Positions 1 through 64,000 of a stretch of DNA of 64,000 nt are shown here, one piece after another. Location of the stretch: assembly GCA_947628955.1 (NCBI GenBank), contig CANRBX010000003.1, forward strand, positions 1 through 64,000. The letters are read 5' to 3'. Origin of the DNA: an uncultured Lachnospiraceae bacterium. Lineage in GTDB: Bacteria > Bacillota > Clostridia > Lachnospirales > Lachnospiraceae. The translations under genes and the position numbers were made by a program. The notes below the pieces were generated by a model, which saw only the letters and a program-made list of their open reading frames with translations, was not told where the DNA came from and made no database searches. Every line of letters starts with the position of its first letter. Within the stretch, counting starts at the first letter, position 1.

Positions 1-59
1 GTTTATGCCATTTTTATTGGCTAAAGTATTGATTTTTCAAGGTTCATCACACCAAATGG

Positions 60-800
60 TGTGGGAAGTTTGAGTATCTGATTAAAACGGAGGTTACGTA
101 TACGGTCAATGGCACGGAGAGCACCCGCACGGTGATCGATCCGGATAGCTTTCAGTATGTGCTGGATGAAAACGGCAACAAGGTGACAAAGGTGGCTCCG
201 CTGTTCGGGACGGAGGATTTTGGCGGGCAGGGCATCCTGAATTACGTGTTTGAAGGTATGACCGTCGGTGATAAATGGGGCACCGCGGTCGGCATTATCG
301 TGTTTATCCTGGTCGTGGGCGGCGCGTTCGGCATCGTGCTGCGCACCGGGGCGATCGACGCGGGTATCATGCAGATCATTACGATCCTGAACGGCAAGGA
401 AATTTTGCTGATTCCGATCCTGACCATTCTTTTCTCCCTCGGCGGAGCGGTGTTTGGCATGGGTGAGGAGGCGATTCCGTTCGTCATGATCCTGGTGCCG
501 ATGTTTATCGCTATGGGCTACGACGCGATCGTTGGCATCATGTGTTCCTATGTGGCGACCCAGATCGGTTTCGGTACCTCCTGGCAGAATCCGTTCGGCC
601 TGGCCGTTGCACAGGGGATCGCCGGCGTTCCGGTAATGTCGGGCGCCTGGTTCCGTATTCCGCTGTGGATCATCTTTACCGGCCTGACGATCCTTTTCAC
701 AATGCACTATGCGAAGAAGATCAAAAAGAACCCGCGGCTGTCCACCGCATACGAATCCGATATGGCTTACCGCGAGAAATTCAATGACGATAAAAAGAAA
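60..800 (+). pseudogene. YfcC/DcuC-type membrane transporter, internal remnant
   Basis: The reading frame encodes the front half of a YfcC-family carrier (C4-dicarboxylate or amino-acid antiporter-like). It includes the GGAFGIVLRTGAIDAGI and FSLGGAVFGMGEEAIPFVMI stretches, the GFGTSWQNPFGLAVAQGIAG loop and several hydrophobic helices. Family members are usually about 460-510 residues; only about 240 remain. Homology appears to start near base 60, where a CGKFEY motif replaces the usual P-A-G-x-F start, and an in-frame TGA lies at 30-32. It stops near base 800, after which the frame runs into AT-rich DNA holding a hairpin and a promoter for the next operon. The listed ORF (GTG at 132 to 917) is therefore not a functional gene. 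The loss of the C-terminal half coincides with the left edge of the restriction-modification island. The family assignment is confident; transport substrate cannot be told. Confidence 0.7.
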
Positions 801-842
801 GAGCTGACAGATTTTTCAAATGGAAGTCTGTCAGTTCTTTTG
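798..842 (+). terminator. Rho-independent terminator-like hairpin at the island's left edge
   Basis: AAAGAGCTGACAGATT pairs imperfectly with AAGTCTGTCAGTTCTTT around a short loop and is followed by T-rich DNA. It lies just where transporter homology ends and could insulate the fic-hsd operon from upstream transcription. Confidence 0.5.
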
Positions 843-884
843 CGTTATCCGTTTTTTTATATCTATTTAATAAATAAATTATAC

Positions 885-913
885 TTGACTGCAGGAAAAT
901 CAAATGATATTAT
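885..913 (+). promoter_or_regulatory. Probable sigma-A promoter of the fic-hsd operon
   Basis: A -35 box TTGACT (885-890) and a -10 box TATTAT (908-913) are separated by exactly 17 bases in very AT-rich DNA, about 60 bases before the Fic start codon. It sits inside the tail of the broken transporter frame, supporting the view that this tail is no longer coding. Confidence 0.65.
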
Positions 914-972
914 TTAATTGTATCATTATTAGATAGAATGAGTAAATTGAGTTCCTTTATGAGGTTAATAAA

Positions 973-2031
973 ATGAGATCATTTGATTATAACAATAAAT
1001 GGGAAAAGTTGCTTACACCGGACATCGTTGCTTTGCTTACGCAGATCCATGAATTTAAGGGCGAGCAATCGCTGTTCATAGAGGCAAAGGCAGATACGCT
1101 GATGCAGCTTGTAGAAATAGCCAGGATACAGAGCACCGAAGCATCTAATAAGATAGAAGGTATATATACATCAGATGCCCGGTTAAAGGCATTGGTCAGG
1201 GACAAGACAACTCCCAGGACCAGAAATGAGCGGGAAATTGCAGGATACAGGGATGTGCTGAATACAATTCATGAAAGTCATGATCATATACCGGTTAAGC
1301 CCAATATGATATTGCAGCTTCACAGAGATCTTTATAAATTTGAAGGTTATGATATTGGCGGCAGGTATAAATCTGCTGACAATATTATAGAAGAAGAGGA
1401 TGCGCAGGGAAATAAGCATGTAAGATTCAGGCCGGTTGCTGCATGGGAAACTCCGGAAGCTATGCAAAATCTATGTGACGAATTTGGCAGGGCTATGGGA
1501 AGAAGCAGAATTGATCCGCTTATTTTAATACCCATGTTTATTCTGGATTTTCTTTGTATTCACCCGTTTGACGATGGAAATGGCAGAATGAGCAGACTTC
1601 TTACTTTGCTTTTGCTTTACAGGGCGGGATATATTGTTGGAAAGTATATCAGTATTGAACGCCTGATTGAAAAGACTAAGGATTCTTATTATGCAAGCTT
1701 GCAGGAAAGTTCTGCCGAATGGCTTGCAGGAGAAAATGACTATATTCCCTTTGTGCAGTATATGCTGGGTGTAGTGGCTGCCGCTTACAGGGATTTTTCC
1801 ATGAGAGTGGAAATATTGATCACAAGCGGTTTGTCTAAACCGGAGCGCATTGCAAAGCTGATTCAAAGTACCTATGGAGAGATAACGAAATCGCAGATTC
1901 TGGAACGGTGCCCGGATATCAGTCAAATTACAGTGCAAAGAACGCTTGCCGCTCTCCTGGAATCGGAGGACATCATAAAGATAGGCGGCGGCAGATATAC
2001 AAAGTATGTCTGGAACAGGGAGAAGGAATAA
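973..2031 (+). CDS. Fic family AMP-transferase-like protein with C-terminal winged helix
   Basis: This 352-residue protein has the complete Fic core HPFDDGNGR (residues about 197-205), whose His normally activates a target hydroxyl and whose Asn/Arg bind phosphates; Fic enzymes transfer AMP from ATP to protein side chains. An inhibitory-helix signature, SNKIEG (about residues 58-63), lies N-terminal to the Fic domain, so it is a self-inhibited class II Fic protein that needs no separate antitoxin. The last 80 residues look like a winged-helix domain. A GAGGT ribosome site precedes ATG 973. It is the first gene of an operon with hsdM, starting about 10 bases downstream. Fic genes at the head of type I restriction operons recur in Clostridia, but their role there is not settled; control of the neighbouring enzymes or an abortive-infection function is inference. 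Confidence 0.9.
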   Translation: MRSFDYNNKWEKLLTPDIVALLTQIHEFKGEQSLFIEAKADTLMQLVEIARIQSTEASNKIEGIYTSDARLKALVRDKTTPRTRNEREIAGYRDVLNTIHESHDHIPVKPNMILQLHRDLYKFEGYDIGGRYKSADNIIEEEDAQGNKHVRFRPVAAWETPEAMQNLCDEFGRAMGRSRIDPLILIPMFILDFLCIHPFDDGNGRMSRLLTLLLLYRAGYIVGKYISIERLIEKTKDSYYASLQESSAEWLAGENDYIPFVQYMLGVVAAAYRDFSMRVEILITSGLSKPERIAKLIQSTYGEITKSQILERCPDISQITVQRTLAALLESEDIIKIGGGRYTKYVWNREKE

Positions 2032-2040
2032 AGGAGAAAG

Positions 2041-3543
2041 ATGATGATCGGAGAACTTGGAAATAAGATTGACAGCCTGTGGGAAATATTCTGGAATGGA
2101 GGAATCACAAATCCTCTTGATGTCGTAGAACAGATGACCTATCTGATGTTTATCAGAGATCTGGATGACACAGATAATCTTCGCGCTAAGGAAGCGGCTA
2201 TGCTGGGACTTCCTTATAGGAGCATTTTCGCAGACGAAGTGGAAATCGGTGATCGAAAGGTGGACGGCTGTCAGCTTAAGTGGTCTGTTTTTCATGACTT
2301 TCCGGCACAGAGAATGTATTCTGTTGTGCAGGAGTGGGTATTTCCTTTCATTAAGAACCTTCATGGAGATAAAAGCAGCGCATACAGTAAATATATGGAT
2401 GATGCCATATTTAAGATAAATACTCCTCTTATGCTCTCTAAAATTGTAGATGCCATGGATGAGATTTATTCCATGATGAAGGAACTGCATCAGACAGATA
2501 TCCGGGGTGATGTCTATGAATATCTGCTTTCCAAGATTGCGCAGTCAGGCGTAAACGGCCAGTTCAGGACGCCGAGACACATCATCCGCATGATGGTTGA
2601 AATGATGGATCCGAAGCCGTCAGATCTTATCTGTGACCCTGCCTGCGGTACATCCGGATTCCTTGTTACAAGCGGCGATTATCTGAGAGATAAATATAAG
2701 AAAGAAGTGCTCCTTGACAAGCAGAACCGAAATCATTTTATGAATGAGATGTTTCATGGCTATGATATGGACAGAACGATGCTGCGCATAGGAGCCATGA
2801 ATATGATGACACACGGTGTAGAGAATCCTTTTATTGAGTATCGGGACAGCTTGTCGGATCAGAATCCGGACAGGGATATGTATACTTTGATATTGGCCAA
2901 TCCGCCTTTTAAAGGAAATCTTGATGCGGATACGGTGTCTGTGGATTTGCAGAAGATATGTAAGACGAAAAAAACAGAGCTCCTGTTTCTGGCTCTTTTT
3001 GTGAGAATGCTTAAGATAGGAGGCAGATGTGCCTGTATCGTACCGGACGGAGTGCTGTTTGGATCTTCCAAAGCGCATAAAGCGATCCGGCAGGAGCTTG
3101 TGGAGAACCAGCGGCTTGAGACAGTGATTTCAATGCCATCAGGGGTGTTTAAACCGTATGCCGGAGTTTCGACAGGAATCCTTGTGTTTACCAAAACAGG
3201 GCATGGCGGAACGGATGATGTATGGTTTTATGATATGACTGCTGACGGACTTAGTCTTGATGATAAGAGAACGCCTATATCGGACAATGATATCCCCGAT
3301 ATCATTAGCCGTTTCAAAAATCTGAGTGCGGAGAAAGACAGGAAGCGCACGGACAAGTCATTTATGGTATCAAAAAAGGAAATTGCAGATAATGACTATG
3401 ACCTGTCCATAAACAAATATAAGGAAGTGAAATATGTTCCGGTGGAGTACCCGCCGACATCTGAGATCATGGCGAATCTCAGGGAACTTGAGAGGCAGAT
3501 AAATCATGAGATGGATGAGCTGGAAAGGCTTTTAAATGAGTAA
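2041..3543 (+). CDS. hsdM: Type I restriction-modification system, DNA N6-adenine methyltransferase subunit
   Basis: HsdM (500 residues) methylates adenines in the bipartite site chosen by HsdS, using S-adenosylmethionine, and forms the M2S core of the restriction complex. The N-terminal helical HsdM_N region (about 1-130) precedes the catalytic domain. Visible motifs are the SAM-binding DPACGTSGFLV (from about residue 199) and the catalytic NPPF (about 287-290). Length is normal. An AAGGAG site precedes two consecutive ATG codons (2041 and 2044); the second has the better spacing. It follows fic closely and precedes hsdS, so the genes are probably co-transcribed from the promoter at 885. Base composition is clearly more AT-rich than the chromosome beyond 9 kb, in keeping with lateral acquisition. 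Confidence 0.96.
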   Translation: MMIGELGNKIDSLWEIFWNGGITNPLDVVEQMTYLMFIRDLDDTDNLRAKEAAMLGLPYRSIFADEVEIGDRKVDGCQLKWSVFHDFPAQRMYSVVQEWVFPFIKNLHGDKSSAYSKYMDDAIFKINTPLMLSKIVDAMDEIYSMMKELHQTDIRGDVYEYLLSKIAQSGVNGQFRTPRHIIRMMVEMMDPKPSDLICDPACGTSGFLVTSGDYLRDKYKKEVLLDKQNRNHFMNEMFHGYDMDRTMLRIGAMNMMTHGVENPFIEYRDSLSDQNPDRDMYTLILANPPFKGNLDADTVSVDLQKICKTKKTELLFLALFVRMLKIGGRCACIVPDGVLFGSSKAHKAIRQELVENQRLETVISMPSGVFKPYAGVSTGILVFTKTGHGGTDDVWFYDMTADGLSLDDKRTPISDNDIPDIISRFKNLSAEKDRKRTDKSFMVSKKEIADNDYDLSINKYKEVKYVPVEYPPTSEIMANLRELERQINHEMDELERLLNE

Positions 3544-3597
3544 TGCGGTGTGTTTTAAGGGTGTTGCTATAATAAATTTGTATTTGTGGGGATGACG

Positions 3598-4755
3598 ATG
3601 AAAACTCAGAAATTAGGAGAACTTTGTGATATTGTTTCTGGTGGGACACCTTCCCGAACGAGAATGGACTTCTGGCAGGGCGGAACAATACCCTGGATTA
3701 AAATAGGAAATATAAAAGATAAGTATGTATATGAAGCGGATGAATTTATAACAGCGGAGGGCATGAATGGCTCGGCTGCAAAAATGTTGCGCAAAGGTAC
3801 AATTCTTTACACTATTTTTGCGACACTTGGAGAGGTTGGAATCTTAAATATTGATGCCTGCACCAATCAAGCTATTGCAGGAATTTCAATAAAAGATTCC
3901 ACTAGAGTTTTGACAGATTATTTGTATTATTATTTGAAATCGAGGAAAAGATATGTTGGCGATATCGGTCGAGGTGTTGCGCAAAATAATATCAATATGT
4001 CAATATTGAAGGGCTTTGATGTACCGCTTCCCGATATTCAAAGGCAAAAAGAGATTGCAATTCTTCTTGAGCAAATAGAAAGGATTATTCATATTCGAAA
4101 ACAAGAACTTCATTTATTGGACAACCTTGTCAAAGCCCGATTTGTTGAGATGTTCGGAGATGTGATTCATAACACTAAAGGCTGGACAGCGCACATATTT
4201 TCTGAAATAACCTCATCACGTTTAGGTAAGATGTTGGATGCAAAACAACAAACAGGAGAAAATGCTTTCCCATATTTGGCAAATTTTAATGTACAGTGGT
4301 TTCGGTTTGAATTGGACACGTTAAACCAGATGGATTTTGATGAAAGAGAACGTGTTGAATTTGAACTGAAAGAGGGAGATCTTTTGGTATGTGAGGGTGG
4401 AGAGATTGGTCGTTGCGCTGTATGGCATAATGATTTACAGCCATGTTTTTTTCAGAAAGCGTTGCATCGCGTGAGGTGTGATCGTGATGTTATCCATCCT
4501 GATTACTTGTCTTGGTGGTTTAAATATAATTGCGATCATGGTGGTTTTACTTCTATTGCAGGAGCAAAAGCTACAATTGCTCATTTGTCTGGGGTAAAAT
4601 TAAAAAAATTGCAAGTTGTTTCACCTCCATTGGAGCTACAGAATCAATTCTCCGCCTTTGTCGCTCAAGTCGACAAATCAAAAGTTGCCATACAGGCAGC
4701 ATTAGATGAAGCGCAGACACTTTTTGACAGTTTGATGCAGAGATATTTTGGATAA
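3598..4755 (+). CDS. hsdS: Type I restriction-modification system, DNA specificity subunit
   Basis: HsdS determines the DNA sequence recognised by the complex. Two target-recognition domains are visible, each opening with the usual L-G-E or E-I-T element: residues about 1-150 (with SGGTPSR and IPWIKIGNI) and about 195-340 (with EGDLLVCEGGEIGR). Each is followed by a conserved coiled-coil spacer; the central one ends in KARFVEMFGD and the last in LFDSLMQRYFG. The track ORF starts at GTG 3586, but GTGGGG at 3586-3591 looks like the ribosome site for ATG 3598 (ATG 3592 is also possible). Only one hsdS is present, with no partial inverted copies and no recombinase, so there is no sign of specificity switching. 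Confidence 0.93.
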   Translation: MKTQKLGELCDIVSGGTPSRTRMDFWQGGTIPWIKIGNIKDKYVYEADEFITAEGMNGSAAKMLRKGTILYTIFATLGEVGILNIDACTNQAIAGISIKDSTRVLTDYLYYYLKSRKRYVGDIGRGVAQNNINMSILKGFDVPLPDIQRQKEIAILLEQIERIIHIRKQELHLLDNLVKARFVEMFGDVIHNTKGWTAHIFSEITSSRLGKMLDAKQQTGENAFPYLANFNVQWFRFELDTLNQMDFDERERVEFELKEGDLLVCEGGEIGRCAVWHNDLQPCFFQKALHRVRCDRDVIHPDYLSWWFKYNCDHGGFTSIAGAKATIAHLSGVKLKKLQVVSPPLELQNQFSAFVAQVDKSKVAIQAALDEAQTLFDSLMQRYFG

Positions 4756-4915
4756 AAGAATTCAAGAATATAGTGGCGTAGGATGTTGGTAAAGAAAGGA
4801 TAAAAATTGCATGAAATAAAGCTATAGATAAAATACAGCTATTATTTGCCCCATTCAAGTGTCAGCATTTTGGATAGAATGCTCATATTTCATGATATTT
4901 TGCAGGAGGTAGTTT

Positions 4916-7900
4916 ATGTCTAACTTTGATTATCTGAAAGAAGAGCCTAAATTTGCCTCATTCTCCGATGTGGCGATTGCGGCTGAGAAAATATTATATA
5001 TTGATGCTGCTTCCTGCGTCCTTAATTGCCGCAGGGCAATGGAATTTGCGGTCAAGTGGATGTATTCCGTAGATGCCGCTCTTCATAAGCCTTATCAGGA
5101 TAATCTGGTCAGCCTTATGAGCACGGAAGAGTTCCGTGATATCATCGATGAAGATCTGCTGAAACGCATGAACTTTATTCGCCGGATGGGAAATAATGCT
5201 GCACATTCGGGTGGAAGAATTACGGAGGACCAGGCGGTTCTGTGCCTTGAAAATCTTCAGATATTCCTTGATTTTGTGTGCTATTGCTATGCGGATGAAT
5301 ATGAAGAGCATGTTTTTGACAGGGCTTTGCTTACAAAAGAAGAGGCGGCTCCTGCACAGAAGGAGATTCCGGATGTTGATCTTGAGAAGCTGATCGCGGA
5401 GAATCAATTCCTCAAGAAAGAACTCACTGCAAGAAGAGCAGAGCAGGCAGAGACATATGTTCCCAAGCCGCTGGACCTGTCTGAATATAAGACGCGCAGG
5501 ATCTATATTGATGCAATGCTGATGGATGCCGGATGGGTGGAGGGCTCTGACTGGCTCAATGAAGTGGAGCTACCGGGGATGCCAAATAAATCTGAGGCGG
5601 GATTTGCAGATTATGTTCTCTATGATAACGCGCATAAACCCCTGGCCGTGATTGAGGCAAAGCGCACGTGTACGGATGTATCGAAAGGACGGCAGCAGGC
5701 AAAGCTCTATGCCGATCTTCTTGAAAAACAATGCCACAGGAGACCCTGCATATTTCTGACAAACGGATTTGAAACCAGAATTATTGACGGACAGTACCCG
5801 GAGAGAAAAGCTGCGTGTATCTATTCCAAAGCAGACCTTGAGAAGCTGTTTAATCTCAGACAGCTGCGGACATCCCTTGCTCACATTCACGTGGATAAGA
5901 AGATTGCCGGCAGATATTATCAGGAAGCAGCCGTTAAAGCGGTATGCGACAGTTTTGACAAGAAGAACCGCCGCAAAGCGCTGCTTGTCATGGCCACAGG
6001 TTCCGGGAAAACGAGGACTGTTATAGAGTTGTGCCATGTGCTTCTTGACGCCGGATGGATTAAGAATATTCTCTTCCTGGCAGATCGAACATCACTTGTG
6101 ACGCAGGCCAAAAGAGCTTTTGTCAATAACTATCCGACTCTTTCCGTGACAAACCTCTGTGAGGAGAAGGACAATTATAATGCACATTGTGTATTTTCTA
6201 CTTATCAGACAATGATGAGCTGCATTGATTCTGTAAAGGCAGAGGGACAAAAGCTGTTTACCAGCGGGCATTTTGATCTTGTTATCTGCGATGAGGCTCA
6301 CAGATCGATTTATAACAAATATAAAGATATTTTTACCTATTTCGATGCTCTGCTGGTTGGTCTTACAGCTACGCCGAAGAATGATATTGATAAGAATACG
6401 TACGAGATATTTGACCTGGAGCAGGGAGTTCCGACTTATGGATATGAACTTGCTCAGGCTGTTAAGGACGGATATCTTGTGGATTTTCTGTCAGTAGAAA
6501 CAAAAACCAAATTTATTGAACAGGGAATCGTTTATGCGGATCTTTCTGAGGAGGATAAGGAAATCTATGAAAAAACTTTTGAAATGGAGGATGGCGATGT
6601 GCCGGAGGCTATCAGCTCATCGGCACTGAATTCCTGGGTTTTTAATGAAGATACGATAAGACAGGTACTTCACACCGTCATGACAGAGGGCATTAAGACA
6701 GATTATGGACAGAAGCTTGGAAAGACGATCATATTTGCCAAAAACCACGATCATGCAGAAAGGATATTGAAGATATTTAATAAAGATTATCCGCATCTGA
6801 ACGGCTTTGCGCAGGTAATAGACAACAGGATCAATTATGCGCAGTCCCTGATTGATGAGTTTTCCGAAGCTGGCAAGCTGCCGCAGATTGCAATATCCGT
6901 CGATATGATGGATACCGGCATCGATGTGCCGGAGGTTGTGAATCTGGTGTTCTTTAAGAAAGTAATGAGCTATGCCAAGTTCTGGCAGATGATCGGGCGT
7001 GGTACAAGGCTTTGTAAAGGCCTGATTGACGGAGAGGACAAGAGCAAATTTTATATTTTTGATTTTTGCGGTAATTTTGAGTTTTTCCGTATGAGCAAGG
7101 GACGACCAACCGCAAATATGGTTGCTCTGCAGGGGGCGGTCTTTAATCTTCAATTTGAAATAGCTTATAAGCTTCAGGACCTGACCTGCCAGGTGGACAG
7201 ACTGATCGCATATCGCAATGCTTTGGTTAAAATGATGGCCGGAAAAGTGCAGGAGCTTCCGAGAGATAATTTTGCAGTCAGGCAGCATTTGAAATATGTG
7301 GATTTATATTCAGCGGAGATGAATTATCAGACACTGACTTACGAGGACACTTTGCTTGTCCGTGAAGAATTGGCCCCGCTTATCCTGCCGGATGACGATG
7401 AGGCGAGCGCTGTGCGTTTTGATGCGCTTATGTACGGAATAGAGCTTGCCTTTCTTGCGGGAAAGAAATATGGCAGAGCACGCAGCGATTTATTCAGGCG
7501 CGTGAGCGGAATTGCCGGTGTGGCCAATATTCCGGAAATAAAAGGGCAGGCAGAATTGCTTGATAAGATTCTTCACACGGATTACATCAATAATTGTGGG
7601 ATCAACGAATTCGAAGAAATCAGAGAGAGGCTGCGCAGCCTGATGAAATATATTCCGCATGACAAGCTTCGCTATGACACGAATTTTGAGGATGATATTC
7701 TTTCCGTTTCCTGGAATGAATCTGAGCTTGAAAATGATGACCTGAAAAATTATAAAGCGAAGGCAGAATATTATATTCGTGAGCATCAGGATCATGAGGT
7801 GATTCAGAAGCTTAAATCCAACATACCGCTTTCTCACGGAGATATTGAAGAATTGGAAAAGATTCTCTGGTCTAAGCTTGGCACTAAGGAGGAATATGAG

Positions 7901-8206
7901 CAGGAATATGGGACAAAACCGCTTGGCGAATTTGTGCGCGAAATTGTAGGACTTGATATGAAGGCCGCTAAGGCCGCTTTTTCAGATTATCTGGACGGCA
8001 GCGGACTTGACAGCAGGCAGATATATTTTGTGAATCAAATTGTGGAGTATATTGTTCATAATGGTGTGATGAAGGATCTCTCGGTATTGCAGGAGTCCCC
8101 GTTTACGGATCAGGGAAGCGTTGTGGAAATTTTCACAGATATGAGCGTGTGGATGGGAATCCGAAAGGTTATTGAAAATATAAATGCTAACGCAATAGCT
8201 GCATAA
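4916..8206 (+). CDS. hsdR: Type I restriction enzyme, endonuclease/translocase subunit
   Basis: HsdR cuts unmodified DNA after ATP-driven translocation. Domains in order: an N-terminal DUF4145-like helical domain (about residues 20-110), a short coiled stretch, a PD-(D/E)xK nuclease (ADYVLYDN then EAK at about 247-249), and a superfamily 2 helicase with Walker A MATGSGKT (about 359-366), DEAH box (about 459-462), GLTATP and the later IGRGTR motif. A helical C-terminal domain that probably docks on the methylase follows. The 1096-residue length suits the COG4096 (EcoKI-like) group. A strong AGGAGGT site precedes ATG 4916. About 160 AT-rich bases separate it from hsdS. All catalytic motifs are intact, so the system looks functional. 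Confidence 0.95.
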   Translation: MSNFDYLKEEPKFASFSDVAIAAEKILYIDAASCVLNCRRAMEFAVKWMYSVDAALHKPYQDNLVSLMSTEEFRDIIDEDLLKRMNFIRRMGNNAAHSGGRITEDQAVLCLENLQIFLDFVCYCYADEYEEHVFDRALLTKEEAAPAQKEIPDVDLEKLIAENQFLKKELTARRAEQAETYVPKPLDLSEYKTRRIYIDAMLMDAGWVEGSDWLNEVELPGMPNKSEAGFADYVLYDNAHKPLAVIEAKRTCTDVSKGRQQAKLYADLLEKQCHRRPCIFLTNGFETRIIDGQYPERKAACIYSKADLEKLFNLRQLRTSLAHIHVDKKIAGRYYQEAAVKAVCDSFDKKNRRKALLVMATGSGKTRTVIELCHVLLDAGWIKNILFLADRTSLVTQAKRAFVNNYPTLSVTNLCEEKDNYNAHCVFSTYQTMMSCIDSVKAEGQKLFTSGHFDLVICDEAHRSIYNKYKDIFTYFDALLVGLTATPKNDIDKNTYEIFDLEQGVPTYGYELAQAVKDGYLVDFLSVETKTKFIEQGIVYADLSEEDKEIYEKTFEMEDGDVPEAISSSALNSWVFNEDTIRQVLHTVMTEGIKTDYGQKLGKTIIFAKNHDHAERILKIFNKDYPHLNGFAQVIDNRINYAQSLIDEFSEAGKLPQIAISVDMMDTGIDVPEVVNLVFFKKVMSYAKFWQMIGRGTRLCKGLIDGEDKSKFYIFDFCGNFEFFRMSKGRPTANMVALQGAVFNLQFEIAYKLQDLTCQVDRLIAYRNALVKMMAGKVQELPRDNFAVRQHLKYVDLYSAEMNYQTLTYEDTLLVREELAPLILPDDDEASAVRFDALMYGIELAFLAGKKYGRARSDLFRRVSGIAGVANIPEIKGQAELLDKILHTDYINNCGINEFEEIRERLRSLMKYIPHDKLRYDTNFEDDILSVSWNESELENDDLKNYKAKAEYYIREHQDHEVIQKLKSNIPLSHGDIEELEKILWSKLGTKEEYEQEYGTKPLGEFVREIVGLDMKAAKAAFSDYLDGSGLDSRQIYFVNQIVEYIVHNGVMKDLSVLQESPFTDQGSVVEIFTDMSVWMGIRKVIENINANAIAA

Positions 8207-8219
8207 ATAAGAACAGGGC

Positions 8220-8438
8220 CGGAAAATCAGGTTTTCCTGGATTGCCGTACCGGGAGGAAGCTATTATTCCCGGTTTGGGTTTGAAAGCGGGAAACCGTAT
8301 GGGATTACGGTATCGGAGAATGAATTTGACAATGAGCATTTACAGATTTTATTTTTGGACGAATCTATAAAGGGTAAGGTTTCCGGGAGGCTTGTTTACT
8401 GCGATGTGTTTTACGATACAGACGGAAATCTGCTGTGA
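8220..8438 (+). pseudogene. 3' fragment of a GNAT acetyltransferase gene
   Basis: Missing from the ORF track because it lacks a start codon. Codons ending at TGA 8436-8438 read ...VPGGSYYSRFGFESGKPYG..., then FDNEHLQILFLDES...GKVSG...YCDVFYDTDGNLL. This is the C-terminal third of a YhbS-like N-acetyltransferase, whose Y-Y-x-R-F-G-F element is characteristic. The N-terminal part is gone, and homology begins within about 30 bases of the hsdR stop codon. It marks the right-hand junction of the restriction-modification island, as the broken YfcC gene marks the left. It fills most of the otherwise empty stretch between hsdR and the next gene. Confidence 0.75.
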
Positions 8439-8531
8439 GTTGTACCAGAAATTCAATGACAGAACGTGCCTGCCGTAATATAATAAAAAATAAACCATAA
8501 TATCAGGAGATATTGAGAAGGAGCGGATGAC

Positions 8532-8849
8532 ATGCGGCCGGATTTCCCTAAAATCGATGTGCACAAAACGGGTCAGAATATCAGGCGGATCATGGTCGGG
8601 CGGGGAATGAAGGTCAGAGATATTCAGGAGTACCTGGGATTTTCCGCTCCCCAGAGTATCTACCACTGGTTTGCCGGGAAAAGTCTTCCGACGGTGGACA
8701 ATTTATATGCGCTGAGCGAATTATTCTGTGTGCCTGTCGATATGCTGATATGCGGAACCAGAAGAAGAAATTTTGTGCCCGGCGGGCATTCTGAAGGCGG
8801 ATGGCTTCTTGTATATTATGAGAAATACCTGGAATTTCTGGCGGGTTAG
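8532..8849 (+). CDS. XRE-family helix-turn-helix regulator
   Basis: A small (105-residue) DNA-binding protein. Residues about 15-75 form a five-helix XRE/Cro domain (NIRRIMVGRGMKVRDIQEYLGFSAPQSIYHWFAGKSLPTVDNLYALSELFCVPVDMLI), with recognition helix around SAPQSIYHW. The remaining C-terminal residues are short and rich in aromatics; no ligand domain is visible. AGAAGGAGCGG just before ATG 8532 is the ribosome site. It lies on the chromosome side of the island junction, about 150 bases before the PIN-like gene, and may regulate that gene or itself. Target is unknown. Confidence 0.8.
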   Translation: MRPDFPKIDVHKTGQNIRRIMVGRGMKVRDIQEYLGFSAPQSIYHWFAGKSLPTVDNLYALSELFCVPVDMLICGTRRRNFVPGGHSEGGWLLVYYEKYLEFLAG

Positions 8850-8997
8850 TGCTGCAGGCATTCTTTGTGGGACAGGAAAGCCTGCTGCCGCACGCCGGCG
8901 TGCTGAGTGCAGAGGCTTCCGGTGTGTGAGGAAGCAACTTCCTTTTATATGGCAATGTTATATGGTAATGACGCAATGAAGAAAAGAGGCTGTCTGC

Positions 8998-9645
8998 TTG
9001 ATACATTTCATGATTGATTATGAAAACACAAGGAGCAAGGGGCTGCAGGGAGCGGAATATCTTCAGCCGGATGATGCGGTGACTATATTTTACAGCCCGG
9101 CCTGTATGAAGATTGAGCAGAAAAGATTGTGTCAGCTGAAAGAATCAGGGTGCGGCTTCTATCTCTGCAAACTGCAGAAATCAGGAAAGAATGCGCTGGA
9201 TTTTTATATCGCTTCCCGCATCGGAGAGATCTATGGCCGCGGCTACAGCGGCATGACTGCCATCGTGAGCAATGACACGGGATTCCGTGCGGTCAGGGAA
9301 TACTGGGAAAGCTGTGCGGCTGTGCCCAGAGAGATCATTTTGTGTCCGGACATAGAGAAGTGCATCTTTTCGTCGGGGGAAAACAGCTTCCGACAGCGGC
9401 AGATCCGCATGGAGAAACAGGAACTTCCCCTCGAAGAAGAGTACGGGAAGTATGTGGAACAGCGGAGGATCCGCAGAGAACTGGAGGACAGCTTTGCCAA
9501 TACGGATTATGAGGGCCTCATTGAGCAGATTATGGACATGGTGGAATCTCCCAGGCCGCTTAAGGTTCTTTACCTGGACGCACTGAAACAGTTTGGCAAA
9601 AAGGACGGGTTGGAAATATATCACAGGGTCAGGCAGATCATCTAG
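8998..9645 (+). CDS. PIN/NYN-like nuclease-fold protein
   Basis: A 215-residue protein opening with a hydrophobic strand and DYENT, the first acidic site of NYN/LabA-type PIN-fold nucleases. Further conserved elements are a central LDFYIASRIGEI (Asp in a helix) and IVSNDTGFRAV, where PIN folds carry their later acidic residues (SxDxDF-like). From about residue 140 the protein becomes charged and helical (EKQELPLEEEYGKYVEQRRIRRELED). The TTG start at 8998 fits AAGAGG about eight bases upstream; ATG 9010 is the alternative and would lose only four residues. By fold it may act on RNA, but activity is inferred. It shares a strand with the XRE regulator and ends at a strong bidirectional hairpin. 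Confidence 0.7.
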   Translation: MIHFMIDYENTRSKGLQGAEYLQPDDAVTIFYSPACMKIEQKRLCQLKESGCGFYLCKLQKSGKNALDFYIASRIGEIYGRGYSGMTAIVSNDTGFRAVREYWESCAAVPREIILCPDIEKCIFSSGENSFRQRQIRMEKQELPLEEEYGKYVEQRRIRRELEDSFANTDYEGLIEQIMDMVESPRPLKVLYLDALKQFGKKDGLEIYHRVRQII

Positions 9646-9667
9646 TATCGCGTTTGAAAACAGCTAT

Positions 9668-9736
9668 GAGGCTGCCGCAGAATATACAGGCCGGGTTTGG
9701 CACAGCCCGGCGAGTATTTTGCGGCAGCCTCTGTTT
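9668..9736. terminator. Bidirectional terminator with nested hairpin
   Basis: GAGGCTGCCGCA (9668-9679) pairs perfectly with TGCGGCAGCCTC (9720-9731). Inside it, GCCGGG pairs with CCCGGC. A T-run follows on the plus strand, and an A-rich stretch precedes it for the minus strand. It separates the PIN-like gene from the end of the convergent ABC importer operon. A diverged relative occurs at 16859-16945. Confidence 0.75.
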
Positions 9737-9739
9737 TTG

Positions 9740-10579
9740 CTATCCTTTCACGCCTCCTGCGGTCAGCCCCGCCGCCAGATGCTTTTCGATGCACAGGAAG
9801 AGGATGATGACCGGCACGGTCGCGAACAGTGAGGTCGCGAACAGGTACTGCCACTGGATCATGTTGAAGCCGTAGAAGACATTGATGCCGACCGTGATGG
9901 GCTTCAGCGTGTCCGTGGACATCAGCGTCAGCGCGATCGTGTATTCATTCCAGGAATTGATGAACACGAAGATCAGCGTGGTGACGATGCCGGGTGCGGC
10001 CATCGGCAGGAGCACCCGGATCAGGGCGCCGACCGTTCCGCAGCCGTCGATCTTGGAGGCCTGCTCCATCTCGGGGGAGATGGACAGAAACGTTCCGCGC
10101 AGCAGCCAGATCGCGAACGCCTGGTTGAATGCGGCGTTCAAAAGGATCAGGCCGAGCAGGCTGTTCACGAGGCCGAGGTTCGTCATCAGCTTGTAGATGC
10201 CGACGAGCAGCACGACCGGTGCGAACATCTGGCTCATGATGACGAGCCCGAGAAAAACGGTCTTGCCCCTGAACTGCATGCGGCTCATCGCGTAGGCCGC
10301 CGGGATGCCGCAGAGGATCGCGACGAGTGTCGCTCCGCCTGCCACGATCACCGAGTTCATAAAGTACCGGAAAATCGGGGCCGCAGACCAGATTTCGATG
10401 AAATTCGACCATTTCCACTCGACCGGAAAGATCGTCATGTTGAGCGCATACATTTCATTGCGGTCCTTCGCGGCGGTCGTGAACATGACGAAATACGGGT
10501 AGAGGATGACGACGCACAGAACGATCACGAACAGATAGATAAAAACTTTCTTCCAGATTTTTTTAGTTTTCCGTGTCAT
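9740..10579 (-). CDS. Carbohydrate ABC transporter permease, MalG type
   Basis: Inner-membrane half of a sugar importer: six hydrophobic helices and the cytoplasmic EAA loop EQASKIDGCGTVGALIRVLLPMAAPG, which docks the ATPase. The track ORF begins 19 codons too early; ATG at 10579 has an AGGAGG site and overlaps the upstream permease stop as ATGA, showing tight translational coupling. It is the last gene of a minus-strand operon of binding protein, MalF-like permease and MalG-like permease. No ATPase gene is present, so a shared MsmX-type ATPase encoded elsewhere probably energises it. Substrate is unknown; the family transports oligosaccharides or sugar alcohols. Confidence 0.93.
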   Translation of the reverse strand: MTRKTKKIWKKVFIYLFVIVLCVVILYPYFVMFTTAAKDRNEMYALNMTIFPVEWKWSNFIEIWSAAPIFRYFMNSVIVAGGATLVAILCGIPAAYAMSRMQFRGKTVFLGLVIMSQMFAPVVLLVGIYKLMTNLGLVNSLLGLILLNAAFNQAFAIWLLRGTFLSISPEMEQASKIDGCGTVGALIRVLLPMAAPGIVTTLIFVFINSWNEYTIALTLMSTDTLKPITVGINVFYGFNMIQWQYLFATSLFATVPVIILFLCIEKHLAAGLTAGGVKG

Positions 10580-11466
10580 TGCTCCTCCTTTTCCGCCCGC
10601 AGGGACAGGATCATATAAGTGCTCGCGCAGATACAAAGGATGACGAAACCGATCACGGAGACCGCGGCGGCCTGGCCGGATTTGCCGTTGTAGAACGACA
10701 GCTTGTAGAGATAGGTTGCCAGGGTATGTGTCCGGTCCGCAGGATCGCCTTTGGTGATCGTCCAGATGATCGGGAACGAGTTGAATACGTAAATAATATT
10801 CAGCACCGTGGATACGGTAAGGCTGGGCTTCAGAAGCGGGAGCGTGATCATCCGCAGCTTCTGCCAGAAGCCGGCCCCGTCGATGTCCGCAGCCTCGTAA
10901 AAGGCGTAGTCAATGCTCTGCAGCCCGGAGAGGACGCAGAAGGTGACAAACGGAAAGGTGACGAAGATGCCGATCCAGCACTCCCAGGCGAAATACGCCG
11001 CGGCATTTGGCGCCCAGTTTACATAGGCTTTGATGATGCCGAGCTTCTGCAGGATCACGTTCAGTGAACCGTAGTCGGCGTTGATGATATATTTCCAGAT
11101 GACAGACTGGATGATCAGGGATGTCGCCCAGGGAAACACTACGATCGCCCGGACAATTTTGCGTCCCACAAATTCCTGGTTGAGCACCATTGCGATGATA
11201 AAACCGAGGACAGTGGAAAATCCCACGACGGATACGGTCCACACCAGGGTATTCTGAAGCGTATGCCAGAAGGTAGGCGATGCGAAGATCTGTTTGAAAT
11301 TCTTAAAATCATTGTAGCCTTTGATGACGCCTGCACGCGAGATCTCGGACAGAGACAGCTGGAATACCGTCACGATCGGGATTGCGATCATCACCGCCAT
11401 CAGAGCAAGGCTCGGAAGCATCCATACGTAGGGTTCGATCTTTTTCAGCGCGGCATGTTTTTTCAT
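10576..11466 (-). CDS. Carbohydrate ABC transporter permease, MalF type
   Basis: Partner permease of the preceding entry, with a long first helix (WMLPSLALMAVMIAIPIVTVF), five more membrane segments and the EAA loop EAADIDGAGFWQKLRMITLPLLKPSL. The start is taken at ATG 11466 (MKKHAAL), six codons inside the track ORF, because an AAGGGGGCG element lies just upstream. About 175 bases separate it from the binding-protein gene; that gap contains a GC-rich hairpin-forming stretch (AGGAGCCGGAACCATGTCCGGCTCCTG) that may lower downstream expression relative to the binding protein, a common arrangement for importers. Confidence 0.93.
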   Translation of the reverse strand: MKKHAALKKIEPYVWMLPSLALMAVMIAIPIVTVFQLSLSEISRAGVIKGYNDFKNFKQIFASPTFWHTLQNTLVWTVSVVGFSTVLGFIIAMVLNQEFVGRKIVRAIVVFPWATSLIIQSVIWKYIINADYGSLNVILQKLGIIKAYVNWAPNAAAYFAWECWIGIFVTFPFVTFCVLSGLQSIDYAFYEAADIDGAGFWQKLRMITLPLLKPSLTVSTVLNIIYVFNSFPIIWTITKGDPADRTHTLATYLYKLSFYNGKSGQAAAVSVIGFVILCICASTYMILSLRAEKEEQ

Positions 11467-11574
11467 CCATTCGCCCCCTTGCATTTAAAATAGTATCCGT
11501 GCGCGTCTGCCGCGCACAGCGTCCTGCCGTGCGGGAGGCCCGGAAGGATCAGAATCTTCAGGCAGACTTCCCGC

Positions 11575-11617
11575 AGGCGAAAAAACAGGAGCCGGAACCA
11601 TGTCCGGCTCCTGTTCG
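11575..11617 (-). terminator. Hairpin between the binding-protein and permease genes
   Basis: CAGGAGCCGGA and TCCGGCTCCTG form an 11-bp stem with a short loop, immediately downstream of the binding-protein stop. It probably protects the upstream message and attenuates the two permease genes. Confidence 0.6.
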
Positions 11618-11643
11618 AACCAGTCTGTGATGACATTTACTGT

Positions 11644-12966
11644 TTATTCAGCTTCTGCCTCAGTTTCCGCTTCATTTTCCTCTGCGAGCAGCAGGATCTC
11701 CTCCTGCAGCGCATCCAGCGTCTCCTGAGCGTCCGCGCCCTGGCAGATCTGCTGTTCCGCATTGATCACGCCCTGCTTCACGTCGTTCCATTCCGGCTTG
11801 GCGGTCGGATAGAAGTCGCAGGAAGCGAGCATCGTGCAGAATGCGTCGAAGTAATCGCTGTTGCCGGCACCGCCGTCGCCGCCCTTCTGGTACTGCTCGG
11901 CGTTCTCCACAAGGATGTCTGCGGAGTCAGAGGTGACAGGCAGGAAGCCCTCGAATACCATGTATCCCGCATACGTATCTGCATCATAGAATGCGTCGAA
12001 GAATTTGCTGATCGCAGCGGTGCGCGCTTCCTGATCCGGAGCGTCGTCGTCGCGGAATGCCATCAGACGGTCGCACACGCCCATCTGGACGGGAGCCGCG
12101 TCTGCTTCCTTGGTCGGCATGGTGGCAACTGCGAAATTGACGTCTGCAGCGATATCGTACAGGTTGCACGGCCCGAGCATCATGGCAAGGGAGCCTGCAG
12201 CGAACGCATCCTGCTGCGGATAACGTGTCTCGGTGTACGGATCAGCGGTGCAGTAGCCGGAGTCGATGAGAGTCTTCATAAACTCAACCGCCTCTACGTT
12301 GGCCGCGCTGTTGAGCGCCCAGTTGCCGTCCTCGTCTACGAATCCGCCGCCGTTGTTCCAGGTGTAGTAGGAGAAAGCGGCCTGGCCCTCGTCTGTGGAG
12401 ATGTCAAGGCTCCACGGAACAATGTTCTCATCGTATGCCTTGATCGCCGCACATGCGTCCAGAACCTCATCCCAGGTGCCGGGAACCTTTGCGCCCGCCG
12501 CGTTCAGGATGTCCTCGTTGTAGAAGAAGGCGCGGACAGAAGCCAGGATCGGAAGCGCCCAGACGGTGCCGTTCATCTCGTTTGCATTCCAGAAGCTCGG
12601 AAGGATCTTGGCCTTTAACTCGTCAGAAGTATATTCCTCTGCCGGCATCAGCAGATCGTCAGCGACATAGTCTGCGAATGTGTCGATATTCAGAATATCA
12701 GGAGTCTGATTCGTGGAGATTCTGGTGTTGACCACCGTGTACAGATCGTTCCAGGAAACGATCTCGATGTTCAGGTCGATATCCGGGTTTGCCGCCTCAA
12801 AGGCGCCCTCGAATCCGTCCTCGCCGAGCCACCATTCCTGGGTGTGATCGCCGTACTGAGAGATGATCACGTTCAGAGTGGTCTTTTCACCGCCCTCTGC
12901 CAGAGCAGTCGGAGCCATTCCCAGTACCATGGCAAGTGCAAGAGTTGCTGCAAGAATCTTTTTCAT
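11644..12966 (-). CDS. Extracellular solute-binding protein of a sugar ABC importer
   Basis: A 440-residue family 1 periplasmic-type binding protein that would capture the sugar outside the membrane for the two permeases downstream. A signal peptide is clear (KKILAATLALAMVLG, ending in a PTALA cleavage site). Oddly, there is no lipobox cysteine, although Gram-positive binding proteins are nearly always lipoproteins; a secreted or otherwise retained protein is implied. The mature part has the usual NVIISQYGDHTQEWW, LNIDTFADYVADDLL and EAVEFMKTLIDSGY elements. The C-terminus is very acidic (EENEAETEAEAE). AGGAGGG lies upstream of ATG 12966. Regulation by the AraC/PocR protein encoded just upstream is likely. 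Confidence 0.92.
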   Translation of the reverse strand: MKKILAATLALAMVLGMAPTALAEGGEKTTLNVIISQYGDHTQEWWLGEDGFEGAFEAANPDIDLNIEIVSWNDLYTVVNTRISTNQTPDILNIDTFADYVADDLLMPAEEYTSDELKAKILPSFWNANEMNGTVWALPILASVRAFFYNEDILNAAGAKVPGTWDEVLDACAAIKAYDENIVPWSLDISTDEGQAAFSYYTWNNGGGFVDEDGNWALNSAANVEAVEFMKTLIDSGYCTADPYTETRYPQQDAFAAGSLAMMLGPCNLYDIAADVNFAVATMPTKEADAAPVQMGVCDRLMAFRDDDAPDQEARTAAISKFFDAFYDADTYAGYMVFEGFLPVTSDSADILVENAEQYQKGGDGGAGNSDYFDAFCTMLASCDFYPTAKPEWNDVKQGVINAEQQICQGADAQETLDALQEEILLLAEENEAETEAEAE

Positions 12967-13090
12967 TGTTTGAAACCCTCCTTTTTCATGTTGTCATATT
13001 GCCTTAATGTCTCCGCGAATGTTCTCTTTTTTCACGAAATTCGCGGCCGGATCCCTGGTAATATTTCACAAAAGCATCCGGGTGTTTAAT

Positions 13091-13096
13091 ATTATA
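13091..13096 (-). promoter_or_regulatory. -10 element of the ABC importer promoter
   Basis: On the minus strand the sequence reads AAGTATAATATT, a perfect TATAAT, about 125 bases before the binding-protein start. No good -35 is present 17 bases upstream (TATAAC), which fits a promoter needing an activator such as the adjacent AraC-type protein. Confidence 0.5.
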
Positions 13097-13235
13097 CTTG
13101 TTCACTTTGCGTTGTTATAGAGAAAAACGTACATATCATAGAAAAATCGTACAAATTCTGAAAAAACAGGCAATTTTCACATGTATAATTGCAAAAAGAA
13201 GCTTTGTAAGACGATAAAGGCACGCCGAAGAAATT

Positions 13236-13425
13236 GTGAGAGACAGCCTTCAGACATCCGCGTCCAGGGGATTATGAAGGACGGCCATCAGGCGTCCGCA
13301 TCCGGGAAATGATGAGGAACAGTCTTCAGACGTCTGCATCCGGGAAATGATGGGGGACGGCCCTCAGGTGTCCGCATCCGGGAAATGATGAGGGACAGCC
13401 CTCAGGCGTCAGCGTCCGGGGAAGT
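13236..13425. repeat. Five contiguous 38-bp tandem repeats at the 3' end of the AraC/PocR gene
   Basis: A unit of about GACAGCCCTCAGGCGTCCGC plus ATCCGGGAAATGATGAGG recurs with an exact 38-base period; CAG anchors fall at 13251, 13289, 13327, 13365 and 13403. There are no spacers, so it is not CRISPR. The last unit contains the stop codon (13402-13404) and final codons of the AraC gene, so the array looks like an outward amplification of that gene's end. It occupies the leader region between araC and the importer promoter. Confidence 0.9.
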
Positions 13426-14280
13426 CTGCCCGTGCCGGTGCGCCTTGCGGAATGCGCTGGGGGTCGTGCCGGTGACGGAGCGGAAGACCTTGGAGAAATA
13501 ATTGTAGTCCCCGATCCCTACAGCCTCTGCGATCGCGGAGACCGGCTGGTCGCTCTGGATCAGCAGAGTCCTGGCCGCGCTGATCCGGCGCTGGGTGATC
13601 AGCCAGGAGAGCGTTTTGCCGCCGGACAGTTCCCTCGCCAGGAGGCACAGGCGCGTGCGGCCGATGTGGAGCTGGGACGAGATCGACGCCAGAGACAGCT
13701 TTTCTATGTAGTGCTGGTCCAGATAGAGCGCGAGCCGCTCGGCGTCCGTGCGCTCCGCGGCCAGGATCATTTCCTTGCGCTGAATATAGGAAGAGAGCGC
13801 CTCCAGGATCTCTGAGTAGGCGCGCAGCTGTGCGGCGGAGTACTGCCGGAACTGGAAAAACGCGCTCCGCAGATCCTCCGTCTCGCGCTCGGAGCACCAG
13901 TCCAGCGTCCGGCGGCAGTTTTCCCACTGTTCTTCGATCGGCGTATCGTCGAGCAGCTGTCCGTAGATCAGGTAGGCCAGCGGCGGCAGGCCGGGGCCGG
14001 AGCGCACCGGCAGGACGGCCTCGCAGATGCCCGCATGGCAGCGGTAGGAATAGAAGCCGGGGCCGTGGTCGGCGCATTCCCGCACGGCGCGCGCGTCGCA
14101 GGCGACACAGCGCTCGTGCCCCTCCGCCGTGGAGTTGATCCGCTCACAGAACGGCGCGTGGTCGGAGCTGAGACAGATATCGCGCCCCTGGCTGTTGAGG
14201 ATGTTGGCGCGGATGCCGGTGAGCAGGTACAGGCTGGATACGAGCTTCAGCAGCTGCTCGTGGTCGAAGAGAACATTCAT
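13402..14280 (-). CDS. AraC-family regulator with PocR sensory domain
   Basis: Residues about 5-165 form a PocR ligand-binding domain with its cysteine-rich centre (C-E-R-I, then RCVACDARAV and SYRCHAGICEAVLPV). Residues about 185-285 carry the double helix-turn-helix of AraC activators (LASISSQLHIGRTRLCLLARE and ISAIAEAVGIGDYNYFSKVFRSVTGTTPSAFR-type). The start is put at ATG 14280 because GGAGG lies six bases before it; the track's earlier ATG overlaps that site. It reads in the same direction as the sugar importer downstream and probably activates it on sensing a small sugar or diol. The final residues PDADA are encoded by the first unit of the 38-bp repeat array. Confidence 0.9.
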   Translation of the reverse strand: MNVLFDHEQLLKLVSSLYLLTGIRANILNSQGRDICLSSDHAPFCERINSTAEGHERCVACDARAVRECADHGPGFYSYRCHAGICEAVLPVRSGPGLPPLAYLIYGQLLDDTPIEEQWENCRRTLDWCSERETEDLRSAFFQFRQYSAAQLRAYSEILEALSSYIQRKEMILAAERTDAERLALYLDQHYIEKLSLASISSQLHIGRTRLCLLARELSGGKTLSWLITQRRISAARTLLIQSDQPVSAIAEAVGIGDYNYFSKVFRSVTGTTPSAFRKAHRHGQTSPDADA

Positions 14281-14397
14281 GAAAAACCTCCGCATTTCAG
14301 AAAAAATAGTATAAAACCCATCTGTTCCGTATTATATTTCTAATTCTGTCAGAATTCAAGGGAAAAATCTGCTGCCGGATGCCCTTATGGCGGGGGC

Positions 14398-14454
14398 GTT
14401 ACTGTTCAGCTCAGGCCGGAGCACTTGTTGCTGAGGCCGTAAGAAAGTGATTCA
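14398..14454. repeat. Dispersed 57-bp repeat, family A, copy 1
   Basis: GTTACTGTTCAG..CAGGCCG.AGCACTTG.TGCTGAGGC.GTAAGAAAGTGATTCA is matched at 26252-26308 with only about five differences over 57 bases, and weaker similarity extends upstream (TTATGG.GG). It is intergenic in both places. CAGGCCGGAGCACTTG... TGCTGAGGCCG can fold weakly. Function unknown; a small mobile repeat or a shared regulatory element is possible. Confidence 0.8.
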
Positions 14455-14517
14455 CGCGGGGGCCGGGAAAGTGATAAATAAAGCGTGAAAGTTTATTCAT
14501 TCTGTTGAATTTTTCTG

Positions 14518-16800
14518 ATGACATCTGAAAAAGAAAATGATATGATTAGATATCAGAAAGTTCCGGAGGACGCTGCATTGGGTGAGGACAGAGAAGATAA
14601 TCGCCGGTCAATTGAATATATGATGTCTGCGTTTGCGCGCTTTGGCAGAGACGACCAGGATTTTATGAGGCTGCTCGGAAAATACGGCGGGGAGTCCCTG
14701 TCTCTTGAGGACGCGTACAGGAAGAGCTGCGCGCTGCAGCTGAAGAGCTTTGCGGACGAGATGCCGGGCGGCTTTTTTATCTACCGGGCGACGGGCGGCG
14801 AAGAGCTTCTCTATGCCAACGACGCGATGCTGCGCCTGTTCTGCTGCGACACGATAGAGGAATTCCGGGAGTGGACCGGAAATTCCTTCCGCGGGATCGT
14901 GCACCCGGAGGATCTGGACATGGTAGAGTCGAGCATTGTGGAACAGATCCGCGACAGCCGGTATGACCTGGATTATGTGGAATACCGGATCATCCGCAGG
15001 GACGGGGAAGTGCGCTGGGTGGACGACTACGGCCACTTTGTGGATACGGAGGACGGCGGCATTTTCTATGTGTTCATCGGGGACGCGACGGAGAAGAAGG
15101 CCCGCCTGACGGCGGAGCGCGCCGCGCTTCAAAATGAGAGCATCCGCAGGGAGGAAAAATGGAAGAACCAGGCCGAGGTGTACAGCAGGGAGCTCGAGAC
15201 GATCAGCCAGGAGCATTTCCGGCACCTGGAGGTGATCGAGGGGCTCAGCATTGACTACGCTTCGATCCTCTATGTGGACCTGAAGGAGGATATGATCTGT
15301 GTCTACCGGCTGGGAGAACAGTTCCGCCCCCTGTTCGGGGGAAAATCCCGGATAGACGGGGTGATGGATTTCTTCGGGCGCTATATCAGCCTGTGGGTGC
15401 ATCCGGAGGACCAGGAGATGCTCCGGAGGATGCTTTCCACAGACAACATACGCAAAAAGCTGTCGAACCGGAATGCGTTCCAGCTCCACTTCCGCATCCT
15501 CGTGGAGAACCGCGAGGCGTACCGGCAGCTCCACGTTGTGAACGTGGGGAAGGGGCCGCAGGTGACGCAGGTGGTCCTGGGCTTCCGCAGCGTGGACAAC
15601 GAGGTCCGGCATGAGCTTGAACAGAGGCGTGTGCTGGAGGTGGCGCTGGAGCAGGCCAAGACGGCGAATGTCGCGCGGAATGCGTTCCTCGCCAACATGT
15701 CGCACGATCTGAGGACGCCGCTGAACGCGATCATGGGCTACACGCAGCTTGTACAGAGGCACATGGACAGCCCGGAGATGATCCGCGAATACGTAGACGG
15801 CATTGAGAGCTCCGGGAAGCTTCTGCTCCAGCTTCTGAGCGATGTGCTCGAGATCACAAAGATCGAGTCGGATCAGATCCATATCGAGGAGACTGAGTGC
15901 GGCCTGAGGGAGATCGTCGGGGAAGTGTACAATGAGACTCTGCCGTTCGCGCAGGCGAAGTCGATCGCGGTATCCTGCGACGTCTCCGGCCTCGAACACC
16001 CGGATGTCTACGCGGACGGCGGAAAGCTGAAGGAGGTTCTCGCGCATCTTGCGAAAAATGCCGTCAAATACACGCTGAAGGGCGGAACCGTCTCCATCAC
16101 GGCGGAGGAGACGAGGCGCCTGTCGGGAGATTACGCGGTCTACCGGTTTGTGGTGGAGGACACGGGGATCGGCATTGGCAGGGATTTCCTGCCGCATCTT
16201 TTTGAGCCGTTCGAGAGGGAAAAGAATACGACCCAGAGCGGTGTGGAAGGGACGGGACTCGGGCTCGCGATCACGAAAAATATCGTGGACAAGATGGGCG
16301 GCATCATTGAGGTGTCCAGCGAGCAGGACAGGGGCAGCCGCTTTACCGTCACACTCAGCTTCCGTCTGATCCAGAGGCGCGGCAGCACGGAGGAGTACAG
16401 AGAGACCACGCTCGACAGGCTCCGCAGCGGACAGAAGATCCTGCTTGTCGAGGACAACGAGATCAATCTTGAGATAGAGGTCGAGCTTCTGCGGTTCTCC
16501 GGGTTCCGGGTGGACACGGCGGTAAACGGGAAGATCGCCGTGGACATGGTGAAAAACTCGCGGCCGGGGGAATACGCCCTGATCCTGATGGATATCCAGA
16601 TGCCGGTGATGGACGGCAACCAGGCCGCGCAGGAGATCCGCCGCCTGACGGATCCGCGGCTTGCCGGGATCCCGATCGTCGCGCTGTCCGCAAACGCGTT
16701 TGACGAGGACAGGAAGCGGTCGATGAAGAGCGGGATGAACGCGCATCTGTCCAAGCCGGTCAATATGGCGCGGCTGACCGAGCTGCTCGATGAGCTGTGA
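14518..16800 (+). CDS. Hybrid sensor histidine kinase / response regulator with PAS domain
   Basis: A 760-residue soluble signalling protein; no membrane helix is seen. Order: an N-terminal helical segment, a PAS_3 domain (about 85-195, with YRATGGEELLYANDAMLRLF and RRDGEVRWVDDYG), a coiled linker, a second degenerate sensor-like region (about 240-365), the H-box ANMSHDLRTPLNAIMGY (His about 396), the ATPase domain (NAVKYTLKGG, DTGIGIG, GTGLGLAI) and a receiver domain (VEDNEIN, phospho-acceptor Asp about 692 in LMDIQMPVMDG, and final Lys in LSKP). Phosphate would move His to Asp within one protein. It has no visible output domain. The start has no strong ribosome site; ATG 14542 is an alternative. 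It precedes the ABC exporter, but no functional link can be shown. Confidence 0.92.
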   Translation: MTSEKENDMIRYQKVPEDAALGEDREDNRRSIEYMMSAFARFGRDDQDFMRLLGKYGGESLSLEDAYRKSCALQLKSFADEMPGGFFIYRATGGEELLYANDAMLRLFCCDTIEEFREWTGNSFRGIVHPEDLDMVESSIVEQIRDSRYDLDYVEYRIIRRDGEVRWVDDYGHFVDTEDGGIFYVFIGDATEKKARLTAERAALQNESIRREEKWKNQAEVYSRELETISQEHFRHLEVIEGLSIDYASILYVDLKEDMICVYRLGEQFRPLFGGKSRIDGVMDFFGRYISLWVHPEDQEMLRRMLSTDNIRKKLSNRNAFQLHFRILVENREAYRQLHVVNVGKGPQVTQVVLGFRSVDNEVRHELEQRRVLEVALEQAKTANVARNAFLANMSHDLRTPLNAIMGYTQLVQRHMDSPEMIREYVDGIESSGKLLLQLLSDVLEITKIESDQIHIEETECGLREIVGEVYNETLPFAQAKSIAVSCDVSGLEHPDVYADGGKLKEVLAHLAKNAVKYTLKGGTVSITAEETRRLSGDYAVYRFVVEDTGIGIGRDFLPHLFEPFEREKNTTQSGVEGTGLGLAITKNIVDKMGGIIEVSSEQDRGSRFTVTLSFRLIQRRGSTEEYRETTLDRLRSGQKILLVEDNEINLEIEVELLRFSGFRVDTAVNGKIAVDMVKNSRPGEYALILMDIQMPVMDGNQAAQEIRRLTDPRLAGIPIVALSANAFDEDRKRSMKSGMNAHLSKPVNMARLTELLDEL

Positions 16801-16858
16801 CAGGAAAACTGGCGTGAAATAAAGTAAAATACAGGATGAGTAACAGGGGCTGACGAAA

Positions 16859-16945
16859 ATATACAGGGAGGGTTTGCCACAATCCGGCTGTACATACAGA
16901 TGAACAGCGGATTTGCGGCAGCCCGACAGGTATTTTGCGGCAGCT
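16859..16945. repeat. Dispersed hairpin repeat, family B (diverged relative of 9680-9726)
   Basis: AATATACAGGGAGGGTTTGCCACAATCCGG ... ACAGGTATTTTGCGGCAGC matches the inner terminator segment at 9680-9726 (AATATACAGG..GGGTTTG.CACA..CCGG...TATTTTGCGGCAGC), with about 35 extra bases in the middle. Here it lies in the leader of the ABC exporter rather than after a gene, so it may act as an attenuator. Confidence 0.6.
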
Positions 16946-16974
16946 CCTTGTTTGAGCATGGAAAGGGTGTTTAT

Positions 16975-18900
16975 ATGAGACGTTTTTTCCAGTATATGAA
17001 ACCATACAGAGGGATGATCGCGCTGGTGATCGCGCTGAAGCTGCTGGCGACAATGACGGAGCTTCTTCTGCCGTACATACTGGAGCACATCATCGACGTT
17101 ACGGTTCCGAAGGGCGTGTTGCATGAGATCTTTCTCTGGGGCGCCCTGATGATCGCGACGGCCCTGCTCGCACGGACTTTCAACATCGCGGGAAACCGCA
17201 GGGCGGTGGAGAATGCGCACAACGTGTCCTACCGGATCCGGCAGGATCTGTTTGCGCGTACGGCGAATCTGTCGGGAAACCAGTTCGATGAGTTCGGCCT
17301 GCCGAGCCTGATCAGCCGCATGACGAGCGACAGCTATAACGTGCAGTCCTGCGCGCAGATGCTGCAGACGCTCTGCGTCCGCGCCCCGATCATGCTGCTC
17401 GGAGGGATCGCGATCACGCTGATGATGGACTGGGTGCTCGCGTCCATCCTCTGTGTGATGCTGCCGATCCTTCTTCTGGTGGTGCTCGGGGTCTCCCGAT
17501 ACGGGATCCCGCTCTACAACCAGGTGCAGCAGAGCCTTGATGACGTCGTGCGCGTGATGCGGGAGAACATCAGCGGGATCCGTGTGGTAAAGGCGCTGTC
17601 TAAGGCGGACTATGAGAAGCGCAGATTTGCCGCCAGCAACGACCGGATGGCGGACAGGGACATCAGGGCGGGCACGGTGATGGCGCTGCCCGGGCCGATC
17701 ATGCAGCTCAGCCTGAACGTCGGACTGACGGCCGTGGTGTTCATCGGGGCGGTGCGGGTGAACAGCGGCGCGGCGGAGCCCGGCGTGATCCTCGCATTTC
17801 TTACCTATTTTAATATGGTTCTGCAGGGGGTTATGGGGCTGAACCGCATTTTCATGATGTTCAGCAAGGCCACGGCGTCTGCAAACCGCATTTCGGAGGT
17901 GCTCGATACGCCGGAGGACCAGCGCGTGCTCAGGCCGGACGAGGCCATGCAGCCCGCGGGGGATGAGTTTATCCGCTTTGAGCATGTCAGCTTCCGGTAC
18001 GGAGAGGAAGATGAGGGGACAGACCGGGATGTCCCGATCCGGGAGACAGAGAAGACGCGCCGGGATGGGCCGGCCCGGGAGACGAAGAAGACACGCCGGG
18101 ATGCCCCGGCCCGGGAAACGGAGAGGACGCGCCGGAATGGCACGGCCCGGGAGGCGAAGAAGACAGGCCATGAGATCCCGGCGCGGGGAGAGGCTCAGAG
18201 CACGCCCGGCGGCCGCGAGAAATGCCTGGACGATATCAGCTTTGCGATCCGGCGCGGCGAGAGCCTCGGGATCATCGGCCCGACGGGCTGCGGAAAGACG
18301 ACGATCGTGAACCTGCTGATGCGCTTTTATGACGCCTCAGAGGGCGGCGTTTTTGTGGACGGACGCGACGTACGCACGTACGAAAAGGATGAGCTGCACA
18401 GGAAATTCGGTGTGGCTTTTCAGAACGACATGGTATTCAATGACACGCTGCGGCGCAATATTTCCTTCGGGCGCCAGGTGACGGAAGCGGCGATGCAGGG
18501 GGCCGTGGAGGACGCGATGGCCGCAGAGTACATCGCTGGCCTGACGGACGGCCTTGACCACGTGGCCGATATCCGGGGAGCGAATCTGTCCGGAGGGCAG
18601 AGACAGAGGCTGCTGATCGCCCGGGCGCTCGCAGCGGATCCGGAGGTCCTGATCCTGGATGACTCTTCTTCCGCGCTGGATTACCGGACGGACGCCGCCC
18701 TGCGCAGGGCCGTACTGGAGCACCACAGGAACACGACGACCATCCTGATCGCCCAGCGCGTCAGCTCGGTGATGAATATGACAAACATTCTCGTGATGGA
18801 CGACGGGCGCTGCATCGGCTATGGCGACCATGAGCACCTGCTCGCAGCCTGCCCGGAGTACCGGGAGATTTTCGAGACACAGATGGGCGCGCTGGCGTGA
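16975..18900 (+). CDS. Heterodimeric ABC exporter, subunit with degenerate catalytic site
   Basis: A six-helix exporter domain (residues about 1-310) is fused to a nucleotide-binding domain. Walker A is GPTGCGKTT and the signature is canonical NLSGGQRQR, but Walker B is LILDDSSSALD with Asp in place of the catalytic Glu, as in TM287-like halves of heterodimeric exporters. The protein is 641 residues from ATG 16975 (GAAAGGG site), 25 codons inside the track ORF. A highly charged insert of about 65 residues, containing four 12-residue repeats (RETEKTRRDGPA-like), sits between the first strand of the ATPase domain (FRYG) and the next (CLDDISFAIRRGE). It pairs with the gene at 19000. Substrate unknown; such pairs usually export drugs, lipids or peptides. 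Confidence 0.93.
   Translation: MRRFFQYMKPYRGMIALVIALKLLATMTELLLPYILEHIIDVTVPKGVLHEIFLWGALMIATALLARTFNIAGNRRAVENAHNVSYRIRQDLFARTANLSGNQFDEFGLPSLISRMTSDSYNVQSCAQMLQTLCVRAPIMLLGGIAITLMMDWVLASILCVMLPILLLVVLGVSRYGIPLYNQVQQSLDDVVRVMRENISGIRVVKALSKADYEKRRFAASNDRMADRDIRAGTVMALPGPIMQLSLNVGLTAVVFIGAVRVNSGAAEPGVILAFLTYFNMVLQGVMGLNRIFMMFSKATASANRISEVLDTPEDQRVLRPDEAMQPAGDEFIRFEHVSFRYGEEDEGTDRDVPIRETEKTRRDGPARETKKTRRDAPARETERTRRNGTAREAKKTGHEIPARGEAQSTPGGREKCLDDISFAIRRGESLGIIGPTGCGKTTIVNLLMRFYDASEGGVFVDGRDVRTYEKDELHRKFGVAFQNDMVFNDTLRRNISFGRQVTEAAMQGAVEDAMAAEYIAGLTDGLDHVADIRGANLSGGQRQRLLIARALAADPEVLILDDSSSALDYRTDAALRRAVLEHHRNTTTILIAQRVSSVMNMTNILVMDDGRCIGYGDHEHLLAACPEYREIFETQMGALA
18041..18184 (+). repeat. 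Four in-frame 36-bp repeats inside the ABC exporter ATPase domain
   Basis: Four contiguous 36-base units (18041, 18077, 18113, 18149) encode RETEKTRRDGPA, RETKKTRRDAPA, RETERTRRNGTA and REAKKTGHEIPA. Length is a multiple of three, so the frame is kept. The insert lies on the surface loop just after the A-loop strand of the nucleotide-binding domain. Confidence 0.9.
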
Positions 18901-18999
18901 CCGCGCAGAGAGTGAGACTGCGCGCCGGGCGCTGCGCTCTCAGGTGATGCGTGGTCAGCCGCAGGGCGGCGCATTGATCTTCAGAGGGAGGAAAGAACC

Positions 19000-20778
19000 A
19001 TGCCGGGACCGGGAGACCGCGGAGGAAAAAAGGAGAAGCCGAAGGATGCGAAGGGGACGCTTCTGCGCATCCTGTCCTACTTAAGCGGCTATAAATGGAC
19101 AGTGCTCGGCCTGACTGCCCTTGCTTTTCTGAGCAATGTCGGCAATCTGCTCGGGCCGGGCTTTGCCGGCCAGGCGATCCATGCGGCCGGGGCAGGAGCC
19201 GGGAAAGTGGATTTTGCGGTGGTATTTTATTATGGGCGCTGCATGCTGATCGCTTATACGGCGAGCGGCCTGCTGACCTTTTTTGTCAATGTGGGGATGA
19301 TGCGCGTCAGCCGCCGCGTGGCCCAGAAGATGCGCGACGATGTGTTCCGCAAGCTTATGGCGATGCCGGTGGGATTTTTCGACCGCAACCAGGCGGGCGA
19401 CATCATCAGCCGCGTCAGCTATGACATCGATGTGCTGAGCACCAGCCTCTCGACGGACGTGGTGCAGATCATCACGAGCGTCGTCACGGTGGTCGGGTCA
19501 TTTGTGATGATGTGCGTGATCTCCCTGCCGCTCGTGGTGTGCATGCTGGTGACGATCCCGATGGCGGTGCTGTACACGCGGCGCATGGGGCGCAGGACAC
19601 GCCCGCTGTACTCGAAGCGCAGCGCTTCCTACGGCCGCATGAACGGATTTGTGGAGGAAATGTTTACCGGACAGAAGACGATCCTTGCCTACGCTTACGA
19701 GGACGGGGTCTGCGAGGAATTCAGCGCGATTAACCACGCGGCCGCGGACGCCTACCGCGACGCGGACTCGCTCGGAATGACGATGGGGCCGACGGTGGGA
19801 TTCATCAACAACCTCGGCCTGGCGCTGATCGGCCTGGTGGGGGCGGTGCTCTACCTGTGGCGGATCGTCGACCTCGGCCAGATCTCTTCGTTTGTGCTCT
19901 ATTCGAGAAAATTCTCCGGGCCGATCAATGAGATCGCAAACATCATCAATGAGATCTACTCGGCCCTGGCCGCGGCCGAGCGCGTGTTCCGCCTGCTGGA
20001 CGAGGCGGAGGAGACGGAGGACATCCGCGGAGCGAAGGTGCTCGAAAATGTCCGCGGAGACGTGGAGGCGCGCCATGTGTCCTTCGGATACGTGCCTGGC
20101 AGGACGATCCTGCACGACCTCAGCATGGAGGCCCGGGAGGGACAGACGATCGCGATCGTCGGGCCGACCGGCGCGGGCAAGAGCACGATCATCAATCTGC
20201 TGATGCGTTTTTACGATGTCGGCGCCGGGGAGATCCTCGTGGACGGAAATGAGATCCGCGCGCTCACGCGGGACAGCCTGCGGCGCGCCTATGCGATGGT
20301 GCTGCAGGAGACGTGGGTGTTCGGCGGCACGATCTACGACAATATTGCCTACGGCAAGGAAAATGCGACAATGGAGGAGGTGGTCGCCGCGGCGAAGGCC
20401 GCCCGCATCCACAGCTATATCATGCGGCTGCCGGACGGCTATCAGACGGTGATCAGCGAGGACGGCACGAACATCAGCAAGGGCCAGAAGCAGCTGCTGA
20501 CGATCGCGCGCGCGATGCTCTACAACACACAGATGCTGATCCTGGACGAGGCGACCAGCAATGTGGACACCAGCACGGAGCGCCAGGTGCAGCAGGCGAT
20601 GCGCCGCCTCATGGCTGGCAGGACCTGCTTCGTGATCGCACACCGGCTCTCAACGATCCAGAATGCAGACCGCATCCTGGTCGTCGACCACGGGGATGTG
20701 ATCGAGCAGGGCACGCACGACGAGCTGATGGCGCGCAGAGGCTTCTATTACCGGCTCTACGCCTCACAGTTTGAGTAG
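19000..20778 (+). CDS. Heterodimeric ABC exporter, subunit with competent catalytic glutamate
   Basis: The second half of the exporter: 592 residues with six membrane helices (about 30-320) and an ATPase domain. Walker A is GPTGAGKST and Walker B LILDEATSNVD carries the catalytic Glu, while the signature is degenerate (NISKGQKQL instead of LSGGQ). Combined with the preceding subunit, one composite ATP site is intact (LSGGQ of subunit 1 with Glu of subunit 2) and the other is dead, as known for TM287/288 and LmrCD. GGAGG precedes ATG 19000. About 100 bases separate the genes, which should be co-transcribed. Confidence 0.95.
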   Translation: MPGPGDRGGKKEKPKDAKGTLLRILSYLSGYKWTVLGLTALAFLSNVGNLLGPGFAGQAIHAAGAGAGKVDFAVVFYYGRCMLIAYTASGLLTFFVNVGMMRVSRRVAQKMRDDVFRKLMAMPVGFFDRNQAGDIISRVSYDIDVLSTSLSTDVVQIITSVVTVVGSFVMMCVISLPLVVCMLVTIPMAVLYTRRMGRRTRPLYSKRSASYGRMNGFVEEMFTGQKTILAYAYEDGVCEEFSAINHAAADAYRDADSLGMTMGPTVGFINNLGLALIGLVGAVLYLWRIVDLGQISSFVLYSRKFSGPINEIANIINEIYSALAAAERVFRLLDEAEETEDIRGAKVLENVRGDVEARHVSFGYVPGRTILHDLSMEAREGQTIAIVGPTGAGKSTIINLLMRFYDVGAGEILVDGNEIRALTRDSLRRAYAMVLQETWVFGGTIYDNIAYGKENATMEEVVAAAKAARIHSYIMRLPDGYQTVISEDGTNISKGQKQLLTIARAMLYNTQMLILDEATSNVDTSTERQVQQAMRRLMAGRTCFVIAHRLSTIQNADRILVVDHGDVIEQGTHDELMARRGFYYRLYASQFE

Positions 20779-20904
20779 GATCCGCGCGGCCCGGTGAAGA
20801 CGGGCGCGGGCGGGAAAGCGGCGGACATGGCCTGCGGAGCCGGATTCTGTCGAGATTGGCAGATTGCATAACGGGCGGAAGCGGAAACTTTGTTCAAAAC
20901 GTCC

Positions 20905-20934
20905 TTTGATTTTGAACGGACAATTTGTTACAAT
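20905..20934 (+). promoter_or_regulatory. Possible promoter of the CarD-like gene
   Basis: TTTGAT (20905-20910) and TACAAT (20929-20934) are spaced by 18 bases in an AT-rich patch after the GC-rich exporter gene. An imperfect inverted repeat (GTTCAAAA ... TTTTGAAC) overlaps the -35 region and could be an operator. Confidence 0.5.
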
Positions 20935-21025
20935 ATTTAAAAAGGGATCATTGTAGCTTTGAGGATACTGGACAGATGCCGGTTTTTATTCGGGTACGGC
21001 AGCAGGATCAAAGGAGGTTCGGAAA

Positions 21026-21529
21026 ATGTATCGGATTGGAGAACAGATTGTCTATGGCACGACAGGTGTGTGCCGCGTGGAGGCCATCGGCCCTCTGGAT
21101 ATGCAGGGCGTCAGAAAGGATGTAGATTACTATACACTGTCTCCGGTCTATCAGGGCGGCAGGATTTTTGCTCCGGTAGATACTTCTGTCTATACGCGTC
21201 CGGTGATGACGAGGGAGGAGGCGCTGGCGCTGATCGACCAGATCCCTGAGATCGACGGGGAGGTCTGCGAGAACAACAATCCGCGTCTGCTCAACGAGCA
21301 CTATCAGGGTTATCTGAACAGCGGAAACTGTGTGGATCTGGTGCGGGTGGTCCGGGCCGTGTATATCAAAAAGAAACGCGCCGCCGCAAGAGGACGCCGC
21401 CTGAGCCAGGTGGATGAGCGCTGCATGAAGCGCGCCGAGGAGATGCTCCACAATGAGCTGGCTTCCGCTCTGGGGATCGCGCCCGGAGAGGTGAAAAACT
21501 ATATCACCGGAATACTGGAAAAAGAATAA
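21026..21529 (+). CDS. CarD-like transcriptional regulator
   Basis: A 167-residue protein of the CarD_CdnL_TRCF family, which binds the beta subunit of RNA polymerase through an N-terminal Tudor-like domain and stabilises open promoters. Residues 1-65 show that domain (IGEQIVYGTTGVCRVEAI ... YYTLSPVYQGGRIFAPVD). The C-terminal part is helical (VVRAVYIKKKRAAARGRRLSQVDERCMKRAEEMLHNELASALGI), as in CdnL. GGAGG precedes ATG 21026. It has its own promoter and is convergent with the two-component genes that follow. Many Clostridia carry several such short CarD proteins; the controlled genes are unknown. Confidence 0.9.
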   Translation: MYRIGEQIVYGTTGVCRVEAIGPLDMQGVRKDVDYYTLSPVYQGGRIFAPVDTSVYTRPVMTREEALALIDQIPEIDGEVCENNNPRLLNEHYQGYLNSGNCVDLVRVVRAVYIKKKRAAARGRRLSQVDERCMKRAEEMLHNELASALGIAPGEVKNYITGILEKE

Positions 21530-21539
21530 CATCTGTTTC

Positions 21540-22535
21540 TCAGCGGGTGAAGATCAGTTCGATCCCGAACCCGCTCTCGCAGGGGATCTGCTCTTTCAGG
21601 CGCACCCCGACGCACAGCTTCTGACCATATTTGCTGACAAGATACAGGCCCATCCCGGTGGCCTTCCGGCTGCCGGGACGGCTGCCCGTGAAGCCCTTGT
21701 CAAAGAGAAAAGGCGTGTCCTCCGGCGGCACGCTTTTGCCGTTATTGCAGATATCCAGATGAATTTCGTCCCCTTCCTGCCGGATGCCGACCGCTATTTT
21801 TCCTTTTTCACTGTCCGCGTATTTTACGGCATTGCTGAAAAGCTGAGAGATCATGAACAGAACAATCCTCCGGTCAGAATCCACTTCGGCCGGCTTCAGG
21901 GCCAGTACTGCCGATATGTGCTGTTCCTCCAGAAAAGGCCGGTACTCCGAAAGCGCCTCCGCGGCGCACTCATCCAGGCGGAAGCGGGAGAGCTGTATGT
22001 CCGGATGATCCGCCTGCAGCCGCGCATAGTACAGGATCCGCTCGATATCTTCATGCAGCTGGTGCTGTGCGTACTGCAGCCGCGTGTACACGTAGGGCGG
22101 CATCTCGTCCCTGTGGTTGTCCAGGATCATCGTGGAGAGCGCGAGCGGTGTTTTCGCCTCATGCACCCACGCCTCGATATAGTCGTGGTATTCGTTTGTC
22201 TCGGCGAGCTTTTCACTGATCTGCGCCTGCAGCGAAAAAATCTGTGCGCAGAGCATATCTGCCGCCCGGCTGCCTGAAAAGTGTGCAGGGAGCTCCGCGC
22301 CCGTCTGTTCCTTCGAAAGCTCCAGAAAGTGCAGGAGGGCGTCTTCCTCTTTTTTTCGGATGTGAATCTCCGCGCCGATGCCGGCCGCCAGTGAGACGGC
22401 CGTGAACAGGCCGAGGAACAGCAGCATATAGCGGAAGGCCGCGGGGCGCAGAAGCCATGTCGCAAAGAGAAATACCGCGTCTGTCAGCAGAAACAGAAGA
22501 AGCCAGTGCAGGGAACGCCTGATAAAAAGCTTCAT
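21540..22535 (-). CDS. BceS-type intramembrane-sensing histidine kinase
   Basis: A 331-residue kinase with two N-terminal membrane helices joined by almost no extracellular loop (LHWLLLFLLTDAVFLFATWLL and FRYMLLFLGLFTAVSLAAGIG), the hallmark of kinases that sense through a partner ABC transporter. The H-box is WVHEAKTPLALS, the N-box FSNAVKYADSEKG, and the G-box GMGLYLVSKYG. Its ATG overlaps the response-regulator stop as ATGA. In the Bce scheme the transporter encoded upstream detects a peptide antibiotic and drives this kinase. Substrate cannot be predicted. Confidence 0.9.
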   Translation of the reverse strand: MKLFIRRSLHWLLLFLLTDAVFLFATWLLRPAAFRYMLLFLGLFTAVSLAAGIGAEIHIRKKEEDALLHFLELSKEQTGAELPAHFSGSRAADMLCAQIFSLQAQISEKLAETNEYHDYIEAWVHEAKTPLALSTMILDNHRDEMPPYVYTRLQYAQHQLHEDIERILYYARLQADHPDIQLSRFRLDECAAEALSEYRPFLEEQHISAVLALKPAEVDSDRRIVLFMISQLFSNAVKYADSEKGKIAVGIRQEGDEIHLDICNNGKSVPPEDTPFLFDKGFTGSRPGSRKATGMGLYLVSKYGQKLCVGVRLKEQIPCESGFGIELIFTR

Positions 22536-23206
22536 AAGTCAGCCACCTCTAATATATATCCCTTTCCTCTGATATTTTTCACAGCATCTCCCAGGCCGAT
22601 CCCGGCCAGGTTCTTCCGCAGACGGCTCATATTGACCTGAAGAATGTTCTCATCCACGAACTCGTCCGTCCCCCAGACGGCGGAAAACAGCTCCCCTCTT
22701 CCCACGGTGTCCGGACAGCGCTCCATCAGAAACCTCAGGATTTTTCCCTCTGTCTCGGGGAGCAGCAGCACGCGGCCGCGCCAGGTCAGCTTGTAGGTAT
22801 CCGTATCCAGTGTCAGAGGGCCGGCGGAGAGAAGCGAGCGCAGCCTTTGCCATGTCTGCAGAAGGCGCGCCGCCCTTGCCAGAAGCCGGTCCGGATGGCA
22901 CGGCTTTGCAAGAAAATCATCGGCCCCCAGCCCCAGGGCGGTCAGCTCGTCGGCGAGGGTGTCCCGCGCGGTCAGGATCAGGATCGGAAAGGAGGACTTC
23001 GCCTTCAGGCTTCTGCACAGATCATAGCCGGATTTTCCCGGCAGATTTACATCAAGCACGACAAGATCCGGCCGCAGCGCCGCGATCTCCGCCTCCACTG
23101 TTTCAAAGGAAGCGGGGGCCGCAGCGTCATAGCCGGCTTTTTCAAAGGTGTGGAGCAGTTCCTCCCGCAGGTAGCGGTCGTCCTCCACGATCACGATCCG
23201 GGACAT
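22532..23206 (-). CDS. BceR-type OmpR-family response regulator
   Basis: A 224-residue regulator with receiver domain (IVEDD, phospho-acceptor Asp in VVLDVNLPGKSGYDL, then LTARD and a conserved Lys in FLAKPCHPDRL) and a winged-helix output domain (about 130-224, ending RLRKNLAGIGLGDAVKNIRGKGYIL). It lies between the transporter permease gene and the kinase gene, separated from the permease by a few bases. It probably activates the bceA promoter region upstream of 26022. Confidence 0.93.
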   Translation of the reverse strand: MSRIVIVEDDRYLREELLHTFEKAGYDAAAPASFETVEAEIAALRPDLVVLDVNLPGKSGYDLCRSLKAKSSFPILILTARDTLADELTALGLGADDFLAKPCHPDRLLARAARLLQTWQRLRSLLSAGPLTLDTDTYKLTWRGRVLLLPETEGKILRFLMERCPDTVGRGELFSAVWGTDEFVDENILQVNMSRLRKNLAGIGLGDAVKNIRGKGYILEVADL

Positions 23207-23210
23207 AGGA

Positions 23211-25250
23211 TCACCTCCGCTCGGACCGGCTGATCTCCCGGCCGGCTGTCTGCTTTACAATATGGATATAGAGCGCCTCCAGCCCGGCGAAGGAGATCAG
23301 AGCCAGTGCGGAGAGCGCCGCCGTCTTCCGGACGGAAACGCCGACCGGCAGCCGGGCAAAGCTGGTAAACATTGTGACGATCGCCGCCGCGCCGCTGGCC
23401 AGTGCGGTGGCCAGCACCAGAGCGAAATAAAGGTCAATCTGCTTCTTCACAGAGCGGTGCATGGAATCCCTGTCAGCGCCCAGCATGGACAGGATCTCAT
23501 AGCGGTGCCTGGTCCGGCGCTGGCTGATCAGATATTTCAGCCCGATCACCGTGTTTGCGATCAGCCAGAACAGCGCGCCGAGGTAGATCGTGAGGTAGCA
23601 CGACGCGACCGTATAGAAGAGATTTCTGCCGATCCCTCCGAGATAGCTGTCGTACTCGATGCCGGTGTCCGAAAGCAGCGCGTCCATTTTCCGGACCGCC
23701 TGCATCAGACCCGTTTCTTCCACCACATCGCCGCGCAGCCGCACATTCCGGCAGTATGGTTCCGGGTTTTTGGCGAGCTTCGCGTAGAGCTCATCCGGCA
23801 CGATCCACCCAAGGTAAAGAGTGATGGCCTGGTCGGCCACGATGTTGTCGTAAAAGAGGGCGGGAAGGAGCTCATAATCGCTTCCGTCTATGCCGACGCT
23901 CACATGCTGTGACAGCGCCTCCTGAAGCATGGAGCCGAAGTCACCGTCGTTTGCCATGGAAGAGTAGAGCGCTGCCTTTCCTCCGGACAGGTCGAGCCGC
24001 TCCCGGCCCAGACTCTCCAGGATGCTGTTGTACGAGCTCTCTGCGATCACGTATTCCAGTCCGCGGTCCTGAACATTCTCGAGGATGTTCTGTGCTCCGC
24101 TGACGCCGGAGAGCGCGGCCTCCAGCGCGGAGGTGTCATAAATATGTTCCCGGCCTTCGGAAAAACTGCCGCGGCTGTTTCCTGTGTGGGACAGATACAG
24201 GGGATAGCTTTCCCCGGTCATTTCCCGGATCTCCTGCCGCTCGAGAACGGCGTCAATCTGGGCCTCTTCTCCGAAGAGCGAAAAATCAGCGCTGCGGCTG
24301 CTGACAGAGCTGCCGAGCCCCATGGCGATGCCGAAGGAAATGCAGGCGAGCGCCATCATCAGCAGCAGAGAGGACACGGCGAGCGATCTGTGCTGGGAGA
24401 GGACATTTTCCTGTACCTGCCTTGCGGTAAAGGTCCGGAGCCCGGCCTTCGAACGTCCCCCGTTTCGGATGCGCCGCCCGAGAAATCCGCCCAGTCCGCG
24501 GTACAGAAGAAAGGTGCCGGCAATCCCCAGGACGACGACGGCAAGCATGACGGAAAAATGCAGTGTCCGCAGGCGGAAGATGCCGAGATAATATGCGAGG
24601 AGCAGAAATCCGGCTCCCAGGCACAGGAAAAGCATGCTTCCGGGGACGGAGGGGACGGCCTGCCTTCCGGTGTCGCCGCCGCGGAAAAAATCCGCAGGCT
24701 CTGTCCGGCCAAGCCCGATACAGATGATCAGCATGGACAAAAGCTGAACGAAGACGAAGCCGCACACCGTCCACAGCACCGCATTCAGAGAAAAGGAAAA
24801 ACGGTGCCCGATGATCCCCAGTCCCGCGATTTTCGCCGTGGCGAGGCTGATCCCCTCTGTCAGCAGGAGCGCCGTGGGAAGGCCTGCGAGCAGAGAGAGC
24901 ATGCTGCTCCACAGTGTTTCGGCGAACAGCAGGGCGAACAGGCGGCCCTTTTTCATCCCAAGGATCAGGTACAGCCCAAGCTCCCGCCTGCGGCTGTCTG
25001 TCTGGTACCGGCAGGCAAAGTAGACGAGGAAAAAGACAAAGAACAAAGAGACGGCATATACAATGGGAAGCATTCCCAGAAGCTTTGCCACAGCGTCGCT
25101 TTCTATTGTGGAGAGGAACTGCACGACGTCTTGCCCGCCGAGGGAGAGCAGGGTATAAAAGGCTATGATCGCGATGACGAGAGAGCCGAAAAACAGGCCG
25201 TTCCCCCTCCGGTTTCTGGCGGCATTCTGCCGTATCTGCTTAAAGTACAT
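23211..25250 (-). CDS. BceB-type ABC transporter permease (FtsX-like)
   Basis: A 679-residue permease with ten predicted membrane segments: one near residues 18-38, a cluster to about residue 330, a large extracellular domain (about 310-510) between helices, and three C-terminal helices (YTVASCYLTIYLGALFWLIANTVIGL and following). This layout is typical of BceB proteins that bind peptide antibiotics such as bacitracin or lantibiotics. It begins inside the last codons of the ATPase gene (11-base overlap), so the two are translationally coupled. Confidence 0.92.
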   Translation of the reverse strand: MYFKQIRQNAARNRRGNGLFFGSLVIAIIAFYTLLSLGGQDVVQFLSTIESDAVAKLLGMLPIVYAVSLFFVFFLVYFACRYQTDSRRRELGLYLILGMKKGRLFALLFAETLWSSMLSLLAGLPTALLLTEGISLATAKIAGLGIIGHRFSFSLNAVLWTVCGFVFVQLLSMLIICIGLGRTEPADFFRGGDTGRQAVPSVPGSMLFLCLGAGFLLLAYYLGIFRLRTLHFSVMLAVVVLGIAGTFLLYRGLGGFLGRRIRNGGRSKAGLRTFTARQVQENVLSQHRSLAVSSLLLMMALACISFGIAMGLGSSVSSRSADFSLFGEEAQIDAVLERQEIREMTGESYPLYLSHTGNSRGSFSEGREHIYDTSALEAALSGVSGAQNILENVQDRGLEYVIAESSYNSILESLGRERLDLSGGKAALYSSMANDGDFGSMLQEALSQHVSVGIDGSDYELLPALFYDNIVADQAITLYLGWIVPDELYAKLAKNPEPYCRNVRLRGDVVEETGLMQAVRKMDALLSDTGIEYDSYLGGIGRNLFYTVASCYLTIYLGALFWLIANTVIGLKYLISQRRTRHRYEILSMLGADRDSMHRSVKKQIDLYFALVLATALASGAAAIVTMFTSFARLPVGVSVRKTAALSALALISFAGLEALYIHIVKQTAGREISRSERR

Positions 25251-26022
25251 TGGCGCTTCCTCCTCCCAGCTGTGCCAGCACAGTCACAATACGCTCATAA
25301 AATGCCTGCCTCGGTTCACTCTGTACGTTCCGGCGCAGCTCGTGGAAAAGCTGCCCGTCCTGGATGAAGAGGATCCGCGAGCAGTAGCTTGCGGCGCCGG
25401 GGTCATGGGTCACCATCATGATGGTCTTATTCTGCGTGCGGTTCACGTCCGACAATTTATCGAGCAGCGTTCTGGAGTTTTTGCTGTCCAGGGCCCCGGT
25501 TGGCTCGTCGGCCAGCAGAATGGCCGGATCGGAGACCAGCGCCCGCGCCGCCGCCACCCGCTGCTTCTGGCCGCCGGAGATCTCGGACGGAAACTTATCC
25601 AGCACCTGGGAGATGTCCAGCATGTCGGAGACCGCCCGGATCTTCTTCTCTGCCTGCCCCTGCGCCATGCCGTGCAGCGAGAGGGGGAGCGCGATGTTCT
25701 CCCCTGCCGTCAGGTTGTCCAGAAGCTCAAACTCCTGAAACAGGTATCCGATTTCCCGGCCCCGGTAATCGGCCAGCCTTGCGCCGCGGAAGCCGGAGAT
25801 GTCCTGGCCCCTGAGGATGATCTTTCCCGAGGTGGGCCTGAGCATCGTGGCGATGCAGTTCAGCAGCGTGGTTTTTCCGGAGCCGCTGGCGCCCATGATC
25901 CCCAGGAACTCCCCCTCCAGCACCCGGAAGGAAATGTTTTTCAGGGCCTCTGTCTGATTAGCGCCCCTGCCGTAGGTTTTTGTCAGGTTTTCCACCTGCA
26001 GAATGTCTGTTCTGGTATTCAT
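25240..26022 (-). CDS. BceA-type ABC transporter ATPase
   Basis: A 260-residue ATPase of the LolD/MacB-like group with Walker A GASGSGKTT, Q-loop (LFQEFELLDNLTAGEN), signature ISGGQKQRVAAARAL and Walker B ILLADEPTGALD. AGGAGG lies before ATG 26022. It is the first gene of a four-gene minus-strand operon (ATPase, permease, regulator, kinase). Together they form a self-regulated detoxification module: the transporter acts both as sensor for the kinase and as resistance pump. Confidence 0.94.
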   Translation of the reverse strand: MNTRTDILQVENLTKTYGRGANQTEALKNISFRVLEGEFLGIMGASGSGKTTLLNCIATMLRPTSGKIILRGQDISGFRGARLADYRGREIGYLFQEFELLDNLTAGENIALPLSLHGMAQGQAEKKIRAVSDMLDISQVLDKFPSEISGGQKQRVAAARALVSDPAILLADEPTGALDSKNSRTLLDKLSDVNRTQNKTIMMVTHDPGAASYCSRILFIQDGQLFHELRRNVQSEPRQAFYERIVTVLAQLGGGSANVL

Positions 26023-26093
26023 AAAGGGTTCCTCCTTCTCTGTACTGCCATCTTACCAGAAGAAAGCGGAGCCCGCCACTTACAGATGCTGTA

Positions 26094-26188
26094 AGGTTTC
26101 CGTCAGGTATCTGAATCTGCGATAAAGATCTGCGGCAGAGGTTTCCGTCAGGTATCTGCCGCCAGCTAATACTGCCAGCTAATACTAT
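26094..26188. repeat. Short direct repeats upstream of the Bce-type operon
   Basis: AGGTTTCCGTCAGGTATCTG occurs at 26094-26113 and 26139-26158 (45-base period). It is followed by two back-to-back copies of GCCAGCTAATACT (26161 and 26174). The position, 70-165 bases before the bceA start on its upstream side, would suit regulator binding sites, but simple tandem duplication is equally possible. Confidence 0.6.
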
Positions 26189-26251
26189 AACATACAGCCG
26201 GGCAGATTGTGAGAAAATATCTTAACTTCTCCGCGGTTTTATGGTAGGATA

Positions 26252-26308
26252 GTTACTGTTCAGACCAGGCCGAAGCACTTGCTGCTGAGGCTGTAAGAAA
26301 GTGATTCA
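26252..26308. repeat. Dispersed 57-bp repeat, family A, copy 2
   Basis: Matches 14398-14454 (about five differences over 57 bases, same orientation). It is intergenic, in front of the LexA-box promoter at 26407. Nothing coding is visible from 26309 to 26406. Confidence 0.8.
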
Positions 26309-26406
26309 AGAGGATAGGGTGCATGAGGCGCTGGCGCAGCTTTTGACGAACATGTAGCCGAATGAAAAGAACCGTGAAAAAACAGAACAGAAGTTCGAAA
26401 AAGTGC

Positions 26407-26468
26407 TTGCAAAATCCCAGGAGATGTAGTAGAATGCATGTCAGAACAAATGTTCAGAACATATATTC
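26407..26468 (+). promoter_or_regulatory. Promoter with two LexA (SOS) box-like operators
   Basis: A -35 TTGCAA (26407-26412) and -10 TAGAAT (26430-26435), 17 bases apart, form a good sigma-A promoter. Directly at the expected transcription start lies GAACAAATGTTC (26444-26455), a perfect GAAC-N4-GTTC palindrome of the Firmicute LexA box. A second, near-perfect GAACATATATTC follows at 26457-26468. Repressor bound here would block initiation, so the downstream gene is probably induced by DNA damage. Confidence 0.6.
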
Positions 26469-26500
26469 GATTATATGAGGGGATTCAGGGGAGCACGGAT

Positions 26501-27067
26501 ATGGAGAACACGGGGAGATTCAGAGGGGAAATCAAAGAGGAAACCAAAGGGAAATTCAGAACAGAGAACGAGAGAGACGCCAAAGACAGCCGGAACTGCG
26601 GCCGGCGGGACAGCTGTGATCCGGTATACCGCGAGCTGACGCGGGACAGCTGCGATCCGATATACCGGGAGCTTACGAGGGACGGACGGAGATTCTGCGC
26701 GGCGGCAGCGCTTCTGGAAGAGCTGCTTGTCCTCGCGGTGTTCGGGATAAGGATCAGCACATCCCCGGCGCCGGTGCTGGCATTTCTGTGGGTATTGTTT
26801 GCAATCCTGACGGCGGCGGCGCTGATCGGGGCCAGCCATCTGGCAGAGCTGTTCGGGCGCTTCAGGACGGCGGCGCGCTGTGTGAAAGCGTACGGCTGTG
26901 CGGGAGCGAACGGGCAGAGAGCCGCAGCGGCAGACAGGCAAAGGGCCGCGGGAGCAGACATGCAGAGAGCTGCAGGGGCAGACCGGCAGAGGACTGTGGC
27001 GGAGGACAGGAGAAGAACTGCGGCGGCAGACAGGCAGGATCGCGTCCCGGAGAGGGCGGCGGCCTGA
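26501..27067 (+). CDS. Repeat-rich membrane protein of unknown function, putatively SOS-controlled
   Basis: Not a family I recognise. From ATG 26501 (AGGGGA site; the track's ATG 26438 lies at the promoter -10 and is unlikely to be transcribed) it is 188 residues. It starts with a charged segment, then two copies of RDSCDPVYRELT (36-base units, 26606-26677), a hydrophobic core with two likely membrane helices (AAALLEELLVLAVFGIRI and VLAFLWVLFAILTAAALIGA), and a basic tail with five 8-residue repeats of the QRAAGADR type. The paired helices and LexA-like boxes suggest a damage-induced membrane protein, perhaps a cell-division brake as YneA/SulA are elsewhere; this is inference from regulation only. 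Confidence 0.55.
   Translation: MENTGRFRGEIKEETKGKFRTENERDAKDSRNCGRRDSCDPVYRELTRDSCDPIYRELTRDGRRFCAAAALLEELLVLAVFGIRISTSPAPVLAFLWVLFAILTAAALIGASHLAELFGRFRTAARCVKAYGCAGANGQRAAAADRQRAAGADMQRAAGADRQRTVAEDRRRTAAADRQDRVPERAAA
26915..27034 (+). repeat. Five in-frame 24-bp repeats in the C-terminus of the SOS-linked protein
   Basis: Units of 24 bases encode QRAAAADR, QRAAGADM, QRAAGADR, QRTVAEDR and RRTAAADR. They preserve the frame and make a strongly basic, alanine-rich helix likely to lie in the cytoplasm. Confidence 0.85.
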
Positions 27068-27176
27068 CGCATGTTTTTCATATTCATCTGCCTTTAAATC
27101 ATCTAATAGATAAGAGCGTATGGGGCAGCACGGAAAAGACTGACAGCAGATAATGAATGGGAGAGCTTGAGACAGC

Positions 27177-27959
27177 ATGGAAAATACGGAGAAGAAAGCA
27201 GAAGAACAAAAAGAAAAGCAAAAAGAAAAGCAAAAAGAAAAGCAAAAAGAAAAGCAAAAAGAAAAGCAAAAAGAAAAGCAAATAAAAGACTGCGGAAGGG
27301 AAAGGCCGTATGACGCGGTCATTTTTGACCTGGACGGAACCCTGCTGGACACCCTTGCGGATCTTGCCGCCAGTGTGAACGCGGCGATGAGGCAGTTCGG
27401 CCTGCCGGAGCGCACGCCGGATGAGGTGCGGGCGTTTGTCGGGAACGGGATCCGAAAGCTGATACAGAGAGCGGTGCCGGGCGGAGAGTCGCATCCGGAG
27501 TTTGAGAGGATCCTGGATTTCTTCCGGGAACATTACGGAGAGCACTGCATGGATGAGACCGAGGCGTATCCCGGGATCCTCTCTCTGCTGGACTGGCTGA
27601 AGAGGACGGACATACACGCGGCGATCGTATCCAACAAGGCGGACTTTGCGGTGAAGAAGCTGCGGGACGTCTACTTTAAAGAGCTTGTGGAGGCCGCCAT
27701 CGGCGAGCGGGAGGGCGTCCGGAAAAAGCCGGAGCCGGATTCTGTGCTTCAGGCGCTTGCAGAGCTCGGCGTGGAGTGCGGGCGCGCCGTCTATGTCGGG
27801 GACTCGGATGTTGACCTGCAGACCGCCAGGAATGCGGGGCTCGACTGCATCCTGGTCTCCTGGGGGTTCCGCAGCCGGGACTTCCTGCTCGCGGCGGGGG
27901 CCGTGCCCGGACAGATCGTCGCCAGCGTAAGGGAGCTGAAAACCCTCCTGGAGAGATAA
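27177..27959 (+). CDS. HAD-family phosphatase, phosphoglycolate phosphatase-like, with repeat-expanded N-terminus
   Basis: The catalytic part begins near residue 44 (YDAVIFDLDGTLLDTLADL, nucleophile Asp in DLDGT), continues with a C1-type helical cap, Ser/Thr motif II (AAIVSNKADF), Lys motif III (RKKPEPDSV) and acidic motif IV (YVGDSDVDLQTARNAG). This is the Gph/PGP pattern, hydrolysing small phosphate esters. Oddly, the first 40 residues are a lysine/glutamate stretch with six KEKQ units (27210-27281) that no Gph protein needs. No start codon lies between the repeat and the domain, so the extension is probably translated. It follows the SOS-linked gene by about 110 bases. Confidence 0.85.
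   Translation: MENTEKKAEEQKEKQKEKQKEKQKEKQKEKQKEKQIKDCGRERPYDAVIFDLDGTLLDTLADLAASVNAAMRQFGLPERTPDEVRAFVGNGIRKLIQRAVPGGESHPEFERILDFFREHYGEHCMDETEAYPGILSLLDWLKRTDIHAAIVSNKADFAVKKLRDVYFKELVEAAIGEREGVRKKPEPDSVLQALAELGVECGRAVYVGDSDVDLQTARNAGLDCILVSWGFRSRDFLLAAGAVPGQIVASVRELKTLLER
27210..27281 (+). repeat. Six in-frame 12-bp repeats encoding KEKQ
   Basis: Six nearly identical copies of AAAGAAAAGCAA at the 5' end of the HAD gene. The unit is a multiple of three, so copy-number change by slippage would alter only the length of the charged N-terminal arm. Confidence 0.9.
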
Positions 27960-28056
27960 ACAGCAGAAGAGATATGTGCATATTTCATAAAAATGAAAAC
28001 AAAAATTGTGCATTTCTTATAAAACGGCTGAATTTATAAAAAGTTTATTATTTTGG

Positions 28057-28085
28057 TTGACCGTCGTGGAATTTGGGTGTAGACT
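28057..28085 (+). promoter_or_regulatory. Promoter of the ammonium transporter gene
   Basis: TTGACC (28057-28062) and TAGACT (28080-28085) with a 17-base spacer, in the 390-base gene-free stretch before amt. Transcription would start near 28092. Confidence 0.6.
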
Positions 28086-28100
28086 ACGTACTGTCAGGCA

Positions 28101-28132
28101 AGGGCGCTGTGGATTACCGCAGCGCCCTTTTC
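28101..28132 (+). terminator. Attenuator-like hairpin in the amt leader
   Basis: AGGGCGCTG (28101-28109) pairs perfectly with CAGCGCCCT (28120-28128), followed by TTTTC. It lies only about ten bases after the predicted transcription start, leaving a leader of about 220 bases before amt. Premature termination with conditional read-through would be a plausible nitrogen control, but no antiterminator structure was identified. Confidence 0.6.
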
Positions 28133-28351
28133 ACGTGCAGAGGATTTCATTCGTCCTCCCGCAGCGTGGATTCGCGGAGCGGGTCTCCGCGGGGCAGATA
28201 CTGCAAAACTCTTGACAGGCCGGCCAAGTCTCCAGCAGCTTTGCATATCACAGATCTTTTGCAGACGGCATCCGAAACGTGCTGTGTTTGTCTCCGCAGG
28301 CGTTTTTGCCGGGGCAGCGGGCTCTGTGATCGTCTGAAATCAGGAGGAGGT

Positions 28352-30091
28352 ATGGATTTTATGGAAGAATTAAAAGCTTTGACAAGCAGTCTGGACACTT
28401 CGTGGATACTGATCGGCGCGGCGCTGGTATTCTTTATGCAGGCCGGCTTCGCGATGGTAGAGACCGGACTGACAAGGGCGAAAAACGCCGGAAACATTGT
28501 GATGAAGAACCTGATGGATTTCTGTATCGGCACACCGATCTACTGGTTCATCGGATTTGGGATCATGTTTGGCAGCACAGCGCCTCTGTTCGGGGGGATT
28601 GACCTGTTCTGCATGAAAACAGACGACTATGCGACGATGATTTTCCAGACTGTATTCTGCGCGACTTCCGCGACCATCGTTTCTGGTGCGATGGCGGAGC
28701 GGACAAAATTCTCGGCATACTGTGTCTACAGCGCGCTGATCAGCCTGTTTGTATATCCGATTTCCGGCCACTGGATCTGGGGCGGCGGATGGCTTGCCCA
28801 GCTGGGATTCCATGATTTCGCAGGTTCGACGGCGGTACATATGGTCGGCGGTGTTGCGGCGTTCATCGGCGCGGCGGTGCTCGGGCCGCGTATCGGCAAA
28901 TATGACAAGAACGGCAAGCCGAACGCGATCCTTGGCCACAGCATGACGCTCGCGGCGCTCGGCGTGTTTATCCTCTGGTTCTGCTGGTTCGGATTCAACG
29001 GATGCTCGACGGTTGCCCTCTCCGGGGACAATGCGGCGAGAGCGGCCAGGATTTTCTACACGACGAACCTTGCGGCGGCCGTCGCTACCGTGACCGTAAT
29101 GCTTTTCACCTGGGTTCGCTACAAGAAGCCGGATGTCTCCATGACGCTGAACGGCTCCCTGGCAGGTCTGGTTGCGATCACGGCCGGCTGCGATACGGTG
29201 ACCCCGGTGGGCGCGGCAGCCATTGGCGTCATCGCAGGCTTTGCGGTGGTGCTTGGGATCGAGTTTGTGGATCAGAAGCTGAAGGTAGACGACCCGGTGG
29301 GCGCAGTCGGCGTCCATGGCATCTGCGGTGCGACGGGCACGCTTCTGACCGGACTGTTTGCATACTATGATTTTGGAAACGGCGAGAGGCTCGGCGTACT
29401 CTACGGCGGCGGCTTCCACTTCTTCCTGACCCAGCTGCTCGGCGTGGTCTGTGTGATCGCGTGGGTGGCGGTGACGATGGTGATCATCTTTAACGTGCTG
29501 AAAAGGACAGTCGGGCTGCGGGCTTCCGCGACGGAGGAGATCGAGGGCCTGGATATCCACGAGCACGGACTTGCCTCGGCTTATGCGGACTTTGCGCAGA
29601 CCTCCAGCATCAACAACTTCGGCGGCACGCGCGACGTCTCTGCCGCATCGCTCCCGGAGAAGCCGGTGCATGTGGATGAGGCGGTGCCGGTACAGCTGAA
29701 GAGTTCAGGCGCGGCCGTTGCGAGCGATACGAATATCACGAGGATCACGATCGTGGCGAAGCAGAGCAAGTTCGACGAGCTGAAGGAGGCGCTGAACGCG
29801 ATCGGCGTTACCGGCATGACTGTGACCAATGTGCTCGGCTGCGGCACGCAGAAGGGCAAGGCAGAGTACTACCGCGGCGTGCAGATGGATCTGAACCTGC
29901 TCCCGAAGATCCAGGTGGATGTCGTCGTGAGCAAGGTATCGCCGGACGCGGTGATCGCGGCGGCAAAGAAAGCGCTGTACACCGGGCACATCGGGGACGG
30001 TAAGATCTTTGTCTACAACGTGGCGAACGTCATCAAGGTGAGGACCGGCGAGGAAGGCTACGACGCGCTGCAGGGAGAAGATTTCTTCTAA
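28352..30091 (+). CDS. amt: Ammonium transporter fused to a PII-like domain
   Basis: Residues about 1-420 are an Amt/AmtB channel (start DTSWILIGAALVFFMQAGFAMVETGLTRAKN, then GAMAERTKF, HMVGGVAAFIGA and the HGICGATGTLLTG signature) that takes up ammonium. After a linker, residues about 465-579 form a GlnB/PII domain (ITRITIVAKQSKFDELKEALNAIGVTGMTVTNVLGCGTQKG... and HIGDGKIFVYNVANVIKVRTGEEG). PII normally binds AmtB's cytoplasmic face to close it; here gate and channel are one chain. The T-loop reads YYRGVQMDLNLLPKI, lacking the tyrosine that proteobacterial PII proteins have at position 51, so no uridylylation is expected. The track ORF starts 93 codons early; AGGAGGAGG before ATG 28352 fixes the start. 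Confidence 0.95.
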   Translation: MDFMEELKALTSSLDTSWILIGAALVFFMQAGFAMVETGLTRAKNAGNIVMKNLMDFCIGTPIYWFIGFGIMFGSTAPLFGGIDLFCMKTDDYATMIFQTVFCATSATIVSGAMAERTKFSAYCVYSALISLFVYPISGHWIWGGGWLAQLGFHDFAGSTAVHMVGGVAAFIGAAVLGPRIGKYDKNGKPNAILGHSMTLAALGVFILWFCWFGFNGCSTVALSGDNAARAARIFYTTNLAAAVATVTVMLFTWVRYKKPDVSMTLNGSLAGLVAITAGCDTVTPVGAAAIGVIAGFAVVLGIEFVDQKLKVDDPVGAVGVHGICGATGTLLTGLFAYYDFGNGERLGVLYGGGFHFFLTQLLGVVCVIAWVAVTMVIIFNVLKRTVGLRASATEEIEGLDIHEHGLASAYADFAQTSSINNFGGTRDVSAASLPEKPVHVDEAVPVQLKSSGAAVASDTNITRITIVAKQSKFDELKEALNAIGVTGMTVTNVLGCGTQKGKAEYYRGVQMDLNLLPKIQVDVVVSKVSPDAVIAAAKKALYTGHIGDGKIFVYNVANVIKVRTGEEGYDALQGEDFF

Positions 30092-30139
30092 ACCCGTATG
30101 GCATCATTTTCCGGACAGCTCATGATATATGAATAGAAA

Positions 30140-30185
30140 GCCGGAGAGGAATTTCTGCAAAAAGTGATTCCTCTCCGGCGATTTT
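30140..30185 (+). terminator. Rho-independent terminator after amt
   Basis: GCCGGAGAGGAAT (30140-30152) pairs perfectly with ATTCCTCTCCGGC (30167-30179), followed by GATTTTGTG. A TATGAT -10-like element just beyond it may serve the next gene. Confidence 0.85.
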
Positions 30186-30310
30186 GTGTTATGATAAAAA
30201 TTACTGCGGCAGGAGAAGCAGGCAGGTGAAGGAAGGATCCGGCAGGGACTGCACTGCGGCGGGGAACGGAAGGATACCAAAACAAAGAGTACGGAAATGG
30301 AGAGCAGAGG

Positions 30311-31036
30311 ATGGAACTGAAGGCAGTATTGTTTGATCTGGACGGGACGCTGCTCCCGATGGATCAGGATGAATTTACGCGGGGGTATTTCGGGCTGCTT
30401 GCCAGAAAGCTCGCGCCGTACGGCTATGAGGCGGATCAGCTTGTCAGCGCGGTCTGGAGCGGGACGGCGGAGATGGTGAAAAATGACGGAAGTGTCAGCA
30501 ACGAGGCTGCTTTCTGGAGAAAATTTGCGGAGATCTACGGGGAAGCGGGACTTGCAGACCGGGAGATAATCGAAGAGTTTTACCGGAATGAATTTAACAG
30601 TGCAAAAATGTTCTGCGGATATAATGAGCAGGCGGCAGGGACGGTCAGGGCGCTGAAGGAGAAGGGGTTTCGCGTGGCGCTCGCGACGAATCCGCTCTTC
30701 CCGCGTGTGGCGACCGAGGCACGTATCCGCTGGGCCGGTCTGGAACCGGAGGAGTTTGAATTTTTCACGACATATGAGAACATCGGATACTGCAAGCCCA
30801 ATACCGCATATTATGCTGAGGCCGCCAGGCGGATGGGGCTCGATCCCGGGGAATGCCTGATGGTCGGAAACGACGTCGGGGAGGATATGACTGCACGGGA
30901 CATCGGGATGCGGGTTTTTCTGCTGACGGACTGCATGATCAACCGGGAGGCCCGGGACATCAGCGCCTTTCCGCATGGAGATTTCAAAAAGCTGATGGAG
31001 CATATAGATTCCTATGGCCAGGAGATTGGATCGTGA
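30311..31036 (+). CDS. HAD-family hydrolase
   Basis: A 241-residue phosphatase-fold protein: nucleophile motif LFDLDGTLLPMD at the N-terminus, a helical C1 cap (about 15-90), motif II VALATNPLFP, motif III with Lys (YCKPNTAYY) and motif IV VGNDVGEDMTARDIGM. Length and motifs match the YjjG/YsbA-like haloacid dehalogenase phosphatases acting on small metabolites; substrate unknown. Its stop overlaps the start of the UvrA-like gene (TGATG), so the two are translated together, hinting at a shared role in damage or nucleotide clean-up, which is inference. Confidence 0.88.
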   Translation: MELKAVLFDLDGTLLPMDQDEFTRGYFGLLARKLAPYGYEADQLVSAVWSGTAEMVKNDGSVSNEAAFWRKFAEIYGEAGLADREIIEEFYRNEFNSAKMFCGYNEQAAGTVRALKEKGFRVALATNPLFPRVATEARIRWAGLEPEEFEFFTTYENIGYCKPNTAYYAEAARRMGLDPGECLMVGNDVGEDMTARDIGMRVFLLTDCMINREARDISAFPHGDFKKLMEHIDSYGQEIGS

Positions 31037-33531
31037 TGAAAAAAGAGACAGGCGCCCCGCGCTGTATCGAGATCCGCGGGGCAAGGGTACATAATCTGAA
31101 AAATATTGATATTGACATACCGCTGAACCAGATCGTCGGGATCGCCGGCGTATCCGGCTCCGGGAAATCCTCCCTGGCGCTCGGCGTGCTGTATGCGGAG
31201 GGCTCCAGAAGATATCTGGAGGCGTTGTCCACGTATACGCGCAGAAGAATGACGCAGGCCATGAAGGCGCAGGTGGACGAGGTGCGCTATATCCCGGCGG
31301 CGCTCGCGCTGCATCAGCGGCCCGGAGTGCCGGGGATCCGCAGCACATTCGGAACATCCACAGAGCTTTTGAACAGCCTGCGGCTGATGTTCTCACGGCT
31401 TGCCAGCCATCCGTGCCCGAACGGGCATTACCATAGCCCGACGCTGGACATAGCGGCGGACAGGGAGCTGGTATGCCCGGTGTGCGGGGAGCATTTTTAC
31501 GGCCCTGCCGCGGAAGAGCTTGCGTTTAACAGCCAGGGCGCGTGCCATACCTGCGGCGGCACCGGGATCGTGCGCACCGTCGACCGGGCGACGCTCGTGC
31601 CGGACGAATCGATATCGATCGATGACGGGGCCGTGGCGCCGTGGAACTCCCTGATGTGGTCGCTGATGACCGACGTCTGCCGTGCAATGGGCGTGCGGAC
31701 AGACGTGCCGTTTTCCGAGCTGACGGAGGAAGAGCGTGACATTGTCTACAATGGCCCGGCGGTCAAAAAACATATTTTTTACAAATCAAAAACTACAAAC
31801 GAGGCGGGCGAGATCGATTTTACCTATTACAATGCCGTCTACACAGTAGAAAACGCGCTGGCAAAGGTGAAGGACGAAAAGGGAATGAAGCGCGTGGAAA
31901 AATTCCTGAAGCAGGATGTCTGTCCGGACTGCCATGGGACAAGGCTCTCGGAGCGCGCCCGCGCACCGCGGCTTCGCGGGATCTCGCTGGATCAGGCGTG
32001 TGAAAAGACCCTGTCAGAGCTGGTCGAGTGGGTGAAGGGCGTGCCGGAGTCGCTGCCGGAGGAGATGCGCCCGATGGCGGAGAGCATCTGCGAATCCTTC
32101 CAGAGTACGGCAAAGCGCCTCACTGACCTTGGGCTCTCCTACCTGTCGCTCGACCGTGCGGCTTCGACGCTCTCCACCGGGGAGCGCCAGCGGATGCAGC
32201 TGGCCCGCGCGGTGCGCAACAGGACGACTGGCGTGCTGTATGTTCTGGATGAACCGTCGATCGGCCTGCATCCGGTCAATATTGAGGGGCTGACCGGTGT
32301 GATGGACGATCTGATCGCGGACGGCAATACCGTCGTGCTGGTAGATCACGATACACAGGTTCTGTCGCACGCGGACTGGCTGATAGAGCTTGGCCCGGAG
32401 GCAGGAGCGGGAGGGGGAAGCGTGCTCGCCCGGGGACGGGTACAGGATCTTGCGCGCAGCCCGGTCTCCCTGATCGGACCGTATCTGGCGCCGGAGCGCA
32501 GGGAGAGTCTGAGAAAGCAGACCGCCGCGGAGCACTTGTTTGATCTGGGAGAGATCCGGATGACGACGGACTGGATACATACCGTGCAGCCGCTCACGGT
32601 GCGCTTCCCGAAGGGCCGGCTGTCGGTGGTGACCGGCGTGTCGGGTTCCGGCAAGACGACGATGGTACTGGAGAGCCTGATCCCGGCCCTGGAGGCGGTG
32701 ACCTCCGGCCAGAGGCTGCCGGAGCATGTCCGCTCCGTCGATGCGGACGGGATCCGGCAGGTGAAGCTGATCGATGCCACCCCGATCGGGATTAACGTCC
32801 GCTCTACGGTGGCGACCTATGCGAATGTCCACGACGAGCTGCGCAAGATTTATGCGCGGACGGAAGGCGCAAAAGCGGCGGGATATAAGGCAGGGGATTT
32901 TTCGTACAATACCGGAAAGCTGCGCTGCCCGGTCTGCGACGGGACGGGCACGATCAGCCTCGACGTGCAGTTCCTGCCGGATGTGGACATCCCGTGTCCG
33001 GACTGCCGCGGCTCCCGGTATGACCGGCAGGCGTTTCGCATCCTGCGCAGAAAGAAGGACGGCACAGCCTGCTCGCTGCCGGATCTGATGGCGATGAGCG
33101 TGGATGAGGCGCTTGAGGCATGCGCCGACCTGAAGCTGGTGCACAGCCGCCTCCAGGTGCTCCACGACGTAGGGCTTGGGTATCTGACGCTCGGCGAAGA
33201 AACGCCGAGCCTCTCCGGTGGCGAGGCACAGCGCCTGAAGCTTGCAAGCGAGATGGGGAAGGGTCAGACCGGCTCTGTCTTTGTGTTTGACGAGCCGACG
33301 ATCGGGCTGCACCCGCTCGACGTCAGAACCCTTCTCAGCGTATTTCAGAATCTGATCGACCAGGGCGCTACCGTGATCGTTATCGAGCATGATCCCGATG
33401 TGATCCGCAGCGCGGACTATATTGTGGACATGGGGCCGGGAGGCGGCAAAGAGGGCGGCAGGATCGTCACATCGGGTACCGTCGATATGATAAAGGCAGA
33501 TGAACGAAGCGCCACGGGGAGATACCTGTAG
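31036..33531 (+). CDS. UvrA-like ABC ATPase lacking the UvrB-binding domain
   Basis: A UvrA paralogue of 831 residues (true UvrA is about 940). The first ATPase half has Walker A GVSGSGKSS, signature LSTGERQRMQLARAV and Walker B VLYVLDEPSIGLHP; the second has GVSGSGKTT, LSGGEAQRLKLASEM and VFVFDEPTIGLHP. Two zinc sites are visible (CPVCG...CHTCGG and CPVCDGTG...CPDC). Between RLASHPCPNG and the AFNSQGACHTCGG element only about 50 residues occur, where UvrA has about 130; the missing part is the UvrB-binding domain. It probably binds DNA lesions or drugs without handing over to UvrB, as proposed for UvrA2-type proteins linked to resistance. The track ORF is extended; ATG 31036 overlaps the HAD stop. 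Confidence 0.9.
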   Translation: MKKETGAPRCIEIRGARVHNLKNIDIDIPLNQIVGIAGVSGSGKSSLALGVLYAEGSRRYLEALSTYTRRRMTQAMKAQVDEVRYIPAALALHQRPGVPGIRSTFGTSTELLNSLRLMFSRLASHPCPNGHYHSPTLDIAADRELVCPVCGEHFYGPAAEELAFNSQGACHTCGGTGIVRTVDRATLVPDESISIDDGAVAPWNSLMWSLMTDVCRAMGVRTDVPFSELTEEERDIVYNGPAVKKHIFYKSKTTNEAGEIDFTYYNAVYTVENALAKVKDEKGMKRVEKFLKQDVCPDCHGTRLSERARAPRLRGISLDQACEKTLSELVEWVKGVPESLPEEMRPMAESICESFQSTAKRLTDLGLSYLSLDRAASTLSTGERQRMQLARAVRNRTTGVLYVLDEPSIGLHPVNIEGLTGVMDDLIADGNTVVLVDHDTQVLSHADWLIELGPEAGAGGGSVLARGRVQDLARSPVSLIGPYLAPERRESLRKQTAAEHLFDLGEIRMTTDWIHTVQPLTVRFPKGRLSVVTGVSGSGKTTMVLESLIPALEAVTSGQRLPEHVRSVDADGIRQVKLIDATPIGINVRSTVATYANVHDELRKIYARTEGAKAAGYKAGDFSYNTGKLRCPVCDGTGTISLDVQFLPDVDIPCPDCRGSRYDRQAFRILRRKKDGTACSLPDLMAMSVDEALEACADLKLVHSRLQVLHDVGLGYLTLGEETPSLSGGEAQRLKLASEMGKGQTGSVFVFDEPTIGLHPLDVRTLLSVFQNLIDQGATVIVIEHDPDVIRSADYIVDMGPGGGKEGGRIVTSGTVDMIKADERSATGRYL

Positions 33532-33568
33532 CTGTCTGTCGGCGGCCTGCCTCTGTGAGAGACGGCTA

Positions 33569-33709
33569 GTGCAAACCGGATCGGACAGGGCGGAGCAGGG
33601 TCATGAACCGGGCCAGTGCAAGCCAGATGGAACAAGATGGGCAGGCTCATGAGGCCGGGTCGGTGCGAGCCGGACAAAATAGGGCGTGGCAGGGTCATGA
33701 ACCCGGGGC
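33569..33709. repeat. Three contiguous 47-bp repeats at the 3' end of the phosphopantetheinyl transferase gene
   Basis: Units start with GTGCAAGCC at 33569, 33616 and 33663 (exact 47-base period) and contain GGCAGGGTCATGAACCCGGG. The TCA of the third unit (33695-33697) is the stop codon of the minus-strand PPTase gene, so the array extends outward from the end of that gene into the gap after uvrA. Confidence 0.85.
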
Positions 33710-34582
33710 CGCGGGCAGATCCTTCGGCACAGAGACAAACCGTACAGCCGGGCGTTCCCCGTCCCTGTCTTCAAAGCACAGGGCCAGAAGATGCCCGGTT
33801 CTGAGAACCTGCTGAAAACAGGAGGTATGTGGCTTCGAGCACCGGATCGTGTATGATTCCGGGCTCTGGATGACGTCCTTCCATGTTTCTGGGGGGAAGG
33901 AAGACAGGATGTCCTTCCGCACTTCCGAAGGCAGGGAAGATGGGACGCCCTGCTGTGCTTTCGGAGGGAAGGAAGGGCTTACCTGCCGCGTTTCCGGAAG
34001 AAAGGAAGATGGAATGTCATGCCGCGCATCCGAAGGCAGGGAAGATGGGACGCCCTGTCGTGCTTTCGGAGGGAAGGAAGGGTTTACCTGCTGCGCTTCC
34101 GGAAGAAAGGAAAATGAGATCTCCCGCAGCGGAACATCCACCCCGGTGCCGGTCATTTTCACGTATGCTTCTTTGAGCGTCCAGAGGCGGAAAAACCATT
34201 CGCGGCGAAGCGACTCTCCCCGCGCTGCCGCGGCTGCCAGAAGCTCCCTCTCGCCCGCGGACAGGGCCCTGGAAATCAGAACCTCTGCGAAATAGCCCGG
34301 GAGCTCCGCATCGATCCCGACGGGACGGTCGCCGAAAGCGCAGGCCGCCAGCCCGTCGCAGTGCGTGATATTAAACTGGATGCCCGGGCGGTCTGCGAGA
34401 TACGGCTTGCCGCAGGTTCCTGCGGCGAGCCGGGAATCGAGCTGCTCCGGAGCCAGGCAAAGCCCATAAAGCTCCCTAAGGCCGTGGAGCAGCAGGGCGC
34501 GCCCGAGTGCGTGCTCCTGTGCGCTGACCTCCGGGATGGAATCCGAAACCGGCACGTAATGGCTGTAATAGACTGTGATCAT
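33695..34582 (-). CDS. Sfp-type 4'-phosphopantetheinyl transferase with internal repeat insert
   Basis: It would attach phosphopantetheine from CoA to the serine of carrier proteins. Conserved elements: CGKPYL, the FNITHCDG motif, magnesium-binding GIDAE, and WTLKEAYVKMTG. Sfp proteins are about 220-240 residues; this one is 295 because two 35-residue copies of a proline/serine-rich segment (FLPEAQQVNPSFPPKARQGVPSS-like, built from 11-12 residue subunits) are inserted after SFSF, within the C-terminal lobe; the fold resumes near YTIRCSKPHTSCFQQ. AGGAGG precedes ATG 34582. No carrier protein is adjacent, but two occur in the glycan locus at 52.9 and 58.1 kb, making them candidate substrates. 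Confidence 0.88.
   Translation of the reverse strand: MITVYYSHYVPVSDSIPEVSAQEHALGRALLLHGLRELYGLCLAPEQLDSRLAAGTCGKPYLADRPGIQFNITHCDGLAACAFGDRPVGIDAELPGYFAEVLISRALSAGERELLAAAAARGESLRREWFFRLWTLKEAYVKMTGTGVDVPLREISFSFLPEAQQVNPSFPPKARQGVPSSLPSDARHDIPSSFLPETRQVSPSFPPKAQQGVPSSLPSEVRKDILSSFPPETWKDVIQSPESYTIRCSKPHTSCFQQVLRTGHLLALCFEDRDGERPAVRFVSVPKDLPAAPGS
33868..34110 (-). repeat. In-frame 105-bp repeat in the phosphopantetheinyl transferase gene
   Basis: TCCGAAGGCAGGGAAGATGG recurs at 33924 and 34029, exactly 105 bases apart, with nearly the whole unit conserved. Each unit has three related subunits of 33-36 bases, giving seven subunits in all. Length keeps the frame. Confidence 0.9.
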
Positions 34583-34691
34583 GCGAACCTCCTGCTGCAG
34601 TCCCTGTGTTGCTGTTCACTCCGTGATCAGCGACGCGAAGCAGAAAAAGCCGATTCTGCGATGCCTGATTCCGGCCGGCCAGGTGCTGCAT

Positions 34692-34745
34692 CAAAATAGT
34701 ATGAATTTAAAATAGTAATTAATTCAAAATAATATGAATCAGTAT
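34692..34745. promoter_or_regulatory. AT-rich triple repeat between divergent genes
   Basis: AAAATAGTATGAATT, AAAATAGTAATTAATTC and AAAATAATATGAATC follow one another in the 270-base gap between the minus-strand PPTase and plus-strand hydrolase genes. It probably holds the promoter(s) of one or both; exact boxes cannot be assigned. Confidence 0.4.
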
Positions 34746-34850
34746 AGCACAGATTTCTCCTGCGCACCACTGCAGAAAGGGCCGCCGGACGCTGAAATCG
34801 TGTGTTAAAAATCCTGTGTGGAAAATCCTGTACGGAATGGAGGAGTACCT

Positions 34851-35654
34851 ATGTATCTGGAGAAGGAAGACGTTTCTTTATATTACGAGGTGAGAGGAGA
34901 GGGGGAACCCCTGCTGCTGATCCACGGCGCGGTTGTGGACGCAGACCTGTACCGGCGGTCGGCGGAACTGCTGTCGCGGTTTTACCGGGTGATCACGTTT
35001 GACCGCAGAGGAAATTCGCGCAGTATCTGCAAGGGGGAGCGGACCTTCTGCATGGAGGATCAGGTCAGGGATATCCGCGATCTGCTGGACGAGCTCGGCG
35101 CCGGGAGCGCGTACGTGGTCGGAGCGAGCGCCGGCGCGGCGATCGGGCAGAATTTCCTGCAGACATATCCGGAGAGGGTGCGGCATCTCATCATGTACGA
35201 GCCGGCGATGCATGCGGTGATGATGGATGAGCCGGACGTCCGCGAGTGGATCGGGCAGATGCAGGAGCTGATCGGGCGGAGAAGGTACAATACCGCGATC
35301 CTGCAGTTTGCCAGACATATTGCCTCGTTTGACGAGCGCAGCCCGAAGCGCGATCCGGAAACATCGCGACGGGAGATGGGGAACCATGAGTACATGCTCA
35401 CGCAGGAATTCCCGGCCCAGGTATCCTACCGGCCGGACATGGAGAAGCTGAAGGCGGCGGCCGGTAAGATCACGGTCGCCGCGGGAGAAAAAAGCGGAAA
35501 TACCGTCTATGTGCGGACGGCGGTCCGCCTGGGAGAGATCCTCGGGAAAAAGGTGCTTTACTATCCGGGCTACCACAACCTCCCGTATGATCTGCCGGAG
35601 GAATTTGCCGTGTGCGTTCTCGGGACCCTGATGCTGAATGCCCGGGGAGAGTGA
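34851..35654 (+). CDS. Alpha/beta-hydrolase
   Basis: A 267-residue hydrolase of the alpha/beta fold. It has the oxyanion strand LLLIHGAVVDADLYRR, a nucleophile elbow GASAG (catalytic Ser) near residue 98, and a C-terminal His in YYPGYHNLPYD. The TFDRRGNSRS stretch matches the strand before the lid. Start is ATG 34851 (AGGAGT site), 11 codons inside the track ORF. Substrate is unknown; many relatives are esterases or lactonases. Confidence 0.88.
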   Translation: MYLEKEDVSLYYEVRGEGEPLLLIHGAVVDADLYRRSAELLSRFYRVITFDRRGNSRSICKGERTFCMEDQVRDIRDLLDELGAGSAYVVGASAGAAIGQNFLQTYPERVRHLIMYEPAMHAVMMDEPDVREWIGQMQELIGRRRYNTAILQFARHIASFDERSPKRDPETSRREMGNHEYMLTQEFPAQVSYRPDMEKLKAAAGKITVAAGEKSGNTVYVRTAVRLGEILGKKVLYYPGYHNLPYDLPEEFAVCVLGTLMLNARGE

Positions 35655-35739
35655 GGACGGCACGGCCCTGGTGCAGCGATTCGCAGATAACTGCACCAGA
35701 TCGACTGCCTGATTTCCCGACTGCACAGGCCCGGAATCC

Positions 35740-37710
35740 TCAGCGCGGCCCGCACTGCTCCGCCTCGCCGCCGCCGGTGAAAAAGGAAATGATCTCATCC
35801 TTTGTCTTCAGCATTTTGAGCGTCTCGATGTCGAGCGACTCATTGCAGAAGGTGTGGCTCAGCAGGAAGAGCATGGCCGCGTCTTCCGGGCGGAGCGCGG
35901 CGAGGACGACGATGCGGATCTTGCGGGAATTCCAGATAACGCGGTGATCGAAGGTCGTGACGGACAGCCGCGTCTCGGAGGACGGCGCCAGCGAGTGCAT
36001 AAATACGATGCCGGGGCTGATCACGAAGGTTGAGATGGATTCGCGGCGCAGCAGGTCTGTAACGTATTCCGCCGGGACGATGCCGTCCGAGACAAAATCG
36101 GAGGCCATGGATTCGATCACATTAAATTTATCGTCCGGTTCCGCCTTTTCATGCCAGTGGGCTTTGGCGAGGAGCTGCTTAAGCGGCAGGCTGCCGGTAT
36201 GGCAGAGCTTCTGGACGCGCCGGCTGTGGATGCAGGCCGAGAGCGTCAGGTAGTCGCGCGGGCTCAGAAACGGGCTGAGCTGGATCGTGTCGACGCCGGG
36301 CTGGTCGGTGATCTTTTTCCGAACGGTCGAAAGGATCAGGTCGGTGTCCCGGAAGTCGCGGGCGTTTTTCAGGTTGATCGGCAGCAGAGCGGTCACATCG
36401 ATGTATTTGCCGAACGCGCCGAGCACCTTCCGCTTCAGGGACCATGCGGCCGGCATGTTCAGATGGCAGCAGATGACGGCTTTCAGCTTGAGCTCCGGAT
36501 GCGTGTCATACAGAAATTCCAGCGCGCCGGAGACACAGTAGGCCAGGTAGAGAAGCTCGGTCTCGGTCACATAGCAGCCCAGGTGCGAGAGCGCCAGATC
36601 TTCAATGAGATAGGCGATCTCATACTCTGTGAGCAGATTTTCTTTCGCAATATCGTAATTTCCCTGTTCATTAAAAATGCGGTCGGGCACCTGCAGGTAC
36701 TGAATATAGAAAAGCAGGGTAATATAGAAATCTTCATCTTTGGAAAAATCAAGGCCGAAGATTTCCAGAACCCTTTTCAGGTAAGCGTCGGCGAGACGGA
36801 TTGTCACGTCGGTGAAATGTGAGTGCACATTCTGCCGGCTCACCTCGGCGACGCCGGGCAGGCAGGCATTGACGACCCTCAGATAGATGTCGTCCTTTTC
36901 TTCCCGGGAAAAGGAGCGGGCGAACTGCGCCTCGAGCGCCCGGAACAGATCGTCGACCGCGTGGGAGACCGGCAGGTTTTTCCGCGGAACCGGTTCGGCC
37001 GCGGGAAGCGGGTGGCCGGATCTGACGCGGTGGTACATGATCGCCACGGCGAGGTTCAGCGACACCAGGCTCGGGTCCTCCATTGCGATGTGGTATCTGC
37101 CGAGATGGACCGGGATTTCATCCATGATGTATTCCAGGACGTCCCTGTCCAGAAAATGATAGCCGTAATAGGCATTGTCCCGCGCATTATAATTCCAGTC
37201 CTCGTGAAAAAGACGGTTGAGAACGGCCCGTCTTTTTTTCTCGTCCGGCTCCAGTGACAGAAGCTCCCGGTTCTGGATGAACTGGATCTGCGGCCCGGAG
37301 AGCACATATTTCATGCGCAGGTGGTGCAGGTCGTGCTCCAGGGTTGTGTGACTGACGTACATTTCGTCTTCCAGGTCGTAAATATCGAGCGGCTCGTCCG
37401 ACAGGCAGAGCCGGAATGCCAGATAGCGGACCCGGTCGTCCTTTGTGAAAAAGGCGTAGTCGATCTGATTCATGTTGTTGATCAGCTCCGGCTCTTCCGC
37501 AAAGTAGAGATAGCCCTTGCTGCGCTCCGAGAGGATCCGGGCGTGATACGGGGCGAGCGTCCGGTTGATCTCCGCGACGTCGCTGCGTATGGTCCGGGGC
37601 GAGACATTCAGCTGCCTGGCCAGCGTATTTCCCGTGATGAAGCCGTCGGTTCCCTGCATAATATGAAGAAGCTTTTTCTGCCGCAGCGACAGGTTCAGTG
37701 TGTTGTTCAT
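35740..37710 (-). CDS. PRD-domain transcriptional activator (BglG/MtlR-like) with EIIA-like domain
   Basis: A 656-residue PTS-linked regulator. N-terminal helix-turn-helix domains (LRQKKLLHIMQGTDGFITGNTLARQLNVSPRTIRSDV and a second around SHTTLEHDLHHLRMKY) bind DNA. Two PRD-like helical regions (about 180-400) would be phosphorylated on histidines by HPr or an EIIB. An EIIB-like stretch (AVICCHLNMPAAWSLKRKV) and a C-terminal EIIA-type domain (about 515-645, with FVISPGIVFMHSLAPSSETRLSV) follow. It diverges from the aldolase/dehydrogenase genes at 37933 and likely controls them. No PTS transport genes lie beside it, so its phosphate donor must be encoded elsewhere. Confidence 0.88.
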   Translation of the reverse strand: MNNTLNLSLRQKKLLHIMQGTDGFITGNTLARQLNVSPRTIRSDVAEINRTLAPYHARILSERSKGYLYFAEEPELINNMNQIDYAFFTKDDRVRYLAFRLCLSDEPLDIYDLEDEMYVSHTTLEHDLHHLRMKYVLSGPQIQFIQNRELLSLEPDEKKRRAVLNRLFHEDWNYNARDNAYYGYHFLDRDVLEYIMDEIPVHLGRYHIAMEDPSLVSLNLAVAIMYHRVRSGHPLPAAEPVPRKNLPVSHAVDDLFRALEAQFARSFSREEKDDIYLRVVNACLPGVAEVSRQNVHSHFTDVTIRLADAYLKRVLEIFGLDFSKDEDFYITLLFYIQYLQVPDRIFNEQGNYDIAKENLLTEYEIAYLIEDLALSHLGCYVTETELLYLAYCVSGALEFLYDTHPELKLKAVICCHLNMPAAWSLKRKVLGAFGKYIDVTALLPINLKNARDFRDTDLILSTVRKKITDQPGVDTIQLSPFLSPRDYLTLSACIHSRRVQKLCHTGSLPLKQLLAKAHWHEKAEPDDKFNVIESMASDFVSDGIVPAEYVTDLLRRESISTFVISPGIVFMHSLAPSSETRLSVTTFDHRVIWNSRKIRIVVLAALRPEDAAMLFLLSHTFCNESLDIETLKMLKTKDEIISFFTGGGEAEQCGPR

Positions 37711-37783
37711 GAAAATGGTCTCCTCTGCGTGTACATTATTGTGATCCTGCGTATGTGGAATTGCCGGCAGACGGGGCGAAGCA

Positions 37784-37830
37784 CTGTTTCCTCCCGAAAC
37801 AGAATGCAGAGCGCCCTGTGCACTGCATTC
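37784..37830. promoter_or_regulatory. Two inverted repeats in the PRD regulator / aldolase divergent region
   Basis: CTGTTTC-CTCCC-GAAACAG (37784-37802) is a perfect 7-bp palindrome, and GAATGCAG ... CTGCATTC (37802-37830) a perfect 8-bp one. They abut one another about 45 bases upstream of the plus-strand -35 box, which suits activator binding by the PRD protein. Confidence 0.5.
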
Positions 37831-37874
37831 AGTTTATCACAAGCCGTTGCCGTTTTGAAGAGGAAAAAGGAAAT

Positions 37875-37903
37875 TTGAGGATCGGCGGAAAAGGATTTAT
37901 GAT
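37875..37903 (+). promoter_or_regulatory. Promoter of the aldolase operon
   Basis: TTGAGG (37875-37880) and TATGAT (37898-37903) with a 17-base spacer; the start codon follows about 30 bases later, leaving a very short leader with an AGGAGGT site. Confidence 0.65.
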
Positions 37904-37932
37904 AAAAACAAAAAAACAGGAGGTACGGTAGC

Positions 37933-38571
37933 ATGAAATACGAAAACATTAGAAAGATTGTTCTGGATGCGATTCTGGAGGCAGTGGACATGGGGCTGGT
38001 GCATGGCACATCCGGCAACATCGCGCTGAGGGACGACACGGACGATGTCATTGCGGTTACGCCGAGCGGAATTTCCTACAAGGGAATGACGGCTGATCAG
38101 ATCGCGATCGTGGACCTGAACGGCAAGTGGCTGGACGGCCCGTTCAAGCCGTCATCTGAGATCCCGATGCACTCGGCTGTCATCAGGGCGAGAAAAGATG
38201 TGAAGGCGACGGTACATACGCACGGCATGTTCGCGACGATCGCAGCGATGAGCGGGGAGCTTCTGCCGGTGACGCCGCCTCAGACAGAGTTCGTGCCGGT
38301 AGGCATCGTGCCGTTCACAATGCCGGGCAGCAACGAGGTGGCGGAGCGCGTTGTCGAGGCGCTCGGCGCTGACGGCAGGGCTGTCCTGATCAAGAATCAC
38401 GGAATGTTCTGCTGCGGCAAGAACATGAAGGCTGCAATGGCGGCTGCGATCTACACGGAAGAGATGGCTCAGACCGCGTACTACGCAAAGGTTCTCGGCG
38501 TGTACCAGCCGATGCCGGAAGAGGCGATCCGCAAGATGAAAGAGCTGATCGCAGCAGACCAGGCCGTATAA
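37933..38571 (+). CDS. Class II aldolase / ribulose-5-phosphate epimerase family protein
   Basis: A 212-residue AraD/FucA-type enzyme. The metal-binding histidines are visible in VHTHGMFA and KNHGMFCCG, the phosphate loops in GTSGNIALRD and TPSGISYKGM, and the catalytic acid in SSEIPMHSAV. Such enzymes cleave or epimerise ketose phosphates (L-fuculose-, L-rhamnulose- or ribulose-phosphate) using zinc. Its neighbour is an iron-dependent alcohol dehydrogenase, the usual partner that reduces the lactaldehyde released by fuculose-phosphate aldolase. The sugar itself cannot be assigned, since no kinase or isomerase lies alongside. Confidence 0.92.
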   Translation: MKYENIRKIVLDAILEAVDMGLVHGTSGNIALRDDTDDVIAVTPSGISYKGMTADQIAIVDLNGKWLDGPFKPSSEIPMHSAVIRARKDVKATVHTHGMFATIAAMSGELLPVTPPQTEFVPVGIVPFTMPGSNEVAERVVEALGADGRAVLIKNHGMFCCGKNMKAAMAAAIYTEEMAQTAYYAKVLGVYQPMPEEAIRKMKELIAADQAV

Positions 38572-38654
38572 GGGAGAGGCGCCTGGCGCAGGCTTTCTGA
38601 CAAACTGCCCCTGACGGAAGAGAGGGGCGATACCAAATTTCAGGAGGAAAACAA

Positions 38655-39800
38655 ATGCCTTACGACTTTTTTGTAAAGAGTGATATTGTATTCGGATGCG
38701 GCGCGATCAAAAGACTGCCGGATATCCTGAAGGAGTACAATGCGAAAAAGGTCATGCTTGTATACGACGGCGGCGTGAAGGCGGCCGGGATCGCGGACAT
38801 CGTGCTCGCCGAGATGAAAAAGGCCGGCGTGGAGATCGTCATTTTTGACGGCGTGATCCCGAACCCGACGAACGAGGTGGTAGAGACTGCCGCGAAGATC
38901 GCGCAGGACGAGAAGGTAGACGTGTTCGTGGCGGCGGGCGGCGGCAGCAGCATCGACCTGACAAAGGCAGTCAACGTGCTGATGACGAATCCGGGCCCGA
39001 TCGGACAGTACGGCGGCATGAATCTGGTGAAAAATCCGCTTCTGCCCCTGATCGCCATTCCGACGACGGCGGGAACCTCGAGCGAGATCACGAATGTCAG
39101 CGCGCTTATCGACACCGAGAAAGTCATCAAATATGTGGTGATCGATAACAAGATCGTCGCTTCCAAGGTGATCGCAGACCCGGATTTCACGAAGACGATG
39201 CCGGTGTCTGTGACGGCCGCGACCGGCATGGATGCGATCACGCACGCGGTGGAGAGCTATATTTCCAACATGGCGACGCCGCTGACGGAGTACAATTCGC
39301 TGGCCGGACTGAAGATCCTGCACGAATATCTGCCGAGGGCCGTGAAGGACGGCTCCGACATGGAAGCGAGAGAGAAGATGATGCTCGGCTGCATCATTAC
39401 CGGATTCGGATTCTCGAATGCAAACCTTGGGCTGGTGCATGCGATCGCGCATACGCTGAGCGCGCACTTCCAGCTGGCGCACGGCATGGCAAACGCAACG
39501 GTTCTGCCGTATGTGATCGCGTTTAACGCAGAGTCCTGCCCGGAGAAAATGGTCGATATGGCGAAGACGATCGGCCTGCCGGTAAGCGGAAGCCTGGATG
39601 AGGACAAGTATCTGCTTTCGAAAGAGCTTCTGAGGCTGACGAAGGAGCTCGGCATCCGCACCCTGTCACAGCAGGGGATCAGGGAGAGCGACCTGGAAAT
39701 GCTTGCGGACGATGTGCTGCATGAGCCGGTGCTCGGCTTCAACCCGCGCCAGGGCGTGACGAAGGCGGACGTGCTGGAGATCCTGCACAAAGCATTCTGA
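38655..39800 (+). CDS. Iron-containing alcohol dehydrogenase (lactaldehyde reductase-like)
   Basis: A 381-residue group III dehydrogenase. NAD-binding region GGGSSIDLTKAVN; metal ligands in DAITHAVESY, GLVHAIAHTLSAHFQLAHGMANA. It resembles FucO and 1,3-propanediol dehydrogenases and would reduce a short aldehyde to an alcohol, removing the product of the neighbouring aldolase and regenerating NAD+. AGGAGG precedes ATG 38655; the gap to the aldolase gene is only about 80 bases. Confidence 0.94.
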   Translation: MPYDFFVKSDIVFGCGAIKRLPDILKEYNAKKVMLVYDGGVKAAGIADIVLAEMKKAGVEIVIFDGVIPNPTNEVVETAAKIAQDEKVDVFVAAGGGSSIDLTKAVNVLMTNPGPIGQYGGMNLVKNPLLPLIAIPTTAGTSSEITNVSALIDTEKVIKYVVIDNKIVASKVIADPDFTKTMPVSVTAATGMDAITHAVESYISNMATPLTEYNSLAGLKILHEYLPRAVKDGSDMEAREKMMLGCIITGFGFSNANLGLVHAIAHTLSAHFQLAHGMANATVLPYVIAFNAESCPEKMVDMAKTIGLPVSGSLDEDKYLLSKELLRLTKELGIRTLSQQGIRESDLEMLADDVLHEPVLGFNPRQGVTKADVLEILHKAF

Positions 39801-39801
39801 G

Positions 39802-39999
39802 TGATAAAGCCCAGTCTCCATGCGGCCTGCGCGGCAAACGAAGTTTACCGGTGCAAGTCCGCATGAGAGACGCTAACAGATATGAGCAAAAAAGCGGATG
39901 CGAGCGAAAGAGAGCAGGAGCGATTTGCGAATATCTGGGGGAGTGCGGGAGCACGGAGCGATCCGAAGGGCTTTATCATAAGAATAAGTCCGCATGAGA
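39802..39999 (+). ncRNA. Candidate structured RNA element between the dehydrogenase and MFS genes
   Basis: TGATAAAGCCC (39802-39812) pairs perfectly with GGGCTTTATCA (39968-39978), closing a 155-base interior. Inside are a long hairpin (39814-39871: GTCTC/CATGCGG paired with CCGCATG/GAGAC, then TGCGCGG with CCGGTGCA and an AAAC-GAA-GTTT tip); a stem AGATATGAGCAAA/TTTGCGAATATCT (39878-39890 with 39924-39936) containing tandem G-A mismatches; and two small hairpins closed by GNRA-type loops, GTGC-GGGA-GCAC (39943-39954) and CGGA-GCGA-TCCG (39954-39965). AAGTCCGCATGAGA from the first hairpin recurs at 39986-39999. I recognise no known class. It could be a cis-regulatory leader of the MFS gene. 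Confidence 0.5.
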
Positions 40000-40040
40000 C
40001 ATAAGTCTTAGAAGAAAGTGAAAACGGAGGGAACCGGAAC

Positions 40041-41198
40041 ATGGATACTGGGAAAAAAATACGCGTGATTATTTCGATTGTCGCCATCTCATTTCTTCAG
40101 GGGCTGCAGTACTCTGTCTCCCCGGTGCTGGGACAGATTCAGGAGCATTTTTCAGGCGTCAGCGTGAGTCTTGTGCAGATGCTGATCACGGGGCCTGCGC
40201 TTCTGGCGATGGTGATCGCGCTGATCTCGGGCGCGCTTGTGGTGAAGATTACCAAGAAGCAGCTGCTGATCTTCGGAAGCTTTGTGGCCGGGATCACAGG
40301 TTTCATTCCGCTTCTGGCGGACAATTTCATGCTGCTGTTCGTGTGCCGCATCCTGTACGGGATCGGGCTCGGACTGGCGACAGCGCTGAATACGGCAGTC
40401 GTGGCAGAATTTTTTGAGGGTGACGAGCGGACATCCGCGATGGGCATCCAGGCAGCCAGTGTGGGAGCAGGTATGGTGGCGGCCACGACTCTTGCGGGAA
40501 TTCTGGGGAAGAACGGCTTTACGTGGGCGTATGCGACGCACACGATCGGCTTTATCTCCATGATCCTGATCGCGCTGATGCTGCCCGAGACCGGCACGGC
40601 AAAGGTGACCAGCACGGAAAAGATCCGTCTGAACGCGGATGTGTTCAAGGTGTCGTTTCTCGGCATGCTGGAGTTTCTGTTCCTGATCAGTTTCACGACG
40701 AACATTGCGATGCACATCAGCGGGAGCCTGGCAGGGGACACCGGCGTGTCGGGCAATCTGACCGGAATTTTTTCCGGATCGCAGATCGTGATGGGCCTGA
40801 TCCTCGGGGCGGTGTCAAAGATCACGGGTAAGTACACGCTTCCGGCGGCGATGACCAGCTTTGTGCTGGGCGCCGTCCTGCTGGTGCTGTTTCCGGGGAA
40901 CTTCGCGATGCTGGCGGTTGGAGCCGTTCTCTGCGGCTTCTCCCAGGGAATGTTCATCCCGACAGCGATGGTGGCCGTCTCAAATGCGGTCAGGCCGGTC
41001 GCGACGGCGATGGCGTCAGCCTGCTTTACGTGCTTCATGTGCGCAGGCCAGCTGATCTCGCCGACCGTGCTGAACGGTGTGTCCGGCGCGCTGTTCGGGG
41101 ACACCTCGACAACGCACGTATACATCATCGCGGCAGTCGGCATGGCGCTCTCAGCGGTGCTGGCGGTGATCATAACAAATACAATAAAAGAGCGGTAA
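40041..41198 (+). CDS. Major facilitator superfamily transporter
   Basis: A 385-residue carrier with twelve predicted helices in two halves. The first half carries the loop LFVCRILYGIGLGLATALNTAVVAEFF, typical of MFS signature positions near helix 4. Substrate group is not obvious; position downstream of the aldolase and dehydrogenase and upstream of a 2-hydroxyacid dehydrogenase suggests a sugar acid, polyol or the diol product. CGGAGGG precedes ATG 40041. The stop codon lies in the first unit of a 38-bp tandem repeat array. Confidence 0.88.
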   Translation: MDTGKKIRVIISIVAISFLQGLQYSVSPVLGQIQEHFSGVSVSLVQMLITGPALLAMVIALISGALVVKITKKQLLIFGSFVAGITGFIPLLADNFMLLFVCRILYGIGLGLATALNTAVVAEFFEGDERTSAMGIQAASVGAGMVAATTLAGILGKNGFTWAYATHTIGFISMILIALMLPETGTAKVTSTEKIRLNADVFKVSFLGMLEFLFLISFTTNIAMHISGSLAGDTGVSGNLTGIFSGSQIVMGLILGAVSKITGKYTLPAAMTSFVLGAVLLVLFPGNFAMLAVGAVLCGFSQGMFIPTAMVAVSNAVRPVATAMASACFTCFMCAGQLISPTVLNGVSGALFGDTSTTHVYIIAAVGMALSAVLAVIITNTIKER

Positions 41199-41466
41199 AT
41201 TTCCGGGATCACGGGGAATGTCCGGGGAAGGCGTAAATTTGCAGATCACGGCGGATGCGTAAGGAAAACGATAGTTTCCGGCATCATAGCGGATACGCGA
41301 GGGAAATGGCATATTTCGGACATTGCGGCGAATGCTCGTGAGAAGCGGTAAATTTCCGGATTACGGCGAACGCTTGGGAAAACGATAATTTCCGGTATTA
41401 CGGCAGGTGCCTGAGGGAAATGGCATATTTCTGACATCATGGTGAATGTCCGGGGAAGGTGGATCC
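41192..41466. repeat. Seven contiguous ~38-bp repeats starting at the MFS stop codon
   Basis: The unit TAAATTTCCGGATTACGGCG plus AACGCTTGGGAAAACGA recurs with TTT anchors at 41200, 41238, 41275, 41314, 41353, 41389 and 41428 (period 36-39, mean 38). The first unit includes the MFS stop codon. There are no spacers between units, so it is not CRISPR. It fills the otherwise gene-free stretch to the next gene. Confidence 0.88.
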
Positions 41467-41637
41467 CCGGAGAAGTACGGCGGAGTTCAGGATCCGGAAA
41501 AAAGAGACAGATAAGGATAAGGAAAGAGTTTTGAAATAGAAATGTTCCATTCGGCGCATACAGGGCGGCCGGGGGATACAAAAGGGCGAAGACGAAAAGC
41601 AACGAAAACGAAGAGTAAAAATGGAGGAAATGATCAG

Positions 41638-42693
41638 ATGAAGAAGAAAATGGCATTATGTACGCCGATCCCTGAGAAATTTATGGCGTATATCAACGAG
41701 CAGTGCGATGTTACGATCTGCGGCGAGCTGAAGCATGGAAAAGGAAACGTCACAGAGGAAATGACGAGAGAAGAGTGCATGGGCAATGAGCTGGTCGTGC
41801 TTGGCGACGAGTATGCGGGCGCGGACACGATCAAGGCATGGGCAGATTCCGGCATGAAGTTCATGGGCGTTGCGAAGGGAACGCCGGCGACGGTGGATTA
41901 CGACGCGATCGCAGCTGCAGGGCTTGAGCTGTCCTACACGCCGGGCAGAAACCGCGTGGCCGTGGCAGAGTTCAACATGGGCCTGATGATCGCTGCGGCG
42001 AGACACCTGACGCTGAGTGCAACGGGCCTCTCTAAGGGCGAGCATGTCGGTCCGGCCAAGGACGACATCTATGATGTACCGGATATCAAGAACGTGACAT
42101 TTGGACCGCTCGATGAGAAACATCCGTTTACGGATTATGGCATCGGCTTTGAGCTGTACGGCAAGAAGCTCGGCATCGCAGGCTACGGCGCGATCGGCCG
42201 CGAGGTGGCTGTCCGCGCGATGGCGTTTGGCATGGAGATCCTGGCTTACGATCCGTACATGCCGGCTGAGAGGATTGAGAAGGACGGCGCGAAGGCAGTC
42301 GATCTCGACACGATGCTGAGCGAGAGCGACATCGTGAGCATCCATCTTCCGGTTCTCCCGTCCACGAAGGGCATGGTGAACAAGGACTGGTTCTCAAAGA
42401 TGAAGCCGACTGCATATGTGATCAACACGGCGAGAGCAGCCGTTATCGACCAGAAGGATTTCGTGGAAGCACTGCAGAACAAGGTGATCGCGGGCGCTGC
42501 GATCGATGTGTACTGGGAAGAGCCGGTGCCGGCGAACCATCCGCTGCTGAAGATGAGAAACGTCGTGTGCACGCCGCATATGGCCGGCCTCACAACCGAC
42601 GTCGACAGCTGGTCCGGCACAATGATGGGCGAGGAAGTAACCGCTTATCTGAAGGGCGAGCCGAGAAAGTACCTGTGGAAGGTCAGAAAATAA
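41638..42693 (+). CDS. NAD-dependent D-isomer-specific 2-hydroxyacid dehydrogenase
   Basis: A 351-residue enzyme interconverting a 2-hydroxyacid and 2-ketoacid. It has the Rossmann motif GYGAIGREVAVRAM, cofactor-selecting acidic residue in AYDPYMP (NADH-type), catalytic Arg in NTARAAVID, Glu in DVYWEEPVP and His in CTPHMAGLT. The start is ATG 41638 (GGAGG upstream), 32 codons inside the track ORF. It probably belongs to the same sugar-acid pathway as the aldolase set but, because the repeat array separates it from the MFS gene, it may have its own promoter. Confidence 0.93.
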   Translation: MKKKMALCTPIPEKFMAYINEQCDVTICGELKHGKGNVTEEMTREECMGNELVVLGDEYAGADTIKAWADSGMKFMGVAKGTPATVDYDAIAAAGLELSYTPGRNRVAVAEFNMGLMIAAARHLTLSATGLSKGEHVGPAKDDIYDVPDIKNVTFGPLDEKHPFTDYGIGFELYGKKLGIAGYGAIGREVAVRAMAFGMEILAYDPYMPAERIEKDGAKAVDLDTMLSESDIVSIHLPVLPSTKGMVNKDWFSKMKPTAYVINTARAAVIDQKDFVEALQNKVIAGAAIDVYWEEPVPANHPLLKMRNVVCTPHMAGLTTDVDSWSGTMMGEEVTAYLKGEPRKYLWKVRK

Positions 42694-42729
42694 GAGACAG
42701 ATGTCCTGAGACGGCATGTGTTAAGATTC

Positions 42730-42777
42730 ATGGCAGCGGAAAGCCTGTACAGCGGACTTTTCGCTGCCATAGTTTTT
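42730..42777 (+). terminator. Rho-independent terminator after the 2-hydroxyacid dehydrogenase
   Basis: ATGGCAGCG (42730-42738) pairs with CGCTGCCAT (42762-42770), with further GAAAG/CTTTT pairing inside, followed by AGTTTTT. In the rest of the gap to 43076 I see no gene. Confidence 0.85.
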
Positions 42778-43076
42778 ACAGTCATATTTTGATCATACTG
42801 GAGCCTATGGCTTTTGCGGCAGATTAAACAAAATGGAATCCGGGGCAGTATTTGGAGAATGGTGCGACAGATGTCAGAGCAGATTTTCTTTATTGACATG
42901 ACAGGGAATGCGTTATAAAAAGAAGTCAGGGAGAACCGAAAATGAAACTGGCAATAAAAGCAGAAAAAGCAGGATGATGGCAGAGGAAAAGCAAATGGAT
43001 TTTTATGCAGATGCGTCCGGATGGATATGCATAGTGGGCGGATCTGCAAAGAGGATACAAGGAAGGACAGACGGAC

Positions 43077-44429
43077 ATGGCAAAAAACGATATGACAAGC
43101 GGAAGGATCTGGGAGCAGATTGTGAGATTTGCCCTGCCGATCATGGGAGGCATTTTTCTGCAGATGCTTTACAGCACGGTGGATGGGATTGTGGTCGGCA
43201 ATTTTGTAAGCGAGGCCGCGCTTGGCGCCGTGAACACGGCGGGAACCTTCGGAAACCTGCTGCTTGCGGTTGCGAACGGCCTTTCGGGCGGCGGAAGTGT
43301 ATACATTGCGCAGCTGTACGGGGCGCGGGAGCGCCGGCAGATGAAATGCGCCGTGTCAACCATGCTGCTTCTGATGATCGGGCTTGGCCTTGCATTTACA
43401 GCGGCGGGGGAGCTGGCAGCGGGCGGGGTGCTGACACACATTCTCGCCGTCCCGGAGGATGCGTACGGTTACGCCCTTTTCTATCTGCGCGTGTTTCTCA
43501 TGGGGCTGACGTTTCAGTTTCTCTACAATACATTTGCGGCAATTCTGCGTGCGGTCGGGGACTCTGCGGCTACCATGCTGTTTTTGATTCTCTCGTCTGT
43601 GGTGAATATTGTGCTGGATCTCGTTTTCGTAGCGGTGTTTCACTGGGGCGTTGCGGGCGCCGCGGCCGCGACCGTGATTGCGCAGGCGCTCTCCGTGCTG
43701 GCCTGCATGCTTTATATCCGAAAAAAACAGCCTCTGCTCACCGTGCCGCAGGGCGAGTGGCTGTTTGACCGTTCGATCTGCGTCGTTCTATTGAAGACAG
43801 GACTTCCGATGTCGTTTCAGAATGTGATTTCGAACATGGGAACACTTTCGATCCAGAGGCTGACGAACCGTTACGGTTCGACATTCATGGCCGGAGTCGC
43901 GGCGGCGGGCAAATTTGACATGTACGCATCGGTGCCGATCATGAGTTTTTCACAGGCAGTGTTCGTGTTTACAGGGCAGAACGTCGGGGCCGGCGATTAT
44001 GGAAGAGTGCGCCGCGGCTGTCTGTGCGGACTGGCAATGTCGTTTGCGGGGGCCATTGTCATGGGAACGTGTTTCTGGTTCCTCGGGGAAGGATTTGTCC
44101 GCATGTTCGGATGCGAGGGCGCGGCCGTGGAGGCGGGCACACAGTACCTGCATTTCCTGGCATTTGCCCTGCTGTTTGCGCCGGCTCTTTTCGTCACGCG
44201 CAGCATGATGCAGGGCGCCGGCGATGTGTTTGCGCCGACCGTCATCACATTTATAGCGCTGGGGCTGCGCGTGTTTTCCGCGTATGCGATGGCGGCGACT
44301 TCGATCGGACAGAGGGCTGTCTGGTATTCGATCGGCGTCGATTTCTCAAGCTGTTCGATCATGCTCGTTTCCTGGCTGATGACGGGCCGCTGGAAACGGA
44401 AAGCTCTTGTGAAAAAAGAGGCGTCATAA
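43077..44429 (+). CDS. MATE-family efflux transporter
   Basis: A 450-residue multidrug-and-toxin extrusion protein with twelve helices in two MatE domains. Typical elements are MLYSTVDGIVVGNFVSEAALGAVNTAG near the N-terminus and GRVRRGCLCGLAMSF plus FTGQNVGAGDY in the second half. It would exchange cations (Na+ or H+) for an organic compound. AAGGAAGGAC lies before ATG 43077. It is followed after about 60 bases by the isomerase-like gene. Confidence 0.94.
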   Translation: MAKNDMTSGRIWEQIVRFALPIMGGIFLQMLYSTVDGIVVGNFVSEAALGAVNTAGTFGNLLLAVANGLSGGGSVYIAQLYGARERRQMKCAVSTMLLLMIGLGLAFTAAGELAAGGVLTHILAVPEDAYGYALFYLRVFLMGLTFQFLYNTFAAILRAVGDSAATMLFLILSSVVNIVLDLVFVAVFHWGVAGAAAATVIAQALSVLACMLYIRKKQPLLTVPQGEWLFDRSICVVLLKTGLPMSFQNVISNMGTLSIQRLTNRYGSTFMAGVAAAGKFDMYASVPIMSFSQAVFVFTGQNVGAGDYGRVRRGCLCGLAMSFAGAIVMGTCFWFLGEGFVRMFGCEGAAVEAGTQYLHFLAFALLFAPALFVTRSMMQGAGDVFAPTVITFIALGLRVFSAYAMAATSIGQRAVWYSIGVDFSSCSIMLVSWLMTGRWKRKALVKKEAS

Positions 44430-44489
44430 TGTGAAAAATGGCTACTTGCTCATGTTTAGCGGGACCCATAATACGAAAGGAGAGACACG

Positions 44490-45467
44490 ATGAAAATTTC
44501 AGCCTTTTACGAAAACATTTTAGAAGGCGCCGGGAACGACGGCCTGGAGATCAGAACGGCCCTGGCCGGCCTGAAACAGGAGGGCATGGAAAAGGTTTAC
44601 ATTTCTTATGACACTCTGAAAAACGACGCAGAGGAAAAGATTGTGAAGATACTGCGGGAGCTGGGCCTGGGCGTGGAAGGAATCTACGGATTTTTCAGAT
44701 TTGAGCAGTTCCCGACGGATGACAGCTACCGGGGCATGATCGACCTTGCCGTGAAATTGAATGCCGGGAATGTGCTGCTGGTGCCCGGCCTTATCGCGGA
44801 GGATGCCCAGGAGAAGCGCGCACAGCTTCTGGAAAATATGTGGACAGGCCTGAGAAATGCGGTTCAATATGGGAAAAAACAGGGAATCGCCGTCTCGATT
44901 GAAGACTTTGACGGGCTTGACGCGCCATACTGCAGCATAAAGGGTACAGCAGAATTCCTGGACAATGTGCAGGGATTGCAGCTCAGCTTTGATACGGGAA
45001 ATTTTGTGATGTATCATGAGGACGAGCTGGAAGCTCTCGAATTGTTTAAAGATAAAATCTGTACCGTTCACATGAAGGATCGGTGCCGTGAGAACGACCT
45101 TGTCAGAAAAACGAACCTGTCCTGTGGACGAAACCGCAAAGCGACCGAACCCCCTGCAGTGTCCGATTTTGTGCAGCCTGACGGGGCAGGTGGGACTCAA
45201 TCGTGCAGCGAAAAAGAGTCTCCGTTTACGGTATGCGCGGACAGTAAAAAGGAACTTCCGTTTACGATATGTGCGGACGGTGAAAAAGTATGTACCGTTC
45301 CGGTCGGGAGCGGATTTATACATATGAAAGAAATCCTGACAAGGCTAAAAAAACAGGGGTATGACGGCGGGCTGATTGCAGAACTGTACGGACATCCGGC
45401 GGAAAATATGTATCATGGGATCAGGGATTCAGTGAGATGGCTCGGAGAGACATGGGCCGCAGTCTGA
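44490..45467 (+). CDS. Sugar-phosphate isomerase/epimerase-like TIM-barrel protein with internal insert
   Basis: An AP-endonuclease-2/xylose-isomerase-like barrel. Metal-binding positions appear in VSIEDFDG (Glu), LSFDTGNF (Asp), VHMKD (His) and the C-terminal IAELYGHP (Glu). Between VHMKDRC and GSGFIHMKEIL there is an insert of about 60 residues not expected in the family, ending in 36-base repeats that encode SKKELPFTICAD-type units. AAAGGAG precedes ATG 44490. Substrate unknown; a role with the nearby sugar-acid genes is possible. Confidence 0.85.
   Translation: MKISAFYENILEGAGNDGLEIRTALAGLKQEGMEKVYISYDTLKNDAEEKIVKILRELGLGVEGIYGFFRFEQFPTDDSYRGMIDLAVKLNAGNVLLVPGLIAEDAQEKRAQLLENMWTGLRNAVQYGKKQGIAVSIEDFDGLDAPYCSIKGTAEFLDNVQGLQLSFDTGNFVMYHEDELEALELFKDKICTVHMKDRCRENDLVRKTNLSCGRNRKATEPPAVSDFVQPDGAGGTQSCSEKESPFTVCADSKKELPFTICADGEKVCTVPVGSGFIHMKEILTRLKKQGYDGGLIAELYGHPAENMYHGIRDSVRWLGETWAAV
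45207..45290 (+). repeat. In-frame 36-bp repeat inside the isomerase-like gene
   Basis: Two full units (45207-45242 and 45243-45278) encode SEKESPFTVCAD and SKKELPFTICAD, with a third beginning GEKV. The original family sequence probably had a single CADG-containing loop here, which was duplicated. Confidence 0.75.
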
Positions 45468-45468
45468 A

Positions 45469-45514
45469 AGAAGATCTGAGTGTGTGAAAGAAAGTCTGTA
45501 AATTCAGATCTTCT
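45469..45514 (+). terminator. Hairpin after the isomerase-like gene
   Basis: AGAAGATCTGA (45469-45479) and TCAGATCTTCT (45504-45514) are perfectly complementary over 11 bases, overlapping the end of the gene. The T-run after it is poor (ATGATAATT), so it may stabilise RNA rather than end transcription. Confidence 0.5.
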
Positions 45515-45695
45515 ATGATAATTGCTGGGGCTGTAAGTTCATAGACTTCGCAGAGTCTGAGCTCTGAGCTCCGCTTTGGTTAGCGTTAAACGAGCGCTTC
45601 TGCTACTCAGCATCTCTCTTTTACTTTGCTCTCATGTTTGAGCAGAAAACTATTTGTTAAGCGAAGTGCATAATTTTTAATAAGTTTTGATTTTA

Positions 45696-45747
45696 GAGGG
45701 CATTCCCAAGGCCATTTGAAATGACTGGGAGGATGCCCTCTTTTTTT
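45696..45747 (+). terminator. Strong Rho-independent terminator in front of the glycan locus
   Basis: GAGGGCATTCCCA pairs with TGGGAGGATGCCCTC, followed by seven T residues. It sits 660 bases before loaP. It either ends the upstream transcript or, if the locus promoter is further upstream, acts as a regulated leader terminator. Confidence 0.8.
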
Positions 45748-46214
45748 GCATGAATTTTGATTTTGCAAAAAGGCATGGAAGTTTATCTGCCTTGATAAAT
45801 ACCCGGATATTCCTGCCGAATCAGTTTATCGTACAATTCTTTTTCTTATATCTCCTTATTCTGAATTTATCCCATCACTTTTATGCAACATTTATATGCA
45901 GATTTGAGACGCAAAAAGACCCTGTTGGAGCCTAAAAAGTGGTCACACTTGGAATCTCCGCGCAATGCGGTGGGACTTTTCTGGCGGTGGATAACTTGCC
46001 ACGAAACGTGGCAGTCTGCCAAAAACCACAGAGCACAGGGATTGTAAGATTGAAATTCACAGATTCCGGAGACCGCAGACTCCTAAGACTGTAGACTCTG
46101 AAAACTATTGATTTTAGACAAACCCGGGAGGGGAAGCATGGGCCCGGAGGCAATGCTTCCCCGAACGGCGTCACAGCAGCGTTTTCATCCGGGCTGTCCT
46201 TGGGGACAGCCTGG
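45748..46214 (+). other. Gene-free leader region of the glycan locus
   Basis: No convincing gene is seen; the 61-codon ORF at 45750 lacks a ribosome site. The stretch is AT-rich to about 45930, then contains a perfect hairpin TGCCACG-AAA-CGTGGCA (45997-46013) and imperfect repeats around AGACTC (46075-46100). It probably holds the locus promoter and a long untranslated leader. Confidence 0.4.
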
Positions 46215-46355
46215 AATGGCGAAGCTATGCCCTGCTGACGGAGCTTGGGCAAACTACGATGGCAAAGCAAGGTTCTGTCGGCAGTATCCAGGCAAACCAG
46301 AATGGCAAGACCTATATCCTGCTGGCAGCACATGGGCAAATCAGAATGATAATGC
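46215..46355 (+). repeat. About 43-bp tandem repeat in the loaP leader
   Basis: ATGGCAAAG...TATCCTGCTGGCAG...CATGGGCAAA recurs three times plus a partial copy: ATGGC anchors are at 46216, 46259 and 46302 and a diverged ATGAT at 46346 (43, 43 and 44 bases). It ends about 50 bases before the loaP start codon. Confidence 0.75.
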
Positions 46356-46406
46356 TGCAGGTTCTGCAGGCTTGAATTACGAGGCATACGGAAAGGGGCT
46401 GTTTGG

Positions 46407-47498
46407 ATGCTGCGCTGGTATATCATGCAGACTTATACCGGACAGGAGGAAAAGCTGGTGGAGATGGTTCGCCGTGTTGTCCCCCGGGAATTCTACGACG
46501 ACTGCTTCGTTATTTACCATGAGCAGCTCTGGAAGCGCCACCAGGAAAATCAGATCCATATCCGTAGGGTCTTCCCGGGGTATGTGTTCATCACATCCGG
46601 GGATCCGGAGGGGCTGTTCCTCTGCCTGAAAAAGGTTCCGGCCATGTCGAAGCTGCTGGCAGACGGGATACCGGCAGACAGCGGGCTTACATTCCTTCCG
46701 ATGTATCCGGATGAGGCCGCTTTTCTGGGCAGCCTTCTGGACGAGGACCACATCATCCGGCTGTCTTACGTGGCGACGGATGGGAAGGACCATGTCACAT
46801 ATATTTCCGGGCCATTGAAATCATGTGTTTCAGGACATTCAAAGATTGATAGTTCCGAACATCTGGATAAATGTCGCTTCGGGCCTTCAAAGGAAGTTCC
46901 TTCCAGTCCTTCGATTTCGGAAGCGGCCCTTTCTGAACAGTTAACACCAGACAGCAGAAATACTGCAAACCCACCGGTAAGTTACCGGTTCCGGAAGCGT
47001 TACGCAGTGATCAGGGTACTGCTTTCCGGGGAGGAAAAGGAGATCCGTTTGGGGATCATCCTGAATGATGACATCCGCAGGGAGCTTTCCTATGGGAAAG
47101 TTGAGGCGCCGATGAAAATGCCGGAAAAATACCGGGTGCCGGAAATGGCCAGGACTGGCGTGGCCTGTCCTGATGGAAACACAGGCCTTGATAACAGGGC
47201 TTTCCTAGTTGGAGCGGCTGGTACTGCCAGGACTGGCAATGAAAAGTCTTTGCCTGTCGGAACAGGATTTTCCCAGAAAGAAAGCCCGCAGGGGAGCTTG
47301 CAGGATACGTCGGAGGATACGATACGGTGCCTGCCAGAGTTTGTTCCGGGAGATGCTGTGACCGTATCGGAAGGGAGCCTTGCCGGACTTCCGGCAGTCG
47401 TCTGCAGGGTGGGAAAGCAGAAAGCAAGGATCAAAGTATATCTGTTTGGACGGAATCTGGAAATGGAGGTACCGCTCAGCAGTCTGAAGAAGGTTTAG
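46407..47498 (+). CDS. loaP: LoaP-type NusG paralogue (processive antiterminator) with interrupted KOW and a second KOW domain
   Basis: Residues 1-110 match the NusG N-terminal domain as found in LoaP (MLRWYIMQTYTGQEEKLVEMVRRVV ... RRVFPGYVFITSGDPEGLFLCLKKVP), which binds RNA polymerase and lets it read through terminators in long biosynthetic operons. A first KOW domain starts at YISGPLKS and resumes at RKRYAVIRVLLSGEEKEIRLGII, interrupted by about 45 low-complexity residues (SSEHLDKCRFGPSKEVPSSPSI...). After a linker rich in Gly/Ser/Pro comes a second KOW (EFVPGDAVTVSEGSLAGLPAVVCRVGKQKARIKVYLFGRNLEMEVP). LoaP proteins are normally about 170-190 residues; this is 363. It is the first gene of the glycan locus, with GGAAAGGGG nine bases before ATG. 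Confidence 0.85.
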   Translation: MLRWYIMQTYTGQEEKLVEMVRRVVPREFYDDCFVIYHEQLWKRHQENQIHIRRVFPGYVFITSGDPEGLFLCLKKVPAMSKLLADGIPADSGLTFLPMYPDEAAFLGSLLDEDHIIRLSYVATDGKDHVTYISGPLKSCVSGHSKIDSSEHLDKCRFGPSKEVPSSPSISEAALSEQLTPDSRNTANPPVSYRFRKRYAVIRVLLSGEEKEIRLGIILNDDIRRELSYGKVEAPMKMPEKYRVPEMARTGVACPDGNTGLDNRAFLVGAAGTARTGNEKSLPVGTGFSQKESPQGSLQDTSEDTIRCLPEFVPGDAVTVSEGSLAGLPAVVCRVGKQKARIKVYLFGRNLEMEVPLSSLKKV

Positions 47499-47530
47499 GG
47501 AAGTGCGTTTCATGAACGGCTTCCCTTTTT
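47497..47530 (+). terminator. Intrinsic terminator-like hairpin directly after loaP
   Basis: AGGGAAG pairs with CTTCCCT, and an inner CGTT pairs with AACG around TCATG; TTTTT follows. It begins within the loaP stop codon and precedes the whole biosynthetic operon, the position expected for a terminator that LoaP overrides. Confidence 0.65.
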
Positions 47531-47681
47531 ATATATGGAGAGAGTATATGCTGTTTTCCCGAGCCGGGTTTCTCAGAGGGGGAAGACCTCTGAAACCGGA
47601 AATGAAATGGACGCAGGAAATCCGGGATAGATATACGATATACAGCCAGGCTGAAAACAAAACAGATACAGAGGAAAGGAC

Positions 47682-48953
47682 ATGCAGACAGAAGCATTTG
47701 AGAAGAAGGTATGGCTCTCATCCCCGACGATGCATGGGGATGAGCTCCGGTATGTAACGGAGGCCATAGAGACAAACTGGGTCAGCACCGTGGGGGAGAA
47801 CCTGACGGAGCTGGAGAGACTGGCCTGCGGATACACGGGCTGCGGGAATGCGGTGGCCCTGTCATCCGGGACTGCTGCACTCCACCTGGCCGTGAAGCTG
47901 GCCGGGGAGAGGCTTTACGGACAACCAAGGGCAGGCCATGGGACACTGGAGGGCCGCAGGGTCTTCTGCTCGGATATGACATTTGACGCCACGGTAAACC
48001 CGGTGGCTTACGAGGGCGGAGAGGCAGTCTTCATTGACTCAGAATACGAGACCTGGAACATGGATCCGGAAGCGCTGGAGAAGGCATTTGGGATCTACCC
48101 GGAGGTGAAGCTGGTGGTGCTGGCGAACCTGTACGGGACGCCGGCAAAGCTGGACCAGATCCGGGATATATGCAATGCGCATGGGGCACTGCTGATTGAG
48201 GATGCGGCGGAATCCCTGGGAGCGACGTATAAGGGGATCCAGACAGGGAATTTCGGCGCTTATAACGTGATCTCCTTCAACGGGAACAAGATCATCACCG
48301 GGAGTTCCGGAGGGATGCTGCTGACGGATGACAGGGAGGCAGCGGACAAGGCCCGGAAATGGTCGACGCAGAGCCGGGAAGCGGCGCCGTGGTACCAGCA
48401 TGAGGAGCTGGGGTACAACTACCGGATGAGCAACATCATCGCGGGGATCGTGAGGGGCCAGTTCCCCTATCTGGATGAGCATATCCGGCAGAAGAAAGAG
48501 ATCTACATGAGGTACAGGGAAGGGTTCAGGGATCTGCCGGTACAGATGAACCCGTACATAGAGGGGAGCATGGAACCGAACTTCTGGCTGAGCTGTCTGC
48601 TGATCGACCGGGAAGCGATGTGCCGGCAGGTGAGGGGCGAGAAGGAAGCATTATATATAGAAGAAAAAGGAAAGAGCTGCCCGACGCAGATTTTGGAGAA
48701 GCTGACCTGGTGTAATGCGGAAGGACGCCCGATCTGGAAGCCGATGCATTTGCAGCCAGTGTACCGAATGAACCCGTTCGTCACAAAGGATGGGAGCGGA
48801 AGGGCGAGGTCAAATGCTTATATAAATACAGACGCTGCCGCAGACGTCGGAGCGGATATCTTTGGGCGGGGGCTGTGCCTGCCGAGCGACAACAAGATGA
48901 CCGAAGAGCAGCAGAACAGGGTTATTGATATCGTCCGCGGCTGCTTTCAATGA
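47682..48953 (+). CDS. DegT/DnrJ-family PLP aminotransferase, PglE-like (UDP-4-amino-sugar synthesis)
   Basis: A 423-residue sugar aminotransferase. It opens with WLSSPTMHGDELRYVTEAIETNWVSTVGENL, matching pilin-glycosylation (PglC of Neisseria) and Campylobacter PglE enzymes that convert UDP-4-keto-6-deoxy-GlcNAc into UDP-4-amino-2,4,6-trideoxy-GlcNAc. The PLP lysine is in SFNGNKIITGSSGG, and cofactor contacts are in SSGTAALHLAV and LIEDAAESLGATYKG. GAGGAAAGGAC precedes ATG 47682. With PglD-like acyltransferases (50697, 52250) and a PglC-like transferase (62187) it defines a bacillosamine-type pathway; the PglF-type dehydratase is not in this window. Confidence 0.92.
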   Translation: MQTEAFEKKVWLSSPTMHGDELRYVTEAIETNWVSTVGENLTELERLACGYTGCGNAVALSSGTAALHLAVKLAGERLYGQPRAGHGTLEGRRVFCSDMTFDATVNPVAYEGGEAVFIDSEYETWNMDPEALEKAFGIYPEVKLVVLANLYGTPAKLDQIRDICNAHGALLIEDAAESLGATYKGIQTGNFGAYNVISFNGNKIITGSSGGMLLTDDREAADKARKWSTQSREAAPWYQHEELGYNYRMSNIIAGIVRGQFPYLDEHIRQKKEIYMRYREGFRDLPVQMNPYIEGSMEPNFWLSCLLIDREAMCRQVRGEKEALYIEEKGKSCPTQILEKLTWCNAEGRPIWKPMHLQPVYRMNPFVTKDGSGRARSNAYINTDAAADVGADIFGRGLCLPSDNKMTEEQQNRVIDIVRGCFQ

Positions 48954-49140
48954 TTATCGGAGTAATGGACATGGCATATGCTTCAGATGCTTCTTACACA
49001 GATCAGAATATTTTGGAAGAATTGATTTCATAGGAGTAAACAGATTATGAATGATGGGGCCACGGATAGGAACAGGCGGTATTTCATTGTGGTATTGCCC
49101 CAAAATAGTGTGAGAAATAGAGAGAGTATTTTACGTTAAT

Positions 49141-50691
49141 ATGTGGGATAAGAAGTATAGAGATGAGCTGGCCTGCCGCCGTTCTTCTGCGATGTCAGGC
49201 GGCGGGGAAAAGCGTATCGAAAACCAGCATAAAAAAGGGAAGCTGACGGCCAGAGAACGACTGGACTGTCTTTTTGACAAGGGCTCTTTTGTGGAGATCA
49301 ATACCCTGGTAGAATCTCAGGATTCACACTTCGGAATGGATAAAAAGAGAATACCCGGTGACGGGGTAGTTACCGGCTATGGTACTGTCAATGGCCGTGT
49401 AGTCTATGCATCCGCCCAGGACTTCACTGTGATCGGAGGAACTCTCGGGGAATATCATTCGAAAAAGATCTGCCATATTATGGATATGGCCCTTCAGATG
49501 AAAGCGCCGTATGTCAGCATCAATGATTCCGGCGGGGCCCGCATCGAGGAGGGGATCAGTTCCCTAGATGGCTATAGCGGGATTTTCTACCGGAACACGA
49601 AGGCCTCCGGTATTATCCCGCAGATATCTGTGATCATGGGTCCATGCGCAGGCGGCGCCTGCTATTCGCCGGCCATTACGGACTTTATCTTTATGACGAA
49701 AAGGACGGCCAATATGTTCATCACAGGGCCGGCAGTTGTGAAGGCCGTGGTTGGGGAGGACATCAGTGCGGAAGAACTTGGGGGTGCGGATGTCCATGCC
49801 GCTGAAAGCGGAGTAGTTCATTTTACTTATGATGATGACAAGGCCTGTCTGGATGGGGTGAAAAAACTCCTGTCATATCTGCCAGAAAATTGTGATGAGA
49901 AGCCGCCATTGGTGATAGGCAAGGCCAGGGATGAGTCTTACCGGCTGGAAGAAATCGTACCCGACAACCAGAGAAAATCGTATGACATGAAGGAAGTTAT
50001 CAATGCTTTCGTGGATACGGAGTCTTTCTTTGAGGTTCATGAAGAATTTGCCAGGAATATCATAGTCGGATTCGCCCGGATCGATGGGGAGACGATAGGC
50101 GTCGTAGGAAATAATCCCAAGGGGGGAATGGCAGGTTCTCTGGATATTGATTCTTCTGAAAAAGCCGCGAGGTTTGTCCGTTTCTGTGACTGTTTCAACA
50201 TCCCCCTGCTGACTCTCGTGGATGTACCGGGATTCTTCCCCGGCAGTAAGCAGGAGCATGGGGGAATCATCAGGCGGGGAGCCAAGCTCTTATACGCTTA
50301 TGCGGAAGCAACGGTACCGAAGGTCACCCTGATCCTGCGGAAGGCCTATGGCGGCGCGTATATAGCGATGAACAGCAAAGGAATGGGTGCCGATATCGTA
50401 TTCGCCTGGCCGATTGCCGAGACGGCTGTAATGGGCGCGGAAGGGGCTGTCGGCATCATGTACGGGAAGCAGATCGCGGCCTCCCAGGATCCGGAAACAG
50501 AGAAGAACAGGCTGGTGGCAGAATATGAAGGGCAGTTCATGACGCCATATATTGCGGCTGAACGGGGATACATTGATGAAGTCATCCTTCCGGAAGAAAC
50601 ACGGGGACGGATCCAAAGCGCCTTTGAGGCATTGAAGCTGAAGGACAGACAGGCGGCGGGCTTCCGGGCGCATGGGAATATTCCATTGTAA
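49141..50691 (+). CDS. Acyl-CoA carboxylase, carboxyltransferase (beta) subunit
   Basis: A 516-residue biotin-dependent carboxyltransferase of the PccB/MmdA/AccD group, which carboxylates acetyl- or propionyl-CoA to (methyl)malonyl-CoA. Both crotonase-fold halves are visible, with oxyanion elements GGARIEEGISSLDGYSGIF and GPCAGGACYSPAITDF in the first, and PGFFPGSKQEHGGIIRRGAKLLYAYAEATVPKV...KAYGGAYIAMNSKGMGAD in the second. Biotin carrier and biotin carboxylase genes are absent here and must be supplied in trans. It is out of place in a glycan locus unless it feeds the malonyl transacylase downstream. The ribosome site is weak (GAGAGAG far upstream). A 187-base gap before it contains a long-range GGGGC/GCCCC pairing. 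Confidence 0.93.
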   Translation: MWDKKYRDELACRRSSAMSGGGEKRIENQHKKGKLTARERLDCLFDKGSFVEINTLVESQDSHFGMDKKRIPGDGVVTGYGTVNGRVVYASAQDFTVIGGTLGEYHSKKICHIMDMALQMKAPYVSINDSGGARIEEGISSLDGYSGIFYRNTKASGIIPQISVIMGPCAGGACYSPAITDFIFMTKRTANMFITGPAVVKAVVGEDISAEELGGADVHAAESGVVHFTYDDDKACLDGVKKLLSYLPENCDEKPPLVIGKARDESYRLEEIVPDNQRKSYDMKEVINAFVDTESFFEVHEEFARNIIVGFARIDGETIGVVGNNPKGGMAGSLDIDSSEKAARFVRFCDCFNIPLLTLVDVPGFFPGSKQEHGGIIRRGAKLLYAYAEATVPKVTLILRKAYGGAYIAMNSKGMGADIVFAWPIAETAVMGAEGAVGIMYGKQIAASQDPETEKNRLVAEYEGQFMTPYIAAERGYIDEVILPEETRGRIQSAFEALKLKDRQAAGFRAHGNIPL

Positions 50692-50696
50692 GGAAG

Positions 50697-51341
50697 ATGA
50701 AAATGAAAAACATTGTGATTATTGGTGCCGGAGACCTGGGAAAAGAGATTGTCTGGCTGATTGAGGATATCAATAAAAGGAGGCCTACATACCTGATCCT
50801 TGGATTCCTGGATGATGAAATAGCTAAGAATCAGAAAGAGTTTTATGGGTATAAGGTTCTTGGGCCAGTGGACCGGCTGGATGAATTGACTGTGCCATTC
50901 AGTGGAGTCATGGCGTTTCAGGACGGCAGCGTCCGCAGAAGGATTGCTGAGTCGCACCCAAAAGTGGCGAACTGGGAGACAATTATCCACCCGACAGCTG
51001 TGATTGCGGATTCAAGTAAGATTGGGAAAGGAAGCATTTTTTTCCCGCAGACAACTGTTTCAGTAGATAGTCAGCTGGGAAAGTTTGGATTGTATTATAT
51101 TCACTCGACGGTCTGCAATGACTGCAGTGTTGGAAATTATGTTTCAGTGATGACCGGGGCATCAATTCTTGAACATGCGAAGGTCGGAGATGGATGTTTC
51201 CTTGCGGCAGGCAGCTGTGTATATCCGCACAGGCAAGTTGGCAAGGAAGTAAAAGCAGGAGTTGAGGCAACAATTTCCCGGGATTGCAGTGACGGCGCGG
51301 AAGTCAATGAGAAGGGATCGGGCTTTTTCTTATTCAAGTAG
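50697..51341 (+). CDS. PglD/NeuD-like sugar acyltransferase with the catalytic histidine replaced
   Basis: A 214-residue protein with an N-terminal Rossmann-like half (KNIVIIGAGDLGKEIVWLIEDIN, FLDDEI) and a C-terminal left-handed beta-helix of hexapeptide repeats. The family N- or O-acylates UDP-amino sugars from acyl-CoA. The active-site histidine of PglD lies in an E/N-H-D-C-x-I-G segment; here the matching segment is VCNDCSVGNYV, with Asn in place of His. It may be inactive, structural, or use another donor such as acyl-ACP. It sits between the carboxylase and fabD genes with gaps of only 5 and 17 bases, so co-translation is likely. Confidence 0.83.
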   Translation: MKMKNIVIIGAGDLGKEIVWLIEDINKRRPTYLILGFLDDEIAKNQKEFYGYKVLGPVDRLDELTVPFSGVMAFQDGSVRRRIAESHPKVANWETIIHPTAVIADSSKIGKGSIFFPQTTVSVDSQLGKFGLYYIHSTVCNDCSVGNYVSVMTGASILEHAKVGDGCFLAAGSCVYPHRQVGKEVKAGVEATISRDCSDGAEVNEKGSGFFLFK

Positions 51342-51358
51342 ACAGAAAAGGAGAAATC

Positions 51359-52231
51359 ATGGTAAACGCATTATTATTCCCCGGACAGGGATCCCAGGAA
51401 GTCGGAATGGGAAAAGAACTGTATGAACAGTTGCAACAAGCCAAAGCTCTGCTGGATGAAGCGTGTGACATCGCAGGATATGATCTGAAAGATCTGATGT
51501 TTAACGGCCCAATAGAGAAACTGACGGATACGAAATATGCCCAGCCGGCAATTTATATCTGCTCCGCCATGTATCTGGAAAAGGCGAAGCAAAACGGTCT
51601 GGAATATAGCTATGTGGCGGGGCACAGCCTGGGCGAATACAGCGCTCTTTATGCCGCAGGAGTTTTCAGCTTTGCAGATGGACTGCGGTTGATCTGCAGG
51701 CGCGGAGAGGCGATGAGCGATGAGAATGGAAAAGGAATTATGGCTGCGGTTCTTGGTTTGGACGAGAATGAGCTTCGGAATTATGTCGAAGAAACGCCGG
51801 GAGTGGTTATGGCAAATCTGAATACAAAGACGCAGATCGTTATTTCCGGTACAAAAGAAGGCGTAGACAGGATTGCGGTTGCTCTCTCCGGCAGGGAGGA
51901 TGTCAAGGTTCGGCAGTTGAATGTCAGTGCGGCGTTCCATAGCCCGCAGATGAAGGATGCGGCAGAGGTTATGGAAAAGGAGATAGAGAAAGTAAGTTTC
52001 CATGGGCCAAAGGCTTGCGTGGTATCGAATGTGACGGGAAAGCCGACGAAGAATATAAAAGAAATTCGAAAAAATCTTCTGCTGCAGATCACCGGGCAGG
52101 TCCGGTGGTATGACAGCATTATGGCAATGAAAAACGCTGGAGTGGAAGCATTCTATGAAGTTGGGAATGGACAGGTCCTGAGGAAGATGAACCGGGCCAT
52201 TACGCTTCAGCCCAAATGTTTCAGTATATAG
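51359..52231 (+). CDS. fabD: Malonyl-CoA:ACP transacylase
   Basis: A 290-residue transacylase that moves malonyl (or methylmalonyl) from CoA to an acyl carrier protein. It has the N-terminal GQGSQEVGMGKELYE, nucleophile elbow GHSLGEYSALYAAG (Ser about residue 90), and catalytic His in AAFHSPQM. AAAGGAG precedes ATG 51359. A dedicated copy beside two carrier proteins argues that malonyl-ACP is made for the locus itself rather than for general fatty acid synthesis, which should have its own fabD elsewhere. Confidence 0.94.
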   Translation: MVNALLFPGQGSQEVGMGKELYEQLQQAKALLDEACDIAGYDLKDLMFNGPIEKLTDTKYAQPAIYICSAMYLEKAKQNGLEYSYVAGHSLGEYSALYAAGVFSFADGLRLICRRGEAMSDENGKGIMAAVLGLDENELRNYVEETPGVVMANLNTKTQIVISGTKEGVDRIAVALSGREDVKVRQLNVSAAFHSPQMKDAAEVMEKEIEKVSFHGPKACVVSNVTGKPTKNIKEIRKNLLLQITGQVRWYDSIMAMKNAGVEAFYEVGNGQVLRKMNRAITLQPKCFSI

Positions 52232-52249
52232 GAGCCTGGAAAAAGAAAA

Positions 52250-52879
52250 ATGACAGATTTAATCATTGTTGGAGCAAGCGGATTTGGGCGGGAGCTCTTA
52301 GCTACAATAGAATCTATCAATGAGATTGAACCCACATGGAATGTCCTTGGGTTTATTGATGATGATCCTGATGCATTGGATGGATATGAGATAGACTATA
52401 AAGTCCTTGGTTCTATAACAGATTGGAAACCGAAAGGTGAGGAACTGTATGCACTTGGGATTGCAAATCCCAGGACAAAGGAAAAGATTGTTCCTATTCT
52501 CAAGAATAGAGGGGCGCGGTTTGCTACTGTGATTGCCCCTACAGCGACGGTGGAGAGAGGAACGAAGCTTGGAGAAGGGGTCGTAGCATTTGGGTATACA
52601 GGGATCAGCGTTAATGTCCGAGTTGGGAATTTTGTTTTCTTTAATGCCATGGTGGGCATCGGGCATGATGCTGATATAGGGGATTACTGTACATTTGGTC
52701 CCAAGGCCTGTATATCTGGAAAATCCTCAATCGGTAAATGTGTGAATGTTGGTGCACTTGCCTCAACATATCCGGGCGTATCTGTCGGAGATTATGCCAC
52801 TATTGGTATGAACAGCGCTGTTATAAGACGGGTTAAACCAAACACTACAGTTATTGGTGTACCCGCAAAAAAAATATAA
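52250..52879 (+). CDS. PglD/NeuD-like sugar acyltransferase (second copy, catalytic histidine present)
   Basis: A 209-residue protein with the same two-part plan: DLIIVGASGFGRELLATIESIN (nucleotide-sugar-binding half), then a left-handed beta-helix ending ...VGDYATIGMNSAVIRRVKPNTTVIGVPAKKI. Unlike its neighbour it keeps the catalytic histidine in GIGHDADIGDYCTFGP. It would acylate the 4-amino group made by the PglE-like aminotransferase. The donor is normally acetyl-CoA; adjacency to the carrier protein (20 bases downstream) raises the possibility of an acyl-ACP donor. Confidence 0.88.
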   Translation: MTDLIIVGASGFGRELLATIESINEIEPTWNVLGFIDDDPDALDGYEIDYKVLGSITDWKPKGEELYALGIANPRTKEKIVPILKNRGARFATVIAPTATVERGTKLGEGVVAFGYTGISVNVRVGNFVFFNAMVGIGHDADIGDYCTFGPKACISGKSSIGKCVNVGALASTYPGVSVGDYATIGMNSAVIRRVKPNTTVIGVPAKKI

Positions 52880-52899
52880 TACTCTATAGGAGGAGAAAA

Positions 52900-53121
52900 A
52901 TGAATAACGAAAAGAAAATGGAATTACTGGCGGACATCCTTGATATTGAGGCCGAGGAGCTGACCCCGGAAACCAGATTGGTTGATATGGAGGAGTGGGA
53001 TTCTATCGCTGCACTATCCTTTATCGCAATGATGGATGAGGAATTCGGTAAGGAGTTCAAAGGTGCGGATGTCAAGAAAATTGTTACCGTTCAAGACGCC
53101 CTGAATGTCATGGAGGAGTAA
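52900..53121 (+). CDS. Acyl carrier protein (ACP1)
   Basis: A 73-residue four-helix carrier, highly acidic, with the phosphopantetheine attachment serine in EWDSIAALSF (Ser about 35). TAGGAGGAG precedes ATG 52900. It lies between an acyltransferase and a KAS III gene, and is presumably the carrier loaded by FabD. The D-S-I context differs from fatty-acid ACP (D-S-L), which suggests a specialised carrier. Modification by the Sfp-type enzyme at 33695 or by a housekeeping AcpS is possible. Confidence 0.92.
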   Translation: MNNEKKMELLADILDIEAEELTPETRLVDMEEWDSIAALSFIAMMDEEFGKEFKGADVKKIVTVQDALNVMEE

Positions 53122-53126
53122 TACAG

Positions 53127-54188
53127 GTGCTAGCTAAGGAGTTTCATAATGTCCGGATCACCGGACTTGCGTGCGCTGTCCCGAACAATAAGGTCAGAAC
53201 GGACAGCTATGCTTACCATTTCGGAGAAGAAGCCGTTGCCAAGTTTAAAAAGGCTACCGGAATAGAAGCGCGTTTTCTTTCTGACGGTCGTCAGACTGCG
53301 TCAGATCTTTGCTATGTTGCAGCAAGAAAATTGATGGAGAAAAAAGGTCTGACCGAAGATGATATTGACGCGCTTATTTTTATTACGCAGACGCCGGATT
53401 ACAAAATCCCTTCTTCCGCATTTGTTCTCCATAAAAGACTTAACATCAAAAAGGACTGCATTGTTTTTGACGTTAATCTGGGGTGCTCTGGCTATGTCAA
53501 CGGTATCTATATAGTAGCAGGACTTATTGAAAGCGGCACTATCAATCGCGCTTTGCTGTTGGTAGGAGATGCGGATACAAATCATCAGATTACGGATGAT
53601 ACGTCTTTCACTATGATGTTTGGAGATGCAGGATCTGCTACCTTGCTGGAGCGCGACGAAGGAAACATCCGAGGCCTGATTCGCTCTGACGGCGATGGTT
53701 TCAACACGCTCATTACTCCGATTCCGGGAGCAAGATTCCCCGGAGTTTACCCTGGTATGGAGGCGGATGACCTTAAGATTGCAAAAAAAATGGACGGCGA
53801 CGACGTATTCCTGTTTGCCATCACAAAGGTTCCGAAGCTTTTCAAGGAGTTTTTCACGACATTCGGCACGAACGTGGACGACTACGATTATGTGATACTT
53901 CATCAGGCAAATCTGATGATCATCAACCAGATAGCGAAGAAGCTTAAAGTACCGGCAGAGAAAATACCGGTCTCTTTAACGGAGTATGGGAATACGGATG
54001 GTGCTTCTGTTCCAGTCGGTATTGTGGATCTCTGCGAAAAAATGGAAGGAACAAGGAAATTAAACCTGATCACTTCCGGTTTTGGCATCGGTCTGTCCTG
54101 GGGAGTCGTGTCGTTCGAAATGGATACCTCTGACGTTTTGCCCATGATTTTTACAGACGATTATTTCAGGGAGGGAAAAGATGTCTGA
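53127..54188 (+). CDS. Beta-ketoacyl-ACP synthase III-like enzyme (KAS III-1)
   Basis: A 353-residue thiolase-fold enzyme with an intact Cys-His-Asn triad: Cys about 120 in VNLGCSGYVNG, His about 259 in LHQANLMI, Asn about 289 in EYGNTDGASVP. KAS III condenses an acyl starter with malonyl-ACP; some relatives instead transfer acyl groups to sugars or alcohols. Start is GTG 53127, 10-15 bases after GGAGGAG at the end of ACP1. Its 3' end overlaps the following reductase gene by 8 bases, so synthase and reductase are coupled. Confidence 0.92.
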   Translation: MLAKEFHNVRITGLACAVPNNKVRTDSYAYHFGEEAVAKFKKATGIEARFLSDGRQTASDLCYVAARKLMEKKGLTEDDIDALIFITQTPDYKIPSSAFVLHKRLNIKKDCIVFDVNLGCSGYVNGIYIVAGLIESGTINRALLLVGDADTNHQITDDTSFTMMFGDAGSATLLERDEGNIRGLIRSDGDGFNTLITPIPGARFPGVYPGMEADDLKIAKKMDGDDVFLFAITKVPKLFKEFFTTFGTNVDDYDYVILHQANLMIINQIAKKLKVPAEKIPVSLTEYGNTDGASVPVGIVDLCEKMEGTRKLNLITSGFGIGLSWGVVSFEMDTSDVLPMIFTDDYFREGKDV

Positions 54189-54900
54189 AGCAAAAACAGT
54201 ATTAGTAACCGGATGTACCTCTGGCATTGGTCTTGTGGTGTCGCACTATTTGCATGATCAGGGGTATCGACTAGTACTGGTTGGAAGAAACGAGGAAAAG
54301 CTCAAAAAGGTTTCCTCGGAAACAGGAAATGCGCCTTACATTGTATGTGACCTTGAGGATGGCGATCAAATTCGTGGGATTTTCGATTATTGCATCAAAA
54401 TTGGAATGAAGTTGAGCGGTTTGATACACTGCGCCGGATTTACTTTAAATTCGCCTATTCGTTCATTGCGGGATGAGGATATGAAAAGGCAAATGCAAAT
54501 TCATTATTATGCTTTTGTAGACTTGTGCAAGAATTTTTACAGGAGAAGTATTTCCTCTGATGGATCCAGTATTGTAGTCATGTCGTCTTTTTCAACCTAT
54601 ACGAAGAGAAAAGGTTCCGTAGCTTATGCCGCGGCAAAAAGCGCGGTAAATACAGCAGTGTCCATTGCGTCTAAAGAGTTCTTGAAACGGTCTATTCGGG
54701 TAAACGCGATTTTATCGGCATATGTTGATACCCCATTGATTGATGGCCTGGACGAGCTTCTGGATGTATCTGAAGTACAACCGATGGGTCTCATTCCACC
54801 AAAAGCCATTGCTGAATTGGCGGAGTTTCTGATTTCGGATAAGTCAAAATACATAACCGGCGCTCTTATTCCGGTATCGGCAGGCATGGAGGGCAACTGA
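54181..54900 (+). CDS. Short-chain dehydrogenase/reductase (SDR-1), FabG-like
   Basis: A 239-residue NAD(P)H-dependent reductase: TGCTSGIG cofactor loop, CAG in place of the usual NNAG (LIHCAGF), catalytic Ser in VVMSSFST and YxxxK in VAYAAAKSAV. The RN motif (LVGRNEEK) hints at NADPH. In this setting it would reduce the beta-keto group made by KAS III-1. It overlaps KAS III-1 and ends two bases before the next reductase. Confidence 0.92.
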   Translation: MSEAKTVLVTGCTSGIGLVVSHYLHDQGYRLVLVGRNEEKLKKVSSETGNAPYIVCDLEDGDQIRGIFDYCIKIGMKLSGLIHCAGFTLNSPIRSLRDEDMKRQMQIHYYAFVDLCKNFYRRSISSDGSSIVVMSSFSTYTKRKGSVAYAAAKSAVNTAVSIASKEFLKRSIRVNAILSAYVDTPLIDGLDELLDVSEVQPMGLIPPKAIAELAEFLISDKSKYITGALIPVSAGMEGN

Positions 54901-54901
54901 T

Positions 54902-55663
54902 ATGTGGAATCCGTATGACTTCAGTGGAAAAAGATTTATCGTTACCGGCGCCGGCTCAGGCATAGGGAAAGCGACCGCTGTGCGTCTCTCGGAGCAGGGG
55001 GCCGAGGTATGTTTGATCGTGAGGAGCGAAAGACGGGCCGAAGAAGTAAAGCCCCTTCTGCCCGGGACGGGCCATCGGTTTTACATCAAGGATCTGAACG
55101 AATCCGGCGGATATAAGGAGATTTTTGATGACATTGTCAGCGACGGGCATAAGATTGATGGATTGGTTTACAGCGCCGGGATCGCCAAAATTCTGCCGGT
55201 GACCCTGTTCAATAAAGCGAACATGGATGAGAGCATGACGGTCAATTTATATTCCTTCGCTGAAATGGTGGGGCTTTTATCAAAAAAGAAGTACCACGAT
55301 AAGGCTAACGTGGTGGGCGTGTCATCCATTTCTGTCCGATATCCGCAGAAATGTCAGGGAATTTATTTAGCGACAAAAGCAGGCATGAACGCTATGGTCA
55401 CATCGATGGCCATCGAGCTGGCGGATAAGAATATTCGTATCAATACCCTGATGCCCGGAGCCGTAAACACCCCCATGTTGAAAGCAGCCCATGCGGACAA
55501 GACGAAAGAGCAAATCGAAGAGGTTCTGAAAAAATCCGTTCTTGGCCTAGCGGAACCCGAGGATATAGCGGACATCATCCTGTTTTTACTTTCGGATGCA
55601 TCGAGGATGATTACGGGCCGGGAAATATACGCCGACGGCGGGCTGATAAACGTATGCATCTGA
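54902..55663 (+). CDS. Short-chain dehydrogenase/reductase (SDR-2)
   Basis: A 253-residue SDR with TGAGSGIG, SAG (LVYSAGIAK), Ser in VVGVSSIS and YxxxK in GIYLATKAG; C-terminus RMITGREIYADGGLI as in classical SDRs. It has IVRSERR after the second strand, so NADPH is likely. Two consecutive reductases suggest either two reduction steps or different chain lengths or stereochemistry; one could also act on the sugar. Confidence 0.92.
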   Translation: MWNPYDFSGKRFIVTGAGSGIGKATAVRLSEQGAEVCLIVRSERRAEEVKPLLPGTGHRFYIKDLNESGGYKEIFDDIVSDGHKIDGLVYSAGIAKILPVTLFNKANMDESMTVNLYSFAEMVGLLSKKKYHDKANVVGVSSISVRYPQKCQGIYLATKAGMNAMVTSMAIELADKNIRINTLMPGAVNTPMLKAAHADKTKEQIEEVLKKSVLGLAEPEDIADIILFLLSDASRMITGREIYADGGLINVCI

Positions 55664-55688
55664 ATTATTGAGAGGGAGTGTGAAATCA

Positions 55689-56546
55689 TTGGACGGGCTT
55701 TTTTCGGATTCTAACGGCAAAATTTATTCTGCTCAGGATGTTTACAATTCTCTTCGGGATATAGGGGCTGGGGACTGCGGCAGCTTGTTTATACATTCCG
55801 ACGTGATGTTCGGCAGCCCGTTGCCCGGATTTAAACGGCGGGAGTATCTCAGCACGCTATATCAGGTCGTAGAAAGATTGGGCGTGAAGCAAATCATCGT
55901 TCCGACGTTTACATACAGTTTTTGCAATAATGAGGATTACGACGTTTTGAACAGCAAAACCTCTATGGGGGCATTTAACGAGTATGTGCGAAAATTGGAC
56001 GGAAGGTATAGAACTATTGACCCGCTTCTTTCGGTTTCTGTCCCCTCTGCACTGAAGCGGAAATTTGAAAATATAAGCAATCATTCTCTTGGAGTTGACA
56101 GCGGGCTAGACCGGCTCCATCACCTTGACGGTGTGAAATTCCTCTTTTTGGGTGCGGAAATGGCAGACTGCTTTACATATGTTCATTATGTTGAGAAGAT
56201 GATGGATGTTCCGTACAGATTTGATATGGCGTTTGAGGGTGATATTGTTGATTACGATAACAAACGTTCAAGACGCAGGCAGGTTATCCATACACAGTGT
56301 GGCGGTGTAAAGCTGCCGCCAAAATATGATTATTTTGAAAACAGTATGGTTGAAAAAGGAATGCTGAAAAAGAAAAGACTGGGCAATAAGTATGTCGCCT
56401 GCATTTCGGAATGTGATGCATATAGGGAAATTGCAAACAATATAAAAAACAATATCAATTATTACCTGGAAGAACCTTTTGCGGCGGGAGATTTAACGCA
56501 CATATACACATACGACCGCACGAAGGGTAGAATAACGCATTGCTGA
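55689..56546 (+). CDS. AAC(3)-family N-acyltransferase-like protein
   Basis: About 285 residues of the Antibiotic_NAT family, whose aminoglycoside members acetylate a 3-amino group using acetyl-CoA. Recognisable parts are SLFIHSDVMFGSP (usual L-V-H-x-S), IIVPTFTYSFC, and DPLLSVSV with the later SLGVDSGLDRL region in place of the H-S-x-G-x-x-S-P loop. Members in polysaccharide loci are thought to acylate amino sugars, so this is a good candidate for transferring the carrier-bound acyl group. The track start TTG 55668 precedes the GAGGGAG site; TTG 55689 has the best spacing, GTG 55680 is the alternative. Confidence 0.78.
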   Translation: MDGLFSDSNGKIYSAQDVYNSLRDIGAGDCGSLFIHSDVMFGSPLPGFKRREYLSTLYQVVERLGVKQIIVPTFTYSFCNNEDYDVLNSKTSMGAFNEYVRKLDGRYRTIDPLLSVSVPSALKRKFENISNHSLGVDSGLDRLHHLDGVKFLFLGAEMADCFTYVHYVEKMMDVPYRFDMAFEGDIVDYDNKRSRRRQVIHTQCGGVKLPPKYDYFENSMVEKGMLKKKRLGNKYVACISECDAYREIANNIKNNINYYLEEPFAAGDLTHIYTYDRTKGRITHC

Positions 56547-56559
56547 AGGAGAAAGAAAA

Positions 56560-58083
56560 GTGAAAACCCATTTGCTCGATTTCTTTGAAATTACGCAGAA
56601 GGCCAAGCCGGATGCTGTCGCCGTGGTTCACAAAAAAGAAAGCATCACCTTTTCCGCCTTGAAAGACCGGGCAGAAAAACTGGCAACGATCCTTGAAGAT
56701 AATATTGGCGGAAGGATCAACTCTCCTATTGCGGTCTTTCTCCCCAAGGAGATCAACACGGTCACGGCAGATCTGGGGATCATGTATTCCTGCAATCCGT
56801 TCATGAATCTTGATGTGAAAACACCTAGGGAAAGAATCATGAATATCTTCGAGATGGTGAAGCCCTCTGCTGTTATCACAAGGAAGATTTATAAAGGTAT
56901 TCTGGAGGGCCTGGATATTCCGATTGTGTTCATGGATGAAATTGACTGGAGCGGTGTGAAATTCAGCGAAGCCCATCTCATCGAAAAGAGAAAGCGGCTC
57001 ATAGATACAGATCCGTTTTGCCTCATTAATACGTCCGGGTCGACCGGGACCCCGAAGGGTGTTGTCTTAAATCACAGAAGCTTCTTCGATTTTATGGCAG
57101 TCTCCAATGAGAACTTTGGCTTTGACGGTTCCGAGATACTGGGTTCCCTGTCACCGGTTGTGTTTGATATTTTTGATTTTGAATTGTGTATGCTGATGGT
57201 GAACGGTTCCCAGCTGGTGCTTCTGGATGCGTTTCTGGCATCGTTCCCGGTTCGATTGCTGGAGGCATTGGCGGAGAATAAGGTAAGTTTTATTTTCTGG
57301 GTGCCGTCCATCATGGTCAACATAGCCAACTTAAAGCTTTTGGAGCGTGTACCTCTGCCAGATTTGAAGTTGGTATGGTTTGCAGGGGAAGTCTTCCCCA
57401 CGAAACAGTTTTTGGTGTGGTACGATAATCTTCCCAATACAAAATTCGCAAACCTTTATGGCCCTATTGAGATCACGCTTGACTGCACGTTCTACGTTGT
57501 CAATGAACGGCCGGCGGAGAGCGAACCCCTGCCGATCGGGGTCCCTTACCGCAATACGGATATCCTGATCCTGAATGAGGATGACCGGCCCTGTGGGACA
57601 GGGGAGGAAGGGGAACTTTGTGTACGCGGAACTTCCCTTGCTATGGGTTATTACAATAATCCGGAGAAGACGGCCGCAGCCTTTACACAGAATCCGCTAA
57701 ATAAGTCTTATCCGGAGACCATCTATCGGACCGGCGATATGGTTTACCGGCGGGAAGACGGGAACATCATGTTCAAGGGAAGGAAAGACAGCCTGATCAA
57801 GCATATGGGTTATCGGATAGAGCTTGGAGAGATCGAACACGCTATAGAGAATGATCTTAAGATCGTCCGGTATTGCTGTGCGGTTTACCAGTACGCAAAA
57901 AAGGCGATCGTTCTCTATTATGAGAATGACTCTGAAATCTCTGAAAAGGATTTCCGAAGTGCATTGGGAAAGGTATTCCCCGCGTATATGATTCCGGGAA
58001 TATTTATAAAAACGGACGAATTGCCACGGAATACAAACGGAAAGATAGACAGGCTGTTATTAAAGAACTTGGCAAATAACTGA
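56560..58083 (+). CDS. Amino-acid adenylation enzyme, DltA-like (stand-alone A domain)
   Basis: A 507-residue AMP-forming ligase. Core motifs: A3 NTSGSTGTPKGVVLNHRS (from about residue 157), A4-like VVFDIFDFEL whose Asp typically holds an amino group, A5 NLYGPIEITLDCTFY, A7 YRTGDMVYRREDG, A8 FKGRKDSLIKHMGYRIELGEIE and A10 NGKIDRLLL. It resembles D-alanine-carrier ligase and NRPS A domains, so it probably activates an amino acid or similar acid and loads it on ACP2 encoded 13 bases downstream. No DltB/DltD genes are present, so lipoteichoic acid alanylation is not its role. GTG start 56560 with AAGGAG. Confidence 0.92.
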   Translation: MKTHLLDFFEITQKAKPDAVAVVHKKESITFSALKDRAEKLATILEDNIGGRINSPIAVFLPKEINTVTADLGIMYSCNPFMNLDVKTPRERIMNIFEMVKPSAVITRKIYKGILEGLDIPIVFMDEIDWSGVKFSEAHLIEKRKRLIDTDPFCLINTSGSTGTPKGVVLNHRSFFDFMAVSNENFGFDGSEILGSLSPVVFDIFDFELCMLMVNGSQLVLLDAFLASFPVRLLEALAENKVSFIFWVPSIMVNIANLKLLERVPLPDLKLVWFAGEVFPTKQFLVWYDNLPNTKFANLYGPIEITLDCTFYVVNERPAESEPLPIGVPYRNTDILILNEDDRPCGTGEEGELCVRGTSLAMGYYNNPEKTAAAFTQNPLNKSYPETIYRTGDMVYRREDGNIMFKGRKDSLIKHMGYRIELGEIEHAIENDLKIVRYCCAVYQYAKKAIVLYYENDSEISEKDFRSALGKVFPAYMIPGIFIKTDELPRNTNGKIDRLLLKNLANN

Positions 58084-58096
58084 AAGGACAATTGAT

Positions 58097-58327
58097 ATGA
58101 ACGATATCGCGGAGATGCTGATTGAATTGAAGCCAGAGGTCAACTTCGGGGAAAGCGATGATTTTATTATGGATGGCCTTCTGGATTCCTTTGATATTAT
58201 CTCGCTTACGAGTATGATCGAGGAAAAATACGGGATAACTGTAGACGGGCTGGACATTGTCCCAGAGAATTTCTGCTCTGTCGAAGCGGTTATAGAGCTT
58301 ATTAGGAAGTCCGGAGGAACAGTCTGA
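58097..58327 (+). CDS. Carrier protein (ACP2)
   Basis: A 76-residue acidic helical carrier with the phosphopantetheine serine in GLLDSFDIISL (Ser about 31); the D-S-F-D context resembles DltC-like and freestanding peptidyl carriers more than fatty-acid ACP. It follows the adenylation gene and its stop overlaps the start of the second KAS III (TGATG), so A domain, carrier and KAS III-2 form a translational unit. Confidence 0.9.
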   Translation: MNDIAEMLIELKPEVNFGESDDFIMDGLLDSFDIISLTSMIEEKYGITVDGLDIVPENFCSVEAVIELIRKSGGTV

Positions 58328-59397
58328 TGCAGACGCGGTTTATCGATAAGGCCATCACTTCCATCCTGGGTGTATTACCGGAGACGGTGGGGCTGTTTGA
58401 TGATGAGGTCGGCAATTATACTTTTCCGCCGAAGCAGACACTGCGTCTAAAAAGGATGATGGGTTTTAAACAACACCGTCTGGCGAAAGGAACTACTACG
58501 GTGTCTGATTTTGGAACATACGGACTAAGATATATGCTGGATAATGGGTGGATCCGTGCGGATGAAATCGGTGCGCTTATTGTGGTAACGCTTTGCCCGG
58601 ATTACTTTGTGCCGCATGTCAGCAATATCGTACAGGCGGACTGTGGGCTTCCGACGGATACGATCTGCATGGATATCGCGCAGGGCTGTTGCGGTTTTAT
58701 CCTGGGGCTCATGCAGGCATTTCTGCTGTTGGAACACATGGAGGGGAAAAAGGCCGTCCTGATTAATGGAGATGTACTGAGCCATAAGATTTCAAAGCGT
58801 GACAGGAATGATTATCCGCTGATCGGTGATGCGGCGGCGATAACGGTCGTGGAGAATCGGAAAAATACGCCGGAGGTCTACTTTGAGTTCCATAATGACG
58901 GTTCCCGGGGGAATGCGCTTAAAATACCCGCGGGAGCGTTCCGGATGCCATCATCCCCTGAAACAGCGGAAATGACAGATCAGGGGGATGGAAATTTCAG
59001 GGCGCTCGACCATATGCATATGGACGGGGGCGGGGTATTTAATTTTGTCCAGACCGAGGTACCGCCGATGTTGGAACATGCTTTTAAGGAGGCAGGCCTT
59101 TCTGTCAATGAAATAGACTGTTTCCTGTTCCACCAGCCAAACCGCTTTATGTTGCAGAAGCTTGCGGAGAAGGCGCAGCTGCCATTTGAAAAACTTCCCA
59201 TGAACCTGGTTGAGAACTATGGCAATCCCAGCGGAGCATCCATACCGCTTACGGCCATCCTGAATTACAGGGATGAGCTGTTGAATGAAAAGAAAAGGTG
59301 CTGCCTGTCTGCGTTTGGTTCCGGGCTGGCCTGGGGAGCCATGTTTATGGAAATAGGCGGGCTTGAGCATTGCGAAATGATAGAAACAGATCTGTAA
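58327..59397 (+). CDS. Beta-ketoacyl-ACP synthase III-like enzyme (KAS III-2)
   Basis: A 356-residue thiolase-fold enzyme only distantly like KAS III-1. The triad is present: Cys about 121 in DIAQGCCGFILG, His about 269 in LFHQPNRFML, Asn about 300 in ENYGNPSGASIP. The sequence AQGC-C in place of the usual S-A-A-C-S/A-G is characteristic of divergent KAS III groups. Coupled to ACP2, it may take the aminoacyl (or other) starter from ACP2 and condense it with malonyl-ACP1, or act as an acyltransferase. Confidence 0.9.
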   Translation: MQTRFIDKAITSILGVLPETVGLFDDEVGNYTFPPKQTLRLKRMMGFKQHRLAKGTTTVSDFGTYGLRYMLDNGWIRADEIGALIVVTLCPDYFVPHVSNIVQADCGLPTDTICMDIAQGCCGFILGLMQAFLLLEHMEGKKAVLINGDVLSHKISKRDRNDYPLIGDAAAITVVENRKNTPEVYFEFHNDGSRGNALKIPAGAFRMPSSPETAEMTDQGDGNFRALDHMHMDGGGVFNFVQTEVPPMLEHAFKEAGLSVNEIDCFLFHQPNRFMLQKLAEKAQLPFEKLPMNLVENYGNPSGASIPLTAILNYRDELLNEKKRCCLSAFGSGLAWGAMFMEIGGLEHCEMIETDL

Positions 59398-59439
59398 TTG
59401 ATAAATTGGAAAGCAAATTCGTTTCGGCTGAGGTGCATA

Positions 59440-60354
59440 ATGAGGTTTAAGAAAATACTGGTCATAGGTTCCGGGAAAATAGCGTCAGACTGTGTCAGGA
59501 TCCTGTGCAGGGACATGGAAATAACATATATTGAGGCCATAGAATCGGCAAACAACCAGTTTTCCATGTTGAAAAAAGCATGTGTAAAATATGCCCTGCG
59601 CTACAGGACATTATTAAAAAAGGAGCTTATTTCGGAAGCGATTATGGAAGCTTCGCAGGCAGGGCCCCTGCTGATTATCAGCGCCAATAACAGGTACCTT
59701 TTTCCTGCCGGTATATGTGAACTGCCGGAGGTGGAAATCATTAATTTCCATTACGGGTACCTTCCCAGATACAGGGGGATGAACATTCCGACATGGGTCA
59801 TTTATAACAACGAGCCATTTACAGGCGTCACGTGGCATTATGTCACAAGCGAGGTAGACCGCGGTGAGATCATCATCCAGCAGAAGATTCTGCTCTCCGA
59901 AGACACCACGGCTTACGAAGTGGTACGCGATGGCATGAGAGCCGGGACGGAGCTGTTCCGGTTCTTTATCCCGGAACTTCTGAAAAAAAAGATAAGCGGG
60001 AAGGAGATACTTACCAATGAGCATGTATACCTGAACAAGCGTCTTCCCGAGGATGGAAAACTGGACCCGGACAAGGATGTTTTGGAAATATACAGGCTGC
60101 TGCGAAGCTTCGATTACGGAAGGACAGGGACCCTGAAGCCGTTAAAGGTGTGTATGGACGGTACGGATTATCTTGTGGAAGGCTATTCCCTGGAAGATTC
60201 CGGTGTCGAGGAGAAAACGGTGCTGCTTCAGCAGGACAGGCTGGTGATTACCGGAGGGAGAAAGACGTTGATGATCGATCTGAGGAAAGAGGATGAAGAG
60301 GATAGATATCGGCAGCGGTATGAGCATCTATCAGTTTACAGGCAGAACTCTTGA
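59440..60354 (+). CDS. Formyltransferase-family protein (Fmt-like, sugar N-formylation candidate)
   Basis: About 304 residues from ATG 59440 (track start is 14 codons early; AGGTG precedes). The N10-formyl-tetrahydrofolate transferase fold is recognised by the catalytic Asn-His-Asp set: INFHYGYLPRYRGMNIPTW (Asn about 102, His two further on) and TGVTWHYVTSEVDRGEIII (Asp). A C-terminal Fmt_C-like domain may be present (KPLKVCMDG...). Relatives in glycan loci formylate 4-amino sugars (VioF, WlaRD types). It may offer an alternative N-cap to the acyl group made by the carrier-protein set. Its 3' end overlaps the next gene by 62 bases. Confidence 0.85.
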   Translation: MRFKKILVIGSGKIASDCVRILCRDMEITYIEAIESANNQFSMLKKACVKYALRYRTLLKKELISEAIMEASQAGPLLIISANNRYLFPAGICELPEVEIINFHYGYLPRYRGMNIPTWVIYNNEPFTGVTWHYVTSEVDRGEIIIQQKILLSEDTTAYEVVRDGMRAGTELFRFFIPELLKKKISGKEILTNEHVYLNKRLPEDGKLDPDKDVLEIYRLLRSFDYGRTGTLKPLKVCMDGTDYLVEGYSLEDSGVEEKTVLLQQDRLVITGGRKTLMIDLRKEDEEDRYRQRYEHLSVYRQNS

Positions 60355-61087
60355 TGCCAATTCATTTGTCATAATGGAGGGAAATGAGGCGCTTATCATT
60401 GACGCGGTTGACAGCAGTGATATGGTCTCTTTTTTATTGGATCGGTATGAGGGAAAGGATGCCAATGGCGTGTCTTCTGAATTATGGACGCTTGACAGAG
60501 GGATTGCCGGCGGCGGAACCCCGAAACTGACCATCCTGTTGACGCATGAGCATTTTGACCATATCAGTGGCTTGGCGGTTTTAAGGGATAGATTCAGGTG
60601 CCATGTGGTTTCTTCCGGGGACTGCAGTGCGCGGATACAGTCGTCGCAGACAAACCTGTCTTCGATAGGGGATGCTCTATTGCTAATGCACAGCGGGATG
60701 CAACAGGAGCCACACGATACCATTCCGCGATACGGTGCGGATGCGTCGGATGAAGAATTTATTCAGGACAGCGTTATTGTATGGCATGGACATAACATTT
60801 TTTGCCATCTTATGCGCGGGCACTCATTGGGGTCTGTGGGCTATATCCTTGACGGGAGTATTCTGTTCTCTGGAGACGAAATACTTGCGATTCCGACATT
60901 GACCAGACTGCCCGGGGGAAATACGAAGGCGTTCTGGTACGAGGATATGCCATGGCTGAAATCAATCAGTGATCAGATTTTCTTGGTGTGTCCGGGCCAT
61001 GGGACACCGGGAAAGTTGGAAGATATGATAAGCGGCAATACAATGCCGAAAAGATTCAGGAATATGGGAGAGAAAGCAAATGCATAG
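60293..61087 (+). CDS. Metallo-beta-lactamase-fold hydrolase, copy 1
   Basis: A 264-residue MBL-fold protein with [11 protein letters not shown] (first metal cluster), the later His in RGHSLGSVGYI, Asp in LFSGDEIL and His in CPGHGTPG. The start at 60293 overlaps the formyltransferase, but alignment with copy 2 (MKRIDIGSG against MDKVDIGGG) supports it. Function in a glycan locus is unknown; some MBL enzymes are thioesterases, so editing of carrier-bound acyl groups is conceivable. It is the first half of a roughly 1.1-kb duplication. Confidence 0.85.
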   Translation: MKRIDIGSGMSIYQFTGRTLDANSFVIMEGNEALIIDAVDSSDMVSFLLDRYEGKDANGVSSELWTLDRGIAGGGTPKLTILLTHEHFDHISGLAVLRDRFRCHVVSSGDCSARIQSSQTNLSSIGDALLLMHSGMQQEPHDTIPRYGADASDEEFIQDSVIVWHGHNIFCHLMRGHSLGSVGYILDGSILFSGDEILAIPTLTRLPGGNTKAFWYEDMPWLKSISDQIFLVCPGHGTPGKLEDMISGNTMPKRFRNMGEKANA

Positions 61088-61366
61088 GCAGGGCATCTAT
61101 GAAAGATATATAAAACGACCGCAGGATTTGTTCATCCGGTTAAAGACATCATGAGTGCGGTGGAATATGTTAATGAAGACATACAGACAATTGGCCTGGC
61201 GGCCGAAGGCGAGAAAGCACTGAGGTTTGCAAATGCCGCATCTGCCAGGGGAGCAGTAAGGTTTCCTGCCTGTGGGAGGATGCTTAATTTTGATTCACCC
61301 TGGGATGGAATATACCTGGCAGACAGAATGGTCAGATGGGTTACAATAGGCGGACCGATGGTATGA
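61080..61366 (+). pseudogene. Truncated duplicate of the sugar transferase start, joined to foreign sequence
   Basis: ATG 61080 begins [16 protein letters not shown], identical to the start of the intact sugar transferase at 62187, then diverges after about 17 codons and stops. The following 230 bases read KDIMSAVEYVNEDIQTIGLAAEGEKALRFANAASARG..., in which EKALRFANAASA resembles the last helix of PfkB sugar kinases, but no complete gene is present. This is scar sequence left by the duplication of the MBL gene. Confidence 0.65.
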
Positions 61367-61405
61367 AAAAACATATCTATATAAGGTTTATTGTGGTGGA
61401 AAGTG

Positions 61406-62194
61406 ATGGACAAAGTAGACATCGGTGGCGGCATTTACATTTACCGGTTTGAAGGTGATTATTTCGATGCCAATTCATATATCATAATAGAAGGAAATGA
61501 GGCGCTTATCATTGACGCAGTTGACAGCAGTGATATGGTCTCTTTTTTATTGGGCGAATATGAGGGAGGGGATACTAATGCCATGTTCTCTGAATTATGG
61601 ATGCCTGACAGAGAGACTGCCGGTGGTGGGAATCCGGGATTGACTATCCTGCTGACGCATGAACATTTTGACCATATCGGCGGGCTGGAGACGCTGCGCA
61701 GCCGGTTCAGATGTCATGTAATCGCGTCGAAAGAATGCAGCAGACGGATCCAGTCATCCCAGGCCAACCTGTCTTCGATCGGGGATACTCTGCTGGCCAT
61801 GCATAACGGAACAGGGCCGAAGAAATTGATCCCGAGATATGAAGCAGCGGCGGCAGATGCGGAATTTCCAGATGAATGTTCCATCATGTGGAACGGGCAC
61901 AGGATATTGTGCCATCCTATGCGCGGGCATTCGCCCGGCTCCGCCGGATACATTCTGGATGGGAAAATCCTGTTTTCCGGAGATGAGATCCTTCCGATCC
62001 CGACAGTGACCAGGCTGCCCGGAGGGGATACGAGGGCGTTCTGGTATGAGGATATGCCATGGCTGGAATCGCTCGGGACCCAGCTCTCTTTAGTGTGTCC
62101 GGGCCATGGGACGCCGGGGAAGCTGGAAGATATGATAAGCGTCAATGCGATGCCGAAAAGGTTCAGGAATATGGGAGAGAAAGCAAATGCATAG
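61406..62194 (+). CDS. Metallo-beta-lactamase-fold hydrolase, copy 2
   Basis: A 262-residue paralogue of copy 1, sharing long identical stretches ([28 protein letters not shown], the [14 protein letters not shown] end). All metal ligands are kept ([36 protein letters not shown]). Start ATG 61406 has GGTGGAAAG upstream. It overlaps the sugar transferase gene by 8 bases, as copy 1 overlaps its truncated version. Both copies look intact, so the duplication may be recent or both may be useful. Confidence 0.87.
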
Positions 62195-62810
62195 GCAGGG
62201 TATCTATGAGAGGTACATAAAACGGCCGCAGGATTTCCTGTGTGCGCTTCTGGCATCGATCGTACTTTCTCCGGTGATGCTGGTGACGGCGCTGCTTGTG
62301 CGGAAAAAGCTGGGCCGCCCGGTCCTGTTCACCCAGGACAGGCCGGGAAAAGACGGGAAGGTTTTTAAACTTTATAAGTTCCGGTCCATGACAAGCCAGA
62401 GGGATAAGGATGGGAAACTGCTTCCGGATGAGGCAAGGCTTACCGGCTTTGGAAAGAAGCTGCGGTCGACATCCCTCGATGAGCTTCCGGAGCTGTTCAA
62501 TGTTTTAAAAGGGGACATGAGCGTAGTGGGGCCGAGGCCGCTGCTGGTCGAATATCTGCCACGGTACAATAAGCACCAGGCCAGAAGGCATGAAGTGCGG
62601 CCGGGGATCACTGGCCTGGCGCAGGTGCACGGCCGGAATGCGATCAGCTGGGAGGAAAAGTTCGGCTGGGACGTGAAATATGTGGAGCATGTCACGTTTT
62701 TAGGGGATTGGAAGATTATCTTTCTGACGGTAATGGCCGTGCTGAAAAGGGAAGGGATCAGCGCGGTGGGGGAGGCAACGATGGGGGAGTTTACGGAAAA
62801 AGAGAGCTGA
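62187..62810 (+). CDS. Undecaprenyl-phosphate sugar-1-phosphate transferase, PglC-like
   Basis: A 207-residue initiating glycosyl-phosphate transferase. It has the short N-terminal reentrant helix ([22 protein letters not shown]), the KFRSM element, catalytic Asp-Glu in [27 protein letters not shown], and [14 protein letters not shown]. Small size without extra membrane helices matches PglC, which transfers phospho-bacillosamine from UDP to undecaprenyl phosphate, in line with the PglE/PglD-like genes upstream. ATG 62187 lies within the end of the MBL gene; the track start is 14 codons early. Confidence 0.94.
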
Positions 62811-62923
62811 ACATAAGTAATATCAGGAAAAGTTTTAATAAGATGCGTCTGTATTCCTGCTTAGAGATTTTATATAGACGAAAGTATGATGTCCAATTTT
62901 GTATGCCATTTGGAGGGATTAAA

Positions 62924-63859
62924 ATGCCTAATAAAGTAAATCCTTTTTTTGAAACCTATGAAATAGACGAAGAAACCAGTAAAAAGATGAAACAAAAGCT
63001 ATTGGAAATGCTTGTATATTTTCGTGATTTTTGTAATGAGCATGGACTGATGTTTTATCTTATAGGAGGTGCTGCTATAGGTGCTGTGCGTGAGCACGGT
63101 TTTATCCCATGGGATGATGATATTGATTGCGTAATGCCACAACCAGATTATGATCGTTTTCCCGAGTTATGGGAGAAATATGGGGATAAAGAACGATATG
63201 TATTTTGTCGCACTGATGAAAACGTTAATTACCATCATGCAGCATCTTCTTTAAGAGATCCGAATACGACATTTATCTGTTCTTACAATAAGAATCAGGA
63301 TATCTGCCATGGTATTGCACTTGAGTTTGGTTCCATAGTTGCAGCTCCTGATTCGAGATTTTTGCAGGCAGTTCAGACATTTGATGGAATGTTATTTTCA
63401 CTTTTTAACTTTCAACGTCTTCCCAATAACAGAGGAAGGTTTCTTCGCATATGTACCCGGATAGCATATGCGCTCGTCCCGTCGAAGAAAATGAAAGATA
63501 GAATTTGGCAATACGCAGGACGAAGAGTGGCAAGGTATTCTTGGGAAAGATGCAAATATGTTCGCCAGATATGGGATAAGACTACATTTATTCTTTTCCC
63601 AAAAGAATGGTTTACCTCGCAGGTCTGGTTTGATTTCGAAGGCGAGAGGGTTCCGCTGATGGCAGGATATAAAGGGTATTTAAAGTTTTGCTTTGGCGAT
63701 TATATGCAAAGGCCTCCCGTTGAAGAGCAGGTGGCAAAACACGAGTTGATTTATGTAGACATGGATCATCCATATACCGATTACGCTGGAATTTATTACT
63801 TCCCTGATAAAGATCCGCGAAACACAAAAAAGAAAAAAGGTATCAAAAGAAAAAAATGA
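62924..63859 (+). CDS. LicD-family nucleotidyl/phospho-transferase
   Basis: A 311-residue LicD protein, recognised by [34 protein letters not shown] (the GG and DDDID metal-binding core) and [11 protein letters not shown]. LicD enzymes move phosphocholine, phosphoribitol or similar groups from a CDP carrier onto glycans or teichoic acids. TTGGAGGG six bases before ATG 62924 fixes the start; the track ORF begins 72 codons too early in the tail of the sugar transferase. Its stop overlaps the next start (ATGA), coupling it to the cytidylyltransferase. Confidence 0.9.
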
Positions 63860-64000
63860 ATATTGCATTGATCTTTGCAGGTGGGACTGGAAAAAGAATG
63901 AATACAACATCCCGTCCAAAACAATTTTTAGAGTTACATGGCAAGCCAATCCTGGTTTACACTCTGGAGCAATTTGAAAACCATCCTGAAATTGACGGGA
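63856..64000 (+). CDS. IspD/TarI-like cytidylyltransferase (partial, runs off the window)
   Basis: The first 48 codons read [48 protein letters not shown], the nucleotide-binding start of the IspD/TarI family (GGxGxRM and PKQF). In a LicD operon it most likely makes the CDP-linked donor (for example CDP-ribitol) for LicD rather than an isoprenoid precursor. ATGA overlap with licD supports this. Not in the ORF track because it is cut by the window edge. Confidence 0.85.

Follow-up and report, generated by a model that had tools for sequence, protein, structure and literature searches.

A KAS III protein encoded with an adenylation enzyme and an aminoacyl-type carrier in a Lachnospiraceae surface-polysaccharide cluster: possible amino-acid-primed acyl building

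Can a KAS III enzyme be primed by an amino acid held on a carrier protein? The question is raised by a stretch of 64,000 nucleotides from an uncultured Lachnospiraceae bacterium (GCA_947628955.1, contig CANRBX010000003.1, positions 1 to 64,000; hereafter the window), in which a stand-alone adenylation enzyme (A), a carrier (ACP2) and a KAS III protein (KS2) are encoded in succession on the plus strand. The first-pass annotation treated the three as one translational unit and proposed that an aminoacyl starter is condensed with malonyl-ACP. The open reading frames were re-read at 56560-58083 (A, 507 aa), 58097-58327 (ACP2, 76 aa) and 58327-59397 (KS2, 356 aa), spaced by 13 and -1 bases, in agreement with that description. 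The start codon of A is GTG, preceded by AAGGAG; ACP2 and KS2 overlap in TGATG, and a GGAGG inside ACP2 precedes KS2. A plausible ribosome-binding site lies upstream of each of the three genes.

The unit sits in a surface-polysaccharide gene cluster. A plus-strand run from 49141 to 60354, with intergenic gaps of -8 to 20 bases, encodes in order a carboxyltransferase (mmdA/pccB-like, 49141-50691; TIGR01117, 749 bits), the proposed supply of malonyl-CoA; a NeuD/PglD-like acyltransferase (50697-51341), assigned through its resemblance to a second copy; a FabD-like malonyl transferase (51359-52231; GHSLGEYSAL), with homologues in loci L066 and L071; the second, NeuD/PglD/VioB-like acyltransferase (52250-52879); a fatty-acid-type carrier, ACP1 (52900-53121), the proposed bearer of malonyl and beta-ketoacyl groups; a second KAS III, KS1 (53127-54188), of a group other than KS2 and missing from several relatives; the FabG-like reductase SDR1 (54181-54900); the FabG-like ketoreductase SDR2 (54902-55663), part of the conserved core; an AAC(3)-family N-acyltransferase (55668-56546; PF02522, 71.6 bits), proposed to transfer the acyl group to an amino sugar and adjoining A in many relatives too; A, ACP2 and KS2; and a formyltransferase (59398-60354), 0 bases after KS2. 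Upstream, a DegT-type sugar aminotransferase (47682-48953, plus strand), assigned by sequence, is the proposed source of the amino sugar; its homologues head the clusters of relatives. Beyond the formyltransferase follow two metallo-beta-lactamase-fold proteins, a sugar transferase and a LicD-like protein. The metallo-beta-lactamase-fold proteins (60293-61087 and 61391-62194, plus strand) are tandem copies, 71% identical, the first being a possible thioesterase; single homologues are found in several related clusters, in L102 beside and after KS2. A NusG-like (LoaP/UpxY-type) gene recognized by eye upstream of the cluster (46407-47498) probably encodes an antiterminator for the long operon.

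The nature of the starter depends in the first place on A, an NRPS/DltA-like enzyme (PF00501, 191 bits) whose best model is the amino-acid adenylation domain (TIGR01733; 307.1 bits, just under the curated cut-off of 317.4). The motifs A3 to A10 had been described as intact; this holds for A3 and A6-A10, but A5 reads NLYGPIEIT, with Ile in place of the usual GPTE, and this Ile is kept in close orthologues. Alignment to GrsA (whose numbering is used here, the reference being verified against 1AMU) gave the specificity code DIFFWALLDK, which retains Lys517 as well as Asp235, the residue that binds the alpha-amine. These features support the assignment of A to the NRPS-like enzymes of alpha-amino-acid type. 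Bulky residues line the pocket for the side chain and suggest that the latter is small; among alpha-amino acids, our guess at the substrate would be Gly, Ala or Ser. The AlphaFold model of A (mean pLDDT 45) is too poor for use of the pocket. The same code is found in L066, L067, L068, L070, L072, L088 and L102, and with one change in L069.

A and ACP2 belong to the same superfamily as the DltA-DltC pair, but a DltA/DltC role was ruled out by the score of A against TIGR01734 (244.8 bits, far under the cut-off of 559.9) and by the lack of the usual partners: as the first-pass annotation had indicated, no MBOAT protein (DltB) was found on the contig, and the 94% complete genome lacks DltD. The window further differs from a dlt system in its other code and in the attached KS2. 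A dlt-like set consisting of an A domain, a carrier, a decarboxylase-like gene and an MBOAT protein is found on another contig of the same genome (G000 contig C39, L099), again without DltD.

ACP2 has an intact phosphopantetheine serine (GLLDSFD) in a DltC-like GLLDS motif. Among proteins of solved structure, stand-alone PCP/aminoacyl carrier proteins match ACP2 best, and fatty-acid ACPs match ACP1 best. In KS2 the catalytic residues Cys121, His269 and Asn300 are intact, which, as read from the sequence, is the triad of decarboxylating KAS III enzymes. The AlphaFold model of KS2 (mean pLDDT 71, medium confidence) matches the KAS III fold, best 4EFI (Z 36.5, rmsd 3.0, 316 residues aligned). PqsD, which has the KAS III fold, is primed by an amino(aryl) acid and is extended with malonyl, is among the matches; its starter is anthraniloyl-CoA, not an aminoacyl carrier protein. 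KS2 shares fold and triad with FabH, but scores 145.8 bits against TIGR00747 (cut-off 292), has Arg at position 32, and is linked to an aminoacyl carrier. In a KAS III tree of 70 proteins, KS2 and 26 further proteins form one clade (100/100 support) apart from FabH and the KS1 type. HQPN replaces HQAN in 27/27 of them, and outside the clade also in one KS1-type protein (L125). The CoA-contact residues do not tell starter types apart, Trp32 being lost in KS1 and KS2 alike and Arg151 being retained in KS2.

The triad also bears on whether a carbon-carbon bond is formed. AfcL and other KAS III-like enzymes that acylate nitrogen have Cys/His/Asp, and in the AFC-BC11 pathway AfcQ, AfcK and AfcL are a stand-alone A domain, a carrier and a KAS III-like protein that handle an aminoacyl thioester (PMC12186527). 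This is the same three-part make-up as A, ACP2 and KS2, and AfcL, which stores beta-alanyl peptides, catalyses amide bond formation (PMC12186527); KS2 might likewise transfer the aminoacyl group carried by ACP2 onto an amine or a hydroxyl, with no carbon-carbon bond made. We regard such a role as improbable: Asn is at the third triad place in every aligned KS2 protein, and in loci that lack KS1 the ketoreductase and ACP1 of the core would have no beta-keto substrate. The Afc system differs further in its substrate, derived from Asp/beta-Ala, its amide product and its end product, a lipopeptide (PMC12186527).

Relatives of the unit were drawn from 299 genomes of the family, then from the order, the phylum, a second family, contig collections and plasmid records; the contig collections, searched with KS2, yielded three loci only. 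Contigs of close relatives from metagenome-assembled genomes carry the labels Lachnospiraceae or Clostridia. In six of the 27 KS2 loci the sequence breaks off less than 3 kb upstream of KS2; the remaining 21 have enough flank. An NRPS-like A domain is present in the cluster in all 21, with Asp235 in 20/20 readable A domains; in the 21st locus (L084) a transposase gene splits the A gene, and the stretch with Asp235 is missing. Among KAS III glycan clusters without KS2, 0/7 have an A domain with Asp235 (either no A domain or one without this residue). Fisher's test on this contrast gave 8e-7, a value that is descriptive, since the loci are related and not independent samples. ACP2 lies -23 to +12 bases from KS2 in 22 of 24 assessable loci. 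The coupling of KAS III to an aminoacyl-type carrier had been called unusual; it is so beside textbook cases, but it recurs in several families of Bacillota. L084 (394-4233), in which the A gene is interrupted by the transposase-like gene and the formyltransferase is split over two open reading frames, has the appearance of a decaying copy of the unit.

The same comparison addresses the alternative that A activates a hydroxy, fatty or aryl acid, the unit being a fatty-acyl-primed variant. In L117, L120, L123 and L125 an acyl-CoA-ligase-like (FadD-like) protein without Asp235, A444, lies closer to ACP2-KS2 than A does, several loci of the second family have such a protein beside ACP2-KS2, and we know of no exact or close match to the code of A among known codes. 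Both would fit this alternative, which we nevertheless judge very unlikely, given Asp235 and Lys517 in the readable A partners of KS2, the lack of Asp235 in the A domains of other KAS III glycan clusters and the amino-acid adenylation domain as best model of A (307 bits). Side-by-side A domains with different codes (DILFLAMVDK, DILCLAMVDK or DIFFWALLDK, plus DNLFLALVDK) are found in L123, L127, L128, L086 and L064, and perhaps serve two amino acids or a dipeptide. Together, A444 beside ACP2-KS2 and the paired Asp235 A domains suggest that the kit is modular and that ACP2 may sometimes be loaded otherwise.

Related arrangements occur around other KAS III proteins. Two Parabacteroides distasonis plasmids (L103, L104) bear glycan clusters with KAS III, carrier(s) and an AMP-binding protein without Asp235, L103 also with a carrier-KAS overlap; judged by sequence, Bacteroidota share the architecture but with a different starter. 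The genome of the window itself has a second KAS III acyl cluster (G000 contig C4, 38001-58000; L078), containing a carboxyltransferase (68%), two NeuD proteins, FabD, two KS1-type KAS proteins, SDRs, split transketolase-like genes and a ligase without Asp235.

Whether KS2 makes the beta-ketoacyl group can be approached through loci in which it stands alone. Within the roughly 8-15 kb viewed to either side, KS2 is the sole KAS in L068, L071, L086, L102, L122 and L128. These loci nevertheless keep ACP1 and a FabG-like reductase, and KS2 is therefore the likely source of the beta-ketoacyl group there. L102 (Paenibacillus cellulosilyticus) is an isolated island of eight genes (ACP1-SDR2-AAC3-A-X-ACP2-KS2-MBL, X being a GNAT protein) among unrelated genes. 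Its AAC3 is the single sugar-acyltransferase candidate besides the GNAT protein, and one joint product, made from the amino acid and two malonyl carbons, is the simplest reading. Loci with KS1 tend to have two to four SDR genes and the KS1-less L068, L071, L086 and L102 have one, with L066 and L128 as exceptions; this loose trend suggests that KS1 may serve a further round of extension or the synthesis of a different acyl group.

In the main rival, KS2 is an ordinary KAS III primed by acetyl- or another acyl-CoA and would give 3-hydroxybutyryl-ACP1 with SDR2, while the amino acid from A-ACP2 would either be attached on its own or form an amide with the hydroxyacyl group. N-(3-hydroxybutyryl)aminoacyl sugars occur in O-antigens. 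The retained Arg151 agrees with such a role, and A with a carrier but without KS2 is found beside flagellin genes in L072, whose code is also DIFFWALLDK, and beside nonulosonate genes in L073; the L072 code indicates that direct use of the aminoacyl group may occur too. In F. psychrophilum, KAS proteins, an ACP, a ketoreductase and a PglD-type transferase make a plain 3,5-dihydroxyhexanoyl group (PMC6519341). Against it stand the A domain in 21/21 assessable KS2 loci, despite KAS III sets of other kinds that lack an A domain of amino-acid type; the carrier that abuts KS2, which is ACP2 and not ACP1; and the formyltransferase in place of the GNAT protein, which leaves no enzyme to join two acyl parts. 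This explanation is possible but rather unlikely.

Under the preferred reading, condensation primed by the amino acid, the amine would have to be considered as well. GNAT protein X is present in most relatives, often directly after KS2, where the window has the formyltransferase; no homologue of it was found in or near the window. A formyltransferase or GNAT protein is encoded in 19/21 loci, the exceptions, L085 and L124, being cut by contig ends, and it lies between A and ACP2 in L084 and L086 (formyltransferase) and in L102, L118 and L128 (GNAT). That one or the other accompanies the unit, sometimes between A and ACP2, suggests capping of the amine, and on these sequence grounds the formyltransferase downstream of KS2 probably caps the aminoacyl amine. 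In linear gramicidin synthase the F domain formylates an aminoacyl amine, and the F-A-PCP part of LgrA likewise brings together a formyltransferase, an A domain and a carrier, with clear similarity for A and weak similarity for the formyltransferase; LgrA, however, is one protein that feeds a condensation domain, whereas the window has free proteins and a KAS III. The window formyltransferase resembles sugar formyltransferases more than it does the gramicidin F domain and may accordingly act on the sugar.

The first-pass proposal of amino-acid-primed condensation thus has sequence evidence for the types of A and ACP2, the triad of KS2, the malonyl supply (FabD and carboxyltransferase) and the linkage of KS2 to A-ACP2; transfer from ACP2 to KS2 and formation of the carbon-carbon bond are predicted. 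That proposal took no account of the formyltransferase after KS2 or of the second KAS III set. From gene order, protein families, key residues and linkage, all read from the sequence, we infer the reactions and their order, the amino acid and the sugar as follows. A would adenylate a small alpha-amino acid and load it onto ACP2, and the formyltransferase (GNAT in most relatives) would cap the amine of the aminoacyl-ACP2. Cys121 of KS2 would receive the capped aminoacyl group from ACP2 and KS2 would condense it with malonyl-ACP1, the malonyl being provided by the carboxyltransferase and FabD. SDR2 would reduce the ketone, yielding a gamma-(formyl)amino-beta-hydroxyacyl-ACP1, and in the window the KS1/SDR1 set may add a further round. 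Finally, the AAC(3)-like or a PglD-like transferase would form an amide with the amino sugar from the DegT aminotransferase. For the outline of this scheme, an acyl-building unit for a surface glycan in which an amino acid is loaded, extended by two carbons and put on an amino sugar, we see an even chance.

The nearest described pathway is that of the F. psychrophilum O-antigen, in which wfpC-wfpG encode an ACP, two KAS proteins, a ketoreductase and a PglD-type transferase that place 3,5-dihydroxyhexanoyl on Qui2NAc4N (PMC6519341). The polysaccharide cluster of the window likewise combines an ACP and a KAS pair with a ketoreductase and a PglD-like transferase; it adds A-ACP2 and the formyltransferase (GNAT in relatives), whereas the wfp group is plain dihydroxyhexanoyl with no amino acid, and no adenylation enzyme is named in the passages on the wfp pathway (PMC6519341). 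Amino-acid decoration is found in clostridial flagellar glycans, as N-methyl-glutamyl legionaminic acid in C. botulinum and a glycine/alanine-taurine cap in C. difficile, and by analogy the window unit would be a hybrid of such decoration and wfp-type acyl building. Campylobacter Cj1303/Cj1307/Cj1308 is a candidate parallel. In the open-access literature, which leaves out most subscription papers, no description of a glycan pathway with A, carrier and KAS III was found.

The wider reading, plausible but a little short of evenly balanced, is that the HQPN clade of KAS III is dedicated to starters on aminoacyl carriers, capped by a formyltransferase or GNAT protein, and belongs to a modular kit of free-standing enzymes that, across Bacillota, decorates surface glycans with N-capped gamma-amino-beta-hydroxyacyl groups. 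If true, free-standing amino-acid activation, KAS III condensation and sugar N-acylation would be joined in one kit, which would offer a small soluble enzyme set for making gamma-amino-beta-hydroxy acids, and the combination of HQPN with an Asp235 A domain would give a sequence rule by which the acyl groups of glycans in gut Bacillota could be predicted.
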